Positions 1 through 40,860 of a stretch of DNA of 40,860 nucleotides are shown piece after piece (the stretch's first letter is position 1; every line of letters begins with the position of its first letter). The DNA is from a virus: the IMG/VR virus record IMGVR_UViG_3300033148_003449, positions 1 through 40,860 of that record. One strand, 5' to 3'. A program made the translations under genes and the position numbers. A model generated the notes under the pieces. It searched no databases and was not told the origin of the DNA. It saw nothing but the letters and a program-made list of their open reading frames with translations.

Positions 1-114
1 TCGGTTTGCATTAACTTTAATTTTTCTTGCACTTGTTTGTCAATTTGATGCTTCTTTGCATGTTGCATTAAGGCCCTAATAATAAATTGATTTACAGATT
101 CGCCCGTTTGTCTT
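1..114. repeat. 114-base terminal direct repeat, left copy
   Basis: The first 114 bases are identical to bases 40747-40860. This overlap is what an assembler leaves when it linearises a circular or circularly permuted genome, so the true length is about 40,746 bp. The repeat lies inside an open reading frame that reads smoothly across the join, which supports circularity over a biological terminal repeat with a fixed end. Confidence 0.95.
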
Positions 115-215
115 GTGTCTTGAAACCATTCGACAAGATAAGGATCTTTTGCCTTTGGAATTATTAGATTTATATCCCTATCGTTTGCGCTTGGTGCTTT
201 TGGTATGAATGCCAT
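1..215 (-). CDS. Putative ribbon-helix-helix protein, N-terminal part (crosses the contig join)
   Basis: The ATG is at 215 and the frame runs off the left edge. It continues at 40746 and stops at 40701, giving 86 residues in the closed circle. After a short basic start comes INLIIPK, a plausible beta strand, then DPYLVEWFQDTRQTG and ESVNQFIIRALMQHAKKH, two helices. This strand-helix-helix layout resembles the ribbon-helix-helix fold of small dimeric DNA-binding proteins such as plasmid partition or CopG-type regulators. The family call is inferred from pattern only. It lies between a structural protein gene and the small 57-residue ORF in front of the capsid protease, so it is transcribed with late genes. 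It could regulate late transcription, or be a small structural or assembly protein. Confidence 0.6.
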   Translation of the reverse strand, partial: MAFIPKAPSANDRDINLIIPKAKDPYLVEWFQDTRQTGESVNQFIIRALMQHAKKHQIDKQVQEKLKLMQT

Positions 216-224
216 TTTTTCCCC

Positions 225-1427
225 TTAAGATAATTCGCGCCAAGTCAATGACCCCTCGACCGTTATATTATTAGTAATTGGCCTTATAACTAAAACAATC
301 TCGTCAACCGTTCCGTCAATTGCGGCGCCTAGCCTTAACGCATTTTCTAAGGCCGTCGTAATTGGTAATGTGGTTGAAAAATAACCGCCGTCGATATGCG
401 TCCCGTTTGTCACTGTATTACTTGCGGAGCCCGTTGCAACCATAATTGCGCTGTTTGTTACATTAGCATAAGTAAACGTCCCCGCAACCGTTGGATTAAA
501 TTGTATTTCCCAATGGGCTAAATCATTTTGAGACGTTGCAAGTAATGATAAATTTTGCAATAAAACGCTTACGTCAATATGAGTCGATTTTAACTTAATA
601 CCTAAAATTGCATATTTAGTGCCCGTGCTTAAACTTGCTACGCTCCCACTATCTTCATGTCTTAAAATACCTAAGTTATTGACCCCGCCCTCACTGGCAA
701 CGCTTGAGCAAATATGTAATAAACTAGAGGCCCCGCCGGATCCGTCGTTTGATATCTCATATCTTACGGGAAGGTTTGGCGTTGACATATAAACCTTGTC
801 TAAAACATTCGTATTTAAAAACTCATGACAATAAAATGGACATCCGGCTATATAAAAGCCCATGCGCGCCCGTCCTACACCCAACCATTCTAGGTCAAGA
901 AACATTATTTGGGTTTTGCTAGGATCTAAAGTAATACCACTAGGCCCGTTGCCGTCCATAGTGTCTAAATTAAAGCTTGATTGATTTACAGTATTATCAA
1001 CCGCGGAGCCCGTGACATATGTCCGCCTTACAACGCTCATAATACTATCTTTTATTTGAAAAAAGAGCCCGTTTTTGTCGTCAAAATAACCAAGCCTCGC
1101 CGTAATTCCATTTCCGCCGTCTTCTAAAAGCCCGGTCATAACTATCAATTGAGATTTACCCGGTTGATAATTAAAGCGTTGAAAAGTTTGTCTAACTCTT
1201 GTCCCTAATGTTGTGGCCGAAACGGCAAGCGTTGTTGAGGCTTGATTTGCGTTATAAGTCGATGTTGTCCCGCCTCCTATGGTTTGCGAATCATCCCAAA
1301 ATAGAGGCATATTATCGTTTATTTGTTTTGAATCAAAAAGAGTCGTTAAGTTAGAAACTCTTAGCCGTCCGAATGCATCGCCGGACGCGTTGTTTGTATC
1401 TATAACCATTTTTCTTATTAAACTCAT
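225..1427 (-). CDS. Phage structural protein (fibre or head-associated family)
   Basis: This is a 400-residue protein with no signal peptide or membrane segment, rich in Thr, Ser, Asn and Gly. The N-terminal part reads DAFGRLRVSN followed by TLFDSKQ, then an LFWDD stretch and YQPGKSQLIV. I recall this pattern from a family of uncharacterised structural proteins in marine and aquatic phages. An upstream GTG at 1436 is possible. The ATG at 1427 is preferred because it overlaps the stop of the fibre gene (TAATG) and has GGAGTGG at good spacing. It sits between portal and capsid genes, next to a trimeric fibre, so both may form a head or neck appendage. Its exact role is unknown. Confidence 0.75.
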   Translation of the reverse strand: MSLIRKMVIDTNNASGDAFGRLRVSNLTTLFDSKQINDNMPLFWDDSQTIGGGTTSTYNANQASTTLAVSATTLGTRVRQTFQRFNYQPGKSQLIVMTGLLEDGGNGITARLGYFDDKNGLFFQIKDSIMSVVRRTYVTGSAVDNTVNQSSFNLDTMDGNGPSGITLDPSKTQIMFLDLEWLGVGRARMGFYIAGCPFYCHEFLNTNVLDKVYMSTPNLPVRYEISNDGSGGASSLLHICSSVASEGGVNNLGILRHEDSGSVASLSTGTKYAILGIKLKSTHIDVSVLLQNLSLLATSQNDLAHWEIQFNPTVAGTFTYANVTNSAIMVATGSASNTVTNGTHIDGGYFSTTLPITTALENALRLGAAIDGTVDEIVLVIRPITNNITVEGSLTWRELS

Positions 1428-3202
1428 TAAAACCACTCCGTTGCTGATATATTGTTAATTATTAACTTTTCCCCGATTATCATTGATTCGCTTGCGGCCG
1501 TTCCAAAGAGTTTATCCGTGCCATTAGGCGTTATAGTAACCGCATTAGAGCTATTTATACAAATAAACTTTAATTCTCTTAACGTGTTTTCAGCTAATGA
1601 GGCCGCCGTTAAATTGACCGTTATCGCGCCGGATGCGGCGTTTAAAACTAGAATATGGTCACTCGCTAAAACATCGTAAGGACTGTCCGTGCTAGTTAAT
1701 GTTTTTGTATTTCTTTTTATGCCCTTAACGGTCTCAAAAGAATCCCCGTGAAACTCAGCAATTAAATCATCTAGGGCCCAACCATCCGCATACATTTTTA
1801 TCGTGCCGCCGGTTTCTTTGGCTATCAATGCAAGACCGTCGCCCGTCCCTTGGTGTAAAAAATAAGCACGACCGCCGCCGAATGCATTAACAAGCGGATA
1901 CGCCGTTGGATAAATACCAACCCTTAACTTGTTTGTTTGTCCTGAATCGGCCTTATACATTGACTCACAATAAGCCGAGGATCCCGCATCATTATTGACA
2001 AAAGTATACGCAGCGCCACCGGGGTTGGCCCTTAAGGCAATCATCGGTATAGCATCTGAAGTTCCCGGCGTGGTGCCGTAACTTACATTACCGAAGCCCG
2101 ACGTTGACGCCCTACAACCAAAAGACGGCGTCCCGTTTACGACATCCTCAAACCAACCGTCCCCCAACCAAACGCGGCCCGTGTTTAAATCCCCCACAAA
2201 ACTATAGCTTGGGAGCGAATAAGTTCCGTTTGCGGCGTGTATATTGCCGGTAAATACAGAATGACCGTCTCCATTTATGGTTAATCTAGTTACTAAACTT
2301 CTTAATGTTGATCCGCTTGATCCGGCTTGAGCCGTTTGGAAAATTAAATTTCCCGGCGTTGCGTTTCCTGTATTCCGACCCGCTGCAATTGTGAAATCAT
2401 TCCCGGCTTTGTTTGTACCTGATCGACTAGTCACATTTATTTTTACATTTATCGCGGTTGAATGAACAACGCCCCGGCCAAAATATACATCGTCAAAAGT
2501 ACTTGTCCCGCCAAATATTAATTGATTGTTTGCCGTGCTTGTTGTGCTTTGACCGAATCCTACGCATGAATTATGTGCTATATTAGCATTTGATCCGATA
2601 CCCGTTGAGCCCGTACCCGCAACAACGGCAAACGTACCTAATGCAATGGCATTTGTGGCCGTTGCTTGAGCCGCTGCGCCCATAGCAAGACAAAATAAGC
2701 CCTCGCCTACAGATGTCGCCCCAATACTTGCCGCAATTGTGCCCGTGCAAACCGCGCCATAGCCAAGAGCTAGACCGAGATTTGGGCCGGCAATTGATGA
2801 CCCGCCAAGAGCTAGACCGTTGGTCCCCTGGCATTCCGCGGCCGCGCCTATGGCTACGGATTCGGTCGACAAGGCCGCCATAACTACAGATCCAATGCCT
2901 ATAGAATTTGATGCATGCATAGTAATATTGGCACCGATGGCAATAGCTCCGGCCGCATTTGCCGCCGAATTTGCACCAAGAACAACCGTATCAATGGCCG
3001 AAACGCTTGCGCCCTCGCCAATAACGATAGTGTTTGCTAGGGCCGTATTTGTTGGGGATAATTTACCACTTAAAATAAACACATCATAATCACCGGAAAC
3101 CGCGGCCTTTTGCGTCCCTATAGTATCGCCAAAAATAACAATTGAATTTGTTACCGATGGGATGACTCTAGGGGGAGAAATTGCGCTTATATCATGGCTC
3201 AT
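1427..3202 (-). CDS. Trimeric fibre with YadA-head-like repeats
   Basis: This 591-residue protein is probably an appendage. Residues from about 75 to 235 carry repeated units of the form (S/N)xAIGxxAxAxG (for example SVAIGAAAEC, NAIALGTFA), the left-handed beta-roll repeat of trimeric autotransporter (YadA) heads. A glycine- and serine-rich middle follows, and then a C-terminal domain with ITVNLTAAS and VTITPNGTDK, typical of a small beta domain that ends phage fibres. No signal peptide is seen. The start overlaps the previous stop as ATGA. Its place between portal and capsid protease suggests a head fibre rather than a tail fibre; receptor binding or surface adhesion is the likely job. Confidence 0.75.
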   Translation of the reverse strand: MSHDISAISPPRVIPSVTNSIVIFGDTIGTQKAAVSGDYDVFILSGKLSPTNTALANTIVIGEGASVSAIDTVVLGANSAANAAGAIAIGANITMHASNSIGIGSVVMAALSTESVAIGAAAECQGTNGLALGGSSIAGPNLGLALGYGAVCTGTIAASIGATSVGEGLFCLAMGAAAQATATNAIALGTFAVVAGTGSTGIGSNANIAHNSCVGFGQSTTSTANNQLIFGGTSTFDDVYFGRGVVHSTAINVKINVTSRSGTNKAGNDFTIAAGRNTGNATPGNLIFQTAQAGSSGSTLRSLVTRLTINGDGHSVFTGNIHAANGTYSLPSYSFVGDLNTGRVWLGDGWFEDVVNGTPSFGCRASTSGFGNVSYGTTPGTSDAIPMIALRANPGGAAYTFVNNDAGSSAYCESMYKADSGQTNKLRVGIYPTAYPLVNAFGGGRAYFLHQGTGDGLALIAKETGGTIKMYADGWALDDLIAEFHGDSFETVKGIKRNTKTLTSTDSPYDVLASDHILVLNAASGAITVNLTAASLAENTLRELKFICINSSNAVTITPNGTDKLFGTAASESMIIGEKLIINNISATEWF

Positions 3203-3627
3203 GCTATGACATCCAAAATAATCTCATAATCGCATGTTGAACTGCTTGATTTTATTTTTACTTGAGTTAATCCGCCTTTAGGCTCCCCCCTATAATCATG
3301 TTGGGGGGGGATTGTTGAGTATGTTGTTCCGCCGTCAAAGCTTAATAATAAATTAATATTTGTGGCGTTTGTGTTTTTTACATATACATAAGACATTACA
3401 TTGCCCGCGCTTGAGGGGATATTTTCCGGCGTTGTTGTTGTGGTGCCGTTATAATGTGCCGTTGTTCCCGCTGTATTTGGATCAATGATCACATTACCGA
3501 TTAAATTAGTATCAAGGCCACGTTTTGAATTGTCCGCGCTATCCGTTGATGTAATATAATCCGTTTCGTTTGTTGTCCCCGATTTCTTAGTTGTAAACGC
3601 CTTTATGTGTTTCCATAAGTTTGACAT
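3199..3627 (-). CDS. Hypothetical structural protein, small beta-rich
   Basis: This 142-residue protein has a basic N-terminus (SNLWKHIKAFTTKKSG), a Thr/Asn-rich stretch, and a beta-rich C-terminal half (YVYVKNTNATNINLLLSFDG). It looks like a small phage virion protein, possibly a fibre attachment or chaperone protein. It overlaps the neighbouring genes at both ends (TAATG upstream, ATGA downstream), so it is translated in step with the trimeric fibre that follows. I do not recognise a family. Confidence 0.6.
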   Translation of the reverse strand: MSNLWKHIKAFTTKKSGTTNETDYITSTDSADNSKRGLDTNLIGNVIIDPNTAGTTAHYNGTTTTTPENIPSSAGNVMSYVYVKNTNATNINLLLSFDGGTTYSTIPPQHDYRGEPKGGLTQVKIKSSSSTCDYEIILDVIA

Positions 3628-3842
3628 TATTTAAGCCTCATTAATATTTGGTCTAATTTACCCTCAATAGATTTGAATCTATCCGCGTTTCTATCGTCAA
3701 TTCTATTGATTCTAGAGTTTTGTTTTTTCTCAATATCTTTAGTTGTAAAGGTTGTATGCGCATAGGCGAATATAGAAATAATAAATGTAAGTCCGCCCAT
3801 TATCATAGTTATCATTAACTTGTTATATTGTGCTTTATTCAT
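3627..3842 (-). CDS. Small membrane protein with coiled-coil tail
   Basis: This 71-residue protein has one clear membrane helix (about residues 9-28, LMITMIMGGLTFIISIFAYA) followed by a charged helical tail (DIEKKQNSRINRIDDRNADRFKSIEGKLDQILMRLK) with heptad-like spacing. The layout resembles an inner-membrane spanin or an XhlA-like accessory lysis protein, but the gene lies just after the portal and away from the amidase. It could also be a membrane protein helping DNA entry or assembly. Function not assigned. Confidence 0.55.
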   Translation of the reverse strand: MNKAQYNKLMITMIMGGLTFIISIFAYAHTTFTTKDIEKKQNSRINRIDDRNADRFKSIEGKLDQILMRLK

Positions 3843-3844
3843 AA

Positions 3845-6025
3845 TTATTTAGTCGAAAATCCGACCCCTTTATTATCATCTATAAATGTATTAATTTCAG
3901 TTTTCCCAACCTTTTTATCGGGTTCAAACTCTTCAAAGATAGTAATCGGCAAAAGAATTGATCTACAATTAAAATGCAACGGCGGTATGACTTCGGATCC
4001 GGCTTTGAATTTCTTGCCATGTAAACCGCTGCAAATGGCCGTGGTTCGATCATCTAAAATTGCGCTAAATTGATACCCATGCACGGCCTTAGAGGCTTCA
4101 AATTCAGCTACGCGGCCCCTATTCATGATTTCAGTCGTCTTTGTTCTTGAGTATCGCTCAATCGATACCATAGAGGCCTTTTTAAGCTTATCATCCATTA
4201 GGTTAATGACTTGGCTTAATGGTGTCCCGTCTTTAATGGCATTCATTAGAGCTAGCCTAGCCCCCTTACTAATTGCATATTCAAAATCACCTATATATTG
4301 GAAACTCTCTTGCTCTAAAAACTCTAGAAACTCGTCGCTAGGTAATGGTTGAGAAAATTTAGCCTTAAAAAGCTCCCCTCTTGCCATAATCTTAGAGTCA
4401 ATAAAATGCTGTTTAAATTGTCTTTTAATAACTTGTTGTAATGCCCCCAAATGCTTGAGCTTAATTGTGTCTATACGCTCCGGCTTTGCGGGATCTAAAA
4501 GAATTTTTTTCTTTTGAATTTGGCTGTATAAATCATCATAAATCTTTTCGATTAATGGCATTGCCTCGCTTAATATCTTATCCTCGGATGATTGAAGCAA
4601 GGCGGCCGCTGCTTTATAATCAACCCTTGAGTCAAACTCCCCTAATGGTTTAAATTCCTTTTTAAAGTCTTTTTTCTCTTCTTTTTTCTTATCCTCAAGC
4701 TCTTTTTGTTGCTCTTGTGGTAAAGGTTTTGATTCTTTTGTATCAAGGGGAGTATTGCCCGGCGGAAATGGCTCCGGCTTTTCGGGCTCTTGGATCTCGC
4801 CTTTAGGGAATTTAATTAAGCCTCTAAAGTGATTAATCTCCTCGTCATTAGCACGATATAAACGGCCCTTCATGGCTTCAACAAATGTCTTAGCGTATTC
4901 TATGGCGTCATTATCTGAAATAGGATCAAATTGAAACTTTGGATAATTATCCATGTGCCCATTATTCCAAACGACAATCGGCTGTATAATATGCCTATTT
5001 ACAATGCGCTCAATGGCTTTTCTGCGCCTTTGAATATGCTTAAAAAAGACGGCCATTTGTTCCTTACCTAGGCTAAAAGATCCGCCGCTTGTTTCGGATC
5101 CTGTAAGGCCTAATAAATCGGGCACTAATAAAGACCGGCCTATAAACATATTAAACATATTAATGCCTTTTATGTAGGCCTCGCCATTTGATTTAGATTC
5201 TAAAAATTCAACCTCAAAGGCTTTGGGTATTGTGATTGCTGTTTTAGTTTGAAACTTCTTAATGATGTTGAACATCTCGGTCACTTTAGATTGCGGTGTA
5301 TTGGTGTCATACTTTGCGACCGGCGTCGGGCTCATGTGTTTTTCTGCAAATATGGCATAATATCTAATAAATTGGCGCTTTGAAAACCAAGCCGCATAAG
5401 CCGTTCTTAAGTCACTTGTCCCATATGGATTTTGGTGTAATGGGTTTATTCTGTAATGAATTAGAGACTTGGGATTGATGTCTAGTAACCCCTCCATTCC
5501 ATGTTGTTCAAATTTACTAATATTCCCGTGTTTATCGGTATGAATTAACCATGTATCGGGATGTCTAGATTTTAGCTCTTTAAATGTGAGGCTTTGATCC
5601 TCTCTTAATTGGAATAATTTTTCAGATAAAACAAAGCCGAATGAATAGGCGTTTTCTACTAACTCTTCTAAGTGATCCTCAAAAGCATCCTCGGGATCCT
5701 CGGACAATCTAGATGTAAGATCGTCAACTAAATCCTCTTGACCGTCGTCATTAGAAACAATCGACCAACCGGACCCAATTACTAGGTCTTTTTTTAATTG
5801 CATTCCCGCATGCACTTGATCGTCCTTGCGCATTTCCTCGAAAATAGAATAATCCCCGGCTTTTTGCCAAAGATCGCACGGATTGTAAGGCTTTATAAAA
5901 GAATCGGCATGAGTTGAGCTTTCGGCAACGGTCTTTTCTGCGGTGCCCATGTATAAGTCATTAATTAGATTTCTTGTGTTTTCACTTTGAGGCTTTACAT
6001 CTTGTTGCTCTTTTTTGTCCGCCAT
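3845..6025 (-). CDS. Portal protein fused to MuF-type head morphogenesis domain
   Basis: This is a 726-residue protein. Residues about 1-400 match the Mu gp29-like portal family (DUF935): DLWQKAGDYSIFEEMRKDDQVHAGMQLKKD near the start, and later the LVPDLLGLTGSETSGGS segment. A Pro/Lys/Glu-rich linker follows (about 415-460). The C-terminal third ends with the MuF/SPP1 gp7 signature: RTKTTEIMNRGR, ILDDRTTAICSGLHGKKF and PPLHFNCRS. Portals form the dodecameric DNA channel at one capsid vertex, and MuF domains are minor head proteins. In many phages these are separate genes, so this one is a fusion. It lies directly downstream of the large terminase. Confidence 0.9.
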   Translation of the reverse strand: MADKKEQQDVKPQSENTRNLINDLYMGTAEKTVAESSTHADSFIKPYNPCDLWQKAGDYSIFEEMRKDDQVHAGMQLKKDLVIGSGWSIVSNDDGQEDLVDDLTSRLSEDPEDAFEDHLEELVENAYSFGFVLSEKLFQLREDQSLTFKELKSRHPDTWLIHTDKHGNISKFEQHGMEGLLDINPKSLIHYRINPLHQNPYGTSDLRTAYAAWFSKRQFIRYYAIFAEKHMSPTPVAKYDTNTPQSKVTEMFNIIKKFQTKTAITIPKAFEVEFLESKSNGEAYIKGINMFNMFIGRSLLVPDLLGLTGSETSGGSFSLGKEQMAVFFKHIQRRRKAIERIVNRHIIQPIVVWNNGHMDNYPKFQFDPISDNDAIEYAKTFVEAMKGRLYRANDEEINHFRGLIKFPKGEIQEPEKPEPFPPGNTPLDTKESKPLPQEQQKELEDKKKEEKKDFKKEFKPLGEFDSRVDYKAAAALLQSSEDKILSEAMPLIEKIYDDLYSQIQKKKILLDPAKPERIDTIKLKHLGALQQVIKRQFKQHFIDSKIMARGELFKAKFSQPLPSDEFLEFLEQESFQYIGDFEYAISKGARLALMNAIKDGTPLSQVINLMDDKLKKASMVSIERYSRTKTTEIMNRGRVAEFEASKAVHGYQFSAILDDRTTAICSGLHGKKFKAGSEVIPPLHFNCRSILLPITIFEEFEPDKKVGKTEINTFIDDNKGVGFSTK

Positions 6026-6033
6026 TTAATCCC

Positions 6034-7527
6034 CTAAATTAATATTTTATTTGATATATCGTCATATATAGAAATATTAGATTTTTCTTTAATGCACATT
6101 TGAATAGCTATTGACGCGGCAATAATACAATCATCATGTTCCCCGTCTTCGGCCTCTATTTTTCCCTTATTATTAATAAGCGTCAAACATTCATTCAAAG
6201 TTAAATTACTATTTAATTTTACTATCTCATCCTCGACGCCGTCAATAAACCCATCGATCATTAATGGCCTTGTTACCATATTAGTCAACCAACCGTTTTG
6301 ACCCTCTTTATATGAATATAGATTCGAGTATTGCAAATGATCCTCAAGTTGTAAAATGACCGCGTGGCCGTGGTTGTTTAATTCTACTGCAAGTAAGGGC
6401 CATTCCCTAGACGGTTTATGATATTTGGTACAAAAGTCGTATAGCTTGTCTGCAAAAACTCTTGGTTTCCATTTGTTTGACCTTAATTGGGCTACTTGCT
6501 TCATGCTCCCAACCTCAAACATTGTTGCAACGGAATAATCACCGCCTTTACCCTCGGCCGTATCTGCGCCGCATACATAACGCTTATTTGAATCGAATAA
6601 TTCAAATATCTCCAATGTTTCATCTTTAAATAGGGGAGTTTGGACGTTATTAATTAATTTTGTCAGTATCTCTAAATCAAATGGATTGTCCCCGGATGCA
6701 ATAAAGCAAGACTTATCATCCTCCGGAAACTCTTGCATGAATATTTCTTTACCCTTTTTTTGCTTGATTTTCATGCGCCTAAACATGATTTGCTCTTTTG
6801 TTAATGACACATCATGATATTTAAGAGCTTTTCCAATGAGTTTTATCTCGTCTTCGGTGTATTCCATTTTCCCTTTAAATTCTATTTGATATTCGTCTTG
6901 TAAATACCATGGGAAAAAATGATTTTTAAACATTGTATCGGGATCATTCCAAAACTTGTGATAATGGTTGAAGCCCCTCGGCGTTGTTTCAATGGATATA
7001 ATCCCGCCCACTAATGGCACGGCATCCATTGAAGTATCAACGCGCTCCCGATCTTTCATTAGGGCCATTTCGGATATATGTAGATCGTTAACCGTATCCG
7101 AGACGGCCTCCATTGTGCAATATATCTTGGAGTCAATCTCGGGGAAACGGATCTCATATTTAGAGCCCCCGCCTTTATCAATCACCGGTTGGACTAATGG
7201 ATGCATATACTTAACCGCTCGTCTAATGATAGAAAAGAGCTTTTCCATTGATTCGCGCTTATGTGACAAGATGCAAGCTGTATAATTAGGCGTAAATATA
7301 GCGGCATCTAATTTCTTAAGTAGAAAATAAGTTGATATCCCTAATTGCCTAGCTTTTAGGATGTTATCAAAGCCCGTTGAGTTTTTATGTAATAATTGTT
7401 GGATGGGAGTTTTCTTAAACTTAACTATTCTTTTATTTTTGTCTTTGATCTTGTATAGGTTGTCTAGGCGAAAATCGGGATCTTTTAAAAGTTTAATTTC
7501 GTTTGGGGTTAACTTTTGTTCACTCAA
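6034..7527 (-). CDS. terL: Terminase large subunit
   Basis: This is the ATP-driven DNA packaging motor, 497 residues. The ATPase has a variant Walker A (KARQLGIST, residues 59-66), a Walker B-like HISEMALMKD (150-159), and ISIETTPRG, a typical terminase motif III region. The nuclease half shows CGADTAEGKGGDYS, with the first catalytic Asp, and a late DDCIIAASIA. The start is TTG at 7527, preceded by AAGGATT. It sits immediately after the small subunit and before the portal, the usual order. Confidence 0.92.
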   Translation of the reverse strand: MSEQKLTPNEIKLLKDPDFRLDNLYKIKDKNKRIVKFKKTPIQQLLHKNSTGFDNILKARQLGISTYFLLKKLDAAIFTPNYTACILSHKRESMEKLFSIIRRAVKYMHPLVQPVIDKGGGSKYEIRFPEIDSKIYCTMEAVSDTVNDLHISEMALMKDRERVDTSMDAVPLVGGIISIETTPRGFNHYHKFWNDPDTMFKNHFFPWYLQDEYQIEFKGKMEYTEDEIKLIGKALKYHDVSLTKEQIMFRRMKIKQKKGKEIFMQEFPEDDKSCFIASGDNPFDLEILTKLINNVQTPLFKDETLEIFELFDSNKRYVCGADTAEGKGGDYSVATMFEVGSMKQVAQLRSNKWKPRVFADKLYDFCTKYHKPSREWPLLAVELNNHGHAVILQLEDHLQYSNLYSYKEGQNGWLTNMVTRPLMIDGFIDGVEDEIVKLNSNLTLNECLTLINNKGKIEAEDGEHDDCIIAASIAIQMCIKEKSNISIYDDISNKILI

Positions 7528-7529
7528 CT

Positions 7530-7880
7530 TTAATCCTTAAGTTGTTCAATTATAGATTTATGACCCATAGTACCCTCGACCTTGATTTGCTCAACAACCT
7601 TGCCCGCCATGCGCTCAATTATAAAATCTCTAGAATTAGCGTTTGCCTTTTCTAGACTTAATAAGAGATTGATTACAACTATCATTTCAATCGCCGGTGT
7701 ATTGCTCTTATCGGCCTTAACTTTTTTTAACTGATTTATAGAATATTCTGAATATTTATCTAGGATCTTAGTTAACGCCTCTCTATTCATGCGGCGGATC
7801 TCTTTGACCTCGGTCGTCATTTTTGGGCGGCCGGTGCCGGCTTTATTTCCTTTTTTAAATTGTGTTTTGCTGCTCGGCAT
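7530..7880 (-). CDS. terS: Terminase small subunit
   Basis: This 116-residue, mostly helical, basic protein begins with TQFKKGNKAGTGRPK, the GNKxGxGRP motif common at the N-terminus of phage small-terminase-like DNA-binding proteins (DUF5681-like). The ATG at 7880, with CGGAG six bases upstream, is preferred over the TTG one codon earlier. It is directly upstream of terL and would recognise the packaging site. Confidence 0.75.
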   Translation of the reverse strand: MPSSKTQFKKGNKAGTGRPKMTTEVKEIRRMNREALTKILDKYSEYSINQLKKVKADKSNTPAIEMIVVINLLLSLEKANANSRDFIIERMAGKVVEQIKVEGTMGHKSIIEQLKD

Positions 7881-7943
7881 CAATTACTCCGTTAATGTCC
7901 CGTTATAGTCTAGATTTTATAATAAATATTTACAATTTGCAAA

Positions 7944-8228
7944 TCAATGAGAATAATCCTCGCCGCTTGGATTAAATTCCGTTATTGGCTTAAATTTTAC
8001 AATCCCGTCTTCAATTTCTTTTAACTCTAGATCCTGGACAAACTCAACAATGTTTTGTTCCTCGTCTTCAAACCTAGTCAATTCTAACTTAGTTGTAAAT
8101 CCATAATCTAATAAAATATCTAGATATTCCATTGGGCCGATTTCAATCATATGGTCATAAGGCATAATTAAATGCCTCTCATATTTAGTTGTAAAAAATT
8201 TAATCTTGTCCGATTTTTTTAAGCTCAT
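7944..8228 (-). CDS. Hypothetical protein, acidic
   Basis: This 94-residue protein of unknown family has an acidic second half (ELTRFEDEEQNIVEFVQDLELKEIED). It overlaps the end of the RusA gene by 29 bases in another frame, and its first ATG has only a weak ribosome site. A shorter form starting at MPYDHMIEIG is possible. It lies between recombination and packaging genes; no function can be given. Confidence 0.55.
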   Translation of the reverse strand: MSLKKSDKIKFFTTKYERHLIMPYDHMIEIGPMEYLDILLDYGFTTKLELTRFEDEEQNIVEFVQDLELKEIEDGIVKFKPITEFNPSGEDYSH

Positions 8229-8661
8229 CTTTTAAATCTTTGTTAGTCATTTGTGACTTAGATTTTAATACAAATGTTATCTTATTAACATCGCTAAGAA
8301 TAAATTCCGTGTTTCCTAAACAAAAGTACTTATCATCAATCTCTATGAAATCGCTTAAGACATCATGGGCCGCTTTAACTCTATTTGAGACATCTATTTT
8401 TTTTAGCTTGCCGCCCTTAGTATACATTTTTGCGGGCTCCAAATGAACATACATTGAGACTTGAATCCATTTAACATTGTGTATTTCTTTCATAAAATGT
8501 TTATGAATTTGCTCTAATTTTCTGCGCCTGGTTAATGACCATATATCGCATTCGCCTAAAAACTCTTTATAGATATCCGTCTTGCAACGTCCGCCCCTAC
8601 GGTTTTTATATAATTGATTTGCGCTTGGAGATAATGGAAAATCTTTTAATATATGAGTCAT
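8200..8661 (-). CDS. rusA: RusA-family Holliday junction resolvase
   Basis: This 153-residue endonuclease is likely to cut four-way junctions and clear branched DNA before packaging. The family signature KKIDVSNRVKAAHDVL followed by EIDDKYF supplies the conserved acidic residues that bind metal. The N-terminus FPLSPSANQLYKN matches the usual PPSxNxLY start. Length is slightly above the usual 120 residues. It overlaps the small membrane protein gene upstream (ATGA). Packaging genes follow it. Confidence 0.85.
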   Translation of the reverse strand: MTHILKDFPLSPSANQLYKNRRGGRCKTDIYKEFLGECDIWSLTRRRKLEQIHKHFMKEIHNVKWIQVSMYVHLEPAKMYTKGGKLKKIDVSNRVKAAHDVLSDFIEIDDKYFCLGNTEFILSDVNKITFVLKSKSQMTNKDLKDELKKIGQD

Positions 8662-8849
8662 AAGCTTAAGATTTTCGCAACTTCAATAATTGCATATGCT
8701 ATTAAAGCCGGGCCGCCTAAAACTAATATAATAACAACCGTGATTAATAATAATATGCCAACAAGGCCCGCGCCGCATGTTAATACAAGGGGAGCGAATA
8801 TAAATATTTCGTCAATGATATTGCTTATTAAGTTTTTTAATTTATTCAA
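8658..8849 (-). CDS. Small hydrophobic membrane protein
   Basis: This frame encodes a protein with a long hydrophobic region (FAPLVLTCGAGLVGILLLITVV and ILVLGGPALIAYAIIEV), probably two membrane helices. The frame is open back to an ATG at 8912, but neither upstream ATG has a ribosome site. A TTG at 8849, preceded by GAGGCGG and close to the stop of the dehydrogenase, is the best start (63 residues). It could be a holin-like or membrane-targeting protein. Its placement before rusA gives no clear clue. Confidence 0.55.
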   Translation of the reverse strand: MNKLKNLISNIIDEIFIFAPLVLTCGAGLVGILLLITVVIILVLGGPALIAYAIIEVAKILSL

Positions 8850-9624
8850 TATCGCCGCCTCTAAATAATTGATTAAGACAAAAGACATCTTTAAAAAATG
8901 CAATACTCGCATGATTTTTTGTATATCCCATCATGGCCTTAATATTTGGTCTAAAACATTTTCCTCCATAGCCTTTTTTGCTATCCGGGCCCGGCACATT
9001 TGTGTGCTCTTTATTTATATATCCGGTTAATAAAGATAAATTTCTAACTTTGTTAAAATCAATCTTTTCATTTTCACATAATGAATTAATGATATTCCAA
9101 TAAGTAACTTTAACCGCGCCCGCGCAATTATGAGTAAACTTAGTCATTTCCGCCTCTTTATTTTTCACATAATGAATCTGTTTTTTATCGTCAAATATAT
9201 CTAAGGCCGTCTTGTAAATGTCGTATGACTCGGGACAATCCTCGGGAAATCCGACAATAATATCATTCTTGCACATATCGTCAAAGGCTCGACGCTCGGT
9301 TAAAAACTCCGGCATTGCTGAAATAATCTTATCATGCTTTTTTGATAGCATGTCACAAGTCCCCGGCGTTACGGTTGAGCGTATGAATATTTTAGCCCCT
9401 TGCGGACATCGTCTAATTGACTCATCTATAATGGATAAATCCTCTTTAAATTCCTTTATTGCAACCGGAACGGCTATAAATACCGCATCGCAATCATTAA
9501 AATCATCAAAGTAATTGCAACCGGGATCATAAATTTTAATCTCATGTTCTGTTTTCTCTTGGATCCATTGTTTTAATGCTCCCCCAACAACGCCAAGACC
9601 GCAAAAACCTATTTTTTTAATCAT
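8842..9624 (-). CDS. Short UDP-sugar dehydrogenase (UDP-glucose/UDP-GlcNAc 6-dehydrogenase family)
   Basis: This protein is likely to oxidise C6 of a nucleotide sugar to a uronic acid with NAD. The Rossmann motif is GFCGLGVVGG (residues 6-15), followed by IRSTVTPGT (81-89) and MPEFLTER (104-111). The catalytic cysteine is C223 in GYGGKCFRPN, where typical enzymes read GFGGSCFPKD. At 260 residues it lacks the C-terminal UDP-binding domain of the normal enzyme of about 400 residues, although the catalytic residues remain. It overlaps the epimerase gene as ATGA, so the two are made together, like the TviB/TviC or WbpO/WbpP pairs. It could be a working minimal enzyme or a decayed copy. Confidence 0.8.
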   Translation of the reverse strand: MIKKIGFCGLGVVGGALKQWIQEKTEHEIKIYDPGCNYFDDFNDCDAVFIAVPVAIKEFKEDLSIIDESIRRCPQGAKIFIRSTVTPGTCDMLSKKHDKIISAMPEFLTERRAFDDMCKNDIIVGFPEDCPESYDIYKTALDIFDDKKQIHYVKNKEAEMTKFTHNCAGAVKVTYWNIINSLCENEKIDFNKVRNLSLLTGYINKEHTNVPGPDSKKGYGGKCFRPNIKAMMGYTKNHASIAFFKDVFCLNQLFRGGDIE

Positions 9625-10580
9625 TTCTTTTTTTCCTTTTTAAAATGCTCTAAATATAGCTCTAAGCCGTTTTTGTAATTCACAATAGGCCTATAACCCA
9701 AAAGGTTTTGTGCTTTTCTTAAGTTTGCCCGGGCTTTTTTTATATCCCCTTGCCTCTCATCAACATAAATAATCTTACTTTTTGAGTCCATTATTTTAAG
9801 CATGTCATTGGCAAGCGTTGTTAATGTCGTTAATTTACTACAACCAACATTATAGAAAGTGTTTCTTGCATAGTTTTCCTTACTAATTGCGCAAAGAATA
9901 TTCGCATTAATTACATTTGTAATGTAAGTAAAATCCCTAGCCGTCTCGCCGTCGCCATATATATAGACATCTTGATCGTATTTCATAGCCTCGGCCCATT
10001 TTGGTATTACCGCCGCATAAGCCCCTTTTGGATCTTGTCTTGGACCAAACACATTGAAGTATCTAAGGCCGTAATATTTTAGGCCGTAGGTTTCTGACAT
10101 TGATTTAGCTTGTAATTCATTGATTGATTTAGACATTGCATAAGGGCTCTTTATTTTACCCTCTAGGCCCTCGGTCCTAATTGTTTTAGGCGTTTTGCCG
10201 TATACACTACTCGACGACGCAAAAACAATTTTCCCGGATTTAAACTCAACGCAAGCCTCTAATATTCTTTGAAACCCATCAACATTATTTTTAAACGTGG
10301 CCCGCGGATCTCCAAACGATCTAGGGACGGATCCTAATGCGGCTTGATGAAATACAACATCGAAATATTTAGCCCTTTTAAATATCCGCTCAACCGAAAT
10401 ATAATCAGATACATCTATTTGGATAAAATCAAAATTATCTAGTTTTCTAACTGAATCTATATTTCTTAATTTTCCGGTTAATAGACTATCAACGCCTATA
10501 ACTCTATGACCTTGTTTTGCGTAAAATTCGGCTAAATGTGACCCTATAAAGCCGCAACAACCTGTGATTAAAACATTCAT
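9621..10580 (-). CDS. NAD-dependent nucleotide-sugar epimerase (WbpP/TviC-like)
   Basis: This 319-residue extended short-chain dehydrogenase probably epimerises C4 of a UDP-sugar such as UDP-GlcNAc. It has TGCCGFIG (residues 6-13) for NAD, SSSSVYG (122-128), and the YxxxK pair Y147/K151 in SPYAMSK. The HQAALGSVPRS segment is typical of the UDP-N-acetylhexosamine 4-epimerases WbpP and TviC. The substrate is inferred from that and not certain. The ribosome region carries AAAAGATAGGGGG, the motif shared with other accessory genes. It is coupled by ATGA to the dehydrogenase. Confidence 0.88.
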   Translation of the reverse strand: MNVLITGCCGFIGSHLAEFYAKQGHRVIGVDSLLTGKLRNIDSVRKLDNFDFIQIDVSDYISVERIFKRAKYFDVVFHQAALGSVPRSFGDPRATFKNNVDGFQRILEACVEFKSGKIVFASSSSVYGKTPKTIRTEGLEGKIKSPYAMSKSINELQAKSMSETYGLKYYGLRYFNVFGPRQDPKGAYAAVIPKWAEAMKYDQDVYIYGDGETARDFTYITNVINANILCAISKENYARNTFYNVGCSKLTTLTTLANDMLKIMDSKSKIIYVDERQGDIKKARANLRKAQNLLGYRPIVNYKNGLELYLEHFKKEKKK

Positions 10581-10654
10581 TATTTCCCCCTATCTTTTGC
10601 CTTAAGCTATTAGGGGTTTAAGATTTTATCAATTAAAGAATTGATTTTGACGCA

Positions 10655-10945
10655 TTATTTAAAATTGATTTTAAAGTGTTTACATAGCTCATTAGCATAA
10701 TTTTCCACAATGATTTCATGTAAATCTTGATTTACTGCTTGCAATAATCCAACCTCAAATAATATGGCGTGACCTATTTCGTGCAAGATTGTTTGTATTA
10801 AAATGTCGCCTTTTAATGTGCCGTCATAATAAATGATCTTGTTTGCAAAATCACATCGGCCGTAAACATGGCCCATTTCTTGCGGCGTTAAATATTTAAA
10901 GCTATATTTCTCGCCCTTGATATTTATCGCCTTGCGGACTCTCAT
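10655..10945 (-). CDS. Small HEXXH zinc metallopeptidase
   Basis: This is a 96-residue protein with the zinc motif HEIGHAILFEVG (about residues 55-66) and a following Glu/Asn-rich helix ending in ENYANELCKHF. Small phage peptidases of this kind, related to ImmA/IrrE or SprT-like domains, are often found near replication or regulatory genes. The substrate is unknown; cleavage of a host or phage regulator is possible. Its start overlaps the stop of the metallophosphoesterase gene (ATGA), so the two are co-translated. Confidence 0.75.
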   Translation of the reverse strand: MRVRKAINIKGEKYSFKYLTPQEMGHVYGRCDFANKIIYYDGTLKGDILIQTILHEIGHAILFEVGLLQAVNQDLHEIIVENYANELCKHFKINFK

Positions 10946-12201
10946 CCGAAAACCTTATGCTTTATTTCCTTTTCATAATCTTTTTTATCGGTCTCACAAA
11001 AAATTGGCGTTCTGAAAATTTGACCTAATTTGGGATTGTTTATAAACAAGGCTTGTTGTGGCGGTTCATAAGGGAAATTCATTAAATTTGCCCATTCATC
11101 TAGGCCCTTAACTGATCCATTTACAATTAAATTATTAGTATGAATATATTGATGAAAGTGACCGCACATTAAAACATCAAAGGGCTTTTGTAGGGCCGTT
11201 TGTTTCTTTAATTTCTTATGCATTCCTAAGTATAAAGGGGTTAATATTCCGCTTATCCCGGCGCCGCCCCTAAATTGATCGCCATGTGTTAATAAAAAAG
11301 ATGTGTCATATATGTCAAATAAGGCGTCCGGGCCGTCGGGGATTTGAAAAGTAAAATCTTTATTGTTCATAAAATGCTTGGCTAAATATTGATAAATTAG
11401 CCATTCGTAATTATCGAAAATCTTATTCTTAGCCGTGGGCTTTTTATTCATCCGTCCGTGATTGCCCACGACGCAAACACAATGCACCTTCCCAAATTTA
11501 CCATGCAAAAATTCTAATCCCTGAATTAAGACCTCGGTCAATTTTAGTACACTACTTAAAATTGTAAATTCGTTAGTTTCTTTTAATTCATCATGAATAT
11601 TTCCGCTCAACATATCACCGCCAAGGGCGACAACAATCCCGTCATAAGTGGGATTTGAAACGAAATTATTCAATATATTATCGGTTGATTTAAAGGTTGT
11701 TTCAAGCCTCTTTATGGCAATTTCTCTAGTGTATTTATTAACAAAATTGATTTGAGCCGGATCAACATACTCGTCAAAATGAACATCGCTAATAAATAGA
11801 GTAGGGATGCCGGTTAATGAGTTTATTTGTTTTGATTTCTTACTTATCCATTTTGGGGACTTATCAAAGCTTGATCTATTGATTTCAGCTATTAGCTTTT
11901 TAAGCTTTAGACTTGTTAGGGCTTGCTTTTGGGCATGATCTAAATCAGATTTTAGGCTCTTGATCTCACTCTCAAGCCTAACCTCTTTTAACATTGTTTC
12001 CGGTTTCTTATCGGGTTTTGCTTCTTTTAATGCCCCTTGAGACCGATCAATTAAGCCGGACTTGCCGGCGCTCTTGAATTGGCTAACCCATGCAAAGATT
12101 GTTCGATCCGATACGCCGAATTTATTTGCGACGTTTTTAACCGTCGGATAGTCTTTTAGGTTGTTATAAACTTTCTTAAATTCTCTTAAATTTATAGCCA
12201 T
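10942..12201 (-). CDS. HTH-domain metallophosphoesterase fusion
   Basis: This is a 419-residue protein. Residues 1-60 form a transposase-like helix-turn-helix (TVKNVANKFGVSDRTIFAWVSQF). A coiled coil follows (about 70-105), then a calcineurin-like metallophosphoesterase with all metal motifs: SDVH (138-141), GGDM (194-197), GNHGR (246-250), HGDQ (306-309) and CGHFH (346-350). Related phosphoesterases include SbcD/Mre11-type nucleases and phosphodiesterases. The DNA-binding N-terminus suggests a nuclease acting at a specific DNA site. No clear ribosome site precedes the ATG, while CATTATACAAT just upstream may be a promoter -10. Confidence 0.82.
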   Translation of the reverse strand: MAINLREFKKVYNNLKDYPTVKNVANKFGVSDRTIFAWVSQFKSAGKSGLIDRSQGALKEAKPDKKPETMLKEVRLESEIKSLKSDLDHAQKQALTSLKLKKLIAEINRSSFDKSPKWISKKSKQINSLTGIPTLFISDVHFDEYVDPAQINFVNKYTREIAIKRLETTFKSTDNILNNFVSNPTYDGIVVALGGDMLSGNIHDELKETNEFTILSSVLKLTEVLIQGLEFLHGKFGKVHCVCVVGNHGRMNKKPTAKNKIFDNYEWLIYQYLAKHFMNNKDFTFQIPDGPDALFDIYDTSFLLTHGDQFRGGAGISGILTPLYLGMHKKLKKQTALQKPFDVLMCGHFHQYIHTNNLIVNGSVKGLDEWANLMNFPYEPPQQALFINNPKLGQIFRTPIFCETDKKDYEKEIKHKVFG

Positions 12202-12244
12202 GAAAAAATTGTATAATGTAAATTATTAAAAATATTGCATTTTC

Positions 12245-12610
12245 TTACATCCTAGACCGTTTAACTTTGCTCATAGCATCAATTATATTGCTTGCACCCA
12301 TAGAATCTAAAACTCTTTTAAGGCTTTGGTTGTTTCTTTTGATGTCTCTTTTTTTATGAAAACCCTTTGAATTTACGGGCTTTTTTATGTGGAAAAGGTT
12401 GTTGATATTGGGGAGAAAGTCGTCAATTGTGAATAGGTCTGAATAAGTACATTTTGAAGACATTAGGTCATTGACGCGCTTTATAATAAATTCGTCGGGC
12501 TCATTCTTAATTTTTGTCCAAACATCGTTTAAAAGTTGTTTGTTGGCCTTGTAAGGGCCGTATTTATCAATCAACTTTTTACAATGTTTAACATAAACAT
12601 CAAGTCTCAT
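12245..12610 (-). CDS. Hypothetical basic protein
   Basis: This 121-residue basic protein has a helical N-terminus (VYVKHCKKLIDKYGPYKANKQLL) and a Lys/Arg-rich C-terminal part (KKRDIKRNNQSLKRV). Its size, basicity and place before the HTH-phosphoesterase suggest nucleic-acid binding or a replication accessory role. This is inference only. No ribosome site is visible before the ATG at 12610; TATATT lies just in front, so it may be expressed from its own promoter with almost no leader. Confidence 0.55.
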   Translation of the reverse strand: MRLDVYVKHCKKLIDKYGPYKANKQLLNDVWTKIKNEPDEFIIKRVNDLMSSKCTYSDLFTIDDFLPNINNLFHIKKPVNSKGFHKKRDIKRNNQSLKRVLDSMGASNIIDAMSKVKRSRM

Positions 12611-12672
12611 GCTGATAATATACAGACTTTTTATATTTAATGCTATGTATTATTAAGAATTGCCGCATTGTA

Positions 12673-12771
12673 CTAATAACCAACGGGAATAAATAAAATA
12701 GCTAGGGCCATGATAAAAAGGCCACAAAGTATCGATAAAGCCAATATTAAGAATGCTTTTAAATAATCCAT
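12673..12771 (-). CDS. Tiny membrane protein, 32 residues
   Basis: This small frame starts at ATG 12771, overlapping the stop of the previous gene as TAATG, with GGGGGATTA as ribosome site. The product starts MDYLKAFLILALSILCGLFI and ends in AILFIPVGY. Nearly all of it is hydrophobic, as one or two membrane helices. The tight coupling to another membrane protein gene suggests a pair. Such pairs can act in lysis control or superinfection exclusion, but nothing here decides that. Confidence 0.55.
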   Translation of the reverse strand: MDYLKAFLILALSILCGLFIMALAILFIPVGY

Positions 12772-12956
12772 TAATCCCCCTTACAAACCAAATAGACGGC
12801 CTTTGTTGAGCCTGGTTTAAAATGTATGCAATTATCTTTTAAAATAATTTTAACCTTTTTAACGGGCGCCTTGTCTATCTCAATATGTCTTTGATTCTCA
12901 TTAATGACATCAAAGAAAAGCGCAAAGCTAAAAACAAAAACACCGAAAAATATCAT
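12771..12956 (-). CDS. Small single-pass membrane protein
   Basis: This 61-residue protein has an N-terminal hydrophobic helix (MIFFGVFVFSFALFFDVI), then a polar tail with two cysteines (NCIHFKPG and YLVCKGD) that could form a disulfide outside the membrane. A strong ribosome site (AAAGAGGGG) precedes the ATG. It is followed by the coupled 32-residue membrane protein. Function unknown. Confidence 0.6.
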   Translation of the reverse strand: MIFFGVFVFSFALFFDVINENQRHIEIDKAPVKKVKIILKDNCIHFKPGSTKAVYLVCKGD

Positions 12957-13010
12957 TTAATCCCCTCTTTTTTTGTACCGTAATACAATATTAGCCTGTT
13001 TAATCTATCC

Positions 13011-13035
13011 AACTACCGTGAAATCCTCGGTAGTT
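13011..13035. repeat. Inverted repeat, 8-base arms, 9-base spacer
   Basis: The arms AACTACCG (13011-13018) and CGGTAGTT (13028-13035) are perfect inverted repeats. The element lies in the 172-base gap between the 66-residue ORF and the membrane-protein pair. No T-run follows on either strand, so an operator or RNA-level element is more likely than a simple terminator. Confidence 0.55.
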
Positions 13036-13069
13036 CGTTTACAATTATTTTAAGCCTATGTTTATAATT

Positions 13070-13093
13070 ACTGTTCACTTTATAATGAACAGT
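13070..13093. promoter_or_regulatory. Inverted repeat around a TATAAT box, operator-like
   Basis: ACTGTTCA (13070-13077) and TGAACAGT (13086-13093) form a perfect dyad with an 8-base spacer. On the plus strand the spacer and the first base of the right arm read TATAAT at 13081-13086. A dyad over a -10 box is the usual form of a repressor site, but no gene lies close downstream on the plus strand. A hairpin in the leftward transcript, 36 bases after the stop of the 66-residue ORF, is the alternative. Confidence 0.4.
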
Positions 13094-13128
13094 GTAAAGC
13101 TAAAATTATGTGTAATAAGTTCATAGAG

Positions 13129-13329
13129 TTAGCCGTTTTTGTTAACTTCAAACCTGATATTAGGTTTATCAAATTCTTTAAAAATAAAGGCATCTTTAAA
13201 CCCTTCAATTTCAAATATTCCAAAGTAAATATCTAACCACTTACAAATCAACTTTATATTAGGACCGTTAATTATAAAATTTTTAATATCATTATCTTTT
13301 GAGTATTGTTGACCGTGTAATAAATCCAA
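13129..13329 (-). CDS. Hypothetical small protein
   Basis: This 66-residue protein starts at TTG 13329, with AGGGGATAT upstream at good spacing. It contains aromatic-rich stretches (ICKWLDIYFGIFEIEGF) but no known motif. It follows the methyltransferase gene by 20 bases. A 172-base intergenic gap with two inverted repeats lies downstream. Confidence 0.5.
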   Translation of the reverse strand: MDLLHGQQYSKDNDIKNFIINGPNIKLICKWLDIYFGIFEIEGFKDAFIFKEFDKPNIRFEVNKNG

Positions 13330-13349
13330 AATATCCCCTAATGTTTTGT

Positions 13350-13964
13350 TTAATTCGTTTGCTCAATAGTTACCTTTTTTTCAAATACCAAAAAATAAGA
13401 ATGAAACTTTCGGGCGTGTTTTTGGTTTTTATGGTTGTGGCCGATGATTCTGTTTTTAGCTAATAAAACAAACAAATCCTTAGTATAAAATCCTAATTTT
13501 TCCGCCTCATTAATTATATGAATATGGGATAAATATTGTTTGCCGCTGCTTACTGTATCTTGGCATTTAAAAATCAAATATCCTTTTGGTTTTATTATAC
13601 GGTAAAATTCGATTAAGCAAAGATCATACCATGCCCATAAATCCTTAATATATCTAAATGCCCCAAATCTCTGTGCAATTTTACCGCTAGGCTTGCCGGT
13701 GGTGTTCCCTACGATAAACGGGGGATCAAACATCATGCACTTAATAAAAGAATCTTGCAAAGGAAGGGCGGCCGCATCGGATTCTATAACGCCCTCTCTT
13801 TGGGGGAATAGATCATATTTATAATGAGGCTCTTTTATTAAGCCATCCTTATAAAAATTACCTTTTGAATATGTTGGATCTAATTCTATGTATCCGGTAT
13901 GCAGCGAAACTATGTCTTTGATAATTTCAATTTGATTGTATGATATTGTTTTAATTATATCCAT
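13350..13964 (-). CDS. DNA adenine-type methyltransferase (DPPF motif)
   Basis: This is a 204-residue class I methyltransferase. The DPPF motif (MMFDPPFIVGN, about residue 80) is the catalytic motif IV of amino-methyltransferases acting on DNA adenine N6 or cytosine N4. It is followed by YRIIKPKGYLIFKCQDT, the usual strand 5 region. The gene is short for a full restriction-modification enzyme and no partner nuclease is nearby, so it is an orphan enzyme. It probably marks phage DNA against host restriction. A strong ribosome site AAGGGGG precedes the ATG. Confidence 0.82.
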   Translation of the reverse strand: MDIIKTISYNQIEIIKDIVSLHTGYIELDPTYSKGNFYKDGLIKEPHYKYDLFPQREGVIESDAAALPLQDSFIKCMMFDPPFIVGNTTGKPSGKIAQRFGAFRYIKDLWAWYDLCLIEFYRIIKPKGYLIFKCQDTVSSGKQYLSHIHIINEAEKLGFYTKDLFVLLAKNRIIGHNHKNQKHARKFHSYFLVFEKKVTIEQTN

Positions 13965-13983
13965 ATTTAAACCCCCTTATAAT

Positions 13984-14358
13984 TCATTTGTAAACGCTCG
14001 TATGTCCGGCATGAATAAAATCATTCGATTTTTTACCCTTTAATGGTTCGATTGATAAAACGTCTAATTGGTCGGGCATACATAGGACGGGTTTTGATCT
14101 AATTGAATAGGCTATTAAATAGCACATTTTAGACTTTTCAACAATTAACCGGCCTTGAGAATATATTGAATTATATTCCGAATATCCGCATCTTTTCCAA
14201 CGCTTGCCACAAACAAAGCCAACGGAACCGATTGAGTATGACTTTTTTGTACGTCTCCAAATACGCCAAATCTTGCCAAATCTATTAGTTTTGGCAACGG
14301 TTAAGATTTGATTAATTCGTACGGTATCGCCTAATTTTAAATTGAGTTTATCAGTCAT
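13984..14358 (-). CDS. Hypothetical basic protein
   Basis: This 124-residue protein has a KOW/SH3-like opening (LNLKLGDTVRINQILTVAKTNRFGKIWRIWRRTKKSYSIG shows a GDTVRI start then a basic, Trp-rich stretch). A nucleic-acid-binding small barrel is possible but unproven. The ribosome region reads AAAAAGGATAGGTG, the motif shared with several accessory genes. It is the third leftward gene from the divergent region. Confidence 0.5.
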   Translation of the reverse strand: MTDKLNLKLGDTVRINQILTVAKTNRFGKIWRIWRRTKKSYSIGSVGFVCGKRWKRCGYSEYNSIYSQGRLIVEKSKMCYLIAYSIRSKPVLCMPDQLDVLSIEPLKGKKSNDFIHAGHTSVYK

Positions 14359-14410
14359 TTACACCTATCCTTTTTCTATGCTTATAATTAAAGCTCCCCT
14401 AAATCAAACA

Positions 14411-14551
14411 TTATTTAAGGTTGTAATGGAGTAAAAACATTACAATTAAGATATCCATTTCAACTAAATCAGGCTTAACCGCTGTAAAGTTGTAAATAAA
14501 TAGTAATGAGAAAAGACACATATTTATAGTATGACTTGTAAAATTTATCAT
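14411..14551 (-). CDS. Tiny hydrophobic protein, 46 residues
   Basis: The ATG at 14551 has an excellent ribosome site (AGGGGAGTTA) and begins 9 bases after the stop of the first leftward gene. The product has two hydrophobic stretches (NMCLFSLLFIYNFTAV and MDILIVMFLLHYNL). An inverted repeat lies inside it at 14421-14445. It may be a real small membrane protein, or the region may mainly be regulatory. Confidence 0.4.
   Translation of the reverse strand: MINFTSHTINMCLFSLLFIYNFTAVKPDLVEMDILIVMFLLHYNLK
14421..14445. repeat. Inverted repeat, 8-base arms, 9-base spacer
   Basis: TTGTAATG (14421-14428) and CATTACAA (14438-14445) are perfect inverted repeats. The arm and spacer lengths match the element at 13011-13035, although the arm sequences differ. 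It could be a regulatory hairpin between early genes. Confidence 0.5.
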
Positions 14552-14559
14552 TAACTCCC

Positions 14560-14880
14560 CTAATGGTTATTTTCTAAAGCCTCAATCCTATCATTAAGCA
14601 AAGAAAGTGTATTTAATATCATATCAAGCTTATTTTCTAAACTATCCTTATGTTTAATATTATTATTAATAGATTTATTTTCATTATATTTATTTAATTT
14701 ATTATAGTAATGCAAAACCCTTTTCTCTGAAATCTCTTGTCCTATTAATTCTTTCATCCAACCATTAATTAGAGGATATTTAACATTGAATACCTCAAGA
14801 CTTTTATTTGAAAACCCGCCTTTACTTGATTTAAATTTATTTATTAATGATTGATTAATGATTAATGTTTTATCATTCAT
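14560..14880 (-). CDS. Hypothetical early protein with C-terminal coiled coil
   Basis: This 106-residue protein is the first leftward gene after the divergent region, with a good ribosome site (AAAGAGGTG). The first half is globular (SNKSLEVFNVKYPLINGWMKEL). The end (LENKLDMILNTLSLLNDRIEALENN) has heptad spacing and should form a coiled coil. First-gene position and a dimerising tail would suit an early regulator, but no DNA-binding motif is clear. Confidence 0.55.
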   Translation of the reverse strand: MNDKTLIINQSLINKFKSSKGGFSNKSLEVFNVKYPLINGWMKELIGQEISEKRVLHYYNKLNKYNENKSINNNIKHKDSLENKLDMILNTLSLLNDRIEALENNH

Positions 14881-14959
14881 TTTGACACCTCTTTTTGTTT
14901 ACAACTAAATTCATTTAATAAAGTTTAATTCACATAAATATTAATTAACATCAAGGTTT

Positions 14960-14988
14960 TTGAACTCATTACACATCAATAATATATT
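14960..14988 (+). promoter_or_regulatory. Candidate sigma70-type promoter for the large RNA
   Basis: TTGAAC (14960-14965) and TATATT (14983-14988) are separated by exactly 17 bases. Transcription would start near 14995, at the left edge of a block full of paired segments. No start codon with an open frame follows, which fits a non-coding transcript. Confidence 0.55.
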
Positions 14989-14994
14989 GCCAAG

Positions 14995-15556
14995 GAAGGT
15001 TTTAGGAAGTCCCGCGGGACAAAGTACCCCATTAGCCCAACGCGTAAACATTGAGCTTTGACCTATGTTGGTCTGGGGATTCTTTGCGAAATATCTTGCC
15101 TAAGCAATGGTGTGAGGTTTTCGCGCGCTCTTGTTTTTTACTATTCAAGAGAGTTGTTAATTAAGGCTATTGCCTAGCAAATAGTATTGCTCCCCTTTAC
15201 GAATTAACAAATAGCTTTGTTTTTCCCTTAATTCTTTTTTCTCTTAAGGTTTACAGTCAAATAAGAATGCAATTAAACCCCTAGGGATAATCTGCACATT
15301 AAATCTTATTCGACCCATGCAACGCTACAATCTGCGTTTGTGGTTTAAAGGTCCCGCGGTACCACAAATAAAACTTATTCCCCGCCGTTGGGTTTTTCCC
15401 TACCGTTGTTATTTAATAACGAAATAAGTTTTTAATAATCTTAATTTTAAGTGTCGACAAGAACGGGAAACAAATGTATTCTTTTCCCGTTCCTATTGAC
15501 ACCTATCTTTAGAACACTATCCTAGGGCTCTTGATTTCTCAAGGGCCTTTTTTTAT
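14995..15556 (+). ncRNA. Large structured non-coding RNA, about 560 nt
   Basis: This gene-free stretch has a promoter at 14960-14988 and ends in a clear rho-independent terminator. It holds many perfect paired segments: CCCCA 15027-15031 with TGGGG 15074-15078, enclosing CCAAC/GTTGG; ACTATT 15139-15144 with AATAGT 15180-15185; GAATTAA 15201-15207 with TTAATTC 15228-15234; AATAAGA 15260-15266 with TCTTATT 15304-15310; TTTGTGGT 15337-15344 with ACCACAAA 15361-15368; AAAACTTATT 15370-15379 with AATAAGTTTT 15423-15432; and GAACGGGAAA 15461-15470 with TTTCCCGTTC 15483-15492. CCGCGGGAC at 15012-15020 can pair with the hairpin loop at 15351-15359. No long frame exists on either strand. Size, phage setting and ornate fold recall the ROOL and GOLLD RNAs. 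I cannot confirm membership; it does not look like tmRNA or RNase P RNA. Confidence 0.65.
15496..15523 (+). promoter_or_regulatory. Possible second promoter, TTGACA-16-TATCCT
   Basis: TTGACA (15496-15501) and TATCCT (15518-15523) are 16 bases apart. They resemble the promoter 61 bases further on (TTGACA, then TATCTA). Transcripts from here would run straight into the terminator hairpin, so it may be an accidental or ancestral duplicate. Confidence 0.3.
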
Positions 15557-15558
15557 TT
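15524..15558 (+). terminator. Rho-independent terminator of the large RNA
   Basis: GGCTCTTGA (15526-15534) pairs with TCAAGGGCC (15539-15547), with one G-T wobble and a TTTC loop, and is followed at once by seven T. This is a textbook terminator on the plus strand. With no gene upstream on that strand, it implies a non-coding transcript ending here. Confidence 0.85.
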
Positions 15559-15585
15559 GACACAAAGGCTAGATTTTAATATCTA
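15557..15585 (+). promoter_or_regulatory. Candidate promoter for the rightward operon
   Basis: A perfect TTGACA (15557-15562) follows the terminator T-run. With a 17-base spacer the -10 would be TATCTA (15580-15585), which is weak. It is placed about 30 bases before the ERF start codon and would drive the ERF-subtilase-HNH block. Confidence 0.5.
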
Positions 15586-15615
15586 GACATAAGGATAAAA
15601 AAGGATAGGTAAAAT

Positions 15616-16395
15616 ATGAATGAATCAACGGGCGAATTATCGCCATGTATCAAACCACAAAATCAAAGTGAAAATATTAATGAATTAGCGGGAGCACTTG
15701 CAAAGGCTCAAAGTTCAATTAACTCCCCTATTAAGAATCAAGTAAACCCATTTTTCAAATCTAAATATGCGGATCTTAATTCAATTATAGATTGCTCTAA
15801 AAAGTCACTCTCAAGCAATGGCCTTGCCGTGACTCAATTAACTTTATATATAGACAATAAATTTTTGTTAGTTACTAAATTAATTCACTCATCCGGCCAA
15901 TGGATGCAATCTCAATACCCTTTACCCGCCAATGGCAAACCTCAAGAAATAGGATCCGCTTTAACATATGCAAGGCGTTATGCCTTAAGCGCAATATTGA
16001 ATGTTTCGGCCGACGACGACGACGACGGAAACGCGGCGAGTAATAATAAGCCTAAAACTCAAGCATTACCGCCAAGACCTAAACAAGTATCAAAGCCGGC
16101 GCCAATTAAGCCCCCCACAAGGCCGCCGGCTAATTTAAATAATCAAAAGGCTAAAACATACGCGCCGGGCCCGGAAATGGCACCCCCGCCCGATATGCCC
16201 CCACATAAGCTTGATCTAGGTCAATACGTTATGACAAAAGGGGCGAATGCCGGAAAAACTCTAAACTCAATAGACAAATTAAAGCTTGATGAATGGCTTA
16301 AATATATGACCGAGAAGGGATTCACAAAGGGCGCCGATTATAAACAAGTTGAATTGTACTTAAATCAAACCGCGGCAACCGCGACGAGTTATTAA
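15616..16395 (+). CDS. erf: ERF-family single-strand annealing recombinase
   Basis: This is a 259-residue protein of the P22 Erf family, which anneals complementary single strands for genome circularisation and recombination. The family core is clear: ELAGALAKAQ at the start, NPFFKSKYADLNSII, GLAVTQLT, and EIGSALTYARRYALSAILNVSADDDDDG. A Pro-rich linker (about 145-195) leads to a C-terminal domain (QYVMTKGANAGKTLNSID). The ribosome region is AAAAGGATAGG. It is the first gene of the rightward block. RusA at 8200-8661 is a natural partner. Confidence 0.92.
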   Translation: MNESTGELSPCIKPQNQSENINELAGALAKAQSSINSPIKNQVNPFFKSKYADLNSIIDCSKKSLSSNGLAVTQLTLYIDNKFLLVTKLIHSSGQWMQSQYPLPANGKPQEIGSALTYARRYALSAILNVSADDDDDGNAASNNKPKTQALPPRPKQVSKPAPIKPPTRPPANLNNQKAKTYAPGPEMAPPPDMPPHKLDLGQYVMTKGANAGKTLNSIDKLKLDEWLKYMTEKGFTKGADYKQVELYLNQTAATATSY

Positions 16396-16659
16396 ATGTT
16401 GGCCGTTGTAACTGCCTTAATTTTTATAGCTATGGGCAACGCCGTCATTGACGCGCCGATGAATGACCTTCATAAATGGCAAGAGAAAAGGGCCGAGATA
16501 AAGCGGCAACGTGAAAACCGACCGCAAGCTGAAAAGGATCAAGAGGAAATCGACAAGGCCCTTGCAAGACATATCAGACATAAGGAAAATATGGCCGAAT
16601 ATTACAGGCTTAAACGGCTTAAAAATAAGGCTATTTTTGATTATGAACAAGGGGAGTAA
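16396..16659 (+). CDS. Small protein with N-terminal hydrophobic segment and charged helix
   Basis: This 87-residue protein begins one base after the ERF stop (TAA then ATG) with no ribosome site, so it relies on coupled translation. The first 16 residues are hydrophobic (MLAVVTALIFIAMGNA). The rest is a strongly charged helix (KWQEKRAEIKRQRENRPQAEKDQEE). A membrane anchor with a cytoplasmic coiled coil is likely. Function unknown. Confidence 0.6.
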   Translation: MLAVVTALIFIAMGNAVIDAPMNDLHKWQEKRAEIKRQRENRPQAEKDQEEIDKALARHIRHKENMAEYYRLKRLKNKAIFDYEQGE

Positions 16660-16872
16660 ATGAAGCCAAACCTAGGGGGGTTTATGTGGAATAAAGAAAT
16701 TATAAAGGCTTATTTTAAACTTTTGGCTATAATTGCCGGCGTGACTTTGATTTTATTCTCTTTTATGGCGTTAATATTATTAGTATTTGTTGAGCAAAGC
16801 CTTTTAGCCGGGTTTGCTCTTTTCCTAATTCTCCCCTTTATTCTTATGTTTTCTAGGGGGGACTTTGGATAA
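16660..16872 (+). CDS. Small membrane protein, two transmembrane helices
   Basis: This is a 70-residue protein with two hydrophobic helices (LLAIIAGVTLILFSFMALIL and LLAGFALFLILPFILMF) separated by a short loop. Two starts are possible: ATG 16660 with AAGGGGAG, or ATG 16684 with an AGGGGGG site. A holin-like role is possible from topology, but the lysis genes are on the other strand. Confidence 0.6.
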   Translation: MKPNLGGFMWNKEIIKAYFKLLAIIAGVTLILFSFMALILLVFVEQSLLAGFALFLILPFILMFSRGDFG

Positions 16873-17029
16873 TATTACATTTTTAAAAGTTATTAGTATT
16901 AAAGAATCATGCCAAACATTCTATCAAAGGGCTAGTTTCTATAATTGGATCAAAGTCTTATATAAAAATAAAAGATTAACTATTCAAGAATTTCGATCTT
17001 TACAATATATTTTACCCGATTATAATTAA
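16865..17029 (+). CDS. Hypothetical small protein, 54 residues, TTG start
   Basis: The frame begins with TTG at 16865, inside the end of the membrane protein gene, with AGGGGGG just upstream. It encodes a protein ending LTIQEFRSLQYILPDYN, with several aromatic and basic residues. The spacing to the ribosome site is short. It fills an otherwise empty gap before the subtilase, which supports it. Function unknown. Confidence 0.45.
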   Translation: MDNITFLKVISIKESCQTFYQRASFYNWIKVLYKNKRLTIQEFRSLQYILPDYN

Positions 17030-17055
17030 GCTTTCTTTTAATCATAGGGGAGTTT

Positions 17056-18201
17056 ATGAAAATTATATTACCGTTTTTAGTATTATCGGCATTTTTGTTT
17101 AGTTGCGGGCAATCAAACTTGCATACATTTAAGAAGCCTTATCCTGATTTCAATTACTCCGGCACTCGATTTATTGTTTATTCAAAATCTAAAATTAAAA
17201 CTCATCAAGATATTGAAAAGGCCATAGGCCGAAACAATGGGCGAATACTTAAGAAACTTAAATATAATAAGGGATATGTTGCTTATTTTAAAGACAATCA
17301 CATAGTAAATCTGGACAAGAATATAAGATTTGAATTAGATATAATTCATCAATCATCATTAGGATCATGTTCACAAGAGCCCGCGCCGCCGCAAGAGCCA
17401 AACCCGGATCAACCAAGTCAAGTTTTGGATTGGGGGATTGATCGCCTTAATGCTCGAAAAGCATGGGAGATATCAACCGGCGCCGGCGTGACCGTTTGCG
17501 TTGTTGATACGGGAATAGATACCAAACACCCGGATTTAATAGACAACATTAAGGGCGGAATGGGTTTTGTAAATGGATCCGATTCTTATTATGACGACGC
17601 GGATCACGGTTCACATGTTTCGGGAATAATCGCCGGCGTTGATAATGGAATTGGCATTAAAGGGCTCGCTTTTAACGCTAAGATTTGGGCCGTTAAAGTT
17701 TTAGACGAAAACGGGAGCGGATGGGGATCGGATATAAGCCAAGGGATCTTAAATTGCATAGGTAAAGCCGATATTATTAATCTAAGCCTTGGATCGGATA
17801 GGCCCTCAAGCATAATATATGACGCCATAAAAGAAGCATACGACAAGGGCTTAATAATTGTAGGGGCGGCCGGGAATGACGCCGCAAACGTCGTAGGATA
17901 TCCCGCGGCCTATGTTGAAGTTGTTGCCGTTTCATCCTCAAATTATAGGGATGAATTTAGTTATTTTAGCAATTTTGGGCCCGAAATAGATTTTATTGCC
18001 CCCGGATCTAGTGTTTTATCAACCGTACCCGGCGGGGATTACAAGAAATTTTCGGGGACCTCTATGGCAACCCCCTACGTTGCCGCCATGTATGCGCTCG
18101 CCTTATCCGCTGGCAAAAGAGATATAAAGGCCGTTGATATTGGCTTAGATGTTTACAAACAAGGCCAAGGCTTGCCGGACGCATGGGAAACTGTTAAATA
18201 A
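17056..18201 (+). CDS. Subtilisin-like serine protease, predicted lipoprotein
   Basis: This is a 381-residue secreted protease. The signal peptide ends in LFSC (lipobox, Cys17), so the mature protein should be a lipid-anchored periplasmic or outer-membrane protein. Residues about 36-100 look like an inhibitor-type propeptide (RFIVYSKSKIK). The S8 catalytic triad is complete: D151 (VVDTGID), H184 (DHGSHVSG) and S336 (SGTSMATP), with oxyanion N274 (AAGND). It has a good ribosome site (AGGGGAG). Subtilases are rare in phages. Roles could be host conversion, exclusion of other phages or processing of surface proteins. I see no inactivating change. Confidence 0.9.
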   Translation: MKIILPFLVLSAFLFSCGQSNLHTFKKPYPDFNYSGTRFIVYSKSKIKTHQDIEKAIGRNNGRILKKLKYNKGYVAYFKDNHIVNLDKNIRFELDIIHQSSLGSCSQEPAPPQEPNPDQPSQVLDWGIDRLNARKAWEISTGAGVTVCVVDTGIDTKHPDLIDNIKGGMGFVNGSDSYYDDADHGSHVSGIIAGVDNGIGIKGLAFNAKIWAVKVLDENGSGWGSDISQGILNCIGKADIINLSLGSDRPSSIIYDAIKEAYDKGLIIVGAAGNDAANVVGYPAAYVEVVAVSSSNYRDEFSYFSNFGPEIDFIAPGSSVLSTVPGGDYKKFSGTSMATPYVAAMYALALSAGKRDIKAVDIGLDVYKQGQGLPDAWETVK

Positions 18202-18221
18202 AAATAAAAGGATAGGTATAA

Positions 18222-18728
18222 ATGATAGAATGGAAAACAATAAAAAACTTAAATAATTATTTAATAAGTAGTGATGGGCAAATAAAAAATATTAAAAGAA
18301 ATAAAATTAAATCCTGGTTTATATCAAATTCAGGGTACAAAAGAGTATCTTTATATAAAAATGGAAAAGGCAAAAATTACTCAATTCATCGCCTTGTAAT
18401 ACTCGCATTCAAAGGCTCTTCAAAGTTAACCGTCAACCATAAAAACGGGATTAAGACCGATAACAGACTAGAAAACCTTGAATATTGTACTTATTCACAA
18501 AATCATAAGCATGCTTATGAAAATAAATTAAGAGAAAAAAAGCGCGGATCAAAATCTCATTATTCAAAGTTAACCGAAAAACAAGTTTACGAAATTAAAT
18601 TTTCATTATTGAGTAAATATAAAGATTTTGAAATATCTTTAAAATATAGCGTGACAAGGCAAACAATAAATCGAATTAGAAATTTAGAAACGTGGAAACA
18701 TGTAGGTATAAACTATTTTGATAAATAA
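18222..18728 (+). CDS. HNH homing endonuclease (NUMOD4-HNH)
   Basis: This is a 168-residue endonuclease with an N-terminal NUMOD4-type module (EWKTIKNLNNYLISSDGQIKN shows the WxxI...YLIS.DGxI pattern), then HNH (HRLVILAF, VNHKNGIKTDNRLENLE, NHKHAY). A C-terminal helix-turn-helix follows (TEKQVYEIKFSLL and KYSVTRQTINRI). It is free-standing, a mobile gene likely to cut phage DNA lacking it. The ribosome region is AAAAGGATAGG. The 3' end overlaps the oppositely oriented amidase gene by 16 bases. A paralogue lies at 23767-24273. Confidence 0.9.
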   Translation: MIEWKTIKNLNNYLISSDGQIKNIKRNKIKSWFISNSGYKRVSLYKNGKGKNYSIHRLVILAFKGSSKLTVNHKNGIKTDNRLENLEYCTYSQNHKHAYENKLREKKRGSKSHYSKLTEKQVYEIKFSLLSKYKDFEISLKYSVTRQTINRIRNLETWKHVGINYFDK

Positions 18729-19255
18729 ATAAGCTCAAATAATTTCCGCCATTCAAAATATTTACCAACATCATTTTTGCGCCCCGGCGAAATCATCTCA
18801 TGAGACACAATGCAATTAGGGTTTATATGCGGATATTTATCCATTAAATGATTAATTAATTTAGCTAATGAATTATATTGTTCGGCTGTATATGCAATTT
18901 TATTGCCGTCCCCGATTATTTCTACACCTATTGAAAAATCATTGCATCCTTTTTGCCATTTTCTTGTAATTGAGTTCCAAAAAGAAGAGCGGCCCGCATG
19001 AAAAGCTATGTGTTTGTCAGGATCTATAATTTGGGTTAATGATCCTTTTCGACCTATTAAATAATTACTTGATACATAAATCTTATCCTTTTTTGCCAGA
19101 TATTTACCTATATTTATATACAGGCGGCGCCATAATGACGGGCTTATGTCTTTTCGATCTCCAAAACCGGTATGATGTAAAACAATTAATGTATATTGTT
19201 GAGTAATTGCTCTATAGTCTTTTCCGTCTAAAATAATATCAAATTTTAAACTCAT
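18713..19255 (-). CDS. Endolysin: N-acetylmuramoyl-L-alanine amidase
   Basis: This 180-residue zinc amidase of the Amidase_2/AmpD family cleaves the peptide from muramic acid in peptidoglycan. The motifs are LHHTG (H27/H28), AFHAGRS, FSIGVEIIG (E112), and SHEMISPGRKNDVGKYFEW (H152 and D162 as zinc ligands). There is no signal peptide or cell-wall-binding domain, the usual form in phages of Gram-negative hosts that rely on a holin. Its start overlaps the lipoprotein gene stop (ATGA), making a lysis cassette with the two genes upstream. Confidence 0.92.
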   Translation of the reverse strand: MSLKFDIILDGKDYRAITQQYTLIVLHHTGFGDRKDISPSLWRRLYINIGKYLAKKDKIYVSSNYLIGRKGSLTQIIDPDKHIAFHAGRSSFWNSITRKWQKGCNDFSIGVEIIGDGNKIAYTAEQYNSLAKLINHLMDKYPHINPNCIVSHEMISPGRKNDVGKYFEWRKLFELIYLSK

Positions 19256-19539
19256 TCACTTCCGCATTTCATAGAGCATTCTTTAACCCAATTTTCTAAA
19301 TCAAGTTTATGCAAACATCTATATTTTTCTATGGCCGGATTGTTGGCCCTAATAAACTCAATATCGCCATTTTCTAAATGACGCTCAATTCTTAATTTTT
19401 CCGCATTTGGGATAAATATGTCCGCTTGAATGTCTTCAAAGTCTGGACATCCTATTAATAATAAGAATGAAATAAATATTAAACTATTTAGACTTTTCAA
19501 CTTCAATACCTTCGCGCCTTTTTGTAGGTTTCCCGGCAT
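19252..19539 (-). CDS. Small lipoprotein, spanin-like (outer-membrane subunit)
   Basis: This protein of up to 95 residues has a hydrophobic segment (SLIFISFLLLIGC) ending in a lipobox LIGC, so the mature part should be lipid-anchored. The first 56 bases overlap the previous gene in another frame, as in overlapping Rz/Rz1 spanin pairs. The position directly before the amidase supports a lysis role: joining inner and outer membranes during release. The mature domain has three more Cys and is longer than typical Rz1, so this is a moderate call. Confidence 0.65.
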   Translation of the reverse strand: MPGNLQKGAKVLKLKSLNSLIFISFLLLIGCPDFEDIQADIFIPNAEKLRIERHLENGDIEFIRANNPAIEKYRCLHKLDLENWVKECSMKCGSE

Positions 19540-19720
19540 TGTCCGACCCTATGGCCTTTTCAAGCGGGATTTGATTCTTATCGTTATTGATAGCTCTTTG
19601 AAGTTCCTCAAGGCGTTTGCGCTCTTGGCGCTTTTCATACTTAGCCCATATAAACTTAAATATATTTAAAATTTCCTTGAGGGCACTAAGGCCCGCAAGA
19701 ATTGATTTTAAATAACCCAT
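19484..19720 (-). CDS. Small basic protein of the lysis module
   Basis: This 78-residue protein begins with an amphipathic or weakly hydrophobic helix (ILAGLSALKEILNIFKFIWA), then a charged helix (KYEKRQERKRLEELQRAINN). It overlaps the lipoprotein gene, so it could be the inner-membrane spanin partner or a small holin. The hydrophobic helix contains Lys and Glu, which makes a simple membrane span doubtful. Confidence 0.55.
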   Translation of the reverse strand: MGYLKSILAGLSALKEILNIFKFIWAKYEKRQERKRLEELQRAINNDKNQIPLEKAIGSDNAGKPTKRREGIEVEKSK

Positions 19721-19721
19721 A

Positions 19722-20054
19722 TTAGGCTTTTAACTCTTTAACTTTTTGCAAAATTGCGTAAACCTCAAGCGCGATATTTAAAGCCTTTTCAACTAAGCCC
19801 TCAAGATCATCATTAACAAGGTCTAATTTAATAGCTAAAGCATCGTTTAACTCTTTTAATTCGTCTTGGCTTAAATCGGCAAGCTCTAATTTAGCCTCAT
19901 CAAGACCGGCAAACGCGGCCGGAGCTAGTAACATCGGCGCAACAAATGTCGCAACGTCTTCAATACTAATGCCGTCTTGTGTGGCTTGATCCGCGGCCGT
20001 GACCAAAGATCCAATAAATTCTACTATTTCTTTTAATTCTTTTATTCCGTTCAT
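19722..20054 (-). CDS. Hypothetical acidic helical protein
   Basis: This 110-residue acidic, Ala/Leu/Glu-rich, all-helical protein has a mildly hydrophobic middle (FVAPMLLAPAAFAG). It begins after a clear ribosome site (AAAAGGGG) and is followed one base later by the lysis-module gene. No family is recognised. A structural or lysis-timing role is possible but unsupported. Confidence 0.55.
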   Translation of the reverse strand: MNGIKELKEIVEFIGSLVTAADQATQDGISIEDVATFVAPMLLAPAAFAGLDEAKLELADLSQDELKELNDALAIKLDLVNDDLEGLVEKALNIALEVYAILQKVKELKA

Positions 20055-20066
20055 TTTATTCCCCTT

Positions 20067-21392
20067 TTATATGTTAGTTTCTACAGGTAAAGATGCGTTG
20101 TCTTGATAAATCCAATTAGTCGCTTCAACCGTGCTTTGCTCGTCAACTTCTCGGATGTATTTACAAACGTCTCTTGCCTCTTTTAATAAGCGTATTTTCT
20201 CATCTTGATTAGATTCTTGCAATGATAATTGTCTATAACAATGACTTAAGGCCATTAAAAAAGTCGCTTGATTAGGTCTTAATTCTAAGGCCTCGTCAAT
20301 GTATGTTGTCGCCGCCTTATATTTCCCATATCGCATATGGACATCGGTTGCCAGTCTTAGAGCGTTTAAAGAGCGGCCGCAAGCCTCTAGGCATGGGTTT
20401 ACAAAAGTCTCTAAAACATACTCTAAGGGATCTTGCATTTGACCGTCTTTGTGGCTATCTGCGCGGCCTATTTCTAATTTTGCATTCCAAGCCTCAAAGT
20501 AATTAGGAAACGCTTTTAGAGCCCCGTCAAAGTCTCTTTTCTGATATAAATCGGACGCCAATTTAATGTTTTTCATACGCTCGATTATTTCCTTATAATC
20601 CTCATAAACTCTTGGCTCATCCATTAATGAGTCATTGCGTTTACATAAATATGACTCGTCATACATAATGCCGTCAAATTTAACGACCTCTAGGCCTACT
20701 TTTTTTAATAGAGTTTCAAATAATTTTTGTGTCCAAACATTAATATGGTCGGGATGATAATAATATTCTAAATCAAACCCATCAAGGCCGAAATTAGTCA
20801 TTTTATTAAACCAAGTGGGGACGCTTACATATATAAGGCCGTCTTCTTTTAGACATTCCACATATTCGCGAAGTCTTAAATCAACGTCCAATTGGTGCTC
20901 CGCAACCTTATAAGTTGTAATAAGATCATATTTCTTTGTTTGATCGAAATCTTTACCTAAATTTAAATTGTATTCATGAAAAGCGTTTCGGCGGTATGAT
21001 TCGGCAAATTCGGTGCCCAAATATTCGCCTTTTGGAAAATAAGAGCGGACCCAATTTAAAAACATCCCATAGGCGGCGCCGATATCGGCAACAACGGGAG
21101 TTTCTTTTTTATCCTTTTGCCATTTCTCTAGTGTTTCCCCTAAAAAATGCGAATGCATATTGAGCTTTCTTTGGCCCGTGTAAAGGTTGCCAATTGCGGG
21201 CGGCTTTCTATAATCATGCTCGTAATACTTTTTAGCCTCATCCTCATTCATATATTTTTGAGGATAAGCAACAAATCCGCATGATTTACAAACATGCATC
21301 CCTTCCTTTTTTACTCTATATTCATCTACGTTTTCCCAATTCCCAACCGTGTCACAAATAACACATCGGCAATCATCTTTTTTATTTTCCAT
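20067..21392 (-). CDS. Zinc-finger SAM methyltransferase with TPR domain (sugar-modifying type)
   Basis: This is a 441-residue protein. The N-terminus has a zinc ribbon (CRCVIC at 8-13 and CKSC at 35-38), as in sugar C-methyltransferases such as the NovU/TylC3 group. A class I SAM domain follows, with motif I VADIGAAYGMF (about 100) and the LKEDGLIYVSVPT strand (about 187). Residues about 280-441 are TPR-like helical repeats (ATYIDEALELRPNQATFLMALSHCYRQL), an unusual addition for this family and probably for protein contact. It follows the NeuB-like gene by 8 bases, suggesting it methylates the same sugar or its carrier protein. Confidence 0.78.
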   Translation of the reverse strand: MENKKDDCRCVICDTVGNWENVDEYRVKKEGMHVCKSCGFVAYPQKYMNEDEAKKYYEHDYRKPPAIGNLYTGQRKLNMHSHFLGETLEKWQKDKKETPVVADIGAAYGMFLNWVRSYFPKGEYLGTEFAESYRRNAFHEYNLNLGKDFDQTKKYDLITTYKVAEHQLDVDLRLREYVECLKEDGLIYVSVPTWFNKMTNFGLDGFDLEYYYHPDHINVWTQKLFETLLKKVGLEVVKFDGIMYDESYLCKRNDSLMDEPRVYEDYKEIIERMKNIKLASDLYQKRDFDGALKAFPNYFEAWNAKLEIGRADSHKDGQMQDPLEYVLETFVNPCLEACGRSLNALRLATDVHMRYGKYKAATTYIDEALELRPNQATFLMALSHCYRQLSLQESNQDEKIRLLKEARDVCKYIREVDEQSTVEATNWIYQDNASLPVETNI

Positions 21393-21400
21393 TATCTCCC

Positions 21401-22078
21401 CTATTTGTTTATTGTTTTTGCTAATGTTTCTAACTCTTTTGGCAAGGCCGCGTGAATCGCATCCCTAAATTGTTTGCCTTTAAATTTAATATCTCTTGTA
21501 AGTGTAAAATGCTTTTCAATTACATTTGCATCCCAAACTTTAACCGCATTAATAGCGGTGTCAATCCCAACCGTATGATCTGAATAACCACAAGGGCGCT
21601 TATATAACTCGCTTAAGAATCTAATCCTCTCTAGGTTTGGGCACGTTGTCAGATAGTCGCTAACATGCAAAACCCTAGCCCTTTTTAATTGTGGTAAATA
21701 AGAATTTTCTTTTAATGATATAATTGCCCTAAATGTATCGCGTTTATTTACATAATCCTTATTACTAGATTGCCCGCCCGCGATCTTAATAAATGTTTGA
21801 TGTAGATTTAAATCTTCATATTCGGTTGAAAATATAGAGTTAAACATTGGAATTTTTAAGACCTCATCCGCATAATAAATAAGCTCTAAATGCTCGTCAA
21901 AAGTAAACTCGCATTTTTTATAGAAATCTTTAGGCATTGAGCCGTTTAAATCTTTAGCTAAAAAGGCTTGAGACTTAACAAGATCCGCGCCGGATTCTTT
22001 GGCAATCCTTATCATTTCTTTGGCTGTTTTTAAATTCCCGTCGTGTAAATTCCCGATTTCGGCTATAAGTAAAGGCAT
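21401..22078 (-). CDS. Minimal NeuB-like nonulosonate synthase
   Basis: This 225-residue protein of the sialic/legionaminic/pseudaminic acid synthase family condenses PEP with a six-carbon amino sugar. The conserved motifs are IAEIGNLHDG (residues 5-14), VKSQAF (34-39), KIAGGQSS (98-105), GYSDHTVG (164-171) and VIEKHFTL (186-193). H168 and H190 correspond to the two metal-binding His of NeuB. The usual protein has about 340-350 residues with a C-terminal antifreeze-like (SAF) domain that covers the active site; it is absent here. The start overlaps the previous stop (TAATG). It may be active in a reduced form or need a partner. Confidence 0.82.
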   Translation of the reverse strand: MPLLIAEIGNLHDGNLKTAKEMIRIAKESGADLVKSQAFLAKDLNGSMPKDFYKKCEFTFDEHLELIYYADEVLKIPMFNSIFSTEYEDLNLHQTFIKIAGGQSSNKDYVNKRDTFRAIISLKENSYLPQLKRARVLHVSDYLTTCPNLERIRFLSELYKRPCGYSDHTVGIDTAINAVKVWDANVIEKHFTLTRDIKFKGKQFRDAIHAALPKELETLAKTINK

Positions 22079-22419
22079 TAATAGGACTCTTTTCTTAAGA
22101 ATGTTTCAAATTCAGAATCACGTTGTTTTTTAGATTTATAATCATTCGATAGGTCTTGCCGTTTTTTAACAATTTTCCTCATTGTCTTGTCTATGGATCC
22201 TATCCAACGGCAATATGTATTTATTAGCCCTTCCGTTGTTAGTTTCTTTTTTTCCGCGGCACTTATGCCCATTTGTAGGCCTTTTCTAATAGCTAATAAT
22301 TGATTTAACTTTTCATATTTTAAACAATCTCTTAGCCAAGCGTTCCATTTCTCATGGTCTTCAAAGCCCTTTATTTGTCCCGCATATAATTTTAAAACGT
22401 CAATTTCTTGTGTCGTCAT
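22078..22419 (-). CDS. Unknown small protein inside the sugar operon
   Basis: This 113-residue, Lys-rich, mostly helical protein (ISAAEKKKLTTEGLINTYCRW, MRKIVKKRQDLSNDYKSKKQRD) has no known motif. It overlaps both neighbours (ATGA upstream with the CMP-sugar synthetase/GT2 fusion, TAATG downstream with the NeuB-like gene). Such tight coupling suggests one complex. It may be a phage packaging-type helical protein that happens to lie here, or a partner of the truncated NeuB. Confidence 0.6.
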   Translation of the reverse strand: MTTQEIDVLKLYAGQIKGFEDHEKWNAWLRDCLKYEKLNQLLAIRKGLQMGISAAEKKKLTTEGLINTYCRWIGSIDKTMRKIVKKRQDLSNDYKSKKQRDSEFETFLRKESY

Positions 22420-23750
22420 AAATAAGCCTCTTTTATTTTATCCTCGGTTTGTTTGCGCTCAACTAAGTTAGTTTTGCTCATAGAATTATCATGTTGTCGA
22501 TAAAAGAATATAGGGCGGTTTAAATAACCTATTTTTAATATAGATTGAGCCCTTGCCCATATATCTAGAGAATCATGATTTCTTAAATCCTCTGTAAATT
22601 GTAAATGCTTAATTGCACTTGTTTTAAACATAGCGCATCCTACGTGGTGCATCGCGGACCCCTTTTGTATGATTCTAGTCGATCCATGGTGATTATCACC
22701 GTAAATAATTTCCTTTTCACTTTGCAAAATATGGTCAAACATTCGCTTAATAGAAAATTCATTTGTAAGATAGTCGTCGGCATCAATCCTTATAATATAA
22801 TCTCCCCTAGCTTCTTTTAATGCCACATTAGAGCTAGACGATAATCCGATGTTTTTATTGTTTCTGATATATCTAACATTAGGATATTTCTGCGCCGTCT
22901 CGGCCATTAAAACCGGGCTTGCATCGGTTGAATGATCGTCAATTATTAACAATTCGCAATCATTAAATATTGTTTGTTTTGTAATACTATTTAAACATTC
23001 GGCAAGCCAAAGAGCCGAATTATAAGAGCATGTATAAATAGTCACTTTAGGCATTTTATTTATTTTCTTAGCCCATCTATTAGCGCCCAAAAAGCTTAAG
23101 ACCTCTTTTAATGTGCAATTATTCCCTAAAATTGCGAAAATTGCCGTCATTAATTCCAAGTCTTTTGGATAATCTATTAATAATCTAATGTTTTTTCTAT
23201 CAAGAGCCCCGATATATCCCGGCTTAATATCCATTGAATTAGTCGTAATAGCTCTAATGCTGTAAGTAATATGTTCAACATTTTCAAACTTATCACTAGC
23301 CCTTGCAAGAGCCGTCAAAGATATGATTTCAAAACCCGTGCCCGGTATTAATCCCGTGCAAGATAAATAATCTAAATTATCTTGTTTGAATATGGCTAAG
23401 GCTTTTAGTAATTGATCGGGATCAACAAAAATTTTATCGTGGGTAACACGGATTATTATATCTAATTTATTAGCGACGGCGGCGCTATACATTCTTAATA
23501 AAGGATCCTCGCCCATTCCGGCAAAACATTTATAATTTTGTTTCCCAAACTTATTAAAAATATTTGAATACGCCGCAACCTCATTTTCTGGATAAGCGTA
23601 AATAATGGGCAAATTTGTCTTACTTAATCTAGAATGTAAATGATGTATTAAAGATTTTCCGTTTATTTCATGCGCCGGCTTTTTGGGTATTCTATAAGAA
23701 TTTAATCTTGTACAAACGATAATTCCCGCATTTTCTTTATTATTTAACAT
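22416..23750 (-). CDS. Fusion of SpsF-type sugar cytidylyltransferase and GT2 glycosyltransferase
   Basis: This is a 444-residue two-domain protein. Residues 1-235 resemble the SpsF/CMP-sugar synthetase family (IIVCTRLNSYRIPKKPAHEINGK with the Rxx(S)xR(L/I)PxK pattern, then GEDPLLRMY and RVTHDKIFVDP). Residues 236-444 are a family 2 glycosyltransferase (VTIYTCSYNSALWLAECLNS, DDHSTD at 271-276, DADD at 323-326). One chain could therefore activate a sugar with CTP and transfer it. It is translationally coupled to the 113-residue protein and the NeuB-like synthase. The ribosome region is AAAAGGATAGGGG. Substrates are inferred from context only. Confidence 0.82.
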   Translation of the reverse strand: MLNNKENAGIIVCTRLNSYRIPKKPAHEINGKSLIHHLHSRLSKTNLPIIYAYPENEVAAYSNIFNKFGKQNYKCFAGMGEDPLLRMYSAAVANKLDIIIRVTHDKIFVDPDQLLKALAIFKQDNLDYLSCTGLIPGTGFEIISLTALARASDKFENVEHITYSIRAITTNSMDIKPGYIGALDRKNIRLLIDYPKDLELMTAIFAILGNNCTLKEVLSFLGANRWAKKINKMPKVTIYTCSYNSALWLAECLNSITKQTIFNDCELLIIDDHSTDASPVLMAETAQKYPNVRYIRNNKNIGLSSSSNVALKEARGDYIIRIDADDYLTNEFSIKRMFDHILQSEKEIIYGDNHHGSTRIIQKGSAMHHVGCAMFKTSAIKHLQFTEDLRNHDSLDIWARAQSILKIGYLNRPIFFYRQHDNSMSKTNLVERKQTEDKIKEAYL

Positions 23751-23766
23751 AATTTCCCCTATCCTT

Positions 23767-24273
23767 TTATATATGTGTCCAATTTTTTTTTCTTACTATA
23801 AGTCCAATAAGTCCCTGACTGACATTAAAAATGTCTGCTAAATTTCGTTGAAAATAAATACCTTGACGGTAAATATCTCTAATTAAAATAATATCATTAT
23901 TGCTTAATTTAGCGCGTCCGTGATTTGCCCCGCGGTTATCCTTAAGGCCCGTTAGATATGCATGTTTATTATTTTCTGACATTGTACAATATTCAAGATT
24001 TTCAAGCCTATTGTCGGTTTTAATTCCGTTTTTATGATTGACCGTTAATCTTGATTGACCGTTAAATGCTAACATAACTAAACGATGAACCTTTAATATT
24101 TTCTTTTTATAAAAATTTTTATATTTTAAACTTAACCCCACTACAAGATATCCCGCTGGCGTCGTTGTTTGTTTTAAGAATCTTGCGCCCTTAGTGTTTA
24201 GAGAAAATATTTTTCCTTTATCACTAACTAAATAATCATCAAAGCCCGGTATTGAACGCCATTCTATAATCAT
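23767..24273 (-). CDS. HNH homing endonuclease (NUMOD4-HNH), second copy
   Basis: This is a 168-residue endonuclease with the same domain order as the one at 18222-18728: NUMOD4-type start (EWRSIPGFDDYLVSDKGKI), HNH core (HRLVMLAF, VNHKNGIKTDNRLENLE, NNKHAY) and a C-terminal HTH (NLADIFNVSQGLIGLIV). The core is nearly identical to the paralogue, while the flanks and synonymous bases differ. It sits inside the sugar operon, between radical SAM and the SpsF-GT2 gene, as a free-standing mobile insertion. The start has AAGATAGGGG. Confidence 0.9.
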   Translation of the reverse strand: MIIEWRSIPGFDDYLVSDKGKIFSLNTKGARFLKQTTTPAGYLVVGLSLKYKNFYKKKILKVHRLVMLAFNGQSRLTVNHKNGIKTDNRLENLEYCTMSENNKHAYLTGLKDNRGANHGRAKLSNNDIILIRDIYRQGIYFQRNLADIFNVSQGLIGLIVRKKNWTHI

Positions 24274-24291
24274 TTACAACCCCTATCTTAA

Positions 24292-25260
24292 TTAACTATC
24301 TTTATTAGGTTTAAAACCCTTAAATGACTCATAACTTGAACAACCCTTGCAAGGCTCGCACAAAAAGGCTTTTTTATCTCTTAGGTTGGATCTAACCATT
24401 TCCGCCTTAGATGAATTAAACAATTCATATAATGATGTTTCATTTATATTACCTAAAACTAGCTTTTCTTTTATATCAGGGCAACACATTTGAGCCCGCC
24501 CATCATGTAAAAAAATCATTCTCACAAAGGCTTGGATGCATGATTGCCTATTGTCAAAATCTCGATCGTTTACGGCCTCATCTTGGACGCTCGTCTCCAA
24601 CCTTCCGTCAACCATATCACGTATTGAAACCTCTATTTCAGGCCATTTACTTTTTGCAATCGCCATAAAATCCTCATCGGCGTTTGCTTTTGTTCTTACT
24701 GCTTGTAAAATTAATTGTGTCTCGGACTTAATACGCTCTTTAGAATTGTAAAATAAATCAATGTTTTCCATGATTAAATCATGGTCCCCCTTGATTCTTT
24801 GGCTTTCAAAAATTTGTTTATTAAAAGAATCAAAGGAAACTTTGACTTTGGTTAAGCTAGCAAGGCCGTCAAATTTATCATCCCTAAATTTAGGTAAAAT
24901 CTGAAAATTAGTATTTGCGATTCTATCAATAAATGTCAACCCACTTGCTAAACTCTTTGCGTATTTTACAATTTTTGTATAGCTAGGGTTTATAGTGCTT
25001 TCGCCTCTAAAGTTGAATTTTAATGAGTTAACCTCAAGCCTAGCGGATTGATCTAGGATATCAAGCGCGATATGCTCCGGCATTATTCCCTTTGTAAAGG
25101 GGAGTTTGTCTTTGTTTGACGCGGAATGATAACAATAAGAACAAGCCAAATTGCAAGAGCTTGCAAGCTCAATCATGACATCAACCGGGACAATAAGGCC
25201 CATGTCTTTTCCGTCTAAATATCGGTGTCTATAAATATTATATAATGTTTCTTTATTCAT
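24292..25260 (-). CDS. Radical SAM protein with SPASM-like C-terminus
   Basis: This is a 322-residue protein with the 4Fe-4S motif CNLACSYCYH (C36, C40, C43), which cleaves S-adenosylmethionine to start radical chemistry. C-terminal cysteines (MCCPDIKEK, LCEPCKGC) look like a SPASM-type auxiliary cluster site, with GNINETSLYELFNS typical of that region. Similar proteins occur in surface-sugar and peptide-modification loci. In this operon it may modify the sugar or its carrier. The target is unknown. The ribosome region is AAAAGATAGGG. Confidence 0.85.
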   Translation of the reverse strand: MNKETLYNIYRHRYLDGKDMGLIVPVDVMIELASSCNLACSYCYHSASNKDKLPFTKGIMPEHIALDILDQSARLEVNSLKFNFRGESTINPSYTKIVKYAKSLASGLTFIDRIANTNFQILPKFRDDKFDGLASLTKVKVSFDSFNKQIFESQRIKGDHDLIMENIDLFYNSKERIKSETQLILQAVRTKANADEDFMAIAKSKWPEIEVSIRDMVDGRLETSVQDEAVNDRDFDNRQSCIQAFVRMIFLHDGRAQMCCPDIKEKLVLGNINETSLYELFNSSKAEMVRSNLRDKKAFLCEPCKGCSSYESFKGFKPNKDS

Positions 25261-25327
25261 TTTCCGCCCTATCTTTTATAAGTCTCATATTAAAAATATG
25301 GTCATTAATAGGACGGTTGTCAATGCG

Positions 25328-26095
25328 TTAAGGGCCGTAGGGCAATTCTTTTGCTATAATATTACAATTAGAAATTCTAATTCTATTTCCAGTTAATGCG
25401 GCAAATTGCACGGCATACGTACAGGCGGCGGTTGGATTAAAATCAATGGCAAATAAGGTTGAGGGAAAAGCTCTTGATGTTGACGTTGACGGTAATTGGA
25501 ATTGATTTTCAAAAATAACATTTGTTGTTGTATCTCTATATATTCTAAATTGACCAACAACCCCAACGCCGATTGTCAAAGATTGGAACTCATAAGAGGC
25601 AAGAGCGGCGTTTAAACTATGTGGGCCGAAACTAACCTCCATATAATTATTATATACAGATGTTGCGCTCAATGTTGCAACCGTTTTCCAAACACTCCCC
25701 CCGGCCCCCTCGGATGTATTTGTATTTGCCGATCCATATTGAAAAGCTAAATTTAATGAACCAACAACATCTAAACCATTAGCGTTGATAGATGTAACCG
25801 TTGAGCCCTCAATCACAAAGTTAAATGCGCCGGTTGTATCGGTTAAACTTCCCTCTATGATTAAGCTTGCCGTTGTTGTTGATGTCTCTAAATCAATGGA
25901 TCCAACATAAGCCTTATTCCACCTATGATCATCCGTACCCAAATCATGTGTCAAATCGGACGCGCTTGCGGTGTCTGTATTTACCGGCAATATATGGCCC
26001 CGAAAAACACTAAAATTTGTGTTTACTTCGGATGATTTGGCCGAAGTATTGGGAGAAAACTCATTAAATGCGGTTATTGTTGCGCTTGATGGCAT
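25328..26095 (-). CDS. Tail fibre / receptor-binding protein 2
   Basis: This is a 255-residue beta-rich protein. Its N-terminus (MPSSATITAFNEFS, then NTNFSVFRGHI and DLGTDDHRWNKAY) is shared with the protein at 28659-29264, including 41 identical bases at the 5' end. This common part is probably the tail attachment domain. The C-terminal part (about 110-255, SVWKTVATLSATSVYNNYMEV) is different and should be the variable binding head. It closes the tail-tip module before the radical SAM gene. Confidence 0.7.
   Translation of the reverse strand: MPSSATITAFNEFSPNTSAKSSEVNTNFSVFRGHILPVNTDTASASDLTHDLGTDDHRWNKAYVGSIDLETSTTTASLIIEGSLTDTTGAFNFVIEGSTVTSINANGLDVVGSLNLAFQYGSANTNTSEGAGGSVWKTVATLSATSVYNNYMEVSFGPHSLNAALASYEFQSLTIGVGVVGQFRIYRDTTTNVIFENQFQLPSTSTSRAFPSTLFAIDFNPTAACTYAVQFAALTGNRIRISNCNIIAKELPYGP
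26055..26095 (-). repeat. 41-base direct repeat at the 5' end of fibre gene 2
   Basis: Bases 26055-26095 are identical to 29224-29264. Both copies cover the first codons of fibre genes with a common N-terminus. Such identity next to diverged sequence is a sign of recent recombination or gene duplication and gives a site for further exchange. Confidence 0.9.
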
Positions 26096-26116
26096 TATAA
26101 AACCCCTTATTGTTTA

Positions 26117-26599
26117 TTATAAATATCCCTTGTCTTCGCAAACAAGCGTTTCAAGTCCGGCCTTTGCGGACGCACAAAGAGCCGTCCAGTCATTTTTCTT
26201 TTTATCATCTTTTAATTTTTGCTCATCCTCGGCGGTTTGAATTGCCGCAAGTCTCGCCGCTCTTTTTGCCGCATCATAAACCGGCTTAACGCAATAAACC
26301 TCTGAAAAATCACCCGCAACAATTGGGCGGCCGTAGTTATTTTCAAAGTCGCTGCAAAGATTTTCTAGTTTTGCGTAACAATCGGCCTCACTTATACAAG
26401 CCGTTGTTTGGTTTTTCTGATATGTTATATCTAAAAAGTTTTTAACGTCTTTTCCGTCGTTGTCTAATGGGCAAGCCTCAACCATTCCCGCCGGTGTAAA
26501 GCCGGTTGCGTCTTCAATTTTTGACTCATTAATAATTAAACATTTTGCAAAGGTTTGAAAACTAAATATTGATAGTAAAATTATAATTAAAAATTTCAT
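26117..26599 (-). CDS. Secreted cysteine-rich protein in the tail-tip module
   Basis: This 160-residue protein has a classic Sec signal peptide (MKFLIIILLSIFSFQTFA, cleavage after A18). The mature part has eight cysteines (for example ACISEADC, ENLC, VYC, TALC, LVC), an even number that suits four disulfides formed in the periplasm. It is coupled by TAATG to the signal-peptide fibre gene. No family is recognised. It may be a partner or chaperone of that fibre, or an unrelated secreted effector. Confidence 0.7.
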   Translation of the reverse strand: MKFLIIILLSIFSFQTFAKCLIINESKIEDATGFTPAGMVEACPLDNDGKDVKNFLDITYQKNQTTACISEADCYAKLENLCSDFENNYGRPIVAGDFSEVYCVKPVYDAAKRAARLAAIQTAEDEQKLKDDKKKNDWTALCASAKAGLETLVCEDKGYL

Positions 26600-28662
26600 T
26601 ACTTGATTCTCCTCGCTGATATTTTATAGCCTAATGTTTCAAGGTTTGTAATGGATCCGGATGCATTTGCCTTTAAGTAATAAGTTGTTGTTTCCGTTAA
26701 CGTAACATTTTTCCTCATAAGATTTACAGTGTCCGCCCGTCCCGTTGTTGTTGTTTTAGCCTCATAAACTCTATTGTCACCCGTTGCCGCATCACTAAAA
26801 GAATTTCCCGACTCCGTAGAAACACCACAATTTAATGTGGCCGTTGTTGTCGCGCCGTTTGAATAATAAACAATTAGCGCCGAAATATCCCACTCGCCCG
26901 GCGTTAAAATAATACTTGTTAAATCGCCCCATGTCCCGGCGGTGATTGTGAAACTTGTTTGAGTAGAATTTATTGCTTCAATTAATTCGCTTGTCCCGTG
27001 CACGGAAAAGGCGCTAAAATCAGCAACGCGAATTACATCAATGCTGAAATCGTCAGCGCTCCCCAATACTGTGTAATTAGTGTCAACCGTAGAATCAACG
27101 TAAACCTCTAGATAGTCGCCTTTAACAAGTGAAACAACCCTGTCAATATCAATAATCATTAATGTTGCGGATGAATTAGCAAGACGGCGGCGTAAAGAGG
27201 AACCATTTTTATATAAAAATAAAGTGTATTGTTCGCCGTCCGAAACATTATTTAATGTTGCATCAATATTTATTAAATAATCACCGTCTTTTATTATATC
27301 TATTCTATTTGAGCTAGTATCAACCATTGAAAACTTATCAATTGAAGCCACATCAATTGTGACTTTGGTTGCGGTTGCCGCCGCAATGGCCTGATTATTG
27401 CTTAATTGAGCTTGTGCCTTAACCGTACTAAAAAGGGCCTCGGTGGTGCTTATGCTTGCACCCGCGGACCAACCGGAAATTGGGATTTTAAATTGAAAAT
27501 CAATAATATCTCCGGTTGTCCAAGTATGCGGCCCGCTCACAGTGATTGATGTTGGTACCGCCGAGGATGTTAAATATTTTAATTCGAGTTCGGTTGACGA
27601 TATCGCAACAACGGACAAGGCCATTCTAGTGATCCCCGTCTCTAGTGCCGTACCCCGCCCAACCGTGGCCTCATTGCCAACCGTTAACTTTGTTGTGTCT
27701 ACACTTTGACCGTCTGGTATATCTATTTTTAAATAAGTCCCAACATTTGTTGTTGACCCTAATTCCATTCTTATATGACCAACCATATAAGACCCGGACC
27801 TTGACCAGTAAGCGTCGTCAATTGTGCCATTGCCTAAAGTAAATGGCCCACTTGTAAACGTGGGAGTAAAATCGACGGGCGGCGTTATAATCGCGCCCGG
27901 AATTAGCCCACTAGGCCCGCTTTTAATATCGTCAAAATATAATAAATATTCGGACGCCGTATCACTGTCTGAAGCTAAATGAAAACTTAACCTATAACTA
28001 GCTGTAGTGGATCCTAATATAATTTGAAACGGTAAAGCAAATTTTCTATTTGGGATTGCCTCGGTATCATCCCCAATAACGGCAAGCTCAACGCTGTTAG
28101 TAATATCATAGGCCTTTAAAGACCAGTCCCCACTTGTTAACATTCCCGAAAAATCGATTTCAATAGTGCCGGATAATTTTCGGCCATAGTCTTGAGGATC
28201 GACCGTTTGACTGGTTAAAGAAACTCCATGCCCGGATCCGTCCGCGGCGCCGTGCTGAATCACCAAAGAGTTTTCGCCCTCTAATAAGCCCGTGGTTGAT
28301 GTTAATACAATACCGACTGATGTCGGTATCCCACTTGTCCCGTCGGTATAAGCCCCCCCGGAATTATAAACATTAACGATGCCCGATAAAGATCCCGAGT
28401 TAATGGTTTCGTTTGAATCACTAAAATAATTTTTAGCCCCGCCGGATCCCCCGCCGCCTAAATCGCCCCACGTTGAGCCATTATATAATTTTGCTTTGTT
28501 GGCGCTTGAGTCGTATCGAATCGCGCCCGCGTTGCCGCTTGACGGGATTGTGCTAGGCTTTAATTGTATTAAATCCGCCGTGATAACCGTCGCGGCGTAT
28601 GCATAAATTGAAAATAAAAATATTAATAATATATATCCAAGATATTTTCTTAAGTGTTTCAT
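26599..28662 (-). CDS. Large fibre-like protein with a Sec signal peptide
   Basis: This is a 687-residue protein. The N-terminus has basic KHLRK, a hydrophobic core (YILLIFLFSIYAYA) and a likely cut after AYA. Then comes the GAIRYDSSANKAKLYNGSTW motif often found at the base of phage and bacterial fibre proteins, a Gly-rich linker, and several beta domains. One (about 270-400) has YWSRSGSYMVGHIRM and HTWTTGDIIDFQFKI. Another (about 430-550) resembles a C1q/TNF-like jelly roll (IIKDGDYLINIDATLNN, YTLFLYKNG). Virion proteins are not normally exported, so this is odd for a tail fibre. It is coupled by ATGA to the first receptor-binding gene. Confidence 0.78.
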   Translation of the reverse strand: MKHLRKYLGYILLIFLFSIYAYAATVITADLIQLKPSTIPSSGNAGAIRYDSSANKAKLYNGSTWGDLGGGGSGGAKNYFSDSNETINSGSLSGIVNVYNSGGAYTDGTSGIPTSVGIVLTSTTGLLEGENSLVIQHGAADGSGHGVSLTSQTVDPQDYGRKLSGTIEIDFSGMLTSGDWSLKAYDITNSVELAVIGDDTEAIPNRKFALPFQIILGSTTASYRLSFHLASDSDTASEYLLYFDDIKSGPSGLIPGAIITPPVDFTPTFTSGPFTLGNGTIDDAYWSRSGSYMVGHIRMELGSTTNVGTYLKIDIPDGQSVDTTKLTVGNEATVGRGTALETGITRMALSVVAISSTELELKYLTSSAVPTSITVSGPHTWTTGDIIDFQFKIPISGWSAGASISTTEALFSTVKAQAQLSNNQAIAAATATKVTIDVASIDKFSMVDTSSNRIDIIKDGDYLINIDATLNNVSDGEQYTLFLYKNGSSLRRRLANSSATLMIIDIDRVVSLVKGDYLEVYVDSTVDTNYTVLGSADDFSIDVIRVADFSAFSVHGTSELIEAINSTQTSFTITAGTWGDLTSIILTPGEWDISALIVYYSNGATTTATLNCGVSTESGNSFSDAATGDNRVYEAKTTTTGRADTVNLMRKNVTLTETTTYYLKANASGSITNLETLGYKISARRIK

Positions 28663-29264
28663 TCAATGGCCCCTCTTAAAACATAAACGTCTAATATTCC
28701 CGCGGCAAGTGAATCAAGATTTGCCCCGGTTGATGTTGCATAAACTCTAATTGATGTTGCCGTATCAAAGGCCGGAACGTCAAAGATTGAATAAATATCC
28801 TCGACCGTTGAAGTGTTAAACGCATCGTACGGCATAACGATCCGATCATTGTCCGCGCTTGTTCCAAGCATAACGCTAATTGCTGAAATACCGCCGCCGG
28901 TAAAGGCCGCCGTTTGTCTCATTACAACCCGCTCAATTGTGCCCATTGCCGGACTTGAGAAAATCTCACTAAAATTTGTAGCCGTTGCCGCCTGTAAGTC
29001 TGTATATGTAATTGAATATTTATTCCAATTTGTCACAAGACTTGCCGCCGTTGCTAAAATAAAATTGTTGGCATAAACATTGCGCCAAGCGTATTCCGTT
29101 GAGCCTAAATCATAAGTCCCCGTTGCCGCCGCCGTTGCTGTATTTGGATCAACCGCAATTATATGACCTCGAAAAACACCGAAATTTGTATTATGATCCG
29201 CGCTCTTAATCAGTGTCTTAGCTGAAAACTCATTAAATGCGGTTATTGTTGCGCTTGATGGCAT
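28659..29264 (-). CDS. Tail fibre / receptor-binding protein 1
   Basis: This 201-residue protein shares its N-terminal attachment region (MPSSATITAFNEFS, NTNFGVFRGHI, YDLGSTEYAWRNVY) with the protein at 25328-26095. The rest (about 75-201) is a different beta-rich domain. It lies directly after the tail hub, the usual place for the first fibre. Its stop overlaps the start of the signal-peptide fibre. Confidence 0.68.
   Translation of the reverse strand: MPSSATITAFNEFSAKTLIKSADHNTNFGVFRGHIIAVDPNTATAAATGTYDLGSTEYAWRNVYANNFILATAASLVTNWNKYSITYTDLQAATATNFSEIFSSPAMGTIERVVMRQTAAFTGGGISAISVMLGTSADNDRIVMPYDAFNTSTVEDIYSIFDVPAFDTATSIRVYATSTGANLDSLAAGILDVYVLRGAIE
29224..29264 (-). repeat. 41-base direct repeat at the 5' end of fibre gene 1
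   Basis: These bases are identical to 26055-26095, covering the first codons of the paired fibre genes. Confidence 0.9.
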
Positions 29265-29266
29265 GG

Positions 29267-30661
29267 TTAAACCTCTCTTGCAATTATTTTAGTCTCTAAT
29301 TTATCTAAATCAACCCTTATCATCAAAGGCCTATACTCATCATTATTTATAGAAATTGCGGACCCAACAAAAGGATCCCATGTTAATTCATCGCCCGTCA
29401 ATGCGGCGGCCGATGTATCCGCCCATGTGTTTAAATCCCATAAGCTCCCAACCTCAACCGGGTTTGTATCGTATGTTATCCCCAACCTATCATTGATATT
29501 TAAATGCGGGACAAATGTCGCCCTAAATTCAAGCTCTTTTTTCTTAGCCGAAACGCTCGTAAAAATAGAATTTGCAATCAAAGAGGCCGCCGTTGCATCC
29601 AACCATAGATTGCTCATTTGGAATGATTTATGACCATAATTCCAAGGGCCATTACCCCCGCCAACGCTTAATTGGGTTTCAACCGTCTCGTAACTTGTCG
29701 ATGTATCCGCGGCCGCATGTTTAACCTGTACCCTTGAATAATATTTTGATTGTCTAAATCCAAAAAAATCAATGCCTTTTATCTGTATTCCATAAGATCG
29801 ATCATTAGAGCCTACGCCGTGAAACTCATAGCTTGTTGCGCTTGATATAGCATCTTTTCCAACAAAGTTAAAAACCGCCTCATTATCGACATAAGCCGTA
29901 AAATTCTCGGCCTCGGCAAGCTTTTCAATGACATCCCAAACACTTCTATCAATTACATTTTCCGCGTTTCCGTCGTCTAATGTTGGATAATTAACCGTTG
30001 TTGTGGCTATGTTCCAATTTGTTGTTGTATCATCAAAAAAGGGCCTGAATACATAAGAGCCCGCGCTATCTTGGTGATCCCTAACCATTGTAATAAAATC
30101 ACTGGCAACCATTCCCGTTGATGTATAACCGTCTAAACTTGCCGCCGGATAATCTCTTAATATTTGAGTTAATGGCATCGCCTTTAAAGTTAATTCGTTT
30201 TTATCATTTATATTTATATCGCCTTGAATGACTCCCGTGTAAACAATGGCCGTCTCATCCCATGTATTTTCGTCATAAGTCGCGGCATCCCAAAAAGTAT
30301 TTGGTACCTCGGAATTAGTGTAAATTCCATCCGCTCCAAGTGTTTGTTTTGAAAATCCGGCCTCTATTTTTAAAAGTGTTCTTTGTTGAGAAGCATAACC
30401 AAACCATAAACTAGAGTTATCCTCTTCGGGATTATATCGACCGCTATCATTAGCAACAACAATATTTGTTGTTGAAAATCTAATTCGCCCCGGCTTTAAT
30501 AGATCAATTTGTTGAACTACTTGGCCCCACTTTTTAACATCGCTTGTTATCTCTTGCCATTCGCTTTCAAAGAGCCCCGTTGCCAATAAACGGCGCTTTA
30601 TATAAGCCCGTCTAAAAACTTTAGATTTATTATTTTGAAGCTCCCCTAAAATACCACTCAT
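29267..30661 (-). CDS. Tail hub / tip attachment protein
   Basis: This 464-residue protein lies in the expected place for the siphovirus hub or Tal-like protein, after the distal tail protein. The N-terminal part (RIRFSTTNIVVANDSGRYNPE, then TLLKIEAGF and VYTGVIQGDI) resembles the hub domain seen in such proteins, which have a beta-barrel that starts with a track of bound-position motifs. The end reads RPLMIRVDLDKLETKIIARE. No enzymatic motif is seen. The family call rests on position and fold pattern. Confidence 0.65.
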   Translation of the reverse strand: MSGILGELQNNKSKVFRRAYIKRRLLATGLFESEWQEITSDVKKWGQVVQQIDLLKPGRIRFSTTNIVVANDSGRYNPEEDNSSLWFGYASQQRTLLKIEAGFSKQTLGADGIYTNSEVPNTFWDAATYDENTWDETAIVYTGVIQGDININDKNELTLKAMPLTQILRDYPAASLDGYTSTGMVASDFITMVRDHQDSAGSYVFRPFFDDTTTNWNIATTTVNYPTLDDGNAENVIDRSVWDVIEKLAEAENFTAYVDNEAVFNFVGKDAISSATSYEFHGVGSNDRSYGIQIKGIDFFGFRQSKYYSRVQVKHAAADTSTSYETVETQLSVGGGNGPWNYGHKSFQMSNLWLDATAASLIANSIFTSVSAKKKELEFRATFVPHLNINDRLGITYDTNPVEVGSLWDLNTWADTSAAALTGDELTWDPFVGSAISINNDEYRPLMIRVDLDKLETKIIAREV

Positions 30662-31434
30662 TAAGAAACCTCATTCAAGGTTATAGAGCCCGTAAAATTA
30701 GCCGTTTTGCTATCCTCGGAATATTCGTAAAAATCAAACCCGCCGGGCCAAACAACCTTATAAAATATCCCATCCCAACCCGCGGAAGTCTCAAAGGCCG
30801 AGAATACAAAATCATTTTTTTCATCCCAAACGGTAAAAAGATCATCCCTAAAGGTTTCGGTAATATATTTAAATTTAATTTTAGTTGAGAATTTCTTATC
30901 AACGATATGCAACCTTAAACCGCCGTCGCTTAACTTGTGGGCAACCTCTTTTGCGTTTAATTTAGGCTTATAATTTTTAGATGTTGGGATTCTAGGGAAT
31001 ATTAATTTAGTATCGCCTAGGTAAATATATCCTATGGCCTTTTCTGCGTTGGCCGTTATAGTTGATTTAAAATCAAATGTTACCGATGTGCAATTAACCG
31101 CGCTTGTTTTTAGCATCATTGATGAATAAGAATTATTAGAAAATTGGCTTGTTGTAGTATGCGCGGCCGAATCTAATGTAAATGTTGATGCGGTTGCGCC
31201 GTTGTAAAATATATCAAAGGCCTTTACATTTATTTGCTGTAAGGCAATTCGAGAAACTGATAATGTTGAGTCAAAATTAATGGTCAAGCTTGACGTTGTT
31301 GCATCGTCGTCTAAGCCGTTGGTCACATATTGAAAAGACGGATCCCTAATTAATAAGTTGTCAGCCGTCAATGTGTTTGAATCGACAACCAATGCCGTTG
31401 ATGTTTCAAAATAATTATTCTTTAAAAATTCCAT
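30661..31434 (-). CDS. Distal tail protein-like (tail tip)
   Basis: This 257-residue beta-rich protein directly follows the tape measure gene, where siphoviruses encode the distal tail protein that joins tube and hub. A jelly-roll-like N-terminal part (LTINFDSTLSVSRIALQQINV) is followed by a C-terminal domain with FSTKIKFKYITETFRDDLFTVW and YKVVWPGGFDFYEYSED. It is coupled to the hub gene by a one-base overlap. Confidence 0.6.
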   Translation of the reverse strand: MEFLKNNYFETSTALVVDSNTLTADNLLIRDPSFQYVTNGLDDDATTSSLTINFDSTLSVSRIALQQINVKAFDIFYNGATASTFTLDSAAHTTTSQFSNNSYSSMMLKTSAVNCTSVTFDFKSTITANAEKAIGYIYLGDTKLIFPRIPTSKNYKPKLNAKEVAHKLSDGGLRLHIVDKKFSTKIKFKYITETFRDDLFTVWDEKNDFVFSAFETSAGWDGIFYKVVWPGGFDFYEYSEDSKTANFTGSITLNEVS

Positions 31435-33261
31435 TTAAACAACTCCCGAATCAAAGGCAACGCTTTCATTATTTTTTCTTAGATTAAACAATTGCTTATC
31501 AACCTCAAGGGCAAACTCTTTTGCGCTTGATTCGTCGCCCAAGAGGCCGCCAAATACATTAATTGTCACGTTGCCGCCTATTCCGCCGCCGTCAAAATCA
31601 TCTAATGGAATAACCGCCTCATCGCGTCCGCCCTCGCCTATTGTGGCTTGCATTCCGCCCGATGTGGCCGGAACAACGCCCCCTTCGGCTAATTGTACGC
31701 CCGCAACTTGAGCCGCTTGCGAAGCCATTGCCGCCGCCGCAATACCGCCAAAAACGGCGCCTAAAACCGGGCCGCCTTTTGACCCAAATGTGTAGGCATT
31801 CCCGACCGCCTCCGGTGTACGAATGGCAATTTGTACTAATGCCGCCGCCTTGCCTATATCCGCTAGACGTTTATTTGAGCTACTTGTTAACGATGCAAAT
31901 AAGCCTAGAGTTTTATCTCTTTGCTTTATCATTTGCTCGTCTTTAACCTTATTAATTAATATTTCAGTTGTCGCGGCCTTTTTTTGTAGCAATTCCATGC
32001 GGCGCTTATGTGATATATTTGTTTTTAATTCGGCGTCGTATCCTTTTATTTTTACTGATAATTGTTGTTGATCGTTTGCGCCAATTAGAGCAAGTTCCTC
32101 TTCTTGTTTTATTATCTTATTTTCTAGGTCTAATTCGTCGTTTTCTCTTTGTTTTGCTAATGCTTCGGTCCTGGCATCCTCTTTTTTTTGCACAATGCCG
32201 GCAAGTCTTTTGCTTTCTAAAGCCCCTTCCTTTTCTATTTGCGCTTCAATAAGCTTTACCCGCTCTTCTAATTCGCCCGGCGTAAACATTCTTATATTTT
32301 TAAACTCTTCGGACTTAGCTTTTAAGGATCCCATAGCCGTCTTGTTTAATTCAATAACTTGTAAAGTTTGTTCTAAATCTTTGCTTAATTCACTAACGCT
32401 TTTCCCCGCGACGCTATTTCTATTTGCATAAATATCCGTTGCCTCTATGATATTGCTTAAGCCTACAAAAATCTTAGTTAATGACGGCGCCAAGCTTGAA
32501 AACATATGATTAGATAAATTTTCAGAACTCGCCTTTAATTTATCCCATGATTCGCTTAAGCTTATCCCTTGTTCTCCGGCCTTTTCCGCATTCTCAACCC
32601 CTACGGCAAGAGCCTTATTAATAAAGGCTTGTTTCTTTTCCGCTTCGGTTAATTGTGCCGATGTTTTGCCCAATGTTGCCGCATATTCCTTGTAGGCATC
32701 CTCAAGTTTAAAAACAATCCCTAAGTTATCAAGAACAAGTTTTGAGCCTCGACCCATGCCGGTCACAATAGATTGCAACATAAATTGCATTGATTCGCCG
32801 GTTGCTTTTGATGCTGATCTTGCGATTCGTAACATATCGCCGAAACGATCAACGGGTAAACCTAATAAAAGAGCGTTATTTGCTTGCTTCATTAGGGTTA
32901 ATTCCGAAATTGTCCCCTCGGATAATTTTTTCATGTTAGCAAGCATTTTTTTGGCGTCCTCGCCTTGAGAGGCGGCGAGATTTTCAAAGGCCCGTCCAAC
33001 GGTCCTATATTGATCGGCATCCCTAACTAGACCGACAATTGCCGTGCCGATTGATCTTAAGGCGTTTGTAATATCTCCGGCCGTAATTACCAAACGATCG
33101 GAAACAAACTTTTTAAGCTTAGAAGCAAATCCCTTAAATGAGTTTGCGGTTGATTTTATTCCTTGAGCGAAATTTTTTAGGCCGTTGGTTATCTTTTTAA
33201 AGGGCTTTGATAGCTTATCCTTTAAAATTAATATTAATTGTGCCTCTTGTTTTTTAGCCAC
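31435..33261 (-). CDS. Tape measure protein
   Basis: This 608-residue helical protein sets tail length and may help DNA entry. It has a basic N-terminus (KDKLSKPFKKITNGLKNF), a conserved tape measure segment (SGKxTGE-like SKATGESMQFMLQSIVTGMGRG shown in part), coiled coil at about 355-450, and a hydrophobic Ala/Gly-rich C-terminal stretch (LGAVFGGIAAAAMASQAAQVAG). The length implies a tail of roughly 90 nm by the usual rule. It starts with GTG at 33261. Confidence 0.88.
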   Translation of the reverse strand: MAKKQEAQLILILKDKLSKPFKKITNGLKNFAQGIKSTANSFKGFASKLKKFVSDRLVITAGDITNALRSIGTAIVGLVRDADQYRTVGRAFENLAASQGEDAKKMLANMKKLSEGTISELTLMKQANNALLLGLPVDRFGDMLRIARSASKATGESMQFMLQSIVTGMGRGSKLVLDNLGIVFKLEDAYKEYAATLGKTSAQLTEAEKKQAFINKALAVGVENAEKAGEQGISLSESWDKLKASSENLSNHMFSSLAPSLTKIFVGLSNIIEATDIYANRNSVAGKSVSELSKDLEQTLQVIELNKTAMGSLKAKSEEFKNIRMFTPGELEERVKLIEAQIEKEGALESKRLAGIVQKKEDARTEALAKQRENDELDLENKIIKQEEELALIGANDQQQLSVKIKGYDAELKTNISHKRRMELLQKKAATTEILINKVKDEQMIKQRDKTLGLFASLTSSSNKRLADIGKAAALVQIAIRTPEAVGNAYTFGSKGGPVLGAVFGGIAAAAMASQAAQVAGVQLAEGGVVPATSGGMQATIGEGGRDEAVIPLDDFDGGGIGGNVTINVFGGLLGDESSAKEFALEVDKQLFNLRKNNESVAFDSGVV

Positions 33262-33270
33262 GGCCCCGCC

Positions 33271-33815
33271 TTATTTAACTCGTTTATTTTCCTCTTTAAT
33301 TCCATGAAAATAAACCAATTGATTAAACTGAAAATCGGTTATATCTAACTTTAATATATCGCTTGGCAATTTACTATATCTTTTGCAAATCAGGTCTAAT
33401 TCTATCATTTTGGACCTCACAAGATATTTAGTTAGATTTTTTTTTTACCATAAGTATAAATTATTATTTGCTCATGTAAGGCATTTACCATTTCCCAGTC
33501 GTGGAAAAGATCCTCGACAAATGTCCCGGCCGAATCCTTATCCCTTGATAATTGAGGCTTAACAACCGAAGACATAAGGAAATTAATCATATATTTACGG
33601 ATCCTTTTAGAATCCTCTTTTTTTATAGTGGTATCCTTATTTTTATTAACCTTATACTCATCATAAGCCGATTGCATAACCTCGGATCCGTCCAAATATG
33701 ACAAAGTGTCGATTTTCTTAATGTGAAAAACGACACCTTTAATTTTAACCTTTTTGGTTTGGTTTAGGTGATCGTCTAAACCTTTTGATTTGAATAGTCC
33801 GAATAAATTAAGCAT
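33271..33815 (-). CDS. Tail assembly chaperone GT, made by -1 frameshift
   Basis: Ribosomes reading the chaperone gene can slip back one base on the A10 run at 33437-33446 and continue in the -1 frame to a stop at 33271. The extension reads LICKRYSKLPSDILKLDITDFQFNQLV in two parts, matching the gpT-type pattern (CxRYxxLPSxxLxxD...FN). This G/GT arrangement before the tape measure is nearly universal in long-tailed phages. The frame is open from the slip site to the stop with no gap. Confidence 0.85.
33432..33815 (-). CDS. Tail assembly chaperone G (zero-frame product)
   Basis: This 127-residue helical protein, product of normal termination, sits between the tail tube and tape measure genes as lambda gpG does. 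The zero frame stops right after the slippery run (Gly-Lys-Lys-Lys-Ile-stop). It should coat the tape measure during assembly together with the longer frameshift product. Confidence 0.8.
   Translation of the reverse strand: MLNLFGLFKSKGLDDHLNQTKKVKIKGVVFHIKKIDTLSYLDGSEVMQSAYDEYKVNKNKDTTIKKEDSKRIRKYMINFLMSSVVKPQLSRDKDSAGTFVEDLFHDWEMVNALHEQIIIYTYGKKKI
33437..33446 (-). promoter_or_regulatory. Slippery A10 site for -1 frameshifting
   Basis: In mRNA sense the site reads GGT followed by ten A, then TCTAAC. It contains the classic A-AAA-AAA heptamer. The -1 frame is open downstream through the gpT-like domain, which is the expected outcome. Confidence 0.85.
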
Positions 33816-34860
33816 ATGATCCGACGGCGTTTGTTAATTCCGCTTGGCAAGCATATCCGCCCGCGCTTGATTCGTCTCTTAATACACTAAAGACAACCTC
33901 GCTTGTTAATACCCCGTCCGGGCCGCCAATTTCAGGGTCCCCCGCGTCGGTTATAACAATTCTAGGCATTTTAAACTTAAGGCCTTTTCTGATTAATGAT
34001 GTCGTTAACGTATCGCCTTGAAAGTCTAATTCGGCGGCAAATTCAGTATCGTTAATCATAGCATCATAAGCCGTCATAGTATTAAAGCGCATAGTTGTTG
34101 AAAAGCTAAATGTTGCAATCCCCGGCGGTAATACGTCCAGAACATCCGACCCAATACGGCCGCTTTCTGCATCGCCCTTTAATGAGTTATTAAGCCCAAA
34201 ATTGGCGCTTTGAACATGCCAAAAACTTGTTGATGTAACCGCGCCCATAGTGCCCGCAACAATCGAAACCCGACCGTTAACGAATGATAAAGGCTCATTT
34301 TGTAAAGTAGCTAAAACGCTTGCAACGTCGTTTGACGTTTGAGTTTCATTAACAACCATTAAACTAGAGCTAAATTTCAAAGCCTCGTCAATTTCCGCTG
34401 TAAACGCTAATTCATTAGTACGGACGCCGTTATATTCTAAAACATGCGCGCTTGCTGAATCGCCTTTTCGGTGATTTATACACAATGATGTGTATGACTC
34501 ATCAAAACAACCCACATTAAAAGTATGCGTAAACGCTGCGCCGCCTATGGTTTCGCCCGTAGCCGTTGCCGATGTTATAACCGCCCCGAATGCATTTTCC
34601 ATAATATAAGCAAGGGCCGTGCTTTCTGCGTATGCATAAGCCTCAACGCTCCCCTCGATTTTCTTAGTGGTTGAGATAAATTTCCCATAAGTCCGGCTAG
34701 TGGTTATTTCCTCTAAGATTTTCTTTTCTTGAGTCGTCTTGAATGACGTTGATAAAACATCAAGTCCGGCCGCGGCCGTGTTATATGTTTTAAAAGTTGT
34801 TTCGCGTCCTATTGCTAAATAGCTCTTGGCGCTTATAATCGCCCCGTCGCCTACAGACAT
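33808..34860 (-). CDS. Major tail tube protein
   Basis: This 350-residue beta-rich protein has the family-like start (KSYLAIGRETTFKTYNTAAAGLD), a repeated Thr/Ser-rich core (EGSVEAYAYAES, LAYIMENAFGAV), and an end with DGVLTSEVVFSVL. It lies between the tail terminator/DUF115 genes and the chaperones. A strong ribosome site (AAGGGGGC) fits high expression. It polymerises into the tail tube. Confidence 0.8.
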   Translation of the reverse strand: MSVGDGAIISAKSYLAIGRETTFKTYNTAAAGLDVLSTSFKTTQEKKILEEITTSRTYGKFISTTKKIEGSVEAYAYAESTALAYIMENAFGAVITSATATGETIGGAAFTHTFNVGCFDESYTSLCINHRKGDSASAHVLEYNGVRTNELAFTAEIDEALKFSSSLMVVNETQTSNDVASVLATLQNEPLSFVNGRVSIVAGTMGAVTSTSFWHVQSANFGLNNSLKGDAESGRIGSDVLDVLPPGIATFSFSTTMRFNTMTAYDAMINDTEFAAELDFQGDTLTTSLIRKGLKFKMPRIVITDAGDPEIGGPDGVLTSEVVFSVLRDESSAGGYACQAELTNAVGSYA

Positions 34861-34869
34861 AATGCCCCC

Positions 34870-35859
34870 TTAAGTAGTTTGTATAAAATTATTAAAATGG
34901 TCGTTTCCAATGGTTTTTAATCTTTGCTCAATAATATTTACTTCATGTTTTAATTTATCACGTTTTATTAAATCTTGCCTAACAATTTTCGCATCGTCTA
35001 GCTTGTATTTATATTGCATTTGTTGGTCTAGGTCTCCCGCCTTAACGACGCCTAACAATGTATTTTCATCACATTGAACAACCGGTAAATGATAGTTTTT
35101 CAAATACTTTTCAAGCCATTGCGCCGAAAAATGTAGATTACTAGACGAATAGGCATCTTTACCCGCTCGATTCTTTAAATATATATGTCTCATATAATGA
35201 GTTTTTCCGTTGCCGGTCTTATCATATGCGTAATAATTCCCGTCATAAGTCCAAGAATAATCGAAACCAATTAAAAGTAATTTATCATAACCAAAGTAAT
35301 TTTTGCGCCCCGTATTATCGGATTGAGTCAAAAAGACAACCATAGCATTTGAAACATTTGTCCCGGCCGGTATCTTGTTTGAACATTTGCTAATTTGCAT
35401 AAATTCAAGCTCGGATTTAATAGAATCAAAATTTACAAATTGATATCGGTCCGCCCAATTGCCATTAATGGCCCATTCTTGATTTGCACAAGTATTTATA
35501 AATAAAATAGTATCCTCTAATTGATCCTCATAGGGTTTTAAATATTTCTCATAATCAACCCTAGCGTCGCATACCAGGCAATAAGTCGGTTTAATTCCGT
35601 TGTCTAATAAATGACCTAAAGTTTTATCACAACAAAATATATCTACTTTATCCTTGTTTTTCTTAATGGTTTCCATGTTTTGCTCTAAGGAATAGCCATT
35701 AGCTACAATTAGACAAGCTTTACCTATGCCAACATTCAAAAAGTCACTTAATGGCTTATGTGGTGCCATTGTTGCCGCTTTTGAGGCGTTTTCTCGCCAT
35801 ATTTCCTTATGTTGCTCGTATGCGTTTAATGATTGTTGAACTATTTGGTCTTTGTCCAT
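34870..35859 (-). CDS. DUF115/Maf-like protein inside the tail module
   Basis: This 329-residue protein of the MptE-like/DUF115 family includes the motility accessory factors (Maf) that transfer nonulosonic acids onto flagellin. Motifs: KACLIVANGYSLEQN (about 47-61), DIFCCDKTLGHLLDNGIKP (shown whole, a nucleotide-binding-like region), YCLVCDARVDY, and LLIGFDYSW later. It lies between the tail terminator and tail tube genes. A NeuB-like synthase and a CMP-sugar synthetase-like protein occur elsewhere in the genome, so virion glycosylation is an attractive inference. The ribosome region is AGAGATAGGGGAG. Confidence 0.8.
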   Translation of the reverse strand: MDKDQIVQQSLNAYEQHKEIWRENASKAATMAPHKPLSDFLNVGIGKACLIVANGYSLEQNMETIKKNKDKVDIFCCDKTLGHLLDNGIKPTYCLVCDARVDYEKYLKPYEDQLEDTILFINTCANQEWAINGNWADRYQFVNFDSIKSELEFMQISKCSNKIPAGTNVSNAMVVFLTQSDNTGRKNYFGYDKLLLIGFDYSWTYDGNYYAYDKTGNGKTHYMRHIYLKNRAGKDAYSSSNLHFSAQWLEKYLKNYHLPVVQCDENTLLGVVKAGDLDQQMQYKYKLDDAKIVRQDLIKRDKLKHEVNIIEQRLKTIGNDHFNNFIQTT

Positions 35860-35874
35860 TTACTCCCCTATCTC

Positions 35875-36384
35875 TTAATAATATATTGTTAATTCAATAT
35901 CCATTAATCCTATTCTAAGATGTGTTTGCTCGTCAAATGAAGCTGTATGATAAGTTACATTATTAGGGATTTGCCAATTAGCAACGCCCGATAAATCAGG
36001 ATAATTTCTTAAAACGCCCTCTATATTTTCCATTAAATACTCTAAATCATTTTCCGCGGGATCGTCGAATATATCACCTAGAAAATTTTGATTCCAAACG
36101 TGCCCGGTTATTTGAAAATTGAGCTTTGCAAGACGTTTGCCGTTGATTTGATTTGCCGCAATAGTCTTAGGCTCAATAGGTTTCGCCGTTGTATGAATAG
36201 TTACGGCCGGATAAAGGTTTGCTTGTAAGGGGAAGTTTTGAGGGTTTATTTTAGCTACTTTTTGCACTCTCTTTGACATATTTTGAGATAAATCAATTAG
36301 GGCGGATCCTGTAGTGTTATTTAGATCTAAAATAGATTTTATTTGTTCCCTAATTGCCGGAATATCAATTGTATTTGTCGCCAT
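35875..36384 (-). CDS. Tail terminator / tail completion protein
   Basis: This 169-residue protein is in the usual place for the terminator that caps the tail tube. It has a helical start (IDIPAIREQIKSILDL), then beta strands with FPLQANLYPAVTIHTT and a closing HLRIGLMDIELTIYY, typical of gpU/gp37-type proteins. It follows the gpS/gpG-like gene by two bases. Confidence 0.68.
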   Translation of the reverse strand: MATNTIDIPAIREQIKSILDLNNTTGSALIDLSQNMSKRVQKVAKINPQNFPLQANLYPAVTIHTTAKPIEPKTIAANQINGKRLAKLNFQITGHVWNQNFLGDIFDDPAENDLEYLMENIEGVLRNYPDLSGVANWQIPNNVTYHTASFDEQTHLRIGLMDIELTIYY

Positions 36385-36386
36385 GA

Positions 36387-36863
36387 TTACCTCTTTTTGG
36401 TTGTATATGCCGCGGTTATTTTAGCAAGTAATTCCGCCGCCGGGCCTGATAAATACATGAATTGTCTTTGTGGGAGTTTTTTAGAGCCCTCATCATGGCC
36501 CTTTGCATATGGGTAACCGTTGTCAGTCTTAGCCGGATTGTATAATAATTGACCTTGTTTAATCCTAGATTTTTCGCTAGCTCTAAAAAGGCTTTGTCTC
36601 ATTCGGCCATTATCTTGTAAGATTTTATTGCCGTCTTTACCTATGCGCGCCATATGTTTAGCATATAAATCAGACCATTTTTCCCATTTTCCCGTTGGGC
36701 CCTCTTCATTTTCAAAATGTTTAACAACATCCTTAAGAGCAACCGATGTCAAAGCGCCCCAAAATTCATTTTTACGGTCCGCTATATCATCAACATTTTT
36801 CCCGATATCACTTAAAAACTTTTCCGCTGCTTTATTCTTAAATTTTAATTCAGCATAGCCCAT
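36387..36863 (-). CDS. Virion morphogenesis protein (Mu gpG / P2 gpS-like)
   Basis: This 158-residue protein has the family pattern: WEKWSDLYAKH, KILQDNGRMRQSLFR and LPQRQFMYLSG (the L..tGrlr.S and PaRpFL signatures). Such proteins act in head-tail joining or tail completion. It fits between the adaptor and terminator genes. Confidence 0.8.
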   Translation of the reverse strand: MGYAELKFKNKAAEKFLSDIGKNVDDIADRKNEFWGALTSVALKDVVKHFENEEGPTGKWEKWSDLYAKHMARIGKDGNKILQDNGRMRQSLFRASEKSRIKQGQLLYNPAKTDNGYPYAKGHDEGSKKLPQRQFMYLSGPAAELLAKITAAYTTKKR

Positions 36864-36865
36864 GA

Positions 36866-37357
36866 TTAAGAATCCCGATCATCCTCGATATCATCTAATT
36901 TATTAGAATCAATATTCCAGCAAAGCGGATCATCCTCGGCGAAAGTGTCGTGATATTCATTTGTGTTTGAATATAAAGGAATAGATTGAGCGCCCTCGGT
37001 TATTGCGGACCCCGTAGAATCAACAATATTAGCTTTATAATTAACAATATCACCCATGTTACCCATGGCTTTATTGATATATCTATCCGCTCTTTTAAAG
37101 GCATCTTTTCCGCCTCTTGATAGGTTTTCATACATATAACCGGCGCTTAACCATTTGCATAACGTAGAAACAACCGGCGGCGTTGATGTTGATGTTTGAA
37201 AAGCGGCGGACGCAACGTCATACCGCTTTGATAATATTTCTCTTATCTTATTTTCAGCATTTAAAATGCATTCATCCGCAAGCGCCGTTGTGGCTGTATT
37301 AAAAGAAGTATCAACCATGATAATTTCTAAGCTTGTTGTTGTGATGAATGTTCCCAT
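36866..37357 (-). CDS. Head-tail connector protein (DUF1320/gp36-like)
   Basis: This 163-residue protein has helices with ECILNAENKIREILSKRYDV and LCKWLSAGYMYENLSRGG, the pattern of Mu gp36-like adaptors that bind under the portal. Its place after the capsid agrees. The C-terminus is acidic (DDIEDDRDS). The first Met is kept; a later one (MVDTS) is possible. Confidence 0.7.
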   Translation of the reverse strand: MGTFITTTSLEIIMVDTSFNTATTALADECILNAENKIREILSKRYDVASAAFQTSTSTPPVVSTLCKWLSAGYMYENLSRGGKDAFKRADRYINKAMGNMGDIVNYKANIVDSTGSAITEGAQSIPLYSNTNEYHDTFAEDDPLCWNIDSNKLDDIEDDRDS

Positions 37358-37360
37358 GAT

Positions 37361-37741
37361 TTAAGCCTTTTTAAAATCTTTTCCGTTAATTCTTTTTAAA
37401 GGAATGAAAATTTCTTTTCCCTTTTCCTTAGTCTTATGTCCGCCGTCTTGCTTAATTCTCTCTAAAGCTTGAGCGTTTCTCTTAGCGTTAAACCAATATT
37501 TAGTATATTCGGATCCGGCTTTGTTTCTGAATTTCTCTAAAACCTTATGACCCTCAACCACTATATAACGGCTTGAATCATCTTTAACAAAAACAGCTTT
37601 ATGGGCTTTTTGCTCTTTAGATACACGTTTTAAAAATTTATCTTTGGTTTCTCTTGGCGCGTCGGACGCATCTTTGATTATGGCTTTAGAATCGGCATCA
37701 ATTACCGCATCTTTATTGCCCCTTCTGGTATTTCTAGGCAT
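37361..37741 (-). CDS. Hypothetical basic protein after the capsid gene
   Basis: This 126-residue very basic protein (KDKFLKRVSKEQKAHKAVFVKD, HKTKEKGKEIFIPLKRING) lies between capsid and connector genes. It has a very good ribosome site (GGGGAGG). It may be a small head protein or bind DNA. Family not recognised. Confidence 0.6.
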   Translation of the reverse strand: MPRNTRRGNKDAVIDADSKAIIKDASDAPRETKDKFLKRVSKEQKAHKAVFVKDDSSRYIVVEGHKVLEKFRNKAGSEYTKYWFNAKRNAQALERIKQDGGHKTKEKGKEIFIPLKRINGKDFKKA

Positions 37742-37780
37742 TCGTTTCCTCCCCAGTTAATTAATATTTAAATGTAAAAT

Positions 37781-37807
37781 AGGGGAGTCATAAAATACAA
37801 CTCCCCT
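37781..37807 (-). terminator. Hairpin after the major capsid gene
   Basis: AGGGGAGT (37781-37788) and ACTCCCCT (37800-37807) form a perfect 8-base stem with an 11-base loop, 20 bases after the capsid stop. Leftward it is followed by ATTTTAC, a weak T-run, so partial termination or mRNA protection is likely. This would raise capsid mRNA relative to downstream genes. Confidence 0.65.
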
Positions 37808-37826
37808 TTAAATCTTAACTTATATA

Positions 37827-38735
37827 TTACCCGTTAACATCTTTAATAAGATATCCGGCTAATGATGCAACAACTTTTGCCTGGTAAAGCATACCAACCT
37901 CAATCGCTTCGCTTTCACGCTCTTCAACCCTCCAACGCTTAACAAGCGGCTTAGAGCTTCTAAAAACATAACCGGCACTCGGTTTAAGTGGGCTAGGTCT
38001 TTCAGCACGATAACCAACAAATACATTATCGCCCCAAACATCGCCAATTGAAGCGGCAACGCCCTCGGCGCTTGAGTCAATTACTGCTTTTGGAACTAGC
38101 AATTTTGGCAAGTCAAAAAGACCCGCTAGCATTTGCTCGGTTACATTAACATTTGTATATTTGATACGATCAATGATTGAACTATGATTTTTAGCGTTAA
38201 TCATGGCCTTATGTGGAATAATTCCAATGTTAGGCTCATATCCGCTGTTATCAATTACAGTTGTCGCGGCCGTATCCATTAAAGGGATCGGGTTTGACGT
38301 TGTAGTGTCCAATGACCATTGTTGAGCCGCTGATAATGATACGTTTTGACTCCAAGATGTTGACGTAAATAAATCCGCAACGCTCTTTTCAAGTCTTAAT
38401 AATATCTTATCCGTTAACTCTTCGGTCACATCGGCGCGCATTGACGGCAAATCATAATTCTTTGCGTCCCTGTCACTTACATAGTCTTTTAGAGCGTGTT
38501 CCTCTAAAACATAACTTGCAGTTGATAGATCAAAACTATGCTCTTTAGCTTCGGCCTTGTTTGCTCTTGCGGTTTCTGGCAATCTGAAATCGCGGTCATA
38601 AATATAGTATTTATCACTTTCATTCTTAACGGCCATTTCCGGAAAAACTTCCATAGCAATAAAGCTTTTGTTTCTATACTTGATAGAAATTTGGCTTAAT
38701 GCTTTATCCTGATGAATTTTATTACTTTGTGGCAT
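37827..38735 (-). CDS. Major capsid protein (HK97 fold)
   Basis: This 302-residue protein has the pattern of a widespread capsid family: VFPEMAVKNESDKYYIYDRDF, then a SFDLSTASYVLEEHALKDYV stretch, an RADVTEELTDKILLRLE helix (spine helix), and WGDNVFVGYRAERPSPLKPS towards the end. There is no long N-terminal delta domain; scaffolding comes from the protease-scaffold gene. The ribosome region has ATAGGGGG. A hairpin follows the gene. Confidence 0.9.
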   Translation of the reverse strand: MPQSNKIHQDKALSQISIKYRNKSFIAMEVFPEMAVKNESDKYYIYDRDFRLPETARANKAEAKEHSFDLSTASYVLEEHALKDYVSDRDAKNYDLPSMRADVTEELTDKILLRLEKSVADLFTSTSWSQNVSLSAAQQWSLDTTTSNPIPLMDTAATTVIDNSGYEPNIGIIPHKAMINAKNHSSIIDRIKYTNVNVTEQMLAGLFDLPKLLVPKAVIDSSAEGVAASIGDVWGDNVFVGYRAERPSPLKPSAGYVFRSSKPLVKRWRVEERESEAIEVGMLYQAKVVASLAGYLIKDVNG

Positions 38736-38744
38736 TATATCCCC

Positions 38745-39134
38745 CTATTCTCGGTCAAAGCCCGGCGCAATTATAACCTCGGCAATTGTAGCCGTTGCCG
38801 CAACCGCCGCACCCGCTAAAACACCAACATATGCGCTCGCTAAAGTTAAGGCCGTTGTAGTATTCGCTAATGTAAATGGAATACCTCGACCGGATGAATC
38901 GGATGATACAAGGCCCGCGGCCGCTACTGTATCATTGAAAAATAATTTTTGTCTACTTCCTTGCATTGCAACCGGAATTGCTTGATTTGTGTCTTTAACA
39001 CTGTCAACCGTGATTCCAATAGGCAAAATTTGATTGCTTGCCGGATATGCAACCGTATTCTCGGCCGATATCGCAACAACTCTTTGCGCTGCAAGTGTAG
39101 AAGCTACTTTAAATGAATGCACTAATTTGCTCAT
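38745..39134 (-). CDS. Capsid decoration / head stabilising protein
   Basis: This 129-residue Ala/Thr/Val-rich protein lies between protease-scaffold and capsid, the standard spot for the decoration protein. The pattern of NQILPIGITVDSVKD and PVAMQGSRQKLFFNDTVAAAG is typical of DUF2190-like head proteins. It should bind capsid three-fold sites. Confidence 0.75.
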   Translation of the reverse strand: MSKLVHSFKVASTLAAQRVVAISAENTVAYPASNQILPIGITVDSVKDTNQAIPVAMQGSRQKLFFNDTVAAAGLVSSDSSGRGIPFTLANTTTALTLASAYVGVLAGAAVAATATIAEVIIAPGFDRE

Positions 39135-39159
39135 TTTTAAACCCCTTGTTTGTTATTGA

Positions 39160-39702
39160 TTAAGCTTCAATTGTAGCCGTACTTACTGCGCGATATGCAT
39201 CGGAATAAGACACGCCATCATTATCGGCCATATATTTATTAATTTTAATTTCCTCATCATTAACCGGCTTTTGACCTTCCTCTGAACTGTCGTCAAAGTT
39301 AACATCGGACGCCTTACTAGCTAATGCTGAAAACTCTTTAAGTAATTCAAAACGATCAAGAGTTTTTTCCTCTTTATCAATAGTCAAAGAGAATTTCTTT
39401 GTTTCTTGATCCGTTTCATTTTTAAGCATTGCAACCGCATAAGGGCGCATAGCTTTAGTTATTGTTTTTGAAGCAACAAGCGAATCTGCTTGCTTTTCAA
39501 TCTCAATATTAAATGCTTTTAATTCCATTTCTTGAGCCGTTTTAAGAGCTTCTTTGTTGGCCTCTTTAACATCTTTTAATTCATTGTCTTTTGTTTCAAT
39601 ATCGGCCTTATACGTTTTATTGTCTGTATTGGCTTGGTCTAGTTTTTCGTTTGCTTGCTTAAGTTTAATTTCAAGCGCAATTTCATTTTCTGTTTTTTGC
39701 AT
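39160..39702 (-). CDS. Internal scaffold protein (nested start)
   Basis: Inside the protease gene an ATG at 39702 is preceded by AAAGGGG at ideal spacing. The 180-residue product begins MQKTENEIALEIKLKQANEK and is mostly coiled coil (NELKDVKEANKEALKTAQEM). This mirrors lambda C/Nu3 and Mu I/Z, where the scaffold is the C-terminal part of the protease gene made from its own start. Confidence 0.7.
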   Translation of the reverse strand: MQKTENEIALEIKLKQANEKLDQANTDNKTYKADIETKDNELKDVKEANKEALKTAQEMELKAFNIEIEKQADSLVASKTITKAMRPYAVAMLKNETDQETKKFSLTIDKEEKTLDRFELLKEFSALASKASDVNFDDSSEEGQKPVNDEEIKINKYMADNDGVSYSDAYRAVSTATIEA

Positions 39703-40521
39703 GGGATCCCCTTTATTTATATTAATTTCATTTTCTATAGAATATTCGTTTATTTTCACATCGTTTTGACTAGATGCATAGCTTTTTATTGAGTCATAGC
39801 CCTTTAGTCCAAACCTGGACAAGATATCGCTTAAATTCATGACGCCCGGTGTTTCGGCGCCAAGTAGTGCAATAGCTCCAATTAACAAATTATAATTCTT
39901 ATCTTTGATTTTAACGCCGGAATAAATCTCAACGGAAACCTTACGATAGGCTTTATTTTCTATTAATTCATATATTTTATTCGGAATGTCGATAAAATCG
40001 GCCATTAACTTAGAGCCATTTCTATATATTTTTCCAACCCAACCCGCGGCCGGTAAACCCTCGGATTCTAAAAGAGCTTGTTTGTCGGAATGTCCCAATT
40101 TTAGAAAAGGCCTAATAGATTCGCTTGTTTCATTAAAGGCGTTAACCATTTCGTCAAGATCCTTGTTTGTATATTTATCGCCGTTCCATGTGCCCGCGCT
40201 AAATATCTCAACGGCATCAATTGATTTTAAATCCGCGGCGTATTTCCTTGCGGCGGTTGATGTCTTAAAATGTCTTTGATTATCTCTTAACCACTCCAAG
40301 GCGCCGTCTAAATCCCATGCGGGCTTTGCGAATTTCACGCTTTGAACCATTAATTTTTCAGGATTTATAAGCATATCTATCAAAGTCGGATCTAGTGGGC
40401 GGCCTACGATGAAAGTAATTCCAACGGCCATATTTAAGACTTCAAAACTATCTTGAATAAACATATTTGAATGATGAATATTCCTTATAATTTCGTTTTC
40501 ATTTTCGGTTAAAAATTCCAT
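39160..40521 (-). CDS. Prohead protease fused to scaffold (Mu gpI-like)
   Basis: This is a 453-residue protein. Residues about 95-240 resemble the Mu I-like protease domain: IDAVEIFSAGTWNGDKYT, FLKLGHSDKQ, AAGWVGKIYRNG, FIDIPNKIYELI and AYRKVSVEIY (candidate catalytic His and Ser in these motifs). Residues about 275-400 are coiled-coil scaffold. The C-terminal end is acidic, then EIKINKYMADND. It starts one base after the stop of the small upstream ORF. Capsid maturation would remove the scaffold. Confidence 0.82.
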   Translation of the reverse strand: MEFLTENENEIIRNIHHSNMFIQDSFEVLNMAVGITFIVGRPLDPTLIDMLINPEKLMVQSVKFAKPAWDLDGALEWLRDNQRHFKTSTAARKYAADLKSIDAVEIFSAGTWNGDKYTNKDLDEMVNAFNETSESIRPFLKLGHSDKQALLESEGLPAAGWVGKIYRNGSKLMADFIDIPNKIYELIENKAYRKVSVEIYSGVKIKDKNYNLLIGAIALLGAETPGVMNLSDILSRFGLKGYDSIKSYASSQNDVKINEYSIENEININKGDPMQKTENEIALEIKLKQANEKLDQANTDNKTYKADIETKDNELKDVKEANKEALKTAQEMELKAFNIEIEKQADSLVASKTITKAMRPYAVAMLKNETDQETKKFSLTIDKEEKTLDRFELLKEFSALASKASDVNFDDSSEEGQKPVNDEEIKINKYMADNDGVSYSDAYRAVSTATIEA

Positions 40522-40695
40522 TTATTCCCCTTGATTATCGTCTTCTTTGATGGGCTCATGTGGCAACGGCGGTAATTGAGATAAAACCGCAACGCCGTCC
40601 GCAACCTCATGATAGGGCTTTGATCTTAAATAGGCTAAAATGCCCTCCCTTATTGACTCACTTATAATATACTTCTTTTCTTGATTTTCCGGCAT
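40522..40695 (-). CDS. Small acidic protein before the capsid protease
   Basis: This 57-residue protein (KKYIISESIREGILAYLRSK, then AVLSQLPPLPHEP) stops directly before the protease ATG, with GGGGAATAA serving both. It has no known motif; the helical first half and Pro-rich end suggest a small accessory protein. Its tight fit between the RHH-like gene and the protease supports it being real. Confidence 0.6.
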   Translation of the reverse strand: MPENQEKKYIISESIREGILAYLRSKPYHEVADGVAVLSQLPPLPHEPIKEDDNQGE

Positions 40696-40700
40696 GTTTT

Positions 40701-40860
40701 TTAATCCTTTATTATAAAGTCTAGGTTTGTATCTAATGATAAACCCTCGGTTTGCATTAACTTTAATTTTTCTTGCACTTGTTTGTCAATTTGATGCTTC
40801 TTTGCATGTTGCATTAAGGCCCTAATAATAAATTGATTTACAGATTCGCCCGTTTGTCTT
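40701..40860 (-). CDS. Putative ribbon-helix-helix protein, C-terminal part (crosses the contig join)
   Basis: This is the rest of the gene that starts at 215. The stop TAA is at 40701 and the frame reads back into the terminal repeat without interruption. The end of the product is TEGLSLDTNLDFIIKD. The window's repeat means the segment 40747-40860 is the same DNA as 1-114. Confidence 0.6.
   Translation of the reverse strand, partial: RQTGESVNQFIIRALMQHAKKHQIDKQVQEKLKLMQTEGLSLDTNLDFIIKD
40747..40860. repeat. 114-base terminal direct repeat, right copy
   Basis: Identical to bases 1-114; see the left copy. It marks the artificial break in a circular map. Confidence 0.95.

Follow-up and report, generated by a model that had tools for sequence, protein, structure and literature searches.

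To our knowledge, very large structured RNAs encoded by phages number only a handful, and what ROOL and GOLLD do has yet to be established. ROOL occurs in phages and prophages, in lactobacilli and in the rumen, and its hallmarks include covarying conserved base pairs and an oligomer that forms a nanocage. It is often located close to tRNA islands – a frequent setting rather than a strict requirement – and such a setting is usual for both ROOL and GOLLD, with many GOLLD members exceeding 800 nt (PMC12286853). Phage ICP1, which lacks tRNAs, expresses a noncoding transcript of ~800 bases from a gap devoid of open reading frames (ORFs); this is the most abundant ICP1 transcript, and was likened by its authors to GOLLD and ROOL by length only (PMC7567579). 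The put element of HK022 is presented in the cited account as a phage leader RNA that is structured and targets RNA polymerase in cis (PMC9378689). Long noncoding phage transcripts outside ROOL/GOLLD-type families or settings, such as that of ICP1, are already known; the example described here is not one of them.

The window – the whole stretch of viral DNA that was analysed, 40,860 bp – is an entire IMG/VR record with 37% GC and direct terminal repeats of 114 bp, and is therefore probably a complete phage genome. It is a tailed phage, as shown by its predicted genes for portal, terminase, capsid protease, major capsid protein and tail. Nearly all genes are carried by the minus strand, the exception being a plus-strand block (15616-18728) whose first gene codes for an ERF single-strand annealing protein (15616-16395); there are no tRNA or tmRNA genes in the entire genome. 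The ERF operon also includes a gene for a subtilase-family (S8) peptidase (17056-18201), an odd companion for a recombination module. A preliminary description of this DNA correctly reported a 735-base gene-free region, which occupies exactly 14881-15615, from the minus-strand ORF at 14560-14880 to the plus-strand ERF gene; the two bordering ORFs are intact, and the stretch 14881-14991 is AT-rich. The features of the locus are as follows.

14881-15615, no strand assigned: divergent gene-free control region, the sole long gap without genes in the genome.
14960-14988, plus strand: promoter-like TTGAAC-17-TATATT, ~6 bases 5′ of the structure, of a kind found at chance density.
14993-15523, plus strand: predicted structured RNA body, its 5′ arm (14993-15006) pairing with 15508-15523 immediately before the terminator.
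15009-15362, plus strand: predicted core multibranch domain with a GC-rich closing helix of GTCCCGCGGGAC (15009-15020) with GTCCCGCGGTAC (15351-15362), which can form on both strands.
15154-15210, no strand assigned: local three-way junction TTGTTAATT/AATTAACAA around two hairpins, on both strands at most 1.5-1.7 kcal/mol above the global optimum.
15370-15432, no strand assigned: perfect 10-bp stem AAAACTTATT/AATAAGTTTT with two hairpins inside.
15448-15505, no strand assigned: long hairpin, nearly continuous on the minus strand (z -7.9) and interrupted on the plus strand (z -5.2).
15524-15554, plus strand: intrinsic terminator AGGGCTCTTGATTTCTCAAGGGCCTT with a T-run, the best-scoring in the genome.
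15557-15586, plus strand: likely promoter of the ERF operon, TTGACA-17-TATCTA.

The predicted folding energy is -163.8 kcal/mol (z -6.1) for 14992-15560 on the plus strand and -171.1 kcal/mol (z -8.2) for 14985-15535 on the minus strand, and in both cases none of 100 shuffles was as stable; the equal or better folding of the opposite strand had been overlooked in the preliminary description. In a scan of the genome in 204 windows of 200 bases, 15401-15600 ranks first and 15001-15200 fourth for structure, with the middle part (15201-15400) merely mildly structured. The fold signal is real, peaks in what is the 3′ part in the plus-strand reading, and is without strand specificity. The predicted plus-strand fold contains at least eight helices of 5-11 bp together with a multibranch core closed by 15009-15020/15351-15362, in agreement with the helices and multibranch architecture first proposed. 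Chance is the likely explanation of a 13/15 match that 15496-15510 shows to the antisense of the ribosome-binding site of 14560-14880. The claim that no open frame fits also holds, as the longest ORF fully within the gap has 39 aa and PHROG families gave no match to its six-frame translations, even at E<=1. Folding beyond dinucleotide-matched chance and the absence of an ORF – together the mark of a large structured noncoding RNA – were both found, and the region is probably a structured RNA on one strand or the other.

No Rfam 15 model matches the genome at the gathering threshold, and within the region nothing credible appears at E<=10, with no match to ROOL, GOLLD, OLE, HEARO, or group I and group II introns. 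Just two models, NsiR8 and MIR1507, both on the minus strand, reach E<0.1; they merely track the long hairpin and fall far under their curated cut-offs. As judged by covariance models, recognisable ROOL, GOLLD, OLE and HEARO RNAs and self-splicing introns are excluded, and the suggested membership of one of the first four families falls with them. Like ROOL, the candidate is phage-encoded, large, without an ORF and broadly similar in size, and is multibranched in its predicted fold; it differs from ROOL in having no tRNA island and no homologues as well as no model match. Its likeness to GOLLD is that of a phage-encoded large structured RNA, the candidate's structure being predicted, whereas it is ~560 nt long, does not match the GOLLD model (conserved 3′ domain), and is not in a tRNA island. 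Transcription has been demonstrated for the ICP1 RNA, whereas the candidate is known from sequence alone, and its sequence matched no phage in the phage-collection search. We regard the region as a strong candidate large structured phage RNA, an orphan that fits no known family tested. The observation made in the preliminary description is sound and its interpretation partly supported: the terminator, the fold statistics and the missing ORF are best read as a large structured noncoding RNA, while known-family membership does not stand and the plus strand is plausible, if unsecured.

Nucleotide searches found no homologue of the region by blastn against annotated phages and plasmids (short hits to phages at E<=10 being chance), in 18 phages with the same capsid gene, in which the region is absent, in 50 records whose ERF gene belongs to the same family, or in scans of IMG/VR. 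The latter comprised a scan with an exact 22-base sequence (no matches) and a loop-pattern scan (20 matches, none with flanking similarity); translations of the RNA's frames used as degenerate DNA probes gave nothing in two scans. In bacterial genomes, the 11 matches to a degenerate 20-base sequence, nearly all of them actinobacterial, were read as chance. Pattern and degenerate-probe scans of this kind detect close relatives only, and near-identical records may be hidden in the IMG/VR scans. Run on the relatives, a covariance model built from 15018-15156 as a single sequence recovered its own sequence only; in the 50 ERF-type records it recovered nothing. With neighbouring genes as baits, the exonuclease and a 106-aa protein recovered no relatives in IMG/VR, and ERF recovered relatives only at 57% identity or less. 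That the RNA is unique does not follow from these negative results.

Head and tail genes recur in the capsid relatives, for the most part at 40-80% identity, but the stretch from ~11 to 18 kb does not; this part of the genome is therefore exchanged quickly. Where the major capsid protein is 75-79% identical, the gaps are short and at most weakly structured. The relatives in this identity range vary in GC content from 38% to 58%, and the capsid cluster therefore spans very different hosts; a host search in a sample of 396 actinobacterial genomes gave one distant capsid match. Also kept in relatives, at 8842-10580 and 22416-25260, are nucleotide-sugar dehydrogenase/epimerase genes near the terminase, and a glycosyltransferase and a radical-SAM gene inside the structural block.

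The promoter-like TTGAAC-17-TATATT is present as first described (TTGAAC at 14960-14965, a 17-nt spacer, and TATATT at 14983-14988), and a second candidate, TTGACA-18-TAAATT, is located at 14882-14911. A promoter-like site by itself is weak evidence, because such sites occur in the surrounding 1.4 kb at chance density (8 found vs 7.4 expected). Three of the genome's seven plus-strand TTGACA boxes fall in the gap. The supposed textbook terminator is real, with an 11-bp hairpin at 15524-15549 and a loop of 4 followed by the T-run; in the stricter scan of both strands genome-wide it scores 24.6, the next best being 19.6. Beyond it, the likely ERF-operon promoter has its -10 box overlapped by an operator-like palindrome, CTAGAT-TTTAAT-ATCTAG (15569-15586).

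The terminator, the cluster of TTGACA boxes and the end-to-end closing stem favour the plus strand, the duplex energy of this stem (14993-15006/15508-15523) being matched by 2% of random genomic 18-mers, compared with 24% for its minus-strand counterpart. The minus strand is favoured by its better energies, A-rich loops and a base skew as in minus-strand genes. Its z-score is the more favourable in two of the three sub-domains compared closely: minus and plus values are -7.9 and -5.2 for the long hairpin, -3.3 and -1.9 for the three-way junction domain, and -3.3 and -2.9 for the third domain. Unpaired bases in structured RNAs are usually A-rich; here they are 43% U and 6% G on the plus strand and 50% A on the minus strand. 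The AT/GC skew of the region (-0.10/-0.08) equals that of the minus genes, its AT component being opposite to that of the plus genes, and G.U pairs are balanced at 14:14 between the strands. These properties count against an independent plus-strand RNA. We nonetheless lean modestly towards the plus strand, because the terminator would otherwise have no evident transcript to end.

A separate plus-strand RNA is the most economical account of the promoter, the closed multibranch body, the terminator, and the ERF promoter with its operator-like palindrome, and we consider the chances about even that ~14994-15554 encodes an independent large multibranched noncoding RNA. Transcription would start at a promoter within 14882-14988, the RNA body would be closed by pairing of its 5′ and 3′ ends, and the RNA would be released at 15524-15549, just ahead of the separately promoted ERF operon. 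The stable folded RNA may then accumulate and act in trans during infection, by analogy as an RNA scaffold or RNA-protein particle, as is thought for ROOL- and GOLLD-type RNAs.

The main rival is that the minus strand provides a structured 5′ leader of ~600-700 bases for the leftward operon, whose first gene (14560-14880) is followed by the long series of minus-strand genes. This leader would act in cis, either on translation or on the transcription complex, perhaps as an RNA-based antitermination or attenuation element; HK022 put, as the account cited above presents it, would be a model. The lower energy and z-score of the minus strand, its A-rich unpaired positions and a skew identical to that of the minus genes all fit such a leader, as do the GAAA tetraloop on the minus-strand version of the terminator hairpin and the terminator scans, which found no minus-strand terminator from the structure to the first leftward gene. 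However, no sigma-70-like minus-strand promoter was found near 15520-15615, and the presence of the genome's strongest plus-strand terminator at the same place is left unexplained. Moreover, the antitermination RNAs known so far are far smaller than this; put elements, like that of HK022, are simple RNAs of much lesser size. We consider the leader somewhat unlikely.

It is improbable that the region works instead as DNA, as a replication origin or another cis site with inverted repeats that adopt hairpins or serve as protein-binding sites, making both strands look structured. The strands do fold about equally, the G.U pairs show no strand bias, 14881-14991 is adjacent and AT-rich, and this sole long intergenic gap adjoins a recombination gene; however, an origin is less likely because the gap contains neither iterons nor a DnaA-box match, and a ~530-base multibranch fold with a terminator is atypical of one. 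A decayed gene or cargo remnant with incidental folding would accord with the minus-like skew and the absence of the region from all relatives, but is highly improbable given a z of about -8 that none of 100 shuffles matched in stability, and was rejected as a decayed gene when no frame resembled a PHROG family.

Returning to an independent plus-strand RNA, we claim no class, because there is one sequence only. Tentatively, the region could represent a class of large phage RNA (~560 nt) that has not been described before and has no relation to ROOL, GOLLD, OLE or HEARO; the RNA would be expressed from the central control region of this 41-kb phage and would work as a particle of RNA alone or of RNA and protein. 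If so, an unrelated large RNA in a small phage, encoded in the main control region and not in a tRNA island, would imply more than one origin for such RNAs and offer a compact system for studying what large phage RNAs do.

Two further observations concern other parts of the genome. A second, short intergenic gap contains a perfect, operator-like inverted repeat, ACTGTTCA-N8-TGAACAGT, around TATAAT (13070-13093), and 13001-13200 is the second most structured of the 204 windows. The minus-strand genes at 25328-26095 and 28659-29264 both match the same loci in relatives G004, G005, G006, G007 and G016, and look like paralogues flanking a long gene of the structural region.
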